Shown in pieces: positions 1 to 46,584 of a stretch of 46,584 nucleotides of DNA (its first letter is position 1; every line of letters starts with the position of its first letter). The notes below the pieces were generated by a model, which made no database searches, was not told the origin of the DNA, and saw only the letters and a program-made list of their open reading frames with translations. Origin of the DNA: Planctomycetota bacterium (lineage in GTDB: Bacteria > Planctomycetota > Planctomycetia > Pirellulales > Thermoguttaceae); assembly GCA_029550925.1 (NCBI GenBank), contig JAKPGL010000016.1:65734-112317 (forward strand). The letters are read 5' to 3'. Made by a program: the position numbers and the translations under genes.

Positions 1-2427
1 ATGGGGGCGGTAACGGTGCTTATGGTCTGTGGGTGCATTGCCGGCTGTCTTTGGGCGTCGGCGGATGCCTGGGCCGGTAAACCGACGCCGGGCCTGCTTA
101 AGAAATTCCTCGAAGGCCCGATGAAGGACATCCAGGAGATTGTTTTTGCGGTGCGCGTGCCGGGCAGGGACCATTGGTATGTAACCTTCGGCAATTATTC
201 GGACCATTCCGATACCCCGGCGAAGCAGTTGGGCTTCAAGTTTGAAGAGGGCGTCTATTGGGGCTACGGCGAAGGCGGCCGATTGTGCCGATTGAACCTC
301 CGCACCGGGGAACTCAAGGTTATTTTGGATGACCCCCGCGGCGGCGTCCGGGACCCGCAGGTGCACTACGACGGCCAGAAGATTCTTTTCTCCTACCGCC
401 GCGGCGGAGAACATCCTTTTCATCTTTACGAAATCCAGATCGATGGCGCCGGCCTTCGGCAACTGACCGACGGCCCCGACGACGACATCGAACCGACCTA
501 TTGCCCCGACGGCAGCATCGTCTTCTGCTCTTCCCGGTGTCGGCGGTTTGTCAACTGCTGGTACACCCGGGTGGCTACCTTGTACCGTTGCGAGGCCGAC
601 GGCAGCAACATCCGAATGCTTTCCAGCAACAACGACCACGACAACACCCCCTGGACCATGCCGGATGGCCGAATCCTTTACATGCGGTGGGAATATGTTG
701 ACCGGAGCCAGGTCCATTTCCATCACCTCTGGACGATGAATCCCGACGGCACGGCTCAGATGGTCTGGTTCGGCAACCTGCACGGCGGGGTGGCCATGCT
801 CGACGCTAAACCGATTCCCGGCAGCCGAAAGGTGGTCGCCTCCTGGTCGCCTGGGCACGGACTGCCGGAGCATATCGGCCAGGTGGCGGTGGTCGATCCC
901 AGTTTGGGACCGGACGCTCCGGAAGCCGTCCGCATTGTCGCCCCGGAGGTCCGCTGGAAAGACCCTTATGCGATCAGCGAAGATTGCTTTCTAGTGGCGG
1001 ACCGACACGGGCTTTACGTCATGGACGGGCAAGGAAACTATGAACTGATTTATCAATTACCGGAGCAGGAACGCGCCCGGCTTCAGTGCCATGAACCTCG
1101 TCCGCTACTGCCCCGGCCGCGGGAACGTGTGATCCCGCCCCGTGTCGAGCTGAGCAAAGCCACCGGTCGGCTGATCCTGGAGGATATTTATCACGGCCGA
1201 AAAATGGAGGGCGTTCCGCGCGGAGCGGTCAAAAAACTGCTGGTGCTTCAGCAATTGCCCAAGCCGGTGAATTTCTCCGGCGGCATGGAGCCGCTGACAA
1301 TGGGTGGTTCGTTCACCTTGGCGGAGATTGTGGGCGAAGTGCCGGTGGAACCGGACGGATCGGCCTACATGGAGCTGCCGGCCCTGCGATCCCTTTTCTT
1401 CGTGGCCCTGGATGAAAACGACATCTGCGTCAAACGGATGCATAGTTTCGTTACCTTGCAGCCGGGCGAAACCACCGGCTGCGTCGGCTGTCATGAACGG
1501 CGCGAAACCGCACTAAAACCGATCCGGAGCGATATTCTGGCCCTTCGCCGGCCGCCATCGCCGGTTCGGCCGATTACCGATGTGCCGTCGGTCCTGGATT
1601 TTCCACGGGACATCCAGCCGATCCTGGACCGCCATTGCGTCGGTTGCCATAACCCAGATCGGCGGGAAGGCGGCGTGGATCTAACCGGCGACAAAACCGC
1701 CATGTACACCATGAGCTACTGGACCATGCAGACCCGGAACTTGGTCGTGGACGGTCGGAACCAGCCGTTCGGCAATCGGCCGCCATATAGCTACGGCTCG
1801 GCCACCAGCCGACTGCTTAAACTCATGGACGGCAGCCACTACGGGGCCAAACCCTCGGAGCTGGAACGGAAGACGGTTCGGCTGTGGATCGAGACCAGCG
1901 CTACGTATCCAGGCACCTATGCGGCGTTGGGCTGTGGTTATTATCCGGTCCATTTGCCGATCGAACCGATGCGCCAGCGGTGCGGCAGTTGTCATACCGC
2001 CGAGGTGAAAGACCGAAAAGGGAAAAAAATCACTACCCTAGTCATCAACGACGCCTGGGGCCGGCAGTTGGAGCCGCTGACGAACCTTTCCCGGCCGGAA
2101 AAGTCGTACATGCTGCTGGCGCCGTTGGCCCGGTCGGCCGGCGGTCTGGAACTGTGCGAAGAGCCGACCTTCCGGTCGAAAGACGATCCGCTGTATCGGC
2201 AGATTTTGGCCGCCGTCCAAGACGCCCACCGCCGGCTAATGGAAGGCAAACGGTTCGATATGCCCGGGTTCCGGCCCAACGAGCATTACATTCGGGAGAT
2301 GCAGCGGTTTGGCTTTTTGCCCAAGGAGCTTCGGCCCGACGAGCCGATCGACTGCTACAAGGTGGATCGGGCCTATTGGGACAGCTTCTATTGGCAACCG
2401 CAGACCCAAATGGCCCAGGGCAAATAG
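1..2427 (+). CDS. HzsA-related secreted multihaem c-type cytochrome with beta-propeller
   Basis: Protein of 808 aa if the ATG at base 1 is the start; the gene may begin further upstream, because the hydrophobic N-terminus (about residues 1-26) lacks the basic residues usual in a signal peptide. Residues about 90-380 hold PD40/WD40-type propeller strands with repeated P-D-G turns (PDGSIVF, PDGRILY). Three CxxCH haem sites follow: C494/C497/H498, C546/C549/H550 and C661/C664/H665. This order (propeller, then c-type haems) is that of the hydrazine synthase alpha subunit family, which many non-anammox planctomycetes carry as HzsA-related proteins of unknown reaction. It should act outside the cytoplasmic membrane, where haem c is attached. 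No beta or gamma hydrazine synthase gene is nearby, so hydrazine synthesis is not inferred. A larger relative lies at 17867-22237. Confidence 0.8.
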   Translation: MGAVTVLMVCGCIAGCLWASADAWAGKPTPGLLKKFLEGPMKDIQEIVFAVRVPGRDHWYVTFGNYSDHSDTPAKQLGFKFEEGVYWGYGEGGRLCRLNLRTGELKVILDDPRGGVRDPQVHYDGQKILFSYRRGGEHPFHLYEIQIDGAGLRQLTDGPDDDIEPTYCPDGSIVFCSSRCRRFVNCWYTRVATLYRCEADGSNIRMLSSNNDHDNTPWTMPDGRILYMRWEYVDRSQVHFHHLWTMNPDGTAQMVWFGNLHGGVAMLDAKPIPGSRKVVASWSPGHGLPEHIGQVAVVDPSLGPDAPEAVRIVAPEVRWKDPYAISEDCFLVADRHGLYVMDGQGNYELIYQLPEQERARLQCHEPRPLLPRPRERVIPPRVELSKATGRLILEDIYHGRKMEGVPRGAVKKLLVLQQLPKPVNFSGGMEPLTMGGSFTLAEIVGEVPVEPDGSAYMELPALRSLFFVALDENDICVKRMHSFVTLQPGETTGCVGCHERRETALKPIRSDILALRRPPSPVRPITDVPSVLDFPRDIQPILDRHCVGCHNPDRREGGVDLTGDKTAMYTMSYWTMQTRNLVVDGRNQPFGNRPPYSYGSATSRLLKLMDGSHYGAKPSELERKTVRLWIETSATYPGTYAALGCGYYPVHLPIEPMRQRCGSCHTAEVKDRKGKKITTLVINDAWGRQLEPLTNLSRPEKSYMLLAPLARSAGGLELCEEPTFRSKDDPLYRQILAAVQDAHRRLMEGKRFDMPGFRPNEHYIREMQRFGFLPKELRPDEPIDCYKVDRAYWDSFYWQPQTQMAQGK

Positions 2428-2479
2428 GCCCGGCCTTTTCTTCGGGGAATCCGCCATACACCGGTGCGTTCCTCGTTGC

Positions 2480-2695
2480 CTGCCGCTGCCGACTACCTGG
2501 GAGGAGTTTCGTCGGCTGAAAGAGCAGGCAGCCGAGAGCACCATCCAAGAGCTGGAACGGTTTGTCCTAGGGGCCCTTCGCCGGGCCGGCGGGAATGTCT
2601 CTCGAGCGGCTAAAGAAGTCCGAATGCTCCGCCCGAATTTTCACAAACTAATGCGAAAATACGGCGTTCGTCCAGAAGACCTCCACTTGGACTAA
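2480..2695 (+). pseudogene. Remnant of the Fis-type HTH tail of a sigma-54 regulator
   Basis: The reading frame ending at 2695 encodes a Fis-type helix-turn-helix: a helix rich in E/R (STIQELERFVLGALRR), then GGNVSRAAKEVRM and a recognition helix (NFHKLMRKYGV). This is the extreme C-terminus of NtrC-like sigma-54 activators. Receiver and AAA+ domains are absent. In this frame there is no ATG, GTG or TTG between 2312 and a Met near the end of the HTH; the only upstream start (2309) lies 119 bases inside the preceding gene. The simplest reading is a 5'-deleted gene fused behind the cytochrome gene. A small functional HTH protein using the overlapping start is possible but unlikely. Confidence 0.55.
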
Positions 2696-2710
2696 TCTCT
2701 TCCCTTTCGG

Positions 2711-2881
2711 CTATCGGTTGATATCGATGCCGAAGGTCAGACCATGGACGAAGGCGTCCTCCTGGTTATTGGACATGTCGATCCCCATGTTGGGAAGCGT
2801 ATAGTCGATCATATAGGGGGATCGGGCCAGGCCATCCATCCACATGCCGGTCCAACCCGCCCAAGGTATAAATTTTTCCCA
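2711..2881 (-). pseudogene. C-terminal remnant of an unknown protein
   Basis: The minus strand reads an open, protein-like stretch of about 56 residues ending in a stop at 2711, with many aromatic residues (FIPWAGWTGMWMDGL, YMIDYTLPNMGIDM) and a terminal FGIDINR. Upstream of 2881 the frame stays open for another 35 codons but becomes AT-rich and loses any protein-like composition. I do not recognise the family; the pattern would fit the last strands of a secreted or outer-membrane protein. It abuts the AT-rich flank of the insertion sequence, which suggests truncation by rearrangement. Confidence 0.35.
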
Positions 2882-3146
2882 GAAGATTTTCGGCTTAAAG
2901 GATGGTTTTCCTAACTTCTTGTATATTAAGGAGTTACAGATAAATATCATCTGTTCGGTAAATTTTGAAGTACTGATGATTGACAAGCGTCCGGAATAGG
3001 ATAAAATAGAAGCATATTAATGGGGAGAATATTTGCCCCCTTAGGAAGGAGACCTTGCGGTAGGTTAGAGAATTGGTTGTTATTTTTTCCTAAAAGCTGA
3101 AGTTTTGCAAAATGGACTTGTTCAGGGGGGCCACTGAATAACCTCT
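2882..3146. other. AT-rich gene-free flank left of the IS
   Basis: No credible gene is visible. Base composition is clearly more AT-rich than the neighbouring genes, and short poly-T/poly-A runs are frequent. It lies between the remnant at 2711-2881 and the left inverted repeat of the insertion sequence, and looks like decayed sequence. Confidence 0.5.
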
Positions 3147-4621
3147 GGAACCTCTGAATAATTCCCGTTTTTACCTTGTGGGCTTCGAAGACTGGCGAAA
3201 GGGGCTTTCTAAGCCCATGAGGACTAAAAAACACCCATTGCTATCTTCGTAGTATAATCACCCCCCCCCGGCGCTGTCAAGCATGTGGAAAAAAAATTTT
3301 CCCAAAATTGTACGAGGGGGAATTTTCAGAAAAGAAAAGTTTTGCTAACCTATTGGGCTACCAAGACTTAGATTAATTTCTTAAGGGAGTTTTTGAAAAG
3401 GAATTATGCAGAGGGGCGTCCCTAGAAAGAGGGGGAAACCATGCGAAAGGAAAAGTTCGAACAACTGGCTGGGCAACGGACCTTTGCCGCCGTCGGCTTT
3501 GACCAACGCCGCAAACCTACCCGGCGGCATGAGTTTTTGCGTACGATGAACCGCATCATGCCTTGGGCCGAGCTGATCCGCCTGGTCGATCCTTACTACC
3601 CAAAACAAAACGGCCCGGGCCGACCCACGAAGCCGCTCTTGTGGATGCTCAAACTCTACTTCCTGCAGATCTGGTTCCATCTGTCCGACCCGCAGACGGA
3701 AGAAATAATGCATGACAGTCATGCGGTGCAGGAGTTTCTGGGATTAGACCTGGGCCGAGACGCGCCGCCGGATGAAACGACGATTTGTCGGTTCCGCCAT
3801 TTGTTGGAGGAGCACGAGTTGGGCAAACGCATCTTGGAGATTGTCAATCGCCGCTTGGAGCGGGCAGGCCTTCGGGTGCACGACGGCACGATCGTCGATG
3901 CGACGATCATCCATGCTCCCACGAGCCGTAAAAACGAAGAAGGGAAACCTTCTCCCGAGATGGGTTCGACGAAGAAGGCCAACCAGTGGCATTATGGGAT
4001 GAAGGTGCACGTGGGGGTGGACGTCGAGACAAAGATTGTCCACTCGGTGGAGGTGACGGCGGCCAACGTGCACGACAGCCAGGTGATCGGCCAACTTCTG
4101 CACGGCAAGGAGACGGAAGTGTATGGGGATAAGGCGTATGCGGGGCAGGAAGGGGCCATCCAAGCGGCGGCGCCGGGGGCGAAGAGTTTTATTCTCCATC
4201 GAGGCCGTCGGGGTCATCCTCTGGCCTGGTGGCAAGAGAAGTTAAACCGGCTGTGGAATTCTACGCGGTCGCGGGTGGAACACGTTTTTGGCCTGCTAAA
4301 GCATCGGTTGGGATGGCGGAAGGTGCGGTTTCGAGGCTTGAAGAAAAACGCGGAATATGCGTATGCGGCCGTGGCCTGTGTGAACCTGTATCAGCATCGG
4401 GGTCGGCTTTTGGAATATCTGGAGGGAGGGAGTCCCGAACTTTGTTTTGGCTGAGGCGCTCGGGGTGCGCGCCGAGGTCGGCAAATGAAAACAAAACAGG
4501 CAATTTAGAAAAGCTAGACAGCCTTGCAACCCGCCCCCCCGCTCCCTGCTGACCGCTGAATAGGTGAAAAAAAAGACAAGGACAAAATTTTCAGTTATTC
4601 AGGGATTTATTCAGAAGTTCC
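3147..4621 (+). mobile_element. IS5-family insertion sequence with imperfect terminal inverted repeats
   Basis: A 20-bp imperfect inverted repeat brackets the transposase gene: GGAACCTCTGAATAATTCCC at 3147-3166 and GGGATTTATTCAGAAGTTCC at 4602-4621 (18 of 20 positions pair). That gives an element of about 1475 bp with one complete transposase gene. Bases next to the two ends (CTCT left, TATA right) do not match, so no target duplication is seen. The non-coding left arm (about 270 bases) is long for this family, so the true ends could lie closer to the gene; the transposase call is firm, the boundaries are less so. Confidence 0.6.
3441..4454 (+). CDS. IS5-family DDE transposase
   Basis: Protein of 337 aa, full length for IS5-group transposases. 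The N-terminal DUF772-type region (about residues 40-120) carries the typical sequence RPTKPLLWMLKLYFLQIWF and ETTICRFRHLLE. The DDE catalytic residues are visible as D153 (IVDATII), D230 (YGDKAYAG) and E280 (SRVEHVFGLLKHRLG). The start at 3441 follows a purine-rich stretch (AGAGGGGGAAACC). No frameshift or stop is present, so the gene could still be active. It would excise and insert the surrounding element by cut-and-paste chemistry. Confidence 0.9.
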   Translation: MRKEKFEQLAGQRTFAAVGFDQRRKPTRRHEFLRTMNRIMPWAELIRLVDPYYPKQNGPGRPTKPLLWMLKLYFLQIWFHLSDPQTEEIMHDSHAVQEFLGLDLGRDAPPDETTICRFRHLLEEHELGKRILEIVNRRLERAGLRVHDGTIVDATIIHAPTSRKNEEGKPSPEMGSTKKANQWHYGMKVHVGVDVETKIVHSVEVTAANVHDSQVIGQLLHGKETEVYGDKAYAGQEGAIQAAAPGAKSFILHRGRRGHPLAWWQEKLNRLWNSTRSRVEHVFGLLKHRLGWRKVRFRGLKKNAEYAYAAVACVNLYQHRGRLLEYLEGGSPELCFG

Positions 4622-4712
4622 TATAGTAATTAAGCGGTTCCAAAAGGTCAAGCAATTGGCTGAGAGAAAAAATCGAGTCAGAGTTTGTTGTCCTCCGATC
4701 GAGGTATGAGAA

Positions 4713-4737
4713 GTCCCTCTTCAACAGAAAGAGGGAC
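4713..4737. other. Hairpin-forming inverted repeat upstream of galE
   Basis: A perfect 9-bp stem GTCCCTCTT (4713-4721) and AAGAGGGAC (4729-4737) with a 7-base loop. There is no T-run on either side, so it is not a standard intrinsic terminator. It lies just before the duplicated galE start region. Confidence 0.45.
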
Positions 4738-4741
4738 GGCA

Positions 4742-4903
4742 CAGGAGACCGGAATGAAGGTTTTAGGGAACATTGCAGCCGAATGCAGTATCTTGTCATT
4801 CCTTTCCTGCGCAAGCAGCAGTCCGGTGTTTATTGCTGGCAGGGTTAGGCTGCCCAAAGACCTTAAAGTGGTGATCGGCAGGAGACGAAAATGAAGGTTT
4901 TAG
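4742..4903 (+). repeat. Duplicated galE start region flanking an inserted repeat
   Basis: The ribosome site and first codons of galE occur twice. Copy 1 begins at 4744 (GGAGACCGGAATGAAGGTTT, continuing TAG) with its ATG at 4754. Copy 2 begins at 4881 (GGAGACGAAAATGAAGGTTT, continuing TAG) with the real galE ATG at 4891. Between them lies the interspersed repeat end at 4767-4824. The frame opened by the upstream ATG runs 46 codons and stops at 4892-4894, overlapping the galE start (ATGA), so it could be translated and coupled to galE, or be only a scar. Confidence 0.55.
4767..4824 (-). repeat. Interspersed repeat end (CATTCGGCT family), copy 1
   Basis: Read on the minus strand this matches the copy at 22471-22525: GCTGCTTGCGCAGG, then AATGACAAG, then TACTGCATTCGGCTGCAATG. 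Other members sit at 32404-32581 and 44459-44661. The shared outer motif is close to CATTCGGCTAAAATGTTAC. Confidence 0.6.
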
Positions 4904-5880
4904 TTACCGGCGGGGCGGGCTATATTGGGTCCCATGCGGTCAAGCAGTTGATCGAAGCAGGGCACCAAGTGGTGGTCGTGGACAATCTGGTGCGGGGGCA
5001 TCGGCAGGCGGTGCATCCGGCGGCGCAGTTTTACCGGATGGATTTGGCCGACACGGAGGCCCTGGCCGACCTGCTCCGGCAGGAGGGCGTCCAGTGTGTG
5101 ATGCATTTTGCGGCCCTGGCCTACGTGGGCGAATCGGTCCAGCAGCCGTTGGCCTATTACCGCAATAATACGGCCGGGGCCGTCAGCCTCCTGGAGGCCA
5201 TGCAACAGGCTGGTGTGCGCCGTCTGGTCTTCAGCTCCACCTGTGCGACCTACGGCGAACCGGAACAGATGCCCATCACCGAAACCACGCCGCAGCGGCC
5301 TGTGAACCCCTACGGTTGGTCGAAATGGTGCGTGGAGCAAATTCTGCGGGACTATGCGACGGCAGAGGGGGAGTTTGCCTTTGCCTCGCTTCGGTATTTC
5401 AATGTGGCCGGGGTGGCCGCGGACGGATCGCTGGGGGAAGACCATCGGCCGGAAACCCATCTGATCCCGTCGCTTCTTTTGGCGGCTTTGGGCCGACGGG
5501 AAAAGTTTACCCTGTTCGGCACGGATTACCCTACACCGGACGGCACTTGTATCCGGGACTATATCCACGTCGAAGACCTTTGCCAGGCCCATATTCAGGT
5601 GATGGAGGCCCTTCAGCCAGGGGACCGTCGGTATTACAACCTGGGCATTGGCCGGGGGTACTCGGTGCGGGAAGTCTATGAGTCGGCTTGCCGGGTAACT
5701 GGCCGGCGGATTCCGCTGGAGTACGGACGGCGTCGGCCGGGCGATCCGCCGGTGCTCTATGCGGATGCGAGTAAGATTCAGACAGACCTCGGCTGGCGTC
5801 CCCGATATACCCATCTAGAACCGATGATCGCCGCGGCGTGGCAGTGGTTTCAAAAACACCCGGAAGGATACGCCGAATAG
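4891..5880 (+). CDS. galE: UDP-glucose 4-epimerase
   Basis: Protein of 329 aa, normal for GalE. It is an extended short-chain dehydrogenase/reductase that interconverts UDP-glucose and UDP-galactose using bound NAD in the cytoplasm, feeding exopolysaccharide and galactose metabolism. The NAD-binding turn GGAGYIGSH lies at residues 7-15, the serine region (FSSTCATYGEP) near 115 and the catalytic pair Y141/K145 (YGWSKW). The substrate region contains RYFNVAG and GTDYPTPDGTCIRDYIHVEDL, both diagnostic of GalE over other sugar epimerases. The start is supported by AGGAGA seven bases upstream. The gene stands alone; the region before it carries a duplicated start and an inserted repeat. Confidence 0.93.
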   Translation: MKVLVTGGAGYIGSHAVKQLIEAGHQVVVVDNLVRGHRQAVHPAAQFYRMDLADTEALADLLRQEGVQCVMHFAALAYVGESVQQPLAYYRNNTAGAVSLLEAMQQAGVRRLVFSSTCATYGEPEQMPITETTPQRPVNPYGWSKWCVEQILRDYATAEGEFAFASLRYFNVAGVAADGSLGEDHRPETHLIPSLLLAALGRREKFTLFGTDYPTPDGTCIRDYIHVEDLCQAHIQVMEALQPGDRRYYNLGIGRGYSVREVYESACRVTGRRIPLEYGRRRPGDPPVLYADASKIQTDLGWRPRYTHLEPMIAAAWQWFQKHPEGYAE

Positions 5881-6035
5881 GCGTCCTCTTGGGATTGTTC
5901 AGCCAGCTCGAACTGTTTTGAGCAAAGGGGGCCGCCTCCTTTTCACTTGCCGCCGGGAGCTTTATACTACGAAAGAAGGGGAATCCGTTTGAATTTTCCG
6001 ATTTTTCTCTAGTCAAACGAGAAAGCAGCCAGACG

Positions 6036-7508
6036 ATGAGCGATTTTTCCAAGCAAGACCATTGGACTCGTGTGGCGTTGGATTTGGGGGTGACGCCGCC
6101 GGAACAATCGGCCCCGAAGGGGGAAGGGGCCGAACCGTCGCCTCCATCCGCCCCGGCAGAAGCGGGGGCGACGGCGCCGACAGAGGCCGCGGCTTTTAGG
6201 AGAGAGGAACAACCCCCGGTGGTGGGACCGGCCTCTCCCGCCGGACCGCCGCCCAAGAGGCCCTTGGCTGCCAGTCCGGCTCCCTCCGGCTCTCCGAGCG
6301 GTGTTCCACGCTCAGGCAACCATTGGCGTCAGTTGGCCGAGCAATTGGGAGTCGAACTGCCGCCGGAAACGCCGGCTGCTTTGCCGTCGGAACTTGGGCC
6401 GGAAGGACCGGTCAGCCCTGGGTGGGATAAATCCCTTCCCTCTGAAAAACCGACGGAAGAACTTCCGGACAGGCTGCCATCGGATGAAAAGAGGTCCGGT
6501 CCGCCGGTGCGGCCTAAAATGCCTCCGGGGGCGCCTCCTCGGCCCCGACCTGCCAGAGGGACAGTCCCTCCGGAAGGAACTTCCTCATGGGAGTCCGGGC
6601 AAGCTGGTTCCGAACGACGTAAGACAAAACGTTCCCGCAAAAAACGCCGGGAGAAACCGGGAGACCGGCCTGTTCGTCCCAAACCGGAGTTTTCGTCGTC
6701 TCCGGACTCCAGCCGCCAACCGATGGAACCAACCAGCCCCGCAGAGTTTTCCGCGGGCTTGGAGGAGGAGGTACTTCCAGGGGGAGATGTTTTTGGCGCT
6801 TTCCAAGACGGCGAGGGAATGTTTTCCACGCCTCTGGAGTCTGCGGGGCCTGCCATGCCCGAGGGCTATCCGACTGCTGGAGCAGAACAGTCGGCTTCGT
6901 TTGGGGTAGAAATGAGGAGGGACGTTCCTGAAGAGACCGAAGCGGCGGGTTTTGTCGAAGGATCCGCAGAACAGACCCCCGGACTGGTTTCCGAGACGGC
7001 GGAAGGTGTTACGGAAACCGACGCTTCCTTGGCCATTGGTTGGGGGCCGCCTCCTGCGACTCCATCGTCTTCCGAAGAGCAACCAGGAACCCCTTCGGCG
7101 GCGGAAGGAGCGGCGTCGAGTCTTTGGCCGGAGAGCGGCGAGCGTGCGTCTGGCCCTTCGGCGCCCGGGCCTGCATCCTTGGCCGACTCGATGGCCGAGG
7201 TTTCCCCGGTTACAGAAGATTTTCGAGAAGCAGACGCCCCTCCGTTTCTCGAACCGGAAGAAATTCCGGCCCCGGAAGACCTGTTTGAGCCTTCGGAACT
7301 CCAAGAGGCCCAAGAAGAATATGAAATCGCCGCTGAGGAATCGGAAAACGCCGCTGGCGGTGAACCGGGGGCGGAAAAAGAGGTTCATCGGGGCGTGCCC
7401 ACCTGGAGGCAGGTGATGGACCTGATTCTTTCGGCCAATTGGCAGTCTCGGCGTCGTCGCGGCGATCGACCCGGCTCCGGTCGGGCTGGTCGGGGCGGCC
7501 ATCATTGA
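6036..7508 (+). CDS. Pro/Glu/Ser-rich protein of unknown function
   Basis: Protein of 490 aa, mostly low complexity and probably disordered (P, E, S, G and A dominate), with one strongly basic stretch near residues 185-205 (RRKTKRSRKKRREK). Two short segments resemble each other: DHWTRVALDLGV near residue 8 and NHWRQLAEQLGV near residue 94, which could be paired helical binding motifs. The C-terminus is more ordered (VPTWRQVMDLILSANW) and ends in an Arg/Gly-rich tail (RRRRGDRPGSGRAGRGG) that would suit nucleic-acid contact. No signal peptide or membrane segment is seen. The codon use looks coding and the frame is long and uninterrupted, but I do not recognise a family. It precedes ftsK by about 600 bases, so co-transcription is uncertain. 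Confidence 0.65.
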   Translation: MSDFSKQDHWTRVALDLGVTPPEQSAPKGEGAEPSPPSAPAEAGATAPTEAAAFRREEQPPVVGPASPAGPPPKRPLAASPAPSGSPSGVPRSGNHWRQLAEQLGVELPPETPAALPSELGPEGPVSPGWDKSLPSEKPTEELPDRLPSDEKRSGPPVRPKMPPGAPPRPRPARGTVPPEGTSSWESGQAGSERRKTKRSRKKRREKPGDRPVRPKPEFSSSPDSSRQPMEPTSPAEFSAGLEEEVLPGGDVFGAFQDGEGMFSTPLESAGPAMPEGYPTAGAEQSASFGVEMRRDVPEETEAAGFVEGSAEQTPGLVSETAEGVTETDASLAIGWGPPPATPSSSEEQPGTPSAAEGAASSLWPESGERASGPSAPGPASLADSMAEVSPVTEDFREADAPPFLEPEEIPAPEDLFEPSELQEAQEEYEIAAEESENAAGGEPGAEKEVHRGVPTWRQVMDLILSANWQSRRRRGDRPGSGRAGRGGHH

Positions 7509-8104
7509 ACTTGGTGCTTTACTGCCCCAAGAAGGGGCCATCCAGCGTCCGGAACATGGAGGGCGATTCCGCCGAATGAAGGAGGCGTCTGTTTTTGCGG
7601 GCGGGCTGTTTTTGTCGTTGCCGCGCAAGCGGGAAGCCAGGTTCCCTTGTGTGTCGTTTGTGTTCAAATATACGGTCTATCGCTCTCGCCTCTTCCGGCA
7701 GGGTGGTCTTTCGGAACCGGTTGCGTTGTCGCCTCCCAGCTATAACCGCTTGCGATCGCATCAGGATGTTAGCTTGAAGCGATAGAGTTTGGCGTCCCAC
7801 AACGCAATCGGCTCGGTCTTTTCCGTTGGGCTGAATAATGAAGGGGGCTAGTTCTATCGATCTTTTCGAAAAGAGCGGCTCTTTGGGTTGTGCTGGTTTT
7901 TCGGATTTTCGGAAAAAGAAAGAGGGGTAGCATCCCCATACCGAGAGTCTATTGCTCTTCGGCGGGCAGTTTTTTCGACTTTTTTCTGAAATGTCGATTC
8001 CACGGGAGAGGCATGTCAGGTAGGCGGCGGGGGGATGCCAAAGGAAATTCCTTCCCAGAGGGCGGATTGCCGATCTTTTCTCCGGAAGGCTTTCGGAGCG
8101 GCTT
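7509..8104. other. Intergenic region before ftsK with a possible minus-strand gene scrap
   Basis: No complete gene is convincing here. On the minus strand, around 7780-7860, a frame reads TEKTEPIALWDAKLYRFKL and stops, with an in-frame stop about 25 codons before the end. This looks like the last residues of a secreted planctomycete protein left after deletion, but it is too short to name. The rest shows no tRNA, clear promoter or repeat that I can support. Confidence 0.35.
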
Positions 8105-10852
8105 ATGGAGACACTGCGCAGTTATCTCGGTCGAGACCTGGCGGCCTTGGGGCTGCTGGGGTTAGTGATTTTTTTGGGGGCGGCCCTATGGAGTTATGAC
8201 CCGGCCGATCCCCCTGCGCAGCAAGTGTTTCCTCAGCGGGCCAGCCTGGCCAACTGGTGTGGTCGGGCCGGGGCATGGGTTAGTTGGGGTTTGGTAGAAA
8301 CCGTTGGAATAGGGGCCTATTATTTGGTGTTGTCATTGGCCTGTCTGGATGCGGCGCTGCTGGCCCGGCGGAACATTTCGGATCCGGTATTTCGATTTGG
8401 GGGATGGTTGGCGTCGTTGGCAGGACTAACCACCTTGGCGGCCATGGTCTGGCCTGCTTGGCCTTCGGGGCCGGTCATTGGGCCGGGCGGCTATCTGGGC
8501 GCTACGCTTCATGCGCTGCTGGGGATGCATTTTGGCCGGGTCGGCACAGGGATTGTCGCTCTCAGTTTATTGGTGGGCGGTCTGCTGCTGGCCACCGAAA
8601 CGTTCATGTTGCTGGTGCTCCGATGGGGTGTCGTAGCACCGGCCAAGGGCCTGTGGCAGGGGGCGGTGCGGGTGGCCGCTGCTTATACGGATCGCTTGAC
8701 AGGTCGGCCCACCGGCAGTCGGGCGGCCAAAACCAGCCAAACGAAGCCAGAGACGGACCAAACATCGCTTCGCATCAAAAGGCCCGCCAGCGTGCCGGAA
8801 GCGAGGGTGTTTTCTTCCGAGAGTTCGGTGCAGTCCCAAGCCGACGCGGCCTCGGCCAATCCGCCGTCTGGTTCCACAGCCTCTGAACCGCCTGGGAGCG
8901 AACCTCGGATTCGCAAACCTCAGAAACCTTCGCGGGAAGAGTGGCTGCAGGAGATCGAGTCGGCAAGCCGAGCCAGCGAAGAGGCCCCGCCCTACGAACT
9001 GCCCAACGTGGACCTACTCTTGGAAAGCGAACCGATCCAGTTCGAACTCCAGGAAAAAGAAGTTCGCCAACGGGCGCAGATACTGGAAAAGACCTTTGCC
9101 GACTTCGGCTATAACGTCCGGGTGGTCGAAATACAGACGGGGCCGGTGATCGCTCAGTATGAGGTGGCCTTGGAGGCGGGATTGCGACTTTCGAAAATAG
9201 CCGGTTTGGCCGACGACCTGGCCATTGCACTGCGGGTGCCCAGCGTGCGGATTGTGGCCCCGATTCCAGGGAAAAACACCGTAGGGATCGAAGCGCCGAA
9301 TTCGCAGCGGCAGATCGTCCGGCTCCGAGAGGTTATGGAAGAGACCTTGCCGGCGGCCCAAAAAATGCGGATTCCCATCTTTCTGGGCAAAGACGTGGCG
9401 GGCAACCCGATGGTGTTCGATCTGACCACGTTGCCGCACCTGTTGATCGCCGGGCGCACCGGCACGGGCAAAAGCGTCTGTCTCAACTCGATGATCATGT
9501 CGATCGTGATGACGCGGCGGCCGGATGAAGTGCGGATGCTGCTAATCGACCCGAAGATGGTGGAGCTTAGTCCGTACAAACGGCTGCCGCATCTGATGCA
9601 CCCGGTGGTTACCGACATGCGCAAAGCGGAGGCGATCCTGGGCTGGGCGGTCGAAAAGATGGAAGAGCGGTACCATCTGCTGGCCCGGACCGGTGTGCGA
9701 CATATCAGCGTCTATAACCAACTTGGCCTGGAAGAGATTTTGGAACGGGTCCAACCGGCCAGCGAAGAAGAACGCGCCCAAATCCCCGCCCACTTGCCGT
9801 ATATCGTGATCGTCGCCGATGAAATGGCCGACCTGATGATGACCGCCGCCAAAGAGGTGGAATCCCATATTATCCGCCTGGCCCAAAAGAGCCGGGCCGT
9901 CGGCATCCATCTGGTCCTGGCCACCCAGAAACCAACGGTCGATGTGATCACCGGCCTGATCAAATCGAACCTGCCCGCCCGAATCTCTTTCCAAGTGGCC
10001 AGCCGAACCGATAGCCGAGTCATCCTGGATGAAATGGGCGCCGAACGCCTGCTGGGCAACGGCGATATGCTTTTCTTGTGGCCAGGCACCAGCACCCTGA
10101 TCCGCGGCCAAGGCACCTACGTCAGCGACGAAGAAATCGCTCGGGTCATTAACGCCGTGGCGACCGACGAACCGGACTATGTCCACGAACTGGTCGAACT
10201 CAAACCGTCGGAACCCACGGAGGCCGGACAGACCGGTTTCCGGGCCAAGGACGAACTCTATGAGGCCGCCGTGGATATTGTGGTCCGGGAAGGCCGGGGC
10301 AGTGTGTCGCTCCTGCAGCGGGCGTTGGGAATCGGCTATGGCCGGGCAGCCCGATTGATCGACTACATGGCCGAGGACGGCATCGTCGGCCCCTACAATG
10401 GTTCCCAAGCCCGGGAGGTGCTCATCACCCTGGAAGAATGGGAACGGATGTGCGGCCGGGTCTCCTTGCCATCGGGAGCCACGCCTACCGAGCCGACCCA
10501 GCCTCGGCGAAGTCATCGAATTTATCTTGGGCCAAGTCCTTCCCAGGATTTCCCCACCGAATTTTCTCCGCAGGAAGACCCCCAAAGAGGTCATAAGTTC
10601 TTTCCAGAAGAACAAAAAACCTGGGAGGCGGGGACAGGTACTGCCAGTTGGCCTTCAGGTGATGGGAAATCTACAACTTTAGGGGGGGAATCTTATCAAA
10701 ATTCCCCCTTAAATGGGGGAAGCAAACAAGGCAATGGCCAATCCACCGGGGGCCAACTTCGGGTTGCTGGGGAACTCCCCGAGAGGCTGCTGCCTAAAAA
10801 ATTCCAAACGGATGAGGAGGTTTCCGAAGAAATTGACGATAATGAAATATAG
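8105..10852 (+). CDS. ftsK: DNA translocase FtsK/SpoIIIE
   Basis: Protein of 915 aa. The hexameric FtsK motor pumps chromosomal DNA through the closing division septum. Four hydrophobic segments in residues about 12-180 anchor it. A short low-complexity linker (about 200-285) leads to the alpha/beta motor with Walker A at 450-457 (GRTGTGKS) and Walker B-like IVIVADEMADLM. The winged-helix gamma domain, which reads orienting DNA sequences, spans about 720-782 (DELYEAAVDIVVREGRGSVS, then LLQRALGIGYGRAARLIDYM). Oddly, the protein continues for about 130 more residues of low-complexity, Ser/Gly/Gln-rich sequence after gamma, where FtsK proteins normally end. The linker is short for an FtsK. The chosen start gives a complete first membrane segment. 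Confidence 0.92.
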   Translation: METLRSYLGRDLAALGLLGLVIFLGAALWSYDPADPPAQQVFPQRASLANWCGRAGAWVSWGLVETVGIGAYYLVLSLACLDAALLARRNISDPVFRFGGWLASLAGLTTLAAMVWPAWPSGPVIGPGGYLGATLHALLGMHFGRVGTGIVALSLLVGGLLLATETFMLLVLRWGVVAPAKGLWQGAVRVAAAYTDRLTGRPTGSRAAKTSQTKPETDQTSLRIKRPASVPEARVFSSESSVQSQADAASANPPSGSTASEPPGSEPRIRKPQKPSREEWLQEIESASRASEEAPPYELPNVDLLLESEPIQFELQEKEVRQRAQILEKTFADFGYNVRVVEIQTGPVIAQYEVALEAGLRLSKIAGLADDLAIALRVPSVRIVAPIPGKNTVGIEAPNSQRQIVRLREVMEETLPAAQKMRIPIFLGKDVAGNPMVFDLTTLPHLLIAGRTGTGKSVCLNSMIMSIVMTRRPDEVRMLLIDPKMVELSPYKRLPHLMHPVVTDMRKAEAILGWAVEKMEERYHLLARTGVRHISVYNQLGLEEILERVQPASEEERAQIPAHLPYIVIVADEMADLMMTAAKEVESHIIRLAQKSRAVGIHLVLATQKPTVDVITGLIKSNLPARISFQVASRTDSRVILDEMGAERLLGNGDMLFLWPGTSTLIRGQGTYVSDEEIARVINAVATDEPDYVHELVELKPSEPTEAGQTGFRAKDELYEAAVDIVVREGRGSVSLLQRALGIGYGRAARLIDYMAEDGIVGPYNGSQAREVLITLEEWERMCGRVSLPSGATPTEPTQPRRSHRIYLGPSPSQDFPTEFSPQEDPQRGHKFFPEEQKTWEAGTGTASWPSGDGKSTTLGGESYQNSPLNGGSKQGNGQSTGGQLRVAGELPERLLPKKFQTDEEVSEEIDDNEI

Positions 10853-10983
10853 AAAGTTTGGGAAAAATAAAAAATGTAGGCTGTTTGGGAAATGCACCTC
10901 CAGAACAACCTAAGTCCCCTATCAGTTTGAACTTAGATATCATTCCCCCATAAGGAATAATCTCTCCCCCCTGTGAAAACCTC

Positions 10984-11011
10984 TTGACACAGACCTGGGA
11001 GAAGATAGGAT
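10984..11011 (+). promoter_or_regulatory. Promoter of the cimA-valS leader
   Basis: A -35 box TTGACA (10984-10989) is followed 16 bases later by TAGGAT (11006-11011); TATAAC at 11011-11016 is an alternative -10 at a less favourable 21-base spacing. Transcription would begin near 11018, just ahead of the leader peptide. Confidence 0.6.
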
Positions 11012-11043
11012 ATAACATCTGTGTTGGAAAGGATAAAGTAAAC

Positions 11044-11154
11044 GTGGTTTCGGTCCTTGTGGTCCCTCGGTTTGGTTTGCCCATGGGTGTCGGTGGTTCG
11101 GTATGCCGGATCATCGGCATTATTGGGATTATTATTGGCAGCCAGGGGCCTTAA
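11044..11154 (+). CDS. Branched-chain amino acid leader peptide (attenuator)
   Basis: A 36-codon open frame starting at GTG 11044, preceded at suitable distance by AAAGGAT (11029-11035), and ending at TAA 11152-11154. Fifteen of its 36 residues are branched-chain: six Val and two Leu in the first 20 residues, then seven Ile in the pattern IIGIIGIII (codons 11110-11136). An internal ATG at 11083 in the same frame is an alternative start and keeps all Ile codons. The frame ends 27 bases before an intrinsic terminator that precedes citramalate synthase. This is the layout of ilv-type attenuator peptides: ribosomes stall on scarce Ile-tRNA (or Val/Leu-tRNA) and change folding of the RNA downstream. 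Too short for routine gene finding, so probably unannotated. Confidence 0.8.
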   Translation: MVSVLVVPRFGLPMGVGGSVCRIIGIIGIIIGSQGP

Positions 11155-11223
11155 GGGTACCGCCGGAGCAAAGAACATTCCAACGCCCTGAGGCCCCTCG
11201 AAAAGGGCCGCAGGGCGTTTTTT
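11144..11223 (+). terminator. Attenuator: intrinsic terminator with competing antiterminator strand
   Basis: Terminator stem: AACGCCCTG (11182-11190) pairs perfectly with CAGGGCGTT (11211-11219), extended after a one-base mismatch by GGCCC (11192-11196) with GGGCC (11205-11209); loop 11197-11204; six T at 11218-11223. The antiterminator strand AGGGGCCT (11144-11151) is the exact complement of AGGCCCCT (11191-11198) in the terminator's 5' arm, so the two structures exclude each other. The antiterminator strand overlaps the last leader codons and lies just before the stop (11152), so a ribosome finishing the leader hides it (termination), while one stalled on the early Ile codons leaves it free (read-through into cimA). 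Confidence 0.85.
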
Positions 11224-11274
11224 ATTCCTTCTACGGTGTGGACGCCTACCTTTTAGCTACCAAGGGGTTCCCCG

Positions 11275-12882
11275 ATGCGCCGCATCCAAGTGTATGATAC
11301 GACGTTACGCGATGGAGCTCAGGGCGAAGGGATCAGCTTCTCCCTGTATGATAAGCTCCTGTTGACCCAACGATTGGACGAGTTGGGATTTGATTATATG
11401 GAAGGCGGCTATCCCGCTTCCAACGAGAAGGACTGCCAGTATTTCAAGGAGGTTCGGAAACTTCGGCTGCGAGGGATTCGGGTGGTGGCTTTCGGCATGA
11501 CCCGGCGTCGGGGTGTGAAGGTGGAGGAAGACCTGGGGCTGCGGGCGTTGCTCGAGTCGCAGGCCCCCGTGATCACGCTGGTCGGCAAGGCGTCCGCTTT
11601 TCAGGCAACGGAGGTTCTCCGATGCAGTTTGGAGGAGAACTTGGCGATGATCGCCGAGAGCATTCGGTTCCTCCGTGCTCATGATCGAGAGGTGATTTTC
11701 GACGCGGAACATTTCTTCGACGGCTGGAAGACGGACTCTGCCTATGCGATGCGAGCCGCTCAGACCGCCGCGGAAGCCGGCGCCCATCTGGTGGTCCTGT
11801 GCGATACCAACGGCGGCAGTATGCCGGAGGAAATCAGCCAGATCACCCGGGCGGCGGTAGAATCCCTTTCGGTCCCCGTGGGTGTGCATTGCCATAACGA
11901 TTGCGATTTGGCGGTTGCCAATACGTTGGCCGCCGTGGACGCCGGGGCGGTGCAGGTGCAGGGGACGATCAACGGTCTGGGCGAGCGGTGCGGCAACGCC
12001 GACCTGATTTCCGTGATTGCCAACTTGGCGATCAAGAAAAAAGGCTACGAGGTTCTTCGGCCGGAGTCGGTGCGCCATCTTACAGAGCTTTCCCGATACG
12101 TATATGAGATGGTCAATATGAATTATCGGGCGAACCAGCCGTTTGTGGGGCGGAGCGCATTCGCCCATAAAGGCGGGATTCATGTGAGCGGCGTGTTGCG
12201 TACTCCGGCCAGCTACGAACATATAGACCCCGATCTGGTGGGCAATGAACGGCGGATTTTGGTGAGCGAGTTGTCCGGCCGATCGAACATCATCGCCCGA
12301 GCCGCCAAACACAACATCCAACACGATCCGAAACTGATGGAAAAAATCCTGGCCAAGGTCGTCAGCATGGAGCATGCCGGGTATCAATTCGAGGCGGCGG
12401 AGGGGTCGTTCGATCTGTTGATAAAGAAATGTACAGGTCAATTCCGGCCCCATTTCGAGCGGATCAATTACCATGTGAATATCGAGACCGACGCCCAAGG
12501 CCGCTCGATTACCGAAGCGACGGTCAAAATCCGCGTCGGCGACCAGATTCGCCACGAGGTGGCCGAGGGCGACGGCCCCGTAAACGCCCTGGACGCCGCC
12601 ATGCGCAAGGCCCTCAACGGCGCTTATCCGACCTTGGCAACAATGCGCCTGGTGGATTATAAAGTACGGGTAATCAACTCCGAGGCGGGTACGGCAGCCG
12701 GCGTTCGCGTCGTCATCGAAAGCGCCGACGAAACGGACGCCTGGGGCACCGTCGGCGTCAGTGAAAACATCATCGAAGCCAGTTGGCTCGCCCTGGTCGA
12801 TAGCTACGAATATAAACTTTGTAAAGACGAAGAACGACAACCTGCGGCCGGTCGAACCGGCCAAGTTCTGAACCGGACCTAA
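11275..12882 (+). CDS. cimA: (R)-citramalate synthase
   Basis: Protein of 535 aa, the length of the CimA group within the isopropylmalate/homocitrate/citramalate synthases. It condenses pyruvate with acetyl-CoA to (R)-citramalate, the threonine-independent first step to isoleucine. The TIM-barrel starts with YDTTLRDGAQGEGISFS (residues 7-23, with R12/D13), and the metal-binding HCH (H205, H207) is followed by GTINGLGERCGNADL. The C-terminal 150 residues form the LeuA-type allosteric domain, normally the isoleucine feedback site. LeuA itself is disfavoured by the GEGISFS and FDAEHFFDGW signatures and by the Ile-rich leader peptide. AAGGGG (11262-11267) serves as ribosome site and can pair with the adjoining CCCC. 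Expression is expected to respond to the attenuator at 11044-11223. Confidence 0.92.
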   Translation: MRRIQVYDTTLRDGAQGEGISFSLYDKLLLTQRLDELGFDYMEGGYPASNEKDCQYFKEVRKLRLRGIRVVAFGMTRRRGVKVEEDLGLRALLESQAPVITLVGKASAFQATEVLRCSLEENLAMIAESIRFLRAHDREVIFDAEHFFDGWKTDSAYAMRAAQTAAEAGAHLVVLCDTNGGSMPEEISQITRAAVESLSVPVGVHCHNDCDLAVANTLAAVDAGAVQVQGTINGLGERCGNADLISVIANLAIKKKGYEVLRPESVRHLTELSRYVYEMVNMNYRANQPFVGRSAFAHKGGIHVSGVLRTPASYEHIDPDLVGNERRILVSELSGRSNIIARAAKHNIQHDPKLMEKILAKVVSMEHAGYQFEAAEGSFDLLIKKCTGQFRPHFERINYHVNIETDAQGRSITEATVKIRVGDQIRHEVAEGDGPVNALDAAMRKALNGAYPTLATMRLVDYKVRVINSEAGTAAGVRVVIESADETDAWGTVGVSENIIEASWLALVDSYEYKLCKDEERQPAAGRTGQVLNRT

Positions 12883-12920
12883 TGGGTTCTGGTCCATAAA
12901 CCTCCAAGGAGGATAACCTG

Positions 12921-15900
12921 ATGCAGCGGCCTAATGTGGCGGATGAGCTTCCGAAACAATATGATCCCTCGGCTACGGAAGCGCAGTGGTACCAGTTTTG
13001 GCTCCAGAAGGGGTATTTTCACAGTCAGCCCAATCCGCAGCGGAAGCCGTACTGCATTGTCATTCCGCCGCCGAACGTTACCGGCGCATTACATCTGGGC
13101 CATGCGCTGAACAATACGCTCCAGGACATCCTCATTCGCCAAAAGCGGATGCAGGGGTTTGAGACGCTCTGGATGCCGGGCACCGATCATGCCGGCATTG
13201 CCACCCAGGCGGTTGTGGAACGTCGGCTTTTGCAGGAGGAGCGGAGAACGCGGCATGACCTGGGCCGGGCGGCCCTGGTGGAACGCATCTGGAAGTGGAA
13301 AGATGAATATGAATCCCGCATCCTCAGCCAACTCAAACGGATGGGCTGCTCCTGCGATTGGCAACGGACCCGATTCACCCTGGACCCCGTCTGTGCGCGG
13401 GCCGTCCGCCATACCTTCTTCCGCCTGTTTCGCGATGGCCTGATCTACCGCGGCAAACGTCTGGTCAATTGGGATACCGCATTGCAAACCGTCGTCAGCG
13501 ACGACGAAGTATTCCATGAACAGACGCCGGGCCATTTCTGGTACTTCCGCTATCCGGTCGTGGATCCCCAGCCGGGCGAGCCGAAATATGTAACTTTGGC
13601 CACTACTCGGCCCGAAACCATGTTGGGCGATACGGCCGTGGCGGTGCATCCCGATCCGGCCGCCGCCCTGGACAAGGCCGAAAAGGAACTCCAAACCCGG
13701 CTTGCCTCTGCCCCGGCCAAAGAACGCCCCCCCTTGGAGGCCGAATTGGAAGACCTCCGCCAGCGTAGGGCCAACCTGCTGCCGCTCTTAGAGCGGCTGC
13801 GCGATATGGCCCGTGCGGGCCGAAAGGTGATGTTGCCGTTGGTGAACCGGCCGATTCCGCTTATTTGCGACGAGTGGGCCAAACCGGAAATGGGGACCGG
13901 CTGCGTGAAAATCACCCCCGCCCACGATCCCAACGACTATGAAGTCGGCCTCCGTCAGGGGCTGCCCATGATCAATATCCTCAACCTGGACGGCACGCTC
14001 AACTCCAATGCCGGGCCGTTCCAGGGCCAAACCATCGACCAGGCCCGTCGGAACGTGGTCGAGGCAATGCAAGAGCAAGGGCTTCTGGAAAAGGTGGAAG
14101 ATCGTCTGATCGACCTGGCCCATTCCGACCGCTCGAAGACTCCGATCGAGCCGTTGCTGACGGACCAGTGGTTTATCCGGATGGAGCGGCTGGCGCAAAT
14201 GGCGATGGAGGCGGTGCAGGACGGTCGGGTCAAGATCATCCCGGCCCGGTACGCCAAGGGCTATCTGGATTGGCTGGCCGAAAAACGGGATTGGCCTATC
14301 AGCCGACAACTCTGGTGGGGCCACCAGATTCCGATCTGGTACTGCCCGACCGCTTCGGAAGCCGACCTGAAAAAGGCCTTCGCCGGTCGGCAAGACGTCT
14401 GCTGGCGGCAGGACCCGGAGACCGGCCAATGGCTCATCTGCGCCCTGGAAGAAGACCTGCCCGAAGACGCCGTGCCCGGTCATCGGCTCCGACGGGAAGA
14501 AGATGTGCTGGACACCTGGTTCAGCTCGGCCCTTTGGCCGCATTCGACGCTCGGCTGGCCGGAACAAACCGAAGAACTCCGCTATTACTATCCGACCAGT
14601 GTACTAATCACCAGCCGGGACATCATCACCCTGTGGGTCGCTCGCATGGTGCTGATGGGCCTGTATAACCTGGGCCAAATCCCGTTCCACGAAGTCTATA
14701 TCCATCCGAAAATCCTGGACGCCTACGGCGAAACTATGTCGAAGACCAAAGGCAACGGGGTCGATCCGGTCGATGTGATGGAGAAGTTCGGGGCCGACAG
14801 CCTCCGGTTCGGCCTGGCCTATCTCACGACGGAAACCCAGGACGTGCGGATGCGGGTGGATTTTGAATGCCCGCATTGCGGCAAGCTGCTGGAACAGACC
14901 CAAGAAAACCGCACCTTGCCGCGGATCGTCTGCCCGCATTGCCGAAAGCCGTTTGCCACCCAATGGGCTGAAAAGCCGGAAGACAAAGCCCTGCCCCGCG
15001 GCCCGGTGGTGAGCGAACGGTTTGAACTGGCCCGCAACTTCTGCAATAAACTCTGGAACGCTTCGCGATTTGCGATGCTGAACTTGGATGGATACAGCCC
15101 CGCGCCGGTCCCGGAGGATACGCTTCGGATCGAAGACCGCTGGATTTTGAGCCGACTCGCGACGGTTACTCAGCAAGTTACCGACGCCTTGGCCGAGTAT
15201 CGGTTTTCCGAAGCGGCCCGGACGCTCTATGAGTTCGCCTGGGATGAGTTTTGCAGCTTCTACGTGGAGATGCTCAAACCACGATTGCAGGACTCGGCCG
15301 CTCGACCGACGGCGCAGCGACTGTTGGCCCACACGTTGGATGTACTGCTGAGACTGCTCCATCCGATGACGCCGTTTATTACAGAAGAGGTGTGGCAGCG
15401 ATTGGCCGACTGGGCCCCGGAGCGGGGGATCGACCGACCCGAGCGGGCCGCCGAAAGCATTATGATCGCCCCTTGGCCCGCGCCCGACCATCGCCGGTAC
15501 GACCCACAGATCGAGGCCCAATTCGCTCGGTTCCAGGAGGTTCTTCGGGCGGTGCGCGATGTGCGGGCCCGGCACAACGTGCCGCCCAGACGGATGATCC
15601 GGTTTTCAGTCCGGTGCGACCGGGCAACGGCCGAATTGCTTCAGCCGATGGCTGGTTACTTCGGGCCGTTGGCCCAGGCGGAACCCACCGGCTGGGGGCC
15701 GGATGTTCAGCCGCCCGCTCTGGTCGCCGCCGCTGCGGCCGCGGGCATGGAAATCTTCGTCGATCTAGCCGGGCTGATCGACCTGGACGCCGAAATCGCC
15801 CGTAAAAAACAAGAGCTGGCCAAACTCCAATCCCTCATGGAGTCGAAGCAAAAGAAGTTGGCCGACCCGGCCTTTGTGCAAAAGGCTCCCGCCGCCGTGG

Positions 15901-15992
15901 TCCAGCAACATCGCCAAAGCCTCCAGAGCTTGCAAGAACAATACGACGCCCTCCGCCGCTGGCTGACCCAACACGGCCAGGGAAAACCTTAA
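12921..15992 (+). CDS. valS: Valyl-tRNA synthetase with zinc-ribbon and coiled-coil insertions
   Basis: Protein of 1023 aa, somewhat long for bacterial ValRS. It charges tRNA-Val. HIGH-type motif H58-L-G-H61, KMSKS-type motif TMSKTKGNG (M606-K610), an editing domain ending with GTGCVKITPAHDPND, and a C-terminal coiled-coil arm (about 955-1020). Two insertions are unusual: a Glu/Arg/Leu-rich helical stretch inside the editing domain (about residues 250-300), and a zinc ribbon just after KMSKS with C650/C653 and C671/C674. A strong ribosome site (AAGGAGG) precedes the start, which follows cimA by 38 bases with no terminator between. Co-transcription would put a Val-tRNA charging enzyme under the same Ile/Val/Leu-rich leader as cimA. 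Confidence 0.94.
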   Translation: MQRPNVADELPKQYDPSATEAQWYQFWLQKGYFHSQPNPQRKPYCIVIPPPNVTGALHLGHALNNTLQDILIRQKRMQGFETLWMPGTDHAGIATQAVVERRLLQEERRTRHDLGRAALVERIWKWKDEYESRILSQLKRMGCSCDWQRTRFTLDPVCARAVRHTFFRLFRDGLIYRGKRLVNWDTALQTVVSDDEVFHEQTPGHFWYFRYPVVDPQPGEPKYVTLATTRPETMLGDTAVAVHPDPAAALDKAEKELQTRLASAPAKERPPLEAELEDLRQRRANLLPLLERLRDMARAGRKVMLPLVNRPIPLICDEWAKPEMGTGCVKITPAHDPNDYEVGLRQGLPMINILNLDGTLNSNAGPFQGQTIDQARRNVVEAMQEQGLLEKVEDRLIDLAHSDRSKTPIEPLLTDQWFIRMERLAQMAMEAVQDGRVKIIPARYAKGYLDWLAEKRDWPISRQLWWGHQIPIWYCPTASEADLKKAFAGRQDVCWRQDPETGQWLICALEEDLPEDAVPGHRLRREEDVLDTWFSSALWPHSTLGWPEQTEELRYYYPTSVLITSRDIITLWVARMVLMGLYNLGQIPFHEVYIHPKILDAYGETMSKTKGNGVDPVDVMEKFGADSLRFGLAYLTTETQDVRMRVDFECPHCGKLLEQTQENRTLPRIVCPHCRKPFATQWAEKPEDKALPRGPVVSERFELARNFCNKLWNASRFAMLNLDGYSPAPVPEDTLRIEDRWILSRLATVTQQVTDALAEYRFSEAARTLYEFAWDEFCSFYVEMLKPRLQDSAARPTAQRLLAHTLDVLLRLLHPMTPFITEEVWQRLADWAPERGIDRPERAAESIMIAPWPAPDHRRYDPQIEAQFARFQEVLRAVRDVRARHNVPPRRMIRFSVRCDRATAELLQPMAGYFGPLAQAEPTGWGPDVQPPALVAAAAAAGMEIFVDLAGLIDLDAEIARKKQELAKLQSLMESKQKKLADPAFVQKAPAAVVQQHRQSLQSLQEQYDALRRWLTQHGQGKP

Positions 15993-16000
15993 TCGACGTG

Positions 16001-16030
16001 CTTTCTATTATTTAACGAAAGCGGCTTTTT
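16001..16030 (+). terminator. Possible weak terminator after valS
   Basis: GCTTTC (16001-16006) can pair with GAAAGC (16017-16022), followed after GG by CTTTTT (to 16030). The stem is only six bases with a ten-base loop, so this is weak; position at the end of the cimA-valS unit and before a convergent gene is the main support. Confidence 0.3.
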
Positions 16031-16053
16031 CCGACGGGCAGGCGGCGGGAAAC

Positions 16054-17589
16054 TCATCCTGGGGTGTTCGGCAGATACGCTCCTAGGGCTTTGAGCCGCT
16101 TCTGAAGCTCCGGGATCGGAATGCTCCGGGTATCGGTCTGGAGTTGGACGGCCAGAGCGGCAGCCACCCCGGCGGCCTGCCCGGTGAGGAAGCAGCCCGG
16201 CATCACCCGGATCGAGCTTTGCATTGGCCGATCGGTGCTGATGCATCGGCCTGCCACCAGCACGTTTTTCAATCCTCTGGGCGTAAGCACCCGGTACGGA
16301 ATCCCGTAGCTTTCGCCTTTTTTGTACCGAAGGGTGGTAAAACCTTTCTCATATTCTTTGAAGGCATCCAACCCCGGCGACGGGGCATGGATATCCACCG
16401 GATAAGAGAACCGGCCGATTTCATCCTCAAAGACGGCTCGACGCTGGAAATCCTCCAGTACCAACACATAATCGCCCAGAATCCGCCGGCTCTCCCGTAC
16501 GCCCAGTTGCGAGGCGGTGGCCGCAAGCTGCATCCGCTCAAAGCCCTTGAGATATTTCTTATAATACTGCTCGTATTCCAGGAGGGACTTTCGGGCCCAG
16601 AGCACTGCTTTGGTGATAGAACGTTCATCAGTGCCGTCCAGGCCAAAGGTATGCCCGATGTTGCCCCCGCCGGTGGTCGGCCCAAGTGGCCACATGCCCG
16701 GCAGATGCCGATCGTCCAGGCTGAACAGGCCGTCCTGGATGGCCTGGGGCAATCGGCTTTGATCGGGGATTCGGCCGCCTTCATGGACCCGCTTCCAATC
16801 AATGTCGGTCCACAGACTGCACAAGGTGCCGGCCATCATTCGGCCCTGGGCGTCGCCTTTTTCAAACGGTGCGCCGGCCCAGGCGGCCAGGTCGCCGTCG
16901 CCGGTGGCGTCGATGAACATTTTGGCCTCCACCGCAAACAGGCCGCTTTTGGCGGCCAAAACGGCATATCGCACCCGGCCTTCCGCCGCCTCCACCGCCG
17001 TCAGTTCGGTTTGGAAGGTAAAATCCACCCCGGCCTGGAGGACCAGATCGTCATAAAGTCGCTTTAGTCGCTCGGCCTGGATGACGACGCCCCCGCCCCG
17101 GGCCTCCTTTTCCGAAACACCCAGCCCCTTGAGCACATCGGAGCCGATGCCGGCGGCCAAAAGATGCTCCCCATTCCCGAAGGGCATAAACACCGGCAGC
17201 ATACCGGCCGTGCCCATGCCGCCGAAACATATGTTCCGTTCGGCCAGGAAGACCCGCACCCCTTGCCGAGCGGCCGCTACCGCCGCCGCTATCCCGGCCG
17301 GGCCGCCGCCAGCGACAAAAATATCTACCGTGTACCGGATCGGCAACTGCCGCTGGAAAAGCAGCGTCTTTTCCATAGAAGCACCCTGGGGCGTCTGTGC
17401 AGCAGGTTGTCGGCTCGGCGCAGCCGACTCGCCCCCTGCACAAACCCCCGAAGCACTGCCGGCCGGCAAGGCGTCCTGGCCCGGTTTTCCCGAGCCAACG
17501 CCGCCTTCTCCTCCCAACCCGAAACGGACCATTCCGCCACCAGCCGCCATCGCCGAAGCAGCCAAAAAGTCTCTCCGTGTCAGCGACAT
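16054..17589 (-). CDS. Tat-exported FAD-dependent oxidoreductase
   Basis: Protein of 511 aa from the ATG at 17589, chosen because GAGGAGA lies just upstream and because the first residues then form a twin-arginine signal (SLTRRDFLAASAMAAGGG). An in-frame ATG 11 codons earlier (17622) would spoil the signal. The mature part begins with an FAD/NAD fold: DIFVAGGGPAGIAAAVAAA, then LAERNICFGGMGTAGM. This is the FAD_oxidored group, abundant in planctomycetes and often placed with carbohydrate-degrading genes. A C-terminal GRCISTDRPMQSSIRVMPGC and GQAAGVAAALA complete the flavin site. Folding with FAD in the cytoplasm before Tat export fits the signal. Substrate unknown. Convergent with valS; divergent from the discoidin protein. 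Confidence 0.85.
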   Translation of the reverse strand: MSLTRRDFLAASAMAAGGGMVRFGLGGEGGVGSGKPGQDALPAGSASGVCAGGESAAPSRQPAAQTPQGASMEKTLLFQRQLPIRYTVDIFVAGGGPAGIAAAVAAARQGVRVFLAERNICFGGMGTAGMLPVFMPFGNGEHLLAAGIGSDVLKGLGVSEKEARGGGVVIQAERLKRLYDDLVLQAGVDFTFQTELTAVEAAEGRVRYAVLAAKSGLFAVEAKMFIDATGDGDLAAWAGAPFEKGDAQGRMMAGTLCSLWTDIDWKRVHEGGRIPDQSRLPQAIQDGLFSLDDRHLPGMWPLGPTTGGGNIGHTFGLDGTDERSITKAVLWARKSLLEYEQYYKKYLKGFERMQLAATASQLGVRESRRILGDYVLVLEDFQRRAVFEDEIGRFSYPVDIHAPSPGLDAFKEYEKGFTTLRYKKGESYGIPYRVLTPRGLKNVLVAGRCISTDRPMQSSIRVMPGCFLTGQAAGVAAALAVQLQTDTRSIPIPELQKRLKALGAYLPNTPG

Positions 17590-17866
17590 CTTTTCTCTCC
17601 TCGGGAAGAAAAATTTATTCACCTAGGGCAATAGGACTTTCGTAAGGGAAACGCCAAATTGTTCCCTCTCTATTTGCAAAAATCCGCTAGGCCGATTATG
17701 CCTTCTGTTCGAGTTGCTTGTAAAGAGGCGTTTCGAGTACACTAAAAGAAGGCCAGCCATGTTGAAGATGGAAATTCTGGCGTCGGGAAGCAGTTTGTTT
17801 GGTTTGAATTCGGGAATCCAAACCGTTTAGACTCTTTCTCCCCCAAACATGGAGAGGACAGACACG

Positions 17867-20800
17867 ATGCAGGTTTTTCTATTGGCATGGTGGATGGGAG
17901 TCTTAGGGGGAATGGAATCCCAAGGAATGGAAATCGCCCAACTGAAGATGGACATTTGGCCGGATCGGGCTAATGGGGTGCAGTTTCCGGCGCAAGAAGC
18001 CCGGTTTGTTCGGCTGCTGATCCATCGCACTAGCGGCAACCAGCCCTGCATCGACGAACTGGAACTGTATGGGCCGGATGGGCCGGAGAACCTGGCCTTG
18101 GCTACGGCCGGCGCTAAAGCAACCGCCTCCTCACTGCTTCCAGGTTATCCGCAGCATCAGATCGAACACTTAAACGATGGCCGGTACGGCAACGCCTACA
18201 GTTGGATCCCGGCTACGGAGGCGGGCCAGTGGGCGCAGATCGAACTGCCCAAACCGGCAAAAGTCCATCGGGTAGTGATTTCCCGGGATCGAGAGGGCCA
18301 GTATGCGGATCGGGTACCCACGCATTTTGAGGTGCAACTGTCGCTGGACGGGAAGACCTGGCAGAGCGTGGTGAAGGTGGCAGGCCGGGCGATGGGCGGT
18401 GTGCGCCGGGCAGGGCCGGATGGATTTCTGGGAGTGGTTGGCCCGGCCCCGCCGCCGCCTCGGATTGTGCCGGGCAGCAAGCGGCCAGAAGTCCAGTCCG
18501 CCGCCGATCTTGTAGCACCTAAAAAAGATGACCTAGGTTTTGAGAACCTGGCTCTGCGACCCGCGGCCAAGGCGAATGCCTCTTCGGTCTTGCCCGGATA
18601 TGCCATCCACCAGATCGCCCATCTAAACGATGGGAAATTGGGCAACTCCCATAGCTGGATCAGCCGAGGCGAACCCTCCTGGGCCGAGATCGACCTGGGT
18701 GAGCTGTTTTGGGTGTATAAGGCGGCTTTTGGCAGCGACAGCAGCGGTCAGTATCAGGATCGAGCGCCTCGGCAGTTTACTATTCTGGCGGCCAGGGAGT
18801 ATCAGGCCGATTCGGCTGCTCCCGCTTGGCAGGCGGTCTATAAAGGAGATGGTGTACCGGTGCAAGTGCGGCGGGAGTTTCGGTTCCGGCCGGTGCAGGC
18901 TCGATGGATTCGCCTCCAGATTCAGTCGGCAGACGGCGGCGAGGCCCGGATCGACGAACTGGAAATCTACGGCCAAAAAGAGCCGATCCCGCTGGAAAAG
19001 ATCGGTCCGCTGCCCAGCCAACTGGCCGGCGTCCAGTTCCCTCTCCCCTGGCGGGAGAGGGGTAGGGTGAGGGGGGAAGGTGGGGAGGTCCCATCCACCA
19101 CCGATGCCGGCCAAAGGCCCGCTCCTGCCGGAAGTCCCCCTCACCCGGCTTCGCCATTGGCTCAGCCGGCCTCTCCCACGGAGGGGAGAGGCGATAAATT
19201 CCAATCGACCGAACCACTCTCCTACGAAGAATGGGACCTTTTGCGATACGCCTTTTTGAACGAGGAACACGCCTGGCTGAAGACCTTTGGCCGGGCCGAT
19301 TTGGACCCCAGTTTGGTGCCTTATAACGGGCGGGTGAAGGAGTATCCGAAGCATGTGGGCGACGATCGGCTTCCCCTGCCCCCGCTTAGTAGCACCCCGA
19401 AACTGGATGGTCAACTGGACGATGGTTGCTGGCAGGAGGCAAGTCGAGGTGTGGCCCGGGTGGCGCACTTGGCCGACTTCGACCAAAGCCCCCTGGTCGA
19501 AACCGCCGTGTGGGCCGGGTGGAAAGATGAATATCTATATCTGGCCCTCCAGACCGATCGGCTCCTAAGCAGCCATCTGGCCGTAGTTTCCACAAGCAGC
19601 GGTCAGGGCTGCGGAGTGGTCGCCCTGGAAAAGGAAGGGCTGGTCTTTAAGACCTATCAGCGGGAAGGCCCGCACCAGACAAAGCTAGACCAAACCCGGC
19701 CGGTTGAAGGGGCGTATGATCCGAGTCTGCGCCGATGGGAAATTCGGCTGCCGTTGCAGTGGTTCCCGGACTGCCGACAGCAGGGTCTGCGGATCGGGCT
19801 GGGTATGGGCGGACGGCATACGCCGGCCATTGGCCGGCCGGTGTGGTTTGTGTTTTCCGATCTGGCGGTAGGGGAAGAGCCGCCCTGTGTGGATCGGGCA
19901 TTCCGAGTGCGGCTTCGGGTACCGGCCGGCGGCAAACCGTGCAAGGTGCAAAGTGCGGCGGCGGGGTGGCCGGGCGAGCTAGTGCTCCAGCCGGGCCAGG
20001 TGCAGGTGATACGCCTGCCTGCCGAGCAAGGCCCCATCGGCCCTCAATTGCATCTGAGCATTTTGGAATTAAACAGCGGGCAGGAGTACCGCCTGCACCT
20101 TTTCCGGTACGATCCGCTGGAGCGGACGCTCAGCCTGTGGGAAGAGATGCTGGACCGGTTGGAGGCCAAGGGACTCTCGGCGGCCGACGAGCGACAAACA
20201 GCCGCCGGGTTCCGCCGCCGCCAAGACCAACTGCTTAAACAAGCCCCGGACGAGCAGGCCGAACGGGAAACCTTCTTCCAGGCCCGGTGGGCCAAACGCC
20301 GCAGCATGTTCCGCGACCCGGACCTCCGGCCGCTGGAAGAAATCCTTTTTGTGAAACGATACCCCTATGAACCGTCGCACAATTACAGTGTGATGCTGGA
20401 TGCGCCGTGGCGGCCCGGCGGCGGGATTTACCGAATCCGGTTTCCGTGGATCAACGGCCGATTGGAGCCCGGCCAAGCGGAACTGCAGAAATTGTTCGAC
20501 TCCGGCGACGGCATTGCCCGGGACCCGGTGGCCACGTTCGATTGCAGCAAAATCTATTTCGCCTACCGCCGCAGCCAGCCGGAGTATTTCCACATTATGC
20601 GTATGAATCCGGACGGCAGCCGCCTGGAGCAACTCACCTCTGGGCCGTTCCATGATTATTTTCCGTGTCCCCTGCCGGACGGCGGCTTGGCGATGATCTC
20701 CACCCGGTGCAAGGCGAGGTATCTGTGTTGGCGGCCCCAGGTGGCCGTGCTTTTCCGCATGGAGGCCGACGGCAGTCAGATTCGGCCGCTGTCGTTTGCC

Positions 20801-22237
20801 AACCTGAGCGAATGGGGACCGTCGGTAACCCGTGACGGCCGGATCATCTGGCAACGGTCCGAATACATCGACAAAGGGGCCGACTTCAGCCATACCTTGT
20901 GGACCATCCGTCCCGACGGCACCCATCCGGAACTGGTCTTCGGCAATACGATCATCCAGCCCAATGGCTACGCCAGCGGGCGGGAAGTGCCCGGAACCAA
21001 GGAGATATGCTGTGTGCTGGTCTCGCACTTTGGGGACCTGAACGGGCCGGTCGCCCTGCTGGAGATCGAGAAAGGCCGATTCAACCCGGCCGCCATCAAA
21101 ACCCTTACGCCCGAAGTACCCTGGCCGGGCTGGTGGCCCAGGACCGAATACTTCCGGGATCCGTACCCGATTGCCAGAGATTACATCCTGTGTTCGCACG
21201 CTCCGAGGGAACGGGCTGGGCTGTGCGTGCTGGATCGGTACGGCAACCGGGAGATGCTGTATATGGACGGCGTGTATGGGTGCATGACGCCGACGCCGTT
21301 TCGGCCCACGCCCAGGCCGCCGATCTTGGCTCCGGAAAAGATCGACCCCAAGGAGGAATGGGGCCAACTGGTGTTGGCCGATGTCTATCAGGGGATCGAA
21401 GAGTTCATTCCCCGGGGTAAAGTGAAATACCTGCGGGTGGTCGAAGAGGTGCGGGCCAATCTGGCGCAATTACCTACCGGCGAATACCGCAAAGATCATG
21501 AGCCATTCATGCACTTCTACGCCGCCCCAGTGGATCGGGTGAGCGGTCCCTTTGGTTGGCCCTCGTATGTGGCCAAAGCGCCGTGGGGCTTGGTTCCGGT
21601 ACATGAAGACGGATCGGCCCATTTCTACGCACCGGCTGGTAAAACGCTATATTTCCAAATTCTCGACGAAGACCTGAACGAATTGCAACGGATGCGAAGC
21701 GTCGTACAACTCCAGCCGGGCGAACGACGCAGTTGTATCGGCTGCCATGAGGACCGGCGGTACAGTCCCCCGGCCAAGCCGCCTTTGGCTATGCTGCGGG
21801 AACCGGTCTATCCGACGCCGCCTCCCTGGGGCGCAGGACCTTTCTCCTACGAAAAAGTGGTCCAGCCGGTGCTGGATCGGCGGTGCGCCAGTTGCCATGA
21901 CCACCGGGACGCCAAGGGGATTGATCTAACCGGCGCCTTGGATGTGGATCGGATTCCATCGTCCTATAAGACGCTCATTCGGCAGGGCTGGGTGCATGTG
22001 TTAGATTGCGGCTGGAACTCCGGCGGCAACGAGAAGCGGCAACCGCTGACCTTTGGTACGGTAAAAAGCCGATTGTGGGAGGTGCTGGGCCGGGGCCATT
22101 ACGACGTGCGCCTCAGTCGGGACGAAATGCACGCCATCAAATGCTGGATCGACATGAACTGCCCGCTTTGGCCGGACTACGTGCAGCGGGAACTCCGGCC
22201 CGGCCCCTCCCCGCCGCAACTAAGCGGCAATCGATAA
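17867..22237 (+). CDS. Giant discoidin-CBM9-HzsA-related cytochrome fusion
   Basis: Protein of 1456 aa from ATG 17867, preferred over the in-frame ATG at 17849 because GGAGAGG (17851-17857) sits nine bases before it and it opens a signal peptide (MQVFLLAWWMGVLGG). Two F5/8 type C (discoidin) domains occupy about residues 40-190 and 220-375 (both with ASS(L/V)LPGY and HLNDG). Residues 392-443 are translated from an inserted palindromic repeat. A CBM9-like domain (STPKLDGQLDDGCWQEA) covers about 500-690, a helical linker follows, and an HzsA-like propeller plus two CxxCH sites (C1290/C1293/H1294 and C1340/C1343/H1344) end the protein. A third CxxCH, present in the 1-2427 relative, is missing. 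The glycan-binding modules suggest an extracellular or envelope redox protein attached to polysaccharide; the reaction is unknown. Confidence 0.8.
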   Translation: MQVFLLAWWMGVLGGMESQGMEIAQLKMDIWPDRANGVQFPAQEARFVRLLIHRTSGNQPCIDELELYGPDGPENLALATAGAKATASSLLPGYPQHQIEHLNDGRYGNAYSWIPATEAGQWAQIELPKPAKVHRVVISRDREGQYADRVPTHFEVQLSLDGKTWQSVVKVAGRAMGGVRRAGPDGFLGVVGPAPPPPRIVPGSKRPEVQSAADLVAPKKDDLGFENLALRPAAKANASSVLPGYAIHQIAHLNDGKLGNSHSWISRGEPSWAEIDLGELFWVYKAAFGSDSSGQYQDRAPRQFTILAAREYQADSAAPAWQAVYKGDGVPVQVRREFRFRPVQARWIRLQIQSADGGEARIDELEIYGQKEPIPLEKIGPLPSQLAGVQFPLPWRERGRVRGEGGEVPSTTDAGQRPAPAGSPPHPASPLAQPASPTEGRGDKFQSTEPLSYEEWDLLRYAFLNEEHAWLKTFGRADLDPSLVPYNGRVKEYPKHVGDDRLPLPPLSSTPKLDGQLDDGCWQEASRGVARVAHLADFDQSPLVETAVWAGWKDEYLYLALQTDRLLSSHLAVVSTSSGQGCGVVALEKEGLVFKTYQREGPHQTKLDQTRPVEGAYDPSLRRWEIRLPLQWFPDCRQQGLRIGLGMGGRHTPAIGRPVWFVFSDLAVGEEPPCVDRAFRVRLRVPAGGKPCKVQSAAAGWPGELVLQPGQVQVIRLPAEQGPIGPQLHLSILELNSGQEYRLHLFRYDPLERTLSLWEEMLDRLEAKGLSAADERQTAAGFRRRQDQLLKQAPDEQAERETFFQARWAKRRSMFRDPDLRPLEEILFVKRYPYEPSHNYSVMLDAPWRPGGGIYRIRFPWINGRLEPGQAELQKLFDSGDGIARDPVATFDCSKIYFAYRRSQPEYFHIMRMNPDGSRLEQLTSGPFHDYFPCPLPDGGLAMISTRCKARYLCWRPQVAVLFRMEADGSQIRPLSFANLSEWGPSVTRDGRIIWQRSEYIDKGADFSHTLWTIRPDGTHPELVFGNTIIQPNGYASGREVPGTKEICCVLVSHFGDLNGPVALLEIEKGRFNPAAIKTLTPEVPWPGWWPRTEYFRDPYPIARDYILCSHAPRERAGLCVLDRYGNREMLYMDGVYGCMTPTPFRPTPRPPILAPEKIDPKEEWGQLVLADVYQGIEEFIPRGKVKYLRVVEEVRANLAQLPTGEYRKDHEPFMHFYAAPVDRVSGPFGWPSYVAKAPWGLVPVHEDGSAHFYAPAGKTLYFQILDEDLNELQRMRSVVQLQPGERRSCIGCHEDRRYSPPAKPPLAMLREPVYPTPPPWGAGPFSYEKVVQPVLDRRCASCHDHRDAKGIDLTGALDVDRIPSSYKTLIRQGWVHVLDCGWNSGGNEKRQPLTFGTVKSRLWEVLGRGHYDVRLSRDEMHAIKCWIDMNCPLWPDYVQRELRPGPSPPQLSGNR
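19038..19194. repeat. Palindromic interspersed repeat inserted in frame in a CDS
   Basis: Two palindromes point at each other: CTCTCCCCTGGCGGGAGAGG with TAGGGTGAGGGGG on the left (19041-19075) and CCCCCTCACCC with CCTCTCCCACGGAGGGGAGA on the right (19136-19191). The translation is a Pro/Arg/Gly-rich stretch without domain character, between a discoidin and a CBM9-like domain, and it keeps the frame open. The same GGGAGAGG/CCCTCACC elements recur at 44500-44632. Confidence 0.75.
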
Positions 22238-22470
22238 GTTCTCCGCAAGAACTCCTCAAAATTCCGGTCGAGGCCCAGAAAGGGTTCGGTGGGATCGTAC
22301 TCCAGGTTGGCGTCTGCAAGAACTCTTCCATCGCCACGGGATTTGAAAGTCTTTTTGGGCTGTGATACTATATCCAGGAAGACGGGGAAGGCGTTCTGTT
22401 TAAGAGGATCGCTCTTTGTATGTCCTTTGCCGGGCAAGCGGTGGTCCAGTTTTTTGGAAGATGTTCGGGT

Positions 22471-22525
22471 CTGGTTGCTGCTTGCGCAGGAATGACAAGG
22501 TACTGTATTCGGCTAAAATGTTATC
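22471..22525 (+). repeat. Interspersed repeat end (CATTCGGCT family), copy 2
   Basis: Carries GCTGCTTGCGCAGGAATGAC followed by AAGGTACTGTATTCGGCTAA and AATGTTA. It matches, in the opposite orientation, the copy at 4767-4824. It lies between the discoidin protein and the nucleoside hydrolase gene; no gene is seen elsewhere in 22238-22579. Confidence 0.6.
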
Positions 22526-22579
22526 AAATTACAAGAGTTTGTGATCTGGCTCCGATGCAACTATTCTAGGAGATCAACG

Positions 22580-23740
22580 ATGATGAAACGATTTTGGCTA
22601 GAGAAAATGCTAGGGATGTTGGGGTGGGCAGCGTTATTCGCAGTGGCGTTCGATTTAGGAAAAAGTTGGCCGGTTTCCCTGGGGGAACTTCAGGGAGCGG
22701 AGAACCCAGCCGGGGAGAAACTTTCCCAACCGCAGAGCCGAGAAGGGAAAACGGAGGGCCAGGAGCCGGTGCGTCTGATTTTCGACACCGACATCGGCAA
22801 CGATGTGGACGATGCGATGGCGATGGCCGTCATCCACGCCCTGGCCAACCGCGGCGAATGCCAACTGCTGGCGGTAACCGTTACGAAAGACAACCCCTAT
22901 GCGGCCCGGATAGTCGATCTGCTGAACACCTTTTATGGTCGGCCGGATATTCCGATCGGCGTGGTTCGCGGCGGCAAGACGCCGGAGGATGGTCGGTATT
23001 TACGTCAGGTGGTAACCGCCGAAGACGGGGGAAAACCACGGTATCCGCATCGGCTCTCTGACGGCCGATCGGCGCCGGACGCGGTCCAGGTGTTGCGGCG
23101 CACTCTGGCCGGTCAACCGGACGGCTCGGTGGTCGTGGTGCAGGTGGGGTTTTCGACGAATTTGGCCCGCCTTTTGGATTCGCCGCCGGATGACATTTCG
23201 CCGTTGGACGGCAAGAGTCTGGCGGCGAAGAAGGTTCGGCTTCTTTCGGTGATGGCCGGGGCGTTTTCCGAAGACCTCCAGAAGCGGCGATTCCGGGAGT
23301 ACAACGTGGTTACCGACGTTCCGGCGGCCCAAAAGGTGTTGGGCCAGTGGCCCACGCCGATCGTGGCCAGCGGGTTTGAAATTGGCCGGGCCATCCTGTA
23401 TCCGGTCGTCAGTATCCGGCAAGATTACCGATATGTGTCGCATCATCCGGTGGCGGAGGCGTATGGGTATTATCGCGGCCTGGAGCACGATCAGCCCACG
23501 TTTGATCTGACCAGCGTGCTGTATGCGGTTCGGCCGGAGCGGGGCTACTTCGATCTCTCGCCGCCGGGCTGGATTCGGGTGGAAGACGATGGGTTCACGC
23601 GGTTTGAGCCGGACCCCAACGGAAAACATCGGTATCTGATTGTCTCGGCGGAACAGATCGTTCGGGTGCGAGAGGCGCTTTGCTGGCTTTGCAGCGAGCC
23701 GCCGCAAAGGCTGGTACCGCAGTCGTCGTCGGATCGGTAA
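22580..23740 (+). CDS. Secreted inosine-uridine type nucleoside hydrolase
   Basis: Protein of 386 aa from ATG 22580, which has AGGAG eight to twelve bases upstream; an in-frame ATG at 22541 has no such site. A basic start (MMKRFW) and a hydrophobic stretch to about residue 25 form a signal peptide or anchor. The calcium-binding [14 protein letters not shown] motif near residue 70 is the hallmark of IU-type nucleoside N-ribohydrolases, which split the bond between base and ribose. Export is common in planctomycete members, which may act on glycosides other than nucleosides. Spacing of 110 bases to the ZIP gene allows a shared transcript. The exact substrate cannot be read from sequence. Confidence 0.85.
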
Positions 23741-23802
23741 CATTCCGGCCTACAAAACGCCGTCGTCTCCGCCGAGGCGCTGGCACAGTTCGCCATCGGT
23801 CG

Positions 23803-23831
23803 CAACATTTCCGCGTTCGACCGAAATGTTG
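23803..23831. promoter_or_regulatory. Inverted repeat upstream of the ZIP gene
   Basis: CAACATTTC (23803-23811) and GAAATGTTG (23823-23831) form a perfect 9-bp inverted repeat with an 11-base spacer, ending just before the ribosome site AAAAGGAG. Either an operator for a metal-responsive repressor or an RNA hairpin near the ribosome site; which one cannot be told from sequence. Confidence 0.4.
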
Positions 23832-23850
23832 TAAAAGGAGATTTTTTGCA

Positions 23851-24675
23851 ATGGAGTATCCAGCGATCCGATGGGTGTTCGAGCAACCGGTAGTGGTCCA
23901 GGCGCTATTGGCCACGTTGTTTACCTGGGCGGTAACGGCGGCCGGCGCCAGCCTGGTCTTTTTTACCCGGCGGTTTGACCAGAAGCTCATGGACGGCATG
24001 TTGGGCATGGCCGCCGGCGTGATGATAGCGGCCAGTTACTGGTCGCTTTTGGCCCCGGCCATCGAGATGTCGGAAGGAGATTGGCGGCCAGCGACCATCG
24101 GCTTTCTGCTGGGCGGATTTTTCTTGTACGGCATCGACAAGATTTTGCCGCACCTGCATCTAGGCAAAGAGACGGGCGAAGCCGAGGGAATACCCACCCA
24201 CTGGCAACGGGCGGTCCTGCTGATGCTGGCCATCACTTTGCACAATATCCCGGAAGGGTTGGCTGTGGGTGTGGCCTTTGGCGCCGTCGGCCAGGCGGCG
24301 GAACCGGAAACCGCCCGTCGGCTTTTCGGAGCGGCGGCGGCCTTGGCCGTCGGCATCGGCCTGCAAAACTTCCCCGAAGGGCTGGCGGTGGCTATGCCCT
24401 TGCGCCGGGAAGGCATGGGGCGGTTGAAGGCATTTTGGTATGGGCAACTGTCCGGCGTGGTGGAACCCCTGGCCGGGCTGCTGGGCGCATGGGCCGTGAT
24501 GAGCATGGCCGCCGTGTTGCCCTATGCCTTGGCCTTTGCCGCCGGGGCCATGATGTTCGTCGTAGTCGAGGAGCTGATCCCGGAATCCCAACGGAACGGC
24601 TACAGCGACTTTGCCACCGGCGGGGCGCTGCTGGGCTTTACCCTGATGATGGTCCTGGACGTGGCCCTGGGATGA
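23851..24675 (+). CDS. ZIP-family divalent metal transporter
   Basis: Protein of 274 aa starting at ATG 23851 after AAAAGGAG; upstream in-frame codons belong to the intergenic region and the preceding gene. About eight membrane segments are visible. The signature of the transport site is in two neighbouring helices: [17 protein letters not shown] (H-N-x-P-E-G) and [17 protein letters not shown] (Q-N-x-P-E-G). A third helix has [10 protein letters not shown]. This matches the GufA-like ZIP group that moves zinc and other divalent metals into the cytoplasm. A long loop with HLHLGKE may also bind metal. An inverted repeat directly upstream may control it. Confidence 0.9.
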
Positions 24676-24732
24676 AAAATTGGCCGACTAGGCGCTCCCC
24701 TGGTTCACTTGGGCTTTCCCGGCAGAGGACGG

Positions 24733-25434
24733 TTATTCCCCGACGCCCACCGACATGGGCCGACCGTTATGTTTCGGTCCCAGACGCAAAAGCAACGGGA
24801 TAGCCTTTTCGGCCCACTCCTGCGGCGAGGGATACGAGGTTGCCTCTGGCCCGAAACACGACTCCAGCATTTGGGTATGGATAATGCCCGGATTCAGCGG
24901 CACGGCGGCCATGCCGGCCGGCAACTCCTGGGCCAACGCCTGGGTCAGCCCTTCGATGGCCCATTTGGTCGCACAATAGGGGGCCACTTCCGGCGAGGTG
25001 GATCGGCCCCAACCGGAACTGATATTCACGATCACCCCCTGCCGACGGGCCACCATCGTGGGCAAAAAATGCCGAAGCACATAATAGACGCCCTTGATAT
25101 TCACGTCGATGACCATCTCGAACTCCTCCGGCGGCACTTGCCACAACGGAGCGTTTCGGTTGATCAGGGCGGCATTGTTGATCAATAGATCGATCGCCGG
25201 GTTGTCCTCCCGCACTGCCTTCGCCCACTGGGCCACCTCCGGCTCCTTGGCCACATCGACCACGTCAAACCGATGGGGCGGGCCGAACTGCCGCCGAAGC
25301 TCTTCCACCGCCTGAGCCGAGCGGGCACAACCGACCACCACATGCCCCCGGGCCGCCAACCCCTCCACCAGCGCCCGGCCCAAACCCCGGCTGACCCCGG
25401 TAATCACAATCCGTTTTGGCTGTTCTTTTGCCAT
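24733..25434 (-). CDS. Short-chain dehydrogenase/reductase
   Basis: Protein of 233 aa, typical for classical SDRs. Cofactor turn TGVSRGLGR at residues 12-20, NNA motif (LLINNAAL) near 86, N112, catalytic serine region INISSGWG-like (VNISSGWG, 136-143) and the YxxxK pair Y153/K157 (YCATK). A cysteine at 36 and no clear acidic residue after strand 2 would suit NADPH (GCARSAQ). The substrate is not evident. It is soluble, with no signal. It lies on the minus strand upstream of nothing obviously related; the glycosidase gene next to it is on the same strand and ends 180 bases before its start. Confidence 0.88.
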   Translation of the reverse strand: MAKEQPKRIVITGVSRGLGRALVEGLAARGHVVVGCARSAQAVEELRRQFGPPHRFDVVDVAKEPEVAQWAKAVREDNPAIDLLINNAALINRNAPLWQVPPEEFEMVIDVNIKGVYYVLRHFLPTMVARRQGVIVNISSGWGRSTSPEVAPYCATKWAIEGLTQALAQELPAGMAAVPLNPGIIHTQMLESCFGPEATSYPSPQEWAEKAIPLLLRLGPKHNGRPMSVGVGE

Positions 25435-25613
25435 AGGAACTTCTCCTACTTGTACTATTTCCGCCGAGCGGCCAACCTGTCCGCCTCTGTGTCCTCCCTG
25501 CTTCCAACAGGCCCTGGCTTGCAGAGAGATGAGAGGTTGACCGAACGGCGGAAATGGTACACCAAGAAGAGTCCGCTGAGAAGGGGCGTAGGAGCTTTTT
25601 TTACTCCCAATAC

Positions 25614-28553
25614 CTAGGGCCCATAGCCCAGGGTTTGGAGTTGTTTGGGGAAGTCCTCGGGGAGCGGGGCCGGCGGCCGATCCAAATCAGCCGACGCATA
25701 CCGAAGCATGTTCAGCAGCAGTCGGTCAGCAGCGGGAGACCGATCCAGGTTTTCCCGAATTCTGAGCGTATTAAGGACGAACCGGCCTTCGCCCAGCGAA
25801 TAGACCGCCACTAACAGGCCGGACGAATAGGCCAGAGCGGCGTTGATGCCGCCGGCCACGGCTTCCGCCGGCTGAGGCAACCCAACAAACGCCGCATCCG
25901 GGATCACCTCCCGATAGATCATCCAATCCATCAGGCCGCCGGCAGGCAAGCCTTCAAAGATCGGATGACGTTTGCACCATTCGTCTTTGTGGTAGAGCCA
26001 GGCGGGTAAGGCAACCAGGTTGCCCTTTTGGGCAAGCGGCAGCCAACCGGTCGGCGCCTTGTCTTTGGCGAACACGGCCGGCGAGAGGAAGACGGCATGG
26101 GCGCCAGCGGCGATCCGGCGGGCCAGTTCGGCAAATGCGGGCGCCCCGCCCGGCGATGGCGCCTTCTCCGAAACAAGAATCAGTTCCCGATGTCCCGGGG
26201 CCTTCTCCGAAAACTTTTCCACCCTGATTCCTCGCCGCTGGAGCCAATCGGTAAGCGGACCGTCTTCTCCCCAAAGGGTAACCGCCTTTTGTAGCGGAGG
26301 CCCCAGGTCCGAATCGGCCAGGTGGAAGAGGACCGATTCGCCTGTCGGAGCCGCCCCTTGTTGAAATGTAGCCAGGAATCGGTACATGCCCGGCGGCCCG
26401 TCGATCTTCAGCTCCTCGGAAAAGACCGGCATGGCAAAGGGCGGCTCCTTGCCCAGTTGGCTGGCCGGGATTTTCACCGTCAGGTCCCGACGAAACACCC
26501 GATTCTGCCCAGGTCCGATCACCTCTAGCCGAACAGGATACTCACCCGGTTTCAAGACATCTTCGTTCACCAGCACGGCCTCCAATCGCACCGGCCGGCC
26601 TCGATAGGTACTGGGCGGTTCGACAAACAGCGACCATCGCAGGGGCGCCCAAACCTCGAAAATGGCGTCGGTCGTGCCAGGTTTCAGTTCCCGGAAGGTG
26701 GTCCACAGGCCTTCGCCGGACATGCCTTGATCGAGCGTGCCGGTGATGCTGTGGCCCACTACATGGGGATTGGACCGGATGGCATTGATGCCGAGGGTCC
26801 GTTGCTCGGCCATTCGAGCGATGCTCTGGGCGAAGAAATCCTCCGGCCGATCAAAACACTCGTCCAATCGCCACTGCCGCCAATCTTCCAGGAATTGGTC
26901 CCGCCAGGAGCGGTAAAGCCGAGCGTCTTCCACCTCGGTTTTTCCCAGTTGCTCATAATGGCGGACCACCCGCATCAGATCGACCGCACTGCCAATGCCG
27001 TACTCGGACAAAAACAGCGGCAACCCATCCCCATCGATCGTGCGTAGGGTGCGAATAATGTCCGCCGTATGGGGCACACGCTGGTAAGGATGTTTATCAC
27101 CCAACAGCTTTTCCCACTCCTGAGAACCGGGATTACTCAGGCTGCCGATGGCGGCCGTCTGATTGTCCCACCGCCCGCTACTGAGAAGTACCAGGCGAGT
27201 GTCGTCCAGTTGACGGAGCTTGGGCAGGAAGCTAACGGCATGGCGGAACACTGGGCCATCGGGCGTCTCGTTCAACAGACCCCAGATGACCACGCTGGGA
27301 TGGTTCCGGTCCCGCCGCACCATGCCAAGGACCGATTCATCATATCGGCGGGCCATCTGCGGCGAATCCTCCAACATCCAGGCCGCATAGGACTCCTCAT
27401 ATACCATCAGACCGATCTCGTCGCACAGATCGAGCTGGTATCGCTTGGCCACTCCGGCGATGAACCGAATGGCGTTAAATCGCATGGCCTTGGCGTTCAC
27501 GAGGTCCCGGCGGAGCCAATCCGGATCGTACGGCAATTCCAGGCCCACGGGACAGCAGTTTCCCGTATGGGAACACCGGAGGAAAATGCGTCGGCCGTTG
27601 AGTCGGAAATATCCATCCTGAAAGCGAAAATCGCGGAAAGCAAACCGCACCGAGTGCTCGTCGAACCCAGGTTGGCCCGGACGCCGTAGGCGGGCTGAGA
27701 GCCGATAAAGCTGCGGATCATGCAGCTCCCAAAGCCGCCACTCCGAAAGCCGAAGCTCGGCCTCCAGTCGATTCAACCCCGGAGACAATTTTCTCTGGCA
27801 TCGGGCGGCCTGGAGCGTCGGACCCGTAGTAGCCGGGGCAATGCTCAGTTCTAGCTCCGCATCCGTTGGTTCCCGGCCTGTATGGACCAGTTCGACCTGA
27901 ACACGCACCTGGCCTGTCTTCCAATCCGCACGAACGAATAGGTCTTCGATCCGCATCGGCGGGGTTACCAGGAGTTCCACCGAATCCATAATGCCGCCCT
28001 GATTCCAAGCACTGCCAGCCCAGTAGGGCAGGGCCTTGTTCCGATGCGGCGTCTGCTTGAGCACGATGCCGTCGATCGGTTCATGCGTCGGATTGAGCAC
28101 CCGGACGGCCAACAGGTTCTCTTCTGTCGGACGGATCGCCTCGGAAACATCCAACACAAAGGGCGATTCGCCTCCTTCGTGATCGCCCACCCGAACGCCG
28201 TTCAGCCACACCTCGGCCATGTAATCGACGGCCCAGAAACGGAGCAGATATCGGCCATCGGGATGCGGCTGTGGCGGCGCGCGAAATTTCCGCCAATACC
28301 AGGCCACCCCGTGATAACCGGGAAATGCATCCTGAATGATCCAGGGGACTTTGGTGCGTTTGGCATCAGGCCGAGGCGATTTGAACCAGTGCTGCTCTCG
28401 GCCCACATTTTGCGGATCGACGGCCAAGAGCCAATCTTCACCATCCAGCGAGACGACCAGTCGAGTCGGCTGAGCGGCGGCGGGCGGCGAGGCGTCTGTT
28501 TCCAATGCACCACAGGCAACCAAAAGACCTAACATCCAACTGGAAATGCTCAT
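25614..28553 (-). CDS. Glycoside hydrolase family 2 lipoprotein (beta-galactosidase-like)
   Basis: Protein of 979 aa. The N-terminus has a hydrophobic segment and a lipobox-like LLVAC (about residues 10-14), so it may be lipid-anchored after export. Domain order follows family 2: jelly-roll sugar-binding domain (about 35-190), immunoglobulin-like domain (about 200-310), TIM barrel with acid/base E429 (VIWGLLNETPDG) and nucleophile E517 (LPLFLSEYGIGS), then about 400 further residues including a Rossmann-like region late in the chain. Family 2 includes beta-galactosidases, glucuronidases and mannosidases; the specificity here is open. Hydrolysis would take place in the periplasm or at the cell surface. 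Confidence 0.85.
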   Translation of the reverse strand: MSISSWMLGLLVACGALETDASPPAAAQPTRLVVSLDGEDWLLAVDPQNVGREQHWFKSPRPDAKRTKVPWIIQDAFPGYHGVAWYWRKFRAPPQPHPDGRYLLRFWAVDYMAEVWLNGVRVGDHEGGESPFVLDVSEAIRPTEENLLAVRVLNPTHEPIDGIVLKQTPHRNKALPYWAGSAWNQGGIMDSVELLVTPPMRIEDLFVRADWKTGQVRVQVELVHTGREPTDAELELSIAPATTGPTLQAARCQRKLSPGLNRLEAELRLSEWRLWELHDPQLYRLSARLRRPGQPGFDEHSVRFAFRDFRFQDGYFRLNGRRIFLRCSHTGNCCPVGLELPYDPDWLRRDLVNAKAMRFNAIRFIAGVAKRYQLDLCDEIGLMVYEESYAAWMLEDSPQMARRYDESVLGMVRRDRNHPSVVIWGLLNETPDGPVFRHAVSFLPKLRQLDDTRLVLLSSGRWDNQTAAIGSLSNPGSQEWEKLLGDKHPYQRVPHTADIIRTLRTIDGDGLPLFLSEYGIGSAVDLMRVVRHYEQLGKTEVEDARLYRSWRDQFLEDWRQWRLDECFDRPEDFFAQSIARMAEQRTLGINAIRSNPHVVGHSITGTLDQGMSGEGLWTTFRELKPGTTDAIFEVWAPLRWSLFVEPPSTYRGRPVRLEAVLVNEDVLKPGEYPVRLEVIGPGQNRVFRRDLTVKIPASQLGKEPPFAMPVFSEELKIDGPPGMYRFLATFQQGAAPTGESVLFHLADSDLGPPLQKAVTLWGEDGPLTDWLQRRGIRVEKFSEKAPGHRELILVSEKAPSPGGAPAFAELARRIAAGAHAVFLSPAVFAKDKAPTGWLPLAQKGNLVALPAWLYHKDEWCKRHPIFEGLPAGGLMDWMIYREVIPDAAFVGLPQPAEAVAGGINAALAYSSGLLVAVYSLGEGRFVLNTLRIRENLDRSPAADRLLLNMLRYASADLDRPPAPLPEDFPKQLQTLGYGP

Positions 28554-28682
28554 TGGCGTTATCCTTTTTACTGGAAGGATCGGGGAAAAAGAGAATCATC
28601 CAAGATGTGTACTTATTTCCATTTATTCCTAAATAGGATAGGAAAGGTATTTTTACAACGCCTTTTAGGTGTTGGATTGGCT

Positions 28683-29378
28683 TTAGTTTCTAATATAGAC
28701 GTTCGCCTCGGTAATTAGTTTATCCACAGGGATATCGCCGGGCAGGATCGGCGTTTCGGGCAGGATTTGGCACTCGTAGGCCAGGCCCACTAGCAGAGTG
28801 TCCGGCCGAGCCTGAGCCAGCAGCCGATCGTAGTAGCCCCGGCCATGCCCAAGCCGACCACCTCGCCGATCAAACGCCACCCCCGGCACCACCACCAGAT
28901 CGACCTCTTGAATCGTCGCCTGTCGCTCGGTTGACTGACGAAGTTCCGACCGGGGTTCCAAGATGCCAAACCTCCCCGGCTCTAGCTCCGCCATCGACCG
29001 AAGCCGAAAGAGCTTTAGATCGTTCCCTTGGCAATAGGGTACCAGCAGTTGGCGGGCCTGGCGATTTGGTCCCCTGGCGATGGCCTCTTGGGGGGAAAAG
29101 GGTTCTCCGGCGGCGGTGGAGAGCGATTCTGCCGGTCCCCCTGCGAAGGTCTCCGCTTCGCCCAACAGGTAGCGTAAAAGCGGTTGAGTGCGGACCTCAT
29201 CGCCATAGTGGACATAAAAGAGGATAGTTCGGGCGGCCTGGAACTCCGGCATAGCCAACAGAGTCTGACAGATTTGGAGGCTCAACCGGTCTTTGTCTGG
29301 CTGCTCCGCCCGTCGCCGAAGCGCCTCTTGACGCAACAGTGCCTTCTGCCGCCGGATCTGTTCGAGCAATTTGTCCAT
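28683..29378 (-). CDS. 5-formyltetrahydrofolate cyclo-ligase
   Basis: Protein of 231 aa from ATG 29378 (MDKLLEQIRRQKALLRQEAL). A GTG 14 codons upstream (29420) also opens the frame but has no ribosome site. The family converts 5-formyl-THF to 5,10-methenyl-THF with ATP in the cytoplasm. The substrate/phosphate loop GGRLGHGRGYYDRLL near the C-terminus, VVVPGVAFDRRG just before it and the N-terminal K/R-rich helix are all present. An insertion of about 35 residues in the middle (GGPAESLSTAAGEPFSPQEA) is longer than usual. In many bacteria the gene is placed near 6S RNA; I do not see one here. Confidence 0.9.
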   Translation of the reverse strand: MDKLLEQIRRQKALLRQEALRRRAEQPDKDRLSLQICQTLLAMPEFQAARTILFYVHYGDEVRTQPLLRYLLGEAETFAGGPAESLSTAAGEPFSPQEAIARGPNRQARQLLVPYCQGNDLKLFRLRSMAELEPGRFGILEPRSELRQSTERQATIQEVDLVVVPGVAFDRRGGRLGHGRGYYDRLLAQARPDTLLVGLAYECQILPETPILPGDIPVDKLITEANVYIRN

Positions 29379-29470
29379 GAGAGAGAGACCCCCTGCCCTC
29401 TTCCACAAAGTCCCTTGCACCCGTTCAGACGCCGCCTGACCGGCCCATGGCCAGACGAAACGAAGTTGCT

Positions 29471-30823
29471 TCAGCAGCGCGAAATGTTCTCAGGTTTTTT
29501 CGATTCGTTCGGGCGTTGCAAAACATCTTGGATTAGCAATCCGATACAGGCGCCAAGGGCGGCGGTGAAGACAGCTACGAAAATCCCTAATAGAGGACCG
29601 CCACACAATCCCAAAAGAAAGCCAATCCCAGCGCCGATGATTCCCCCAACCAGAATCGGATTACCGTTTTTCACAGAAGTTTGGACGCTTTTCCAAAGGG
29701 GCGGAGTTTGTGGCGGTCCCATCCACGGGGAAGGCGGCGGGGGCAGCGGTATAGGGGGAGACCCCGGTATATCAGACTCAATCACTTCCGCCAGGTAAAT
29801 CACCGGCGCCGGCGGAGAACCCGGTTCTGAGATCGGCTCCGCTGGGACTAGTTCCATAGGCATTGGCCTAGCCGGCATCGACACAACTTTTATCGGTTCT
29901 TCGACAGAAGGACTGGCTGGAATGGGTTGGGAAGCCTCGCTGACCAGGACTTCGGACGATTTACGTTCCTGGTTTTCCCTCCGGGGAGTCTTTAGGGGGG
30001 TGGAGGGTTGGAGGGCTTTATAGAGGGAGCGGACCCAGACCTGGGCGCCATGTTGGGGGCGATCTTCTTTCCGAGGGGCCAGCGCATGCAATATGACTTG
30101 GGCCTCGGCTTGGCTGAGGTTGTCCAGGATCGGCTGGCCCATCTCTTGGTGTCGGAAAATCTCCGGCGGGTCCAAACCGAACGGCTCCCGGCCTGTACGG
30201 AGGTTTATATAGGTAGCTGCTAGACTATACAAGTCCACCGTAGCCGATAACTCTCCTCGATAGGCTTCCGGTGGCAAGTAGCCCCAGGTACCCGCTCCCG
30301 TGTGCGAAGCCGTCGAAGCCCCCACAAACTTGGCCAGCCCCAAGTCGGCCACCTTCACCCGGTTGAAAAACAGGAGCAGATTCTGCGGCTTAATGTCCCG
30401 ATGCACAATCCCCCGGTTATTCAGAAAATCGATCCCCTGGGCCGCATCGTAGATATACCGAAGCAATTGGTTCACTGGAATGCCAGGCAGCCCCTGCGCC
30501 TGATACTCCTGAAGCCGTTTCTCCAGGCTCCCTTCGCTGGAAAACTCCCAACGGGTAACCAGGTAGCCGGCAATCTGCCAAACGTCCATCAAGGTAACCA
30601 CATGGGGATGCCCGACCAAGTTTTTTAAAAGGCGAAGATTTTCCAACTCTTTCTGAATGGCCGGGTTCTGGCCATCCAGCGTATCCAGGGAGACTTTTAC
30701 CGCACAGGGCACGTCTTCGGCGGAACGGGCCTCCCAGACCTCGGCAAATCCACCCCGCCCGATCCGCCGAATCAGGTGAAGCCCATGCTGGCTCTCCAAC
30801 ATCTGGCGAACTACTTCGTCCAT
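29471..30823 (-). CDS. Membrane-anchored Ser/Thr protein kinase
   Basis: Protein of 450 aa. Hanks-type kinase domain at residues about 15-270: glycine loop IGRGGFAEVWE (21-31), lysine K43 (CAVKV), catalytic HRDIKPQN (H141, D143), metal-binding DLG instead of DFG (D160) and the GTWGYLPPEAY segment. A proline-rich linker (about 280-390) follows, then one or two glycine-rich hydrophobic segments near the C-terminus (GGIIGAGIGFLLGLCGGPLL and GIFVAVFTAALGACIGLLI). Unusually, the kinase is N-terminal and the membrane anchor is glycine-rich like glycine-zipper proteins. No extracellular sensor domain follows the membrane segments. Planctomycetes encode many such kinases. Confidence 0.88.
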   Translation of the reverse strand: MDEVVRQMLESQHGLHLIRRIGRGGFAEVWEARSAEDVPCAVKVSLDTLDGQNPAIQKELENLRLLKNLVGHPHVVTLMDVWQIAGYLVTRWEFSSEGSLEKRLQEYQAQGLPGIPVNQLLRYIYDAAQGIDFLNNRGIVHRDIKPQNLLLFFNRVKVADLGLAKFVGASTASHTGAGTWGYLPPEAYRGELSATVDLYSLAATYINLRTGREPFGLDPPEIFRHQEMGQPILDNLSQAEAQVILHALAPRKEDRPQHGAQVWVRSLYKALQPSTPLKTPRRENQERKSSEVLVSEASQPIPASPSVEEPIKVVSMPARPMPMELVPAEPISEPGSPPAPVIYLAEVIESDIPGSPPIPLPPPPSPWMGPPQTPPLWKSVQTSVKNGNPILVGGIIGAGIGFLLGLCGGPLLGIFVAVFTAALGACIGLLIQDVLQRPNESKKPENISRC

Positions 30824-30920
30824 TGCTCCGCTTCTGAATCCGGAACTGCTAAGTTGGACAAGTATGAATCATAAATAAAATTATCTCCCACAAAACCACC
30901 CCCGGCAATCGGGGGCTAAT

Positions 30921-31155
30921 CTGGAGTTTACCCAGTGTTGATGTTGTGGAGATGTGCGAATTGGCCGGAATTTACGGCGATTGACCAGGTTAGGTGGCTT
31001 TGGACCGCCCAGCTCGGATCATACCAACCCGCTCGAGTGCTAGCGCGGACGACATCCCGGCGGTAACCCGAAAGATGGGCGAATTTTAGCTTCTGCCCGG
31101 TATTTGGCGATCATCCCACACTGGGTAAACTCCAGCAACTCTGGGTAAACTCCAG
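30921..31155. repeat. Small element with 18-bp inverted repeats that truncates the recombinase
   Basis: CTGGAGTTTACCCAGTGT at 30921-30938 is the exact inverted copy of ACACTGGGTAAACTCCAG at 31119-31136; a third copy of the core CTGGGTAAACTCCAG lies directly after it at 31141-31155. About 180 bases between them carry no gene. The recombinase frame runs straight into these repeats and stops, so the element or a deletion next to it removed the catalytic domain. Confidence 0.65.
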
Positions 31156-31458
31156 TGGTTCGGTCATTGACACCTTGATTTTGGGCAATTGGATTGTAGG
31201 ACAGTATCCTTGTTCGGCACCCCAGCGCAAAACGGCCTGGAGTACCCGGACATATCGGGCCACACAGGCAGCCGTTCGGCCCCGGTCGAGCTGTCGCTGG
31301 AGCCAGTCGACAAGCTGCGTTTTGGTTGGCATAGTGCCATTGACCAGGCCAAGGTCCTCGTGGATTCGGCGGCAAATGGAGAGCACATCGGAGCGATGGG
31401 CCTGAGATAGACCCAGGCGGCAGGCCAAGTATTCGGAGACTAGTTGCGGCAGATTCAC
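31111..31458 (-). pseudogene. Truncated tyrosine recombinase (N-terminal core-binding domain only)
   Basis: The frame from GTG 31458 (ribosome-site-like AAGGGAGA upstream) encodes 115 residues. Residues about 3-95 look like the SAM-like core-binding domain of phage-type integrases: helices with SEYLACRLGLSQAHRSDV, a DWLQRQL helix and YVRVLQAVLRWGAEQGY, which leads into the hinge. The catalytic domain with R-H-R-Y is missing; after LPKIKVSMTEP the frame enters the repeats at 31119-31155 and ends. Nothing between 31110 and the kinase gene at 30823 resembles the missing part. It would bind but not cut DNA, if made at all. With the HTH gene upstream and tRNA-Phe close by, it marks a decayed integrative element. 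Confidence 0.65.
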
Positions 31459-31500
31459 AGATGCGTCTCCCTTCGGCTTTGCTTGCCGAGGGCAGCGTCC

Positions 31501-31652
31501 TGCTGGCCCAAGGCCAGCAAGAAAATATGTTCACTCCTCCTAACACAAGTATAGTATCAGCCGCCATGCCTGGGGCGCTCCGTCAGCATTTAGAAATTGC
31601 TCCATCGGCCCGGCTTATCCGGGCAACGGGAATCCTGGGCCATCCCAGGATT
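31501..31652. other. Two perfect hairpins in the recombinase leader region
   Basis: TGCTGGCC-CAA-GGCCAGCA (31501-31519) and AATCCTGGG-CCAT-CCCAGGATT (31631-31652) are perfect short-loop palindromes. They lie between the promoter at 31727-31755 and the recombinase start, on its untranslated leader. No T-run follows either. They may be recombination-arm sites or RNA structures. Confidence 0.4.
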
Positions 31653-31726
31653 GGCGCCCCCTTGGCTTCACAGTATCTCAGCGGAGACAAGAGGGAGCCG
31701 GATTTTGGAATTGGAAAACCGATTAA

Positions 31727-31755
31727 ATACTACTGAAGCGTAGGAGTTTTGTCAA
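31727..31755 (-). promoter_or_regulatory. Promoter B, reading towards the recombinase remnant
   Basis: On the minus strand TTGACA (31755-31750), 17-base spacer, TAGTAT (31732-31727). The spacer contains CCTACGCTTC, shared with promoter A at 32016-32044. It lies just after the end of the HTH gene and would transcribe towards the truncated recombinase. Confidence 0.65.
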
Positions 31756-31784
31756 TAGAGATTTCAAAAAATTTTGAAAATTTT

Positions 31785-32006
31785 TTAATTTGCCTCTTTA
31801 GGGGGGCGTCCAGGAGGGCGTCGATTGAGAGCGTACTCTTTCACCACGGAGGCCGGAATAAGCCAGAGGTTTTTGCTGGGTTTGTACCCAGAAAGCATTC
31901 CGGCTAAAAGTAATTGCCGGACATAGGCGTCGGTTACACCTAAAAAAGTAGCCGCTTCCTGGACTGTCCAAAGCGTTTCTGGTTGTTTGACCAACACTGT
32001 TTCCAT
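31785..32006 (-). CDS. Excisionase-family helix-turn-helix protein
   Basis: Protein of 73 aa from ATG 32006. Residues 11-65 form an HTH_17/excisionase-type winged helix-turn-helix: LWTVQEAATFLGVTDAYVRQ, then a wing (GYKPSKNLWLIP) and a last helix (ASVVKEYALNRR). A basic tail RRPPGRPPK resembles an AT-hook. The frame also opens 23 codons earlier, but that start lies inside the promoter. The -10 box ends about ten bases before the ATG, so the message may be leaderless or nearly so; GGAGG sits only one base before the ATG, too close for a normal ribosome site. Likely roles are excision control or self-regulation of the neighbouring recombinase promoter. Confidence 0.75.
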   Translation of the reverse strand: METVLVKQPETLWTVQEAATFLGVTDAYVRQLLLAGMLSGYKPSKNLWLIPASVVKEYALNRRPPGRPPKEAN

Positions 32007-32015
32007 ACCTCCATT

Positions 32016-32044
32016 ATTATCGGAAGCGTAGGTATTTTTGTCAA
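32016..32044 (-). promoter_or_regulatory. Promoter A of the excisionase-like gene
   Basis: On the minus strand TTGACA (32044-32039), 17-base spacer, GATAAT (32021-32016), close to consensus. The spacer holds CCTACGCTTC as in promoter B. Predicted transcription start is within a few bases of the ATG at 32006. Confidence 0.75.
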
Positions 32045-32046
32045 CA

Positions 32047-32115
32047 GGAAGGCGGGTGTTCCAAGGCTCCGGCACCGAAGCCTCCTGAGCCTTACGGCGT
32101 CAGGCACCCGCCGAG
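32047..32115. repeat. Structured repeat, CCGAAGCCTCCTGAGCC family, copy 1
   Basis: Contains CCGAAGCCTCCTGAGCC and GTCAGGCACCCGCC; both motifs recur in inverse orientation at 40175-40262. GGCGGGTG (32051-32058) and CACCCGCC (32105-32112) close the outside, and AAGGCT/AGCCTT pair inside. It follows the 3' end of tRNA-Phe and could act as its transcription end, but has no T-run. Confidence 0.6.
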
Positions 32116-32157
32116 ATTTGCATATAGAGGCCGCCTATTAGGCAAACCCGCACGCAG

Positions 32158-32230
32158 TGGACAGGGCCGGGATTGAACCGGCGACACCTGGATTTTCAGT
32201 CCAGTGCTCTACCAACTGAGCTACCTGTCC
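32158..32230 (-). tRNA. tRNA-Phe (GAA)
   Basis: Minus-strand cloverleaf of 73 nt: acceptor GGACAGG/CCTGTCC with discriminator A, D arm GCTC-AGTTGGTA-GAGC, anticodon stem CTGGA/TCCAG with loop CTGAAAA (anticodon GAA), five-base variable loop and T arm GCCGG-TTCAATC-CCGGC. CCA is not encoded. The recombinase and excisionase relics lie on its 3' side, as expected for a tRNA used as integration site; I did not find a second copy of its 3' end in the window. Confidence 0.97.
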
Positions 32231-32403
32231 CTAAACGCTCCCGATTGCTGAATTCCGCCGTTCGCTTTGCTTTTGACGGAATATAAGGGAGCAGGAAAAC
32301 GCGAAACAATTCTCCTCTATGGAGATAGGCATTTTACCCCAGTCTGGCAATTTGGCCAAAATACACAACGTAAACAAATCTGGTTGCCTAAAAATCTAAT
32401 TTT

Positions 32404-32581
32404 CGCAACATTTCAGCCAAATGCAAAGGGGACCTCCCCCCTCCGCGGTACCAACTTGTGTAAATACCAATTGTAAATACCAATGGCGATGGGGAGAGGT
32501 AAATATTCTGGTTTCCCCCTTGTGCAGGAATGACTCCATCCGGCCTGTTTGAGGAACCAGCTTCATTCGGGCTAAAATATC
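32404..32581. repeat. Interspersed repeat with inverted ends (CATTCGGCT family), copy 3
   Basis: Left end CGCAACATTTCAGCCAAATG (32404-32423) and right end CTTCATTCGGGCTAAAATAT (32561-32580) are imperfect inverted copies. Inside, TGTGCAGGAATGAC resembles the core of the copies at 4767 and 22471. No gene lies in 32231-32878; the part right of the repeat is AT-rich, and a weak promoter may lie around 32800-32825. Confidence 0.5.
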
Positions 32582-32878
32582 CCCAAAGATTTTTATTTTA
32601 TGCCTTCCAGAGGCTTTGTCAATGATAAGCGGCGGGAAAGGTCTCGGAAAAATTTTGCCCAGATTTTCTATTTTTTGTATTTTGTTTTCCGAAAAAAGTT
32701 CCTCTAGGCATTAAGCGGAGATTTCGTTAAGTTGGCGATCTCTGTTCGGGGAAGTAAGTACTACAGGTGGTAGGCGTAAAAATTTTAGACACAACGAATT
32801 GTGTTGGTTCTCCCCTCTGTAAGATAACCTAACCAGAGAACCAAACCAACCGGTACCGACTTGGGAAGTGGTGCGGCA

Positions 32879-34285
32879 ATGGGGTGGTCAACATTCAAAA
32901 AAGGAAGCCCCCCAATCTGCGGAGTTCTTCTCCTTGAGATATTTCTGATGGCGGGCAGTGGGTGTGTGGGCCGAGCCTTGAAGTCAGAAGCCGACACCCC
33001 TTTATTTGGCCCAGGGGTGATGAAATTGGCCGATGTCCGCTTTATCGAGGGGAGGGACCCAGAGACGATCCGTCCGGAGATTCCTAAACCGCTGGGGTCC
33101 GAAAAGGCGGCGAAGGCGGAAAAGGGGGAGAGATGTTACTATGTGTTGACGGCCCGGCAATGCCAGGCCTTGGCTGCTGCGAATGCCGTTTGGGGGAACA
33201 TTCTGGACGAAGAAAGCGAGTTGGCCGCGGCGGTGGTTGGCCGGGGCCGAACGCCGCGTGCGCGGTCGGCAGCCCTGCAAAGCGATCTGTTGCGGTATAG
33301 TGCTCTGTCGGAACGGAATCGGGCCGCCGCCGACGCATTAGAATTGTTCTATCGCTTGGCGGAGGCGGAATCGCATTGGGATTTATGCCAGTCCGCTCTG
33401 GAGTGGATGGAAAAGGCCGAGGGGAAAAAGGACGGTTCCGAGGCAACTGTCTCATCGGCTTCGGGGAATGCGGAAGAGAAGGACGAAAAAACGCCTGAAC
33501 GTAGGAGTCAGTCCTCCTCGGAAAATGTTCTTTCCGAGCGGTGGGCTGCCCAGCGTGAACGATGGCAACGTCGGCAGGAAGAGGCGGAGCAGCGGATTGA
33601 AAAAATCAATAGCCGACTCCGGCCCATGCTTGGCGGGGAGCTTGGCGATTTTCGACGTATCTGGCCGTCGGCCGCTCTGGCCGTATCGCCGCAAAAAATA
33701 GATGTGGAAAAGGCCGTCCAACACGGCTTGGAAGAACGGGCGGAACTGCGGGCGCTGCGTCGGTTGCTGCGGGGCATCGACGCCAATGATTTGAGTGCGG
33801 TTCGTCATACATTGGAGCAATGGCATCCGGCCTTGGGTTCTACGCCGTCTCGGTTTCCGGCCTTGGCGCAGGCGTTGGGCACTGCGCCGCAGCACATGGA
33901 GGCCGCCACACGAGAAGAGCAAATCCGTTTTCTTTTGTCCCGGCGGGAAAAAGAGGTGGAAGAGGAGATTCGGCAGGCGGCCAGACAGGCGCAGACCGCT
34001 CTGGAGGAATTGGTCCAGACTCACCAGGCGTATCTGGCTACTAGGGAGGTCCAGGGCAAGAGGGACGCCCGAAGTTCCGACCAGAAAGAAAGTGGTTCGG
34101 CCCGAGAAGAAAACGACTCGCAAAAGGCCGCCCCATTGGCCTACTACGAGGCCCAAGCAGAGCTGGTCAGCCGAGTGGTTGCCTGGAAAATCGCCGAAGT
34201 GCGACTTTTGGAAGCGGTGGGCGTCTTGGCCCGGGAAAGCGGCTACCCGTTGCCAGAAGACGCCTGGCAGGGGATCGAACCGTAA
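32879..34285 (+). CDS. Coiled-coil lipoprotein, possibly TolC-like
   Basis: Protein of 468 aa from ATG 32879, chosen because it opens a signal peptide with two lysines, a hydrophobic core and lipobox MAGSGC (Cys about residue 29); a TTG six codons earlier is also possible. The mature protein is almost all helical, with long stretches rich in A, E, R, Q and L (ALQSDLLRYSALSERNRAAA, ALELFYRLAEAESHW) and a charged Ser/Glu/Lys-rich insertion at about 185-220. Paired long helices with a lipid anchor recall TolC-family outer membrane factors, but I do not see the family's beta strands. It stands alone between tRNA-Phe and the signalling operon. Function not assigned. Confidence 0.65.
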   Translation: MGWSTFKKGSPPICGVLLLEIFLMAGSGCVGRALKSEADTPLFGPGVMKLADVRFIEGRDPETIRPEIPKPLGSEKAAKAEKGERCYYVLTARQCQALAAANAVWGNILDEESELAAAVVGRGRTPRARSAALQSDLLRYSALSERNRAAADALELFYRLAEAESHWDLCQSALEWMEKAEGKKDGSEATVSSASGNAEEKDEKTPERRSQSSSENVLSERWAAQRERWQRRQEEAEQRIEKINSRLRPMLGGELGDFRRIWPSAALAVSPQKIDVEKAVQHGLEERAELRALRRLLRGIDANDLSAVRHTLEQWHPALGSTPSRFPALAQALGTAPQHMEAATREEQIRFLLSRREKEVEEEIRQAARQAQTALEELVQTHQAYLATREVQGKRDARSSDQKESGSAREENDSQKAAPLAYYEAQAELVSRVVAWKIAEVRLLEAVGVLARESGYPLPEDAWQGIEP

Positions 34286-34391
34286 AAGTTCCGCCCGGAG
34301 TTTTGCGTTGCCCAAAGGTCGGCGGAAAAAGGAAACCACCCTTTTTCCCCGGGGCTATGAGGGGATATAAATCATCCTTTCCAGGAGGCGT

Positions 34392-35534
34392 CTATTCGGC
34401 CTTGAGCAGGACGATGGTGATGTCGTCGTGCTGGGGACCAGGGGCGATGAATTGGCTGACCTGTTGGTAGAGCCGGTCGATGATCTGCCGGGCGGGCAAT
34501 TGGCGATGCTGGTGGATGAGTTGGAGGACGCGATTGGCGCCGAACCGGCCTAATCGTGGGGATTCCGCTTCGGTCAGCCCGTCGGTGAAAAAGGCGGCGA
34601 TGCTGCCGGGCGATAAGAGAACATCTTCGGTGCAGGGGACGGTTAGTTCTGGCTCGATCCCTAACGGCGGGCTGGTGCTTTCGAGCACCGTGGTGCGCCC
34701 GGCGGCGTCCAGCAGAAAGGCCCGTTGGCCGGCGCTGGCGTATCGGAGTCGGCGGGCCTGCGGATCGAGTCGGACCAAAGTGAGGGTTACGAAGTGGAAT
34801 TCATGGCGTTCGGCGGTCAAGGTGCGATTGGTGCGGGTGAGGATGTCGCCGACATCGGGGGTGATTTGGGCCAGGGTGCGCAAGGAGGCCCGCACCTCGG
34901 CCATGACCAAGGCCGGTCCCATTCCGTGGCCAGAGACATCCCCCAGGACAATTCCCCAACACCCATCCAGCATAGGGATATAGTCGAAGTAGTCTCCGGC
35001 CGTAGCGCTGGCCGGGTATAACGCCCCTGCTAGGTCAAACCCAGGCAGTTTCGGCGCCGTGCTGGGGAAGAGTTTCTGCTGGATTTCGCGGGCGGTGCGG
35101 AATTCTTCGGTTTGGGTTTGGAGTTGTTGCTCGGCCTGGCGCCGGCGGCAGCGTTCCATGGCGTACCGAAGCGATCGGACTAAAAGTTCATCATCCACCT
35201 GACCTTTGACTAAATAGTCTTCCGCCCCAGCTTGCACACAACGAAGCGCCAGCGCTCGGTCGTCCAGACCGGTCAAAATGACGATGGGCAACTGCGGGGC
35301 GTGCGCATGGATTTGTAAAAAGGTCTCTACGCCTTGGCTATCCGGCAACGAGAGGTCCAAGAGGATGACATCGACGTTGCCGACGCTGAGACAACGAAGG
35401 GCGTCGGTCAACATCTCCACATGCATCAGTTCAAACGGACCGTCCCACCGGTCGCCCAGCAGGTTGCGAAGCACCCAGACATCGTCCGGATCGTCTTCTA
35501 CCAGCAGAATTCGGGAGCGAGAGGTTGGGTTCAT
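34392..35534 (-). CDS. Response regulator with PP2C/SpoIIE phosphatase output
   Basis: Protein of 380 aa. Receiver domain at residues 1-130 with acidic pair E13/D14-D15, phosphoacceptor D60 (VILLDLSLPDS), T87-type switch (VILTG) and lysine (YLVKG). A coiled-coil (about 130-155) joins a PP2C-like SpoIIE/RsbU phosphatase with metal ligands in AGDYFDY, LGDVSGHGMGPALVMAE, FFTDGLTEAE and HDDITIVLLK. Such proteins dephosphorylate anti-sigma-factor antagonists. Its ATG overlaps the stop of the upstream regulator gene by four bases (ATGA), so translation is probably coupled. No anti-sigma or antagonist gene is nearby, so the target must be elsewhere. Confidence 0.92.
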   Translation of the reverse strand: MNPTSRSRILLVEDDPDDVWVLRNLLGDRWDGPFELMHVEMLTDALRCLSVGNVDVILLDLSLPDSQGVETFLQIHAHAPQLPIVILTGLDDRALALRCVQAGAEDYLVKGQVDDELLVRSLRYAMERCRRRQAEQQLQTQTEEFRTAREIQQKLFPSTAPKLPGFDLAGALYPASATAGDYFDYIPMLDGCWGIVLGDVSGHGMGPALVMAEVRASLRTLAQITPDVGDILTRTNRTLTAERHEFHFVTLTLVRLDPQARRLRYASAGQRAFLLDAAGRTTVLESTSPPLGIEPELTVPCTEDVLLSPGSIAAFFTDGLTEAESPRLGRFGANRVLQLIHQHRQLPARQIIDRLYQQVSQFIAPGPQHDDITIVLLKAE

Positions 35535-36154
35535 AAGTTTTCTCTGCCAGGCAAACGGACTCGTTCAAACCAATAGGTACATACGTCCCGGATCAGAGTA
35601 AGCCATTCGCGGTAGGTTGCTGGTTTGGACAGAAAGGAAGCGGCGCCCATCTGGTAACATTTCTGCACATCCTCTTCCAACCGGGAAGTGGTCAGGATCA
35701 CCACAGGTAAACCGCGCAAGCGAGGATCGTTTTTGATCCGTCGCAGGGCTTCCCGGCCGTCCAGTTTGGGCATGTTCAGGTCCAGGAGCAGTAAATCCGG
35801 CAGTTGGGGCGGGTTGAGGGCGTATCGGCCCCGCCCCTGCAAGTACTCCAGCAATTCCTCCCCGTCGTGTACGAAGTGGACTTCATGGCCAAGTCGGTTT
35901 TCCTGAATCGCCTCGGCCGCCAACAAACAATCTTCCGGATCGTCGTCGGCCATCAGCACCAGAAAACGTCGGGAGGCTGCCCGGGGATCAGCTTCGTTCG
36001 GTTGCGTCATCAAGAGGCTCTCTTCAGAAACGACCTCCTGTGGGTTGGGTAAGGACTGCGGCCCCCGGCGTTCCACCGCCCCTTCGCCGGGCGTTGACAT
36101 CGTAGGCAAGGCCGACATTTCTTCCGCAACGACGATCACGGATCGACGTTCCAT
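35531..36154 (-). CDS. CheY/Rcp1-like response regulator with N-terminal extension
   Basis: Protein of 207 aa if it starts at ATG 36154, which has AAGGAAGAG directly upstream. Residues about 62-195 form a single receiver domain: FLVLMADDDPEDC, phosphoacceptor D125 (LLLLDLNMPKLDG), VVILTTS and the lysine FLSKPAT. This resembles Rcp1-type regulators partnered with phytochrome-like kinases. The first 60 residues are polar and unstructured; an alternative ATG at 36010 (MTQPNEADPR) would remove most of them. No output domain, so it probably passes phosphate or binds another protein. It lies between the kinase and the receiver-phosphatase genes in one operon. Confidence 0.88.
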   Translation of the reverse strand: MERRSVIVVAEEMSALPTMSTPGEGAVERRGPQSLPNPQEVVSEESLLMTQPNEADPRAASRRFLVLMADDDPEDCLLAAEAIQENRLGHEVHFVHDGEELLEYLQGRGRYALNPPQLPDLLLLDLNMPKLDGREALRRIKNDPRLRGLPVVILTTSRLEEDVQKCYQMGAASFLSKPATYREWLTLIRDVCTYWFERVRLPGRENL

Positions 36155-36228
36155 AAGAACTCTTCCTTTTTTCCGTCATCCAACGCCGCCGTTTCCCTTC
36201 CGAACCCAGAGAACGGAAAGGGGGCTTT

Positions 36229-38301
36229 TTACGGAATTTCTTTTTCTTTCTCCTTCTTTGTCCGATGGAACACCGGCAGCAGGCAGATGAAGGTAGAGCC
36301 TTTTCCCGGGGTGCTTTGGGCGGTGATGCTGCCGCCGTGTCGCTGGACGATCTTTCGGCAAATCGCCAGTCCCACGCCGGTCCCTTCATACACATCCCGG
36401 GGATGCAATCGCTGGAACATATTGAAAATGCGATCCAGATATTTTTCTTCAAATCCAATGCCGTTGTCTTCGACAACGATTCGGCAAAACTCTTCTGTTT
36501 CGGCCGCACTGGCGGATCGCTGAGTTCGGTCCCGCAAATATCGGCCGGATACCCGGACCAGGGGCGGCTCGTCCGGCCGATGGAACTTCAGCGCATTGCC
36601 CAGAAGGTTCTGGAATAGCTGACGCATTTGCAATGGATCGGCGTAGATGGTCGGCAGATGGCCCACTTCCACCCGGCCTTGCACCTTTTCGATCTGAGCC
36701 TCCAGGTCCCGGACCACCTCCTGAACCACTTCCTCCAGGTTGACCCGCACAAACTCCTGGCCCTGGGTGGTTACCCGAGAAAGCGTCAGCAGACCATCGA
36801 TCAGCCGTTGCATCCGCTGGGCGGCGTCTTGCATCCGAGCCAAACATTCCCGCCCTACCTCGTCCAATTGTTGGTCGCACTTCATCTGAAGCCGATCGCC
36901 GAACGTGCGAATTTTTCGCAGCGGCTCCTGCAAGTCGTGCGAGGCAATGTAGGCAAACTGTTCCAGTTCTTTATTGGATCGCTCCAATTCGGCGGCGTAG
37001 CGGGCTTGTTCTTCCTCAGCCTGTTTGCGCTGGCTGATGTCCCGAACGAAAAACGTAAGCACCGGTTCACCGTGCTCCTGGCTCAGGGTCATGGTCATTT
37101 CCGCCGGGAAGAGTTCCCCGTTGGCTCGGCGGGCGGTTACTTCCATCCGTCGGCCCAATTGCGATCCTTCGCCTGACTGCAAGTACCGCTCGATCCGATT
37201 CTGCTGACTGGGGCTATCCGCCGGCGGAAACAATAGCTCCGAGGGCGTCCGACCGATCACTTCCTGCCGGGGATAACCGAACACCTGTTCGGCCGCCCGG
37301 TTGAACTCGGTAATCTGGCCCGCCGCATTGATCGTAATGATCGGGTCCAGCGAGGTCTCCAAAATGGCGTGTTTCCTGGCCTCCACCTCGGCCAACGCCT
37401 CTTCCAGTCGCTCCTGGTCCGAAACCGGTCGATGGACAATCGCCAAACAACTAGTTCGCTCCTGCCCCGGCGATTTCACCAGCCGAAGCAACGTCTCATA
37501 CTCGATCACCTCGTCGTCGCCCAAATGGCGAACATGACTCCGGCCTTTCCATCGGCCCGATTGATTCACCGCCGGCACCGCCACATCCCGCAACTCGGCC
37601 CAGGAGGCTTCCGTATAAAACTGCGAAAGCCGAACTGCACCGGCCGGTTGCTTCTCCTCCAGCCCGAAGGCCCGCCGAGCCGACCGATTGAAATAAAAGG
37701 GCCGACCGTGTAGATCGGCCAAGCAGATGACTGCTTCCTCCTCTTCCACCAGGGAGGCCAGAGCAGCCCAGGTGCGATCCTCGCCGCCAACCTCGCCGGC
37801 CGCAGCTCGGTTGCGATCCCCGATTGTTTCCCCAGGCGCTGGGCGAGAGCGGTCCGCCGCCGATTCCACAACCCCAGCAGACTTTTGCTCCGCTGCGACG
37901 ATTCCCACCGTTTGCCGAGCGTGCTTTACGCCTTCCGCTGCAATCGTTTGACGGACTTCCGCCATCAGGTCGGCTAATTGACTGAGCAACAGGGCCAAGG
38001 TCCGTTTCCGATCGCTTTCCCGGAGGATCACGTTTCGGCAGGCCGCCTCGACCAATCCCAGAGCGGAGAACAATTCGCCGATCGAACCTCCGGCAGAAAG
38101 AGCGGCCTGGGTCCACACGGAGGCCCAATCTTTGACAGGCCTCGGGTCTCCTTGAGCGAAAGCCTTCATGGCCTCCAATACTCGGCCCAGATCAGCCTCT
38201 CCAATAGACCACTGCCGATTGCCCGAAGCCGACAACCGCCGCCGATACACCGCCTGAATTGCTTCCCCCCGGCTTTGTAAAAACTTCCGCAACTGTTGCA
38301 T
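36229..38301 (-). CDS. PAS-domain sensor histidine kinase
   Basis: Protein of 690 aa from ATG 38301 (GGGGG just upstream; a GTG four codons earlier is also in frame). No membrane segment is visible, so it is cytoplasmic. Residues about 1-130 form a helical N-terminal domain; a PAS-like domain (AVICLADLHGRPFYFNRSAR) lies near 170-290 and a clear PAS (ILETSLDPIITINAAGQITEFNRAA would be its start) near 305-420. The HisKA site is FAYIASHDLQEPLRK with H455, followed by an HATPase domain with EDNGIGF, FQRLHPRDVYEGTGVGLAIC and a C-terminal Lys/Glu tail. The phosphoacceptor segment is of the type found in phytochrome-like kinases. First gene of a three-gene signalling operon. Confidence 0.9.
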   Translation of the reverse strand: MQQLRKFLQSRGEAIQAVYRRRLSASGNRQWSIGEADLGRVLEAMKAFAQGDPRPVKDWASVWTQAALSAGGSIGELFSALGLVEAACRNVILRESDRKRTLALLLSQLADLMAEVRQTIAAEGVKHARQTVGIVAAEQKSAGVVESAADRSRPAPGETIGDRNRAAAGEVGGEDRTWAALASLVEEEEAVICLADLHGRPFYFNRSARRAFGLEEKQPAGAVRLSQFYTEASWAELRDVAVPAVNQSGRWKGRSHVRHLGDDEVIEYETLLRLVKSPGQERTSCLAIVHRPVSDQERLEEALAEVEARKHAILETSLDPIITINAAGQITEFNRAAEQVFGYPRQEVIGRTPSELLFPPADSPSQQNRIERYLQSGEGSQLGRRMEVTARRANGELFPAEMTMTLSQEHGEPVLTFFVRDISQRKQAEEEQARYAAELERSNKELEQFAYIASHDLQEPLRKIRTFGDRLQMKCDQQLDEVGRECLARMQDAAQRMQRLIDGLLTLSRVTTQGQEFVRVNLEEVVQEVVRDLEAQIEKVQGRVEVGHLPTIYADPLQMRQLFQNLLGNALKFHRPDEPPLVRVSGRYLRDRTQRSASAAETEEFCRIVVEDNGIGFEEKYLDRIFNMFQRLHPRDVYEGTGVGLAICRKIVQRHGGSITAQSTPGKGSTFICLLPVFHRTKKEKEKEIP

Positions 38302-38619
38302 CGTTACCCCCACAGGCCATATACTCCCACTGCCCCTCCGGTGGGCCAGAAGAGCACAACACCACCTCCTTCCCCTCTCATTATAATCTTCCTTTTTCCT
38401 TTAGCCTATGGTAGGCGCCGTTTTTCAACCCCCGACCCGTGGGCCACTTCTCCAACTCTCCCACCAGGAAAATCTTTGGTCTGGCAGGCAGCCCCCCTAC
38501 CCGACCGCTTGCACCCGCCCGTTCGTTGCACCAAAATGACGTTTAGACGTTCCGATAGGCGGAACCTTTGACCGCTGTGTTGTTTCCCTTTTTTCATCTT
38601 TCCATCGAGGAGATCAACG
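38302..38619. other. Intergenic region between divergent genes
   Basis: About 318 bases between the kinase start and the DUF1080 start. A small inverted repeat GTTCCG-ATAGG-CGGAAC lies at 38549-38565. An AT-rich stretch (38375-38405) could hold a promoter for the kinase operon, but no pair of boxes is convincing. No gene is seen. Confidence 0.4.
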
Positions 38620-39300
38620 ATGCGCATTCTGGGATTGGTCCTTGGACTGATTGGCTGCTGGGTTGAGGCTGAGGTTCGTTTGGCCCAGGCAGAAGACAAC
38701 ACCCCTCCGCCAGGATTTACCGCACTGTTCAACGGCAAAGACTTAACCGGCTGGAAGGGCCTGGTCGGCAATCCGAAAACCCGCGCAGCAATGTCCCCCC
38801 AGCAATTGGCCGAGGCCCAGAAAAAAGCCGACCAGATCATGCGCGCCCATTGGAAGGTGGAAAACGGCGCGTTGGTTTTTGACGGCAAGGGACAAAACCT
38901 CTGCACCGAAAAAGATTACGGCGACTTCGAACTCTACGTGGATTGGAAGATCGCCCCCAAAGGCGATAGCGGCATCTACCTGCGGGGAACGCCCCAGGTG
39001 CAGATTTGGGATAATCCGGTCGGCTCCGGCGGCCTGTACAACAACCAAAAGAACCCCAGCAAACCCTTGAAACATGCGGATCGGCCCGTCGGCCAGTGGA
39101 ACACCTTCTATATCAAAATGGTCGGCGACCGGGTTACCGTCAAACTCAACGGCGAACTGGTGGTCGATGATGTGGTCATGGAAAACTACTGGGAACGGGA
39201 TAAGCCCATTTACCCAACCGGCCCCATCGAACTGCAAAACCACGGCAATACCTTGTGGTTCAAGAACATCTACATCCGGGAACTGCCTAGAAAACAGTAA
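38620..39300 (+). CDS. Secreted DUF1080 / 3-keto-disaccharide hydrolase-like protein
   Basis: Protein of 226 aa. The first 25 residues are a signal peptide (MRILGLVLGLIGCWVEAEV). The mature part is one concanavalin-like domain of the DUF1080 family: GFTALFNGKDLTGWKG at the start, WKVENGALVFDGKG, GDFELYVDWKIAPKGDSGIY, and a C-terminal PIELQNHGNTLWFKNIYIREL. The family is strongly expanded in planctomycetes; characterised members hydrolyse 3-keto-glycosides or bind glycans, so a role in sugar breakdown outside the cytoplasm is likely but not shown. The ribosome-site-to-start string AGGAGATCAACGATG is identical to that of the nucleoside hydrolase at 22580. Confidence 0.88.
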   Translation: MRILGLVLGLIGCWVEAEVRLAQAEDNTPPPGFTALFNGKDLTGWKGLVGNPKTRAAMSPQQLAEAQKKADQIMRAHWKVENGALVFDGKGQNLCTEKDYGDFELYVDWKIAPKGDSGIYLRGTPQVQIWDNPVGSGGLYNNQKNPSKPLKHADRPVGQWNTFYIKMVGDRVTVKLNGELVVDDVVMENYWERDKPIYPTGPIELQNHGNTLWFKNIYIRELPRKQ

Positions 39301-39578
39301 CCGCTCCCAAAACCAGGCCGAAACAAGGAACCCCTGGATAGGGTCAGACGCCCGATGAACCAAGTGGCCCAGTCTGTTCGACGGGTTTAACAGCGCGTTT
39401 TCCCGGCGGAGTGGAGTGGGGGGAACGACACCCCCTATTCGGGTGGACCGATCCGTTCCCCGGGCGTTCAGGATGCCGTGGAAGCGTCGGCTGGAGGCCC
39501 CCTATTCATGGTAGAGGTGAAGATTTTCCGGCACTAGGGCTGAAGAGTCGGGGCGGAAAGGTCGAAAATAAAAAGGAC

Positions 39579-39615
39579 TTGACTTTTTTGGCTATTTGGC
39601 TAAATTTGCAAATAG
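39579..39615 (+). promoter_or_regulatory. arsR promoter with ArsR-type operator O1
   Basis: -35 TTGACT (39579-39584), 16 bases, -10 TAAATT (39601-39606). The operator GGCTATTTGGCTAAATTTGC (39590-39609) continues AAATAG; CTATTTG (39592-39598) and CAAATAG (39609-39615) are a perfect inverted repeat. It covers spacer and -10, as expected for repression, and matches O2 before the permease gene. Confidence 0.7.
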
Positions 39616-39656
39616 AAAAGAACCGAGTCCCTCTCCCCGTCCGAACGAGACCCATC

Positions 39657-40004
39657 ATGAAAAAGACCGAAAGCTTCCTGACTGCCCCTCCGCAGCGGGC
39701 CAAGTATGAAGCCTTGGCCGGGATCCTGAAAGCCCTGGCCCATCCCACCCGGCTTTTTATGGTGGATCAGTTGGCCCGGGGCGGTCCCCGATGTGTGTGT
39801 GAGCTGACCGAAATGGTCGGCGCCGATATTTCGACCGTCTCTCGCCACCTAGCCCTCCTGAAAAAAGAGGGGCTGGTGGCAGCCACCAAGAAAGGAACCA
39901 TGATCTATTACCAACTTCGACTTCCCTGTGTGGTCAACTTTTTGGAGTGTTTGCATTCGGTCCTGAGCAGCAACATTCAGGACCGGTTGAAACTGCTTTC
40001 CTAG
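39657..40004 (+). CDS. arsR: ArsR/SmtB-family metalloid-responsive repressor
   Basis: Protein of 115 aa from ATG 39657; the frame is open for another 82 codons upstream, but those codons overlap the promoter and operator. Winged helix-turn-helix with recognition helix DISTVSRHLALLKKEGLV (58-75) and wing AATKKGTMIYYQL. A CxC pair C46/C48 (RCVCEL) sits at the start of the DNA-binding helices, the usual As(III)/Sb(III) site of ArsR, and C91 and C98 in the last helix may add ligands. Metalloid binding would release it from O1 (self-control) and O2 (permease operon). The co-located ArsF/ArsG-like genes support arsenic over zinc as the signal. Confidence 0.88.
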   Translation: MKKTESFLTAPPQRAKYEALAGILKALAHPTRLFMVDQLARGGPRCVCELTEMVGADISTVSRHLALLKKEGLVAATKKGTMIYYQLRLPCVVNFLECLHSVLSSNIQDRLKLLS

Positions 40005-40130
40005 CAAGGAGGCTTGTCGGGACTGCCGAGATGGCAGACCCTGCTGCGTGCAGGCGGTTCGGGTACCAATGGCCCGGACAACCTGCCTTAGTGGGGGCAG
40101 GACCAGAGATGGTTCCATCCCACGTAACTT

Positions 40131-40262
40131 AGGCTGTCTAGCCTGAGATCATTGAGCTGTCCAGCCTGAGGGAACCTGCCGGGTGCTGAACCGCGGCAGG
40201 TATCCATCCATGCACTTTCAGCCCTTGTCGGCTCAGGAGGCTTCGGCATGGGGCTAGTGCCC
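40131..40262. repeat. Hairpin AGGCT-GTCT-AGCCT plus CCGAAGCCTCCTGAGCC repeat, copy 2
   Basis: AGGCTGTCTAGCCT at 40131-40144 is a perfect hairpin whose context (ACTTAGGCTGTCTAGCCTGAG) equals the inverse of the B unit in the array at 42753-43016, except that the stem pairs are swapped. At 40175-40262, read on the minus strand, come GCCGAAGCCTCCTGAGCC and GTTCAGCACCCGGC, matching 32047-32115. The repeat lies between arsR and the permease promoter; no gene is seen in 40005-40313. Confidence 0.6.
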
Positions 40263-40313
40263 GGAGTATCGGGAGGAGTTTTCGCCGAAAAGATAGGGTT
40301 TTTTTGCGATTGA

Positions 40314-40344
40314 ACTTGCATATTTTGCCAAATAACCATATACT
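40314..40344 (+). promoter_or_regulatory. Permease operon promoter with ArsR-type operator O2
   Basis: -35 TTGCAT (40316-40321), 17 bases, -10 TATACT (40339-40344). The operator at 40314-40337 reads on the minus strand GGTTATTTGGCAAAATATGC plus AAGT, matching O1 in TATTTGGC-AAAT-TGCAA. It overlaps the -35 and spacer. Confidence 0.7.
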
Positions 40345-40370
40345 AACCCTCTATTAAAGGAGTTGCCCCA

Positions 40371-41711
40371 ATGCGGAAAGAATTGACAATTTTCGCCGTG
40401 TTAGTCGGCGTCTTCCTATTCGCCTATCTGGTGAATTTTTCATCGCCTATTGTCCAAAATGCCATCCAAGAAGCCTTCTACATGCTTCAGTGGTATGCCC
40501 GGAACCATACGTTGGCCTGTGTGGTACCCGCTATGTTCATTGCCGGCGCCATTGCCACCTTCCTGTCCAAAGAGGGGGTGCTTCGGCATCTTGGTCCCAG
40601 GGCCAACAAGGTGGAGGCCTATGCGGTGGCCTCAGTGGCCGGCACGGTGTTGGCCGTCTGCTCGTGCAGTGTGCTACCGATGTTTGCCGGTATTTACCGG
40701 ATCGGAGCCGGCCTGGGACCAGCCAGTGCGTTTTTGTATTCAGGTCCGGCGATCAACGTGATGGCCATCTTCCTAACGGCCCGGGTGCTGGGGTTCGATC
40801 TGGGAGCGGCTCGGGTGGTCGGGGCGGTAAGTTTTGCCGTGGTCATCGGTCTGCTGATGGCCGCCTTGTTCCGTAAAGAAGAAGCCGAGCGGGAAAAGGT
40901 TTTCCTGGCCATGCCGGAGCCGCCGCCGTCGCCCCGCAAGGGTTGGCAAACCGCCCTGTTTCTGGCCGTCATGATCGCCTTTTTGGTCTTTAGCGACTGG
41001 TCCAGCCCAAGCCGAACCACTTTGAAAAAGACCGATGGAACCACCCTGGAAGTAGCCGTCCTGCTGGAAACGACCGATATGTACCGGTTCCAATTGGAAG
41101 AGCCGTTCCAAGATCCCAGCAAAGGGATCGACTGGCCGAAGGGCAAAAAGCTCAACGTGTCCAAATCGGAGATTCTGGAGCTTTCGTCGGCCACGCCGCC
41201 TGGTTATGAGTGGGCGCAATGGATTTATGATCACCGATGGTATTTTGCCGCCGTTTGTTTGGTGGCCACCGTGGCGATGGCCTTCGGTTGGTGCGCCCGA
41301 GAAGAATTGACTGAATGGATGAATCAGACCTGGTGGTTTGCCAAGACGATCATTCCGCTGCTTTTCGGCGGCGTGTTGGTAACCGGGTTTGTCGGCGCAT
41401 TGATTCCGGAAGAAGCGGTAGGTCGGCTGGTGGGCGGCAATAGCCTGTGGGCCAATTTTATCGCTTCCTTAGTGGGGGCGATGTGGTATTTTGCCACCCT
41501 GACGGAAATCCCCATTCTGGAAGCCCTGATTGGGCTTGGCATGGGCCGGGGACCGGCGCTGGCATTGCTGTTGGCCGGGCCTGCCTTGTCGTTGCCAAGC
41601 ATTGCCGTCATCTACAGTGTATGGGGATTTCGGAAGACCGCCGTGTTCGTCGGTCTGACGGTCGTCATGAGCACGCTGGTTGGTATGGTGTTTGGTGTCT
41701 TTTTTGGATAA
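40371..41711 (+). CDS. SO_0444/ArsP-type permease
   Basis: Protein of 446 aa with about eight to ten membrane segments. The family signature is CSCSVLPMFAGIYRIGAGLG (C97, C99) followed by ASAFLYSGPAINVMAIFL, typical of the ArsP_1/DUF318 permeases that export metalloids, organoarsenicals or divalent metals. A hydrophilic domain (about 180-280), with a Lys/Asp-rich cytoplasmic or periplasmic segment, splits the two membrane halves. The second half ends with GMGRGPALALLLAGPALSLPS, repeating the first half's pattern. AAAGGAG lies nine bases upstream of the start. The operator O2 upstream ties it to ArsR. The mini-thioredoxin gene follows by 12 bases, a conserved pairing that suggests the permease needs reduced cysteines or an oxyanion carrier. 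Confidence 0.88.
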   Translation: MRKELTIFAVLVGVFLFAYLVNFSSPIVQNAIQEAFYMLQWYARNHTLACVVPAMFIAGAIATFLSKEGVLRHLGPRANKVEAYAVASVAGTVLAVCSCSVLPMFAGIYRIGAGLGPASAFLYSGPAINVMAIFLTARVLGFDLGAARVVGAVSFAVVIGLLMAALFRKEEAEREKVFLAMPEPPPSPRKGWQTALFLAVMIAFLVFSDWSSPSRTTLKKTDGTTLEVAVLLETTDMYRFQLEEPFQDPSKGIDWPKGKKLNVSKSEILELSSATPPGYEWAQWIYDHRWYFAAVCLVATVAMAFGWCAREELTEWMNQTWWFAKTIIPLLFGGVLVTGFVGALIPEEAVGRLVGGNSLWANFIASLVGAMWYFATLTEIPILEALIGLGMGRGPALALLLAGPALSLPSIAVIYSVWGFRKTAVFVGLTVVMSTLVGMVFGVFFG

Positions 41712-41723
41712 GGAGGAGAAAAA

Positions 41724-41957
41724 ATGAAGCTGATTCAGATTTTAGGACCTGGTTGTGTTCGTTGTGAGAAGCTCAAACAAAACGCCGAAGAGGCGGTCAA
41801 GCGGGCAGGCGTCGAAGCCCTTGTGGAAAAAATTACCGATATCAATGTGATCACCGGCTACGGCGTGATGATGACGCCCGCGATTGCCATCGACGGCGAA
41901 GTGAAAGCGGCCGGCAAAGTCCTTTCGCCGGAAGAAATCCAGCAAATGTTGGCCTAA
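41724..41957 (+). CDS. Mini-thioredoxin (TM0996/MTH895 family)
   Basis: Protein of 77 aa, cytoplasmic. The active site GPGCVRCEK (C11, C14) lies at the start of the first helix; a cis-proline loop MTPAIAIDGEV and a final helix (LSPEEIQQML) complete a compact thioredoxin fold. These small redoxins commonly travel with DUF318/ArsP permeases. AAGGAGG lies upstream. It probably reduces a cysteine on the permease or delivers reducing power for arsenate/organoarsenical handling; this is inferred from context. Confidence 0.88.
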   Translation: MKLIQILGPGCVRCEKLKQNAEEAVKRAGVEALVEKITDINVITGYGVMMTPAIAIDGEVKAAGKVLSPEEIQQMLA

Positions 41958-42034
41958 AGGGGGTTTTCAGGGTAAAATCCAACTTCCGGGTCTTTGTGGC
42001 GTCGTACTCCCCTTTTATCATAAGGAGTTTTGCC

Positions 42035-42745
42035 ATGGCGCGATGGGTTTCTCGACGACGGTTTTTGCAGACGACGAGTTTGACGGCGGCGGGCGCTGGG
42101 CTGGCGGGATCGGCGGCAGTAGCGGCCAGCTCGGCCGAAACCGCCCCGGCCGACCAGAAGATCAAAATCATCGGCATTGCCTGTAGTCCGCGCAAAGGGA
42201 AGACCACGGCCCAGGCGGTGCGTGTGGCCCTGGAAGCAGCCAAGGCGGTAGCCCCGGACCGGATCGAGGTGGAACTTATTGAGCTTGCCGATCTGGAGAT
42301 CCCCGGCTACGTGGCCGCCGGCATCCCCCTGAAAGAAGGCCAACGGGACGATTTTCCTCCGCTGGCCGAGAAATTGGCCGACAAGCAGACCGCCGGCATT
42401 ATCGTCGGTTCGCCGGTGTATTTTGGGTGCATGAGTTATCTGTGCAAGGCCTTTTTTGACCGATGCATTGTGCTCCGCAAGCAGTTTGCCTTGTCCGGCA
42501 AGGTGGGCGGCGCAGTGGCGGTGGGAGCGGGCCGAAACGGCGGCCAGGAACTCACCCTGCAAGCCATCCGCACCGTGCTCAGCTCCCATGAAATGGTCCT
42601 CGTCGGCGACGGCAAACCCACGGCCCACTGGGGGGCCACGGTTTGGAACAACGGCAAAGACGACATTACCCAGGACGAAATGGGCATGGCCACGTTGAAA
42701 AACCTCGGTCGCCGGGTGGCCGAGGTCGCACTGGCCTGCCGGTAA
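42035..42745 (+). CDS. Tat-exported NADPH-dependent FMN reductase/flavodoxin-like protein
   Basis: Protein of 236 aa from ATG 42035 (AAGGAG upstream; the frame opens 13 codons earlier without a ribosome site). The N-terminus SRRRFLQTTSLTAAGAGLAG is a twin-arginine signal. The mature part is a flavodoxin-like FMN fold: IIGIACSPRKGKTTAQ (phosphate loop), GIIVGSPVYFGCMSYLCKAFFDR (isoalloxazine loop) and GAVAVGAGRNGGQELTLQAI. Iron-sulfur flavoproteins and NADPH:FMN reductases share this layout. Export folded with FMN suggests electron delivery in the periplasm, and in this cluster the likely acceptors are the ArsF-like proteins or an aromatic nitro or arsenical compound. A tandem-repeat array separates it from the next gene. 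Confidence 0.85.
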   Translation: MARWVSRRRFLQTTSLTAAGAGLAGSAAVAASSAETAPADQKIKIIGIACSPRKGKTTAQAVRVALEAAKAVAPDRIEVELIELADLEIPGYVAAGIPLKEGQRDDFPPLAEKLADKQTAGIIVGSPVYFGCMSYLCKAFFDRCIVLRKQFALSGKVGGAVAVGAGRNGGQELTLQAIRTVLSSHEMVLVGDGKPTAHWGATVWNNGKDDITQDEMGMATLKNLGRRVAEVALACR

Positions 42746-42752
42746 GATGTTT

Positions 42753-43016
42753 GTAACGTCGGCTGTGAGCCGGCGCCCGTAACGTCGGCTGTTAAGTCGG
42801 CGGGTGGCTCAGCCTAGACAGGCTAAACTACGTAACGTCGGCTGTTAGCCGGCGGATAGCTCAGCCTAGACAGGCTAAGCTACGTAGCGTCGGCTGTTAG
42901 CCGGCGACCGTAACGTCGGCTGTTAAGCCGGCGGGTGGCTCAGCCTAGACAGGCTAAGCTACGTAGCGTCGGCTGTTAAGCCGGCGCCCGTAACGTCGGC
43001 TGTTAAGCCGGCGGGT
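42753..43016. repeat. Compound tandem-repeat array (A and B units)
   Basis: Seven copies of unit A (GTAACGTCGGCTGTTAAGCC plus GGCG, with small changes) begin near 42753, 42779, 42832, 42885, 42910, 42964 and 42990. Three copies of unit B (about 29 bases, with GCTCAGCCTAGACAGGCTAA) sit between A copies near 42803, 42855 and 42934. A contains the complementary pair GTCGGCT/AGCCGGC; B contains AGCCT-AGAC-AGGCT. Both would fold as hairpins in RNA. The array fills the gap between the flavin reductase and DGC genes. Confidence 0.85.
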
Positions 43017-43047
43017 AGAAGCGTTTTGAAGAAAGGAGCAGATCGCT

Positions 43048-43446
43048 ATGGCTCAATCAGGAGTGCAATGTGCCTGCGCCAGTGCGCCGCGGTTGGTGTT
43101 TTCATGTTCGGGCGCTTCGGATGTGGGGCATTTGACGGATTTGGCGGCCAGGGAGTTGGCCAAGCAGGGCGTCGGCCAGATGTGTTGTCTGGCAGGCATT
43201 GGAGGCCGGGTGAGCGGATTTATGGCTTCGGTGGAGTCGGCCGCCGCCGTTTTGGTCCTGGACGGTTGCCCATTGGATTGCGGCCGGCGCACCATGGAAC
43301 AGGCCGGGTTTAAGGATTTTGTCCATCTGCGAGTAACCGACCTGGGCTTCCAGCGGGGCCAGTCGCCGCCCACGCCCGAACGTATCCAGACGGTGGTCCA
43401 ACAGGCGACCGCACGGTTTCCGCAGCCTACTCCTTCGAGTAGTTAA
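43048..43446 (+). CDS. DGC-domain putative zinc-binding protein
   Basis: Protein of 132 aa. Cysteines are placed as in the DGC (DUF1847-like) family: VFSCSGASDVG (C20), QMCCLAG (C46, C47) and the naming motif D72-G-C-P-L-D-C78, followed by GRRTMEQAGF. An extra CAC pair lies at residues 8-10. No signal is seen, so it should be cytoplasmic. The cysteines could hold zinc or an arsenic(III) ion. AAGGAG lies upstream of the start. DGC genes often accompany metalloid permeases and thioredoxins, which suits this position; the biochemical role is not known to me. Confidence 0.85.
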   Translation: MAQSGVQCACASAPRLVFSCSGASDVGHLTDLAARELAKQGVGQMCCLAGIGGRVSGFMASVESAAAVLVLDGCPLDCGRRTMEQAGFKDFVHLRVTDLGFQRGQSPPTPERIQTVVQQATARFPQPTPSSS

Positions 43447-43505
43447 CTTCCCTATGAGCGGATGGGGAACAAGTAACATTTTAACACCACTGGAGGACTC
43501 ATGGG

Positions 43506-44399
43506 ATGGAAAGACTGCTTCGTCGAGATTTTTTGGCAGGTCTGGGGCTATTGGGCAGTAGCGGCCTATTGGTAGGCTGTGGACTAGGCAACTTAGAGCC
43601 CCCTTCCTCCCTAGGGGAAGAATCGCCCAATCGGTCTGCCAGCCCCAAACCATCGCCGGCCCAAGAAAAGCCACCTCAAGAAAAACCCGCTGCGCAGTTG
43701 GCCGTTTGGAAATGGCACCCATTAGACCCGCAAGAGGTGGGTAAAAAAGCCTATGAACTCTATCCCGACGGCAGTTGTACTTATTCCGTGGTCGGTGGAG
43801 TGATGTTGGTTTTGGCCGAGCGGTTCGGCGAGCCTTATCGTTCCTTCCCTCTGCACATGGCCTGATTCGGGCGGGAGGGGATAGCTGGTTTGGGTACGGT
43901 ATGCGGCGTGGTCAGCGGCGGGGCGATGCTGATCTCTCTTTTTGTGGGAGAAAAAGATCCTACGGTACGGGATTCCTTGATTCGTGAACTGGCTTTTTGG
44001 TATGAAAACGCTGAACTGCCTATCTTCCGACCGGAAAAACCCGAATGGGCCGAAACCGTGGAAACCTGTCGGGCCGACTCTATGCTGTGTCATATTTCGG
44101 CGTTCCGCTGGACGCAGGCAAGCGGTCGCGACGCCTACACGCAGGAAAAAAAGGAACGCTGCCGACGGCTCTCCTGCGACGGAGCCATGAAAACCGTCGA
44201 AATCCTTAACCGACATTTTGCCGGGCAACCCTGCCCTGGGCAGATCCCTCCAGAAACTCAAACCTGTCTGGAATGCCACGGGAAAAAACAATTGCGGGAT
44301 ATTCGCGGCGCCATGCGGTGCAGCACCTGCCACAGCCAACTTTCGGAAAAACACCCCAAATTCGAGCCGGCGCCTATCCCGAAGCCCACAAACCAATAA
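43506..44399 (+). pseudogene. Split-Soret/C-GCAxxG-C-C cytochrome interrupted by an in-frame TGA
   Basis: One reading frame from ATG 43506 (GGAGG upstream) to 44399 is broken only by TGA at 43863-43865 (codon 120). Before it: a Tat-like signal with lipobox (RRDFLAGLGLLG, VGC), then the family start DGSCTYSVVGG (C91). After it: FGREGIAGLGTVCGVVSGGA (C133), helices with further cysteines, and two CxxCH haem sites C254/C257/H258 and C272/C275/H276. This is the split-Soret cytochrome type of the C-GCAxxG-C-C family. The TGA may be a nonsense mutation (CGA Arg is one change away), selenocysteine (known in this family) or read-through. Without read-through only a 119-residue stub is made. If intact it would be a periplasmic electron carrier. 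Confidence 0.7.
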
Positions 44400-44458
44400 C
44401 AGGTGCATTTCCTTTTGAAGATAGAAGATAAACGGATAAACTCCCGAGAAGAGAAAAG

Positions 44459-44661
44459 GTAACGTTTTAGCCGAATGAAGAACATTCGCCACTGCCCTAG
44501 AGTGGGAGAGGCCGGATTGCCCCCTAGGCCAAGCCGGCTGAAGGAGCAAAAAGCTTGCTTGTTTCCCTATTTTCCCCCTCACCGGCCTGCTGCGCAGGCC
44601 TCCCTCTCCCGCCAAGGGAGAGGGGAAAGCTAAGACCTTCTGTATTCGGCTGAAATGTTAC
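44459..44661. repeat. Interspersed repeat with inverted ends (CATTCGGCT family), copy 4
   Basis: Left end GGTAACGTTTTAGCCGAATG (44459-44478) and right end TGTATTCGGCTGAAATGTTA (44641-44660) plus C are inverted copies, bounding about 200 bases. Inside are the GGGAGAGG and CCCTCACCGG palindromes also found at 19038-19194. Size and ends resemble a non-autonomous MITE; no target duplication is seen. Confidence 0.6.
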
Positions 44662-44736
44662 GAATTTCACTCCATTGGGCGGAAGTGTTACTCGAACCGG
44701 AGGGATCCGGCGGTTGAATAGGAAGGAGTTTTGGTT

Positions 44737-45561
44737 ATGGAGCTGAAGCAGGCGGTAGCGGTCAGTTTGATTGCCGTGGTGGCGGCCAGTTTGGTGCTGT
44801 TGATGGCGCGGGCGTTGGACTTGCAGACGGCCGGTCGGTTGGAGCCGCAACTGGCCCAAATTGCCGAAGAACTCCAAACGGTGCGCAAACTCTTGGCCCA
44901 GGGCCGGACTGCTCCAAACGGCCAGACGCCCACATTGGCCGAGCAGCCTGCTTCCTCGGCCAGCCCGGCCAGGTTGTCCCCCGGGGGAGGCCCTTCGAGC
45001 AGCGAACCAGGCCGGAGCAGCCAGGAAACCTTGGTAGTCTGGTATTTCCACGGCACAATGCGCTGCCCCACCTGCCAGACCATCGAAGCCCTGGCCCATG
45101 AGGTGGTGCAGACGGATTTTGCCCAGGAGTTGGCATCTGGCCGGATAGTGTGGAAGACGGCTAACTATGAAAAGCCGATGTACTCCGCTTTAGCCCAGAA
45201 AATGCAGGTTCGGATGCCGGTGGTTGTCCTGGCCCGGATGCAGAGCGACCAACTGCTGGAAAGCAAGACGCTGGAAGAAGTCTGGGGCCTGGTGCAAGAC
45301 AAGTCGGCCTTCCGAAATTTTCTCCTGAAAGAAATCCGGCAGATGCTAGGACACTCTAGCCGGGAACCGGTGGCGTCGGCTTCCCCGCCGAGCAGCGTGC
45401 TGCAGCCGGCTGTGTCGGCGGCTTCAGGAGAACCCACGTTGGCCACTCGACCGAACCTGCTTCGGCTCAATCCGCCCGATCCGCCGGGCGAAAAATCTAT
45501 CGGCTCTACAGAACCGGAAGCCCCGGAAATCAAGCAAAAGGATTTGCCCTTACCGGAGTAA
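44737..45561 (+). CDS. ArsF-like CPTC thioredoxin-fold protein, membrane anchored
   Basis: Protein of 274 aa from ATG 44737 (AAGGAG upstream). A single N-terminal membrane segment (VAVSLIAVVAASLVLLMARA) is followed by a coiled coil and a Ser/Pro-rich linker. The thioredoxin-like domain (about 97-210) contains VWYFHGTMRCPTCQTIEA with C110/C113, and KMQVRMPVVVLARMQ as the cis-Pro region. This matches the family named after ArsF of arsEFG, a nitroaromatic-arsenical reductase system. The C-terminal 65 residues are Pro/Ser-rich. The second ArsF-like gene and the ArsG-like permease follow. It would sit on the outer face of the cytoplasmic membrane. Confidence 0.8.
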   Translation: MELKQAVAVSLIAVVAASLVLLMARALDLQTAGRLEPQLAQIAEELQTVRKLLAQGRTAPNGQTPTLAEQPASSASPARLSPGGGPSSSEPGRSSQETLVVWYFHGTMRCPTCQTIEALAHEVVQTDFAQELASGRIVWKTANYEKPMYSALAQKMQVRMPVVVLARMQSDQLLESKTLEEVWGLVQDKSAFRNFLLKEIRQMLGHSSREPVASASPPSSVLQPAVSAASGEPTLATRPNLLRLNPPDPPGEKSIGSTEPEAPEIKQKDLPLPE

Positions 45562-45657
45562 AAAGACGCATCTTTTTAAAAATTACCTCGAAGGGACATG
45601 ACGTTCGTGTTCCGGGGAATTTTTATATCCCAACGATGTTCCTCCAAGGAGAAAGTT

Positions 45658-46101
45658 ATGATAGGGAAAAAAGCCTTCTGTATGATGATGTTTCTTGGGT
45701 GTTTAGCAGGTGGGGAGTGGGCGTTTAGCGCTGAGCCGCCGCCGGATCGGGTGGTGGTGATGTATTTCCATCGCACCCAACGGTGTCCGACCTGTATGCG
45801 CATGGAATCCTACGCCCGACAGGCCCTCGAAGAGGCGTTCTCCGAACAACTTCAAACCGGCCAGATTGCCTTTTATTCGATCGACTTTCAAGATGAGCGA
45901 AACGCCCGCCTAACACGGGCCTATCAAATTACCGGCCCTACGTTGATCATGGTCAAAGTGGTTAACAAGAAAGGTATGGAATCCAAAAACTTGCAAGAAA
46001 TTTGGGCCAAAGTCCGAGACCAAAAAGAGTTTTTCCGATACGTGCAGACCGAGGCGGCCGGCTATCTGCCGAAGTCGGCCCCAAGAAGTGCCTCCCGATA
46101 A
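45658..46101 (+). CDS. ArsF-like CPTC thioredoxin-fold protein, secreted
   Basis: Protein of 147 aa from ATG 45658 (AAGGAG upstream; the frame opens 20 codons earlier without a site). A signal peptide covers about residues 1-25 (MIGKKAFCMMMFLGCLAGG), then VVVMYFHRTQRCPTCMRMES with C43/C46 and GPTLIMVKVVNKKGMESKNL. It is a shorter paralogue of the preceding protein without anchor, coiled coil or tail. The pair may pass electrons between membrane and periplasm, or handle different thiol states. It precedes the ArsG-like permease by 58 bases in the same direction. Confidence 0.82.
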   Translation: MIGKKAFCMMMFLGCLAGGEWAFSAEPPPDRVVVMYFHRTQRCPTCMRMESYARQALEEAFSEQLQTGQIAFYSIDFQDERNARLTRAYQITGPTLIMVKVVNKKGMESKNLQEIWAKVRDQKEFFRYVQTEAAGYLPKSAPRSASR

Positions 46102-46159
46102 GTAGGAACCCACCGGACTTCCTAGCAGAATAAAATCCCATCCAAAGGAGTTTCCCTTT

Positions 46160-46584
46160 ATGGCAGCGTATGCGGTAGCGTTGCTGGCGGCCGTGTATTT
46201 GGGGCTTTTGACCTCGATCAGTCCCTGCCCGTTGGCCACCAACATAGCGGCCATTTCCTATGTGGGGCGAAAGGTGGGCACGCCTCGGGCGGTGCTGTGG
46301 GCCGGGCTGCTTTATACGCTCGGCCGGGCTGTGCTTTATTTAGTACTGGCCCTGCTCATTACCGGCATGGCCCTCTCGATGACCGGCCTTTCGCTGGCCT
46401 TGCAAAAATCGGTCCATCTGGTGCTTGGGCCGATCTTTATTCTGTTGGGTATGTTGCTGCTGGGGCTGATCACTAGTTCTACCGGCGGCGGCAGTCTGTT
46501 TTCGGAAACCCTGCAACAGCGGATCGACCAGATGGGCCTGTGGGGGGCGTTTGTCATGGGCGTGGTGTTTGCCTTATCGTTTTG
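46160..46584 (+). CDS. ArsG/CcdA-like membrane permease (3' end outside the window)
   Basis: The first 141 codons of a membrane protein that runs off the right edge. Start ATG 46160 with AAAGGAG upstream. Four hydrophobic segments are visible; the first carries the SPCPLATN motif (TSISPCPLATNIAAISYVG), the redox-cysteine or substrate site of CcdA/DsbD-like and ArsG-type permeases. The order ArsF-like, ArsG-like matches arsEFG operons, in which ArsG is described as an exporter of aromatic aminoarsenicals. A plain CcdA-type electron carrier feeding the two CPTC proteins is the alternative. The missing C-terminus prevents a choice. Confidence 0.8.
   Translation, partial: MAAYAVALLAAVYLGLLTSISPCPLATNIAAISYVGRKVGTPRAVLWAGLLYTLGRAVLYLVLALLITGMALSMTGLSLALQKSVHLVLGPIFILLGMLLLGLITSSTGGGSLFSETLQQRIDQMGLWGAFVMGVVFALSF

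Follow-up and report, generated by a model that had tools for sequence, protein, structure and literature searches.

The window (the whole stretch of 46,584 nucleotides that was analysed, from a Planctomycetota bacterium) carries, from position 39657 to its end, a run of plus-strand genes for which family models and reading frames give the order arsR-arsP-arsE-flavoprotein-DGC-cytochrome-arsF-arsF-arsG. The predicted operon core is arsR-arsP-arsE-arsF-arsF-arsG. With modest confidence, the locus is read from sequence and structure prediction as an ArsR-repressed operon directed against thiol-reactive arsenicals, in which export by ArsP would be combined with an ArsE-ArsG-ArsF relay and optional redox modules. 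The core is already known and widespread, and what is newer are the accessory genes and, in two relatives, a continuation of the operon into hgcA plus an hgcB-like gene. The sequence supports a preliminary description of the locus, that of an arsenical/thiol-redox cluster of ArsR type whose flavin, haem, and CPTC proteins bear export signals, and family scores bear out the genes named in it (ArsR, permease, mini-thioredoxin, Tat flavin reductase, DGC protein, cytochrome, CPTC proteins, and an ArsG-like protein). No description of the full set was found in the literature searched, as far as its text was available. All genes lie on the same strand with intergenic gaps of 12-366 bp, and a radical-SAM gene overlaps arsG beyond the contig break. 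This close spacing, the recurrence of the order in one same-genus genome (L052), and the presence of core partners around ArsG in most of 80 loci elsewhere make a chance grouping unlikely. The features are:

39593..39614, no strand: probable ArsR operator TATTTGGCTAAATTTGCAAATA (motif match upstream of arsR)
39657..40004, plus: arsR, ArsR/SmtB-family repressor with a CVC motif (NF033788, 85.5 bits, cut-off 55)
40327..40334, no strand: operator half-site GCCAAATA upstream of arsP (position read from the sequence)
40371..41711, plus: arsP, ArsP_1 permease of 446 aa (PF03773, 243 bits, cut-off 32)
41724..41957, plus: arsE-type mini-thioredoxin, CVRC (TIGR00412, MTH895/ArsE family, 98.4 bits, cut-off 62)
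42035..42745, plus: Tat-signal flavoprotein of the FMN reductase family (PF03358, 94.8 bits; TIGR01409, 17.3 bits, cut-off 16.7)
42753..43016, no strand: short-repeat array, families D1-D3, between the flavoprotein and DGC genes (repeat search)
43048..43446, plus: DGC-domain protein (PF08859, 100.6 bits, cut-off 27)
43506..44399, plus: split-Soret-like dihaem cytochrome with two CxxCH (NF047622, 162.9 bits, with one TGA)
44737..45561, plus: arsF copy 1 with CPTC and, by eye, an N-terminal hydrophobic anchor (NF040494, 95.8 bits, cut-off 60; alignment A2)
45658..46101, plus: arsF copy 2 with CPTC and, by eye, a start resembling a signal peptide (NF040494, 103.1 bits, cut-off 60)
46160..46584, plus: arsG, CcdA/DsbD-type membrane protein cut by the contig end (NF040495, 163.7 bits; PF13386, 37.2 bits)

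Between positions 38000 and 46584, no Rfam element scored above its gathering score. A search for viral contigs with ArsF copy 2 as query, which covered close relatives of that protein, confirmed none.

ArsR would repress the operon, probably with As(III) as the inducer. Its CVC cysteines are found in 78/78 and 68/78 aligned rows (duplicates and paralogues included). The operator TATTTGGCTAAATTTGCAAATA overlies a promoter-like TTGACT-16-TAAATT (39579-39606); the promoter scan, with 5 matches found versus 2.8 expected, is weak taken alone. The same operator is present in locus L053 and a near-identical one in L057 and L083, and of the 31 stretches compared upstream of arsR, that of the window among them, 12 contain ATTTG..CAAAT, versus a shuffled mean of 0.1. 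Likewise, the half-site GCCAAATA recurs in 13 of 33 arsP upstream stretches, the window included, versus a shuffled mean of 0.1. Another ArsR-family gene is located with an ACR3 pump on contig C22 of the same genome, so the present locus need not handle inorganic arsenite. ArsP would export a trivalent, probably organic, arsenical. It is the only protein of the genome that matches PF03773, which it combines with the C(S/T)C motif; it contains a hydrophilic stretch mid-protein and the motifs HTLACVVPAMFIAG and LAV-CSC, and the C-S-C is conserved in 92/92 rows with letters there (duplicates and paralogues included). Compared by eye with the ArsP cluster 1 motifs described in the consulted part of PMC4435449, it shares C(S/T)C, the N-terminal HxxxClvPAxFIAG-like motif, and the LAV ahead of CSC; the substrate assignment is putative. 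Membership of the SaoE or SO_0444 transporter families was rejected, as the scores were below cut-off (104 vs 325 and 105 vs 300 bits, respectively). The best score of the one ArsM model in the window genome was 29 bits (cut-off 263), and thus no home-made source of methylarsenite was found.

In the preliminary description, arsE was to be sought past position 46584 and two CPTC proteins were counted in addition to ArsF. Both points are superseded: the mini-thioredoxin itself exceeds the curated ArsE cut-off, so that no arsE is left to seek, and the CPTC proteins are the two ArsF copies, each above the curated ArsF cut-off. The CxxC of ArsE is present in 109/109 rows (duplicates and paralogues included), and no export signal was seen in the protein. 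In ArsF, both cysteines of the CxxC are invariant in alignment A3, and the AlphaFold2 model of copy 2 (mean pLDDT 88.3) predicts a thioredoxin fold with CxxC and no other domain; its Foldseek matches are mainly thioredoxin/PDI domains, with a best E of 5e-5 and modest query-normalised TM-scores. The window ArsG, incomplete as a gene, matches NF040495 over 138/225 positions (cut-off 200 bits for the 163.7 scored) and exceeds the cut-off of the DsbD_2 model PF13386 (24.9 bits), while ArsG profile A1 gave no match at E up to 1 among sequences of solved structures. A 3' part of ArsG stands first on contig C5, from the same assembly, and is 93% identical to the ArsG of genome G294; at the second Cys position, C5 opens with a Tyr codon and contig C34 ends with TG at that codon, contig ends being unreliable. 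Across the family, the two conserved membrane cysteines of CcdA/DsbD proteins are found, the first in 109/110 and the second in 109/109 distinct proteins (the second counted by alignment column, its regular expression having matched 0/110), and the window copy shows the first only.

On the strength of this cysteine pair and of the modelled ArsF fold, ArsE, ArsG, and ArsF likely form a dithiol relay across the membrane, accompanied by a single permease, rather than a nitroreductase with two exporters; the earlier count of two exporters is not upheld, the cysteine pair of the ArsG relatives being an electron-carrier feature. Cytosolic ArsE would pass electrons from its CVRC thioredoxin site to ArsG, the putative CcdA-type membrane carrier, although the direction is presumed, and ArsG would hand them to a pair of exported ArsF proteins with a thioredoxin fold, of which one would be anchored in the membrane and the other secreted. 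The ArsF pair may then reduce arsenicals, or thiols damaged by arsenicals, beyond the cytoplasm. Thus, ArsG, an efflux transporter in the available text of PMC9144182, is re-read as a probable electron carrier via its near-invariant Cys pair. The relay seems dispensable, since L053 (genome G295, same genus) has arsR-arsP-arsE-flavoprotein and one arsF (counted by family search), and no DGC protein, cytochrome, or ArsG was found in its 16 kb.

Genes of a comparable kind are known. As far as the consulted portion of Castillo and Saier 2010 (PMC2963123) goes, CcdA-like, thioredoxin-like, and RADP2-like (redox-active disulfide protein 2) genes occur in ars operons in 8 instances from 7 organisms, transmembrane electron flow was raised but doubted by the authors, and an ArsP type of ~400 aa with a hydrophilic insert was reported. 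The window shares CcdA-like and thioredoxin-like genes in an ars operon with these systems; they differ in that arsC is present in 7/8 and a putative arsenate reductase system was proposed, whereas the partners in the window are ArsP, two ArsF, the flavoprotein, the DGC protein, the cytochrome, and the radical-SAM protein. With ArsEFG (Chen, Zhang and Rosen 2019, as far as that source was available), the locus shares proteins that fit the ArsE and ArsF family models; however, accessory genes lie between arsE and arsF, ArsF is doubled, and the activity is putative. A strict nitroaromatic-arsenical system, with ArsE and ArsF as nitroreductase subunits, ArsG as exporter of the aminoaromatic product, and the Tat flavoprotein as an extra reductase, would agree with the NCBI family names and the ArsE and ArsF scores, and with the seen part of PMC9144182, where ArsG is classed as an efflux transporter and ArsEFG is credited to Chen et al. 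2019, the title of which connects ArsEFG to roxarsone/nitarsone resistance. Nevertheless, this is considered improbable, as the ArsF model shows a thioredoxin fold without a further domain and the ArsG relatives keep the CcdA-type Cys pair. In addition, ArsG-type sets span many phyla, by record title mostly metagenome-assembled genomes, with no hint of a tie to roxarsone, which is synthetic.

The same gene order was looked for in relatives, as proposed earlier; the core order is kept, with ACR3 or ArsM adjoining in some. Among the best 80 of 576 ArsG loci, picked by likeness to planctomycete ArsG, matches within 5 kb were obtained for ArsF in 79, ArsE in 72, ArsR in 67, ArsP in 66, the DGC protein in 12, and the cytochrome in 1; the counts for ACR3 (25) and ArsM (8) are upper bounds, as they derive from single-sequence models at E up to 1e-4 with several weak matches. 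Scores above curated cut-offs were obtained for ACR3 in two loci (L067, L076) and for ArsM in one (L091). In 40 relative loci, hand-picked as mostly strong matches (39 genomes out of the 61 that bear ArsF), ArsG is present in 37, ArsE in 36, ArsP in 32, two ArsF in 31, the DGC protein in 16, and the flavoprotein (plus one weak match) and the cytochrome in 6 each. The two sets are not independent and share loci, e.g., L061/L158, L064/L159, and L060/L161. The pairing of ArsP with ArsF/ArsG had been regarded as unusual; with arsP accompanying arsE/F/G in most loci sampled (66 of the best 80 of 576), the joint occurrence of both system types is instead the rule. Conservation of the neighbours together thus holds for the core and largely fails for the accessories. 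The latter set (Tat flavoprotein, DGC protein, split-Soret cytochrome, radical-SAM protein) varies among relatives, the complete order being found again in only 1/40 loci (L052, same genus), and the flavoprotein and cytochrome are optional modules.

Several relatives connect the set to hgcAB, from which it might be argued that the ArsR-permease-relay set, rather than being specific to arsenic, forms an operon for organometal(loid)s in general and serves mercury or other thiol-seeking metals. In L063 and L078, hgcA lies 3' of arsG on the same strand and is followed by an HgcB-like ferredoxin gene; L153 has arsR-cytochrome-hgcA, and an ArsR-family gene adjoins hgcA in L154 and L155. Such a role is unlikely here: HgcA, looked for as a sign of hgcAB mercury methylation, has no match in the window genome and is above cut-off in only 7/296 relatives. 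Moreover, PMC7438021 and work cited by PMC10349881 read the ars-hgc linkage as arsenic control of hgcAB, PMC10349881 reports an ars gene in only 4/35 contigs and arsR in none, and PMC12953829 has arsR not near hgcAB, each as far as the source was seen. ArsR, acr3, arsC, and arsM near hgcAB are known from the consulted parts of PMC7438021 and PMC10349881; unlike in those neighbourhoods, arsE-arsF-arsG runs directly into hgcA in L063 and L078 (arsP too in L078), and no mention of this arrangement was found in those parts. The order arsE-arsF-arsG-hgcA-hgcB-like gives a concrete operon context to the question of the purpose of hgcAB. It is a doubtful extension that arsR-arsP-arsE-arsF-arsG is an organometal(loid) redox-export machine whose relay would feed interchangeable periplasmic enzymes (flavoprotein, cytochrome, radical-SAM-matured), with hgcAB as operon partner in some planctomycetes; if true, mercury methylation would be one arm of a shared thiol-metal detoxification circuit.

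Under the favoured reading of an arsenical-responsive relay operon, the Tat flavoprotein and the split-Soret cytochrome may act as added periplasmic redox partners, the DGC protein may bind metalloids in the cytosol, and the radical-SAM/SPASM protein may serve as a maturase for one protein of the optional modules. The electron chain from flavin through haem to the CPTC proteins, put forward in the preliminary description, is conjectural: flavoprotein and cytochrome are both optional (6/40 loci each), and the cytochrome frame is interrupted in the window genome. The RR and F of the Tat signal are present in 9/9 flavoprotein rows, and the DGC residues plus other cysteines are near-invariant in 34 rows of the DGC protein (duplicates and paralogues included in both); no export signal was seen in the latter. 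By eye, the cytochrome starts with RRDFLA and a lipobox-like LVGCG. It resembles split-Soret cytochrome c (PDB 1h21) in its two CxxCH and conserved non-haem Cys, the same-genus homologue matching at E 8e-35, and differs in its twin-arginine lipobox-like N-terminus, in a score far under the NF047622 equivalog cut-off (162.9 vs 400 bits), and in an in-frame TGA at 43863-43865, which the single model match crosses. Six stop-free homologues have R, R, R, R, Q, and K at this position. Selenocysteine was rejected, as the sole RF01852 match above cut-off is a tRNA-Ser by ARAGORN, which covered 8 of the 12 match loci, and no SelB scored above cut-off in the window genome (97.5% complete); a frameshift was rejected as well, as the halves on either side of the TGA are in one frame. 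Between the window and the same-genus copy, with synonymous distances close to saturation, dN/dS is ~0.11 downstream and 0.08 upstream; no relaxed selection is seen past the TGA, which points to a recent stop or an assembly error. If the stop is genuine, the cytochrome step may have been lost in the window genome.

ResA is a partner of CcdA, and the least probable alternative is a cytochrome-maturation set, in which ArsG and ArsF would act like CcdA and ResA and hold the split-Soret apocytochrome reduced at its CxxCH cysteines so that haem can be attached. In its favour, ArsG is CcdA-like, ArsF combines a CPTC motif and a thioredoxin fold with an export signal, and the cytochrome gene sits amid arsE/F/G. 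Against it, ArsE/F/G persist without a cytochrome in most loci (cytochrome in 6/40, and in 1 of the best 80 of 576), and 28/42 strong split-Soret cytochrome (SSC) places fall in genomes where ArsF has no match. In the genomes that do carry ArsF, 8 of the 14 strong SSC places are no more than 4 kb from ArsF, which speaks for the alternative. A chance estimate of 2e-18 for this association assumes a 9-kb target, a 4-Mb genome, and independent genomes, and reliance is therefore placed on the count alone. The count left out 29/71 rows under 100 bits, of which G383:C186 and G387:C152 are on ArsF contigs. In G397, SSC is on the ArsF contig at a distance of 6.2 kb.

All nine genes of the operon in the window lie on the + strand, and the last eight carry a GGAG stretch just upstream of the start codon. 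Intergenic distances are 366 bp for arsR-arsP, followed by 12, 77, 302, 59, 337, 96, and 58 bp. The features referred to here are:

39593-39614: TATTTGGCTAAATTTGCAAATA, overlying a promoter-like site
39657-46584, +: operon of arsR, arsP, arsE, Tat flavoprotein, DGC, split-Soret cytochrome, two arsF copies, and arsG
42753-43016: short repeats in an array, partly palindromic, between the flavoprotein and DGC genes
43506-44399, +: cytochrome frame, open apart from a TGA at 43863
46584: end of the window (C34:65734-112317) and of contig C34

In profile searches, the mini-thioredoxin matched TIGR00412, the ArsE family, and the two proteins with CPTC matched the ArsF family, so that ArsE, ArsF, and ArsG are all present; arsE, which the preliminary description proposed to seek past the window end, thus already lies within it. 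ArsG was assigned to DsbD_2 (Pfam), and in the alignment its first Cys is found in 109 of 110 distinct proteins and its second in all 109 that have letters at that column. The structure model of ArsF copy 2 (mean pLDDT 88.3; secondary-structure order E-H-H-E-H-E-E-H-H) gave 46 PDB matches at E ≤ 0.001. Most of these are thioredoxins or domains of the PDI type, and their TM-scores, normalised to the query, range from 0.33 to 0.55. Judged by eye, ArsF copy 1 has an N-terminal anchor that is common to several relatives, and the start of copy 2 resembles a signal peptide. We favor a transmembrane dithiol relay, in which electrons would pass from ArsE via ArsG to ArsF, with the permease ArsP working beside it under ArsR control and periplasmic redox modules as optional additions. 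Castillo and Saier (2010) raised, but doubted, transmembrane electron flow for ars sets of CcdA, thioredoxin, and RADP2; export signals on the ArsF proteins would lift that objection for the present set.

ArsF-family proteins occur in 61 of 296 genomes, including the window genome, and 40 relative regions were fetched from 39 of these 61. The expectation that the gene order is conserved elsewhere held for the core (ArsG 37/40, ArsE 36/40, ArsP 32/40, two ArsF 31/40), but largely not for the accessories (DGC 16/40, Tat flavoprotein 6/40 plus one weak match, split-Soret 6/40), although some apparent absences in these counts are contig ends. Flavoprotein, DGC, and cytochrome occur together in the window order only in L052, from G294 of the same genus. 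G295, also of this genus, has only arsR-arsP-arsE-flavoprotein-arsF; in its 16 kb, tblastn with the window DGC, cytochrome, and ArsG gave no match, and the ArsF2 query matched only the single ArsF. The accessory gene set is therefore labile. Variant clusters L056, L059, L063, L064, and L091, some on short contigs, have two DGC genes each and no detected ArsP, and some add an OsmC-like (L056, L063) or GcvH-like (L059) protein. Protein clustering placed an ACR3-type gene at a distance of no more than about 6 kb in 6 of 41 loci, and one of ArsC type in 5 of 41; ACR3 exceeds its cut-off in two loci, and the one ArsC-type protein checked falls below its own (157 vs 174 bits). In G329, an ArsM over the cut-off is placed between arsG and the split-Soret gene (L091:4086-5985).

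A wider scan of genome contigs gave at least 576 ArsG relatives, and the best 80 come, by record titles, from Planctomycetota, Zixiibacteriota, Krumholzibacteriia, Desulfobacterales, Lentisphaerae, Omnitrophota, and others. The genes that these 80 loci have no farther than 5 kb from ArsG are ArsF (79), ArsE (72), ArsR (67), ArsP (66), DGC (12), flavoprotein (2), HgcA (1), and split-Soret (1), counts that may miss distant members because the models were built from planctomycetes; ACR3 (25) and ArsM (8) are upper bounds, as single-sequence models were used and several matches are weak.

The periplasmic flavin-to-haem chain of the preliminary description is possible, and it rests on optional genes, one of which is interrupted in the window genome. 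At the TGA position of the cytochrome, six stop-free homologues have R, R, R, R, Q, and K; ARAGORN found no tRNA-Sec within the loci checked, SelB had no match over the cut-off in the window genome, and constraint is similar upstream and downstream of the TGA. The homologue of this cytochrome from the same genus matches 1h21, a solved structure of a split-Soret cytochrome. Among the 296 genomes, 55 have a split-Soret match. Genomes with ArsF account for 14 of the 42 strong places, 8 of which are no more than 4 kb from ArsF; in two more, on short contigs of G307 and G362, the gene adjoins arsP-flavoprotein or arsR-arsE. In a 30-row tree, drawn open, one group is mostly ars-linked (10/12 rows, support 85/86), the linked row L188 falls outside it, and the ars label requires three changes, from which an ars-associated branch of these cytochromes is likely. 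Further split-Soret-like groups in relatives (L102, L105-L115, L117, L118) had no ars core gene detected alongside.

Regarding control, 12 of the 31 sequences taken from upstream of arsR, which extend into the frame because start codons are unsure, contain ATTTG..CAAAT, and 13 of the 33 from upstream of arsP contain GCCAAATA on one strand or the other, each against a shuffled mean of 0.1 (mononucleotide shuffles; related genomes, window included). Contig C22 of the window genome carries a separate ArsR-family gene followed by an ACR3 pump (L242:5180-6680); one ArsM model gave no match over the cut-off in this genome.

Contig C5 of the window genome begins with a 3' portion of an arsG gene; C34 terminates in TG at the codon for the second conserved Cys, and C5 opens with a Tyr codon at that position. 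A 431-aa radical-SAM/SPASM protein follows (L241:333-1628), its ATG overlapping the arsG stop as ATGA. It is named only maturase-like, since its top family, the tungsten-oxidoreductase maturase TIGR04317, scores below the cut-off (286 vs 380 bits). Among 121 loci searched, relatives were matched only in the window genome, in G294 (L052:7241-8563), likewise 3' of arsG with an ATGA overlap, and in G350 (L075; L166 is the same place), after arsG and split in two pieces. Two AFOR_C-family proteins are encoded elsewhere in the window genome.

Linkage of hgcAB to arsR, acr3, arsC, and arsM is already known (PMC7438021, PMC10349881), with ars genes on only 4 of 35 contigs (PMC10349881), and arsR has also been found not near hgcAB (PMC12953829); the excerpts of these three papers make no mention of arsE/F/G or arsP beside hgcAB. 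HgcA exceeds the cut-off in 7 of 296 genomes and has no match in the window genome. L151 (just 3.5 kb) and L152 have hgcA without an ars neighbour from the gene set searched, an ArsR-family gene adjoins hgcA in G317 and G379, and the order in G370 (L153) is arsR-cytochrome-hgcA. In two of the seven, the ars operon itself contains hgcA, directly after arsG (L063, 460.5 bits; L078, 436.4 bits; cut-off 275) and followed by an HgcB-like two-cluster ferredoxin (motif match), giving arsE-arsF-arsG-hgcA-ferredoxin at L063:6443-8760 and L078:5304-7746.
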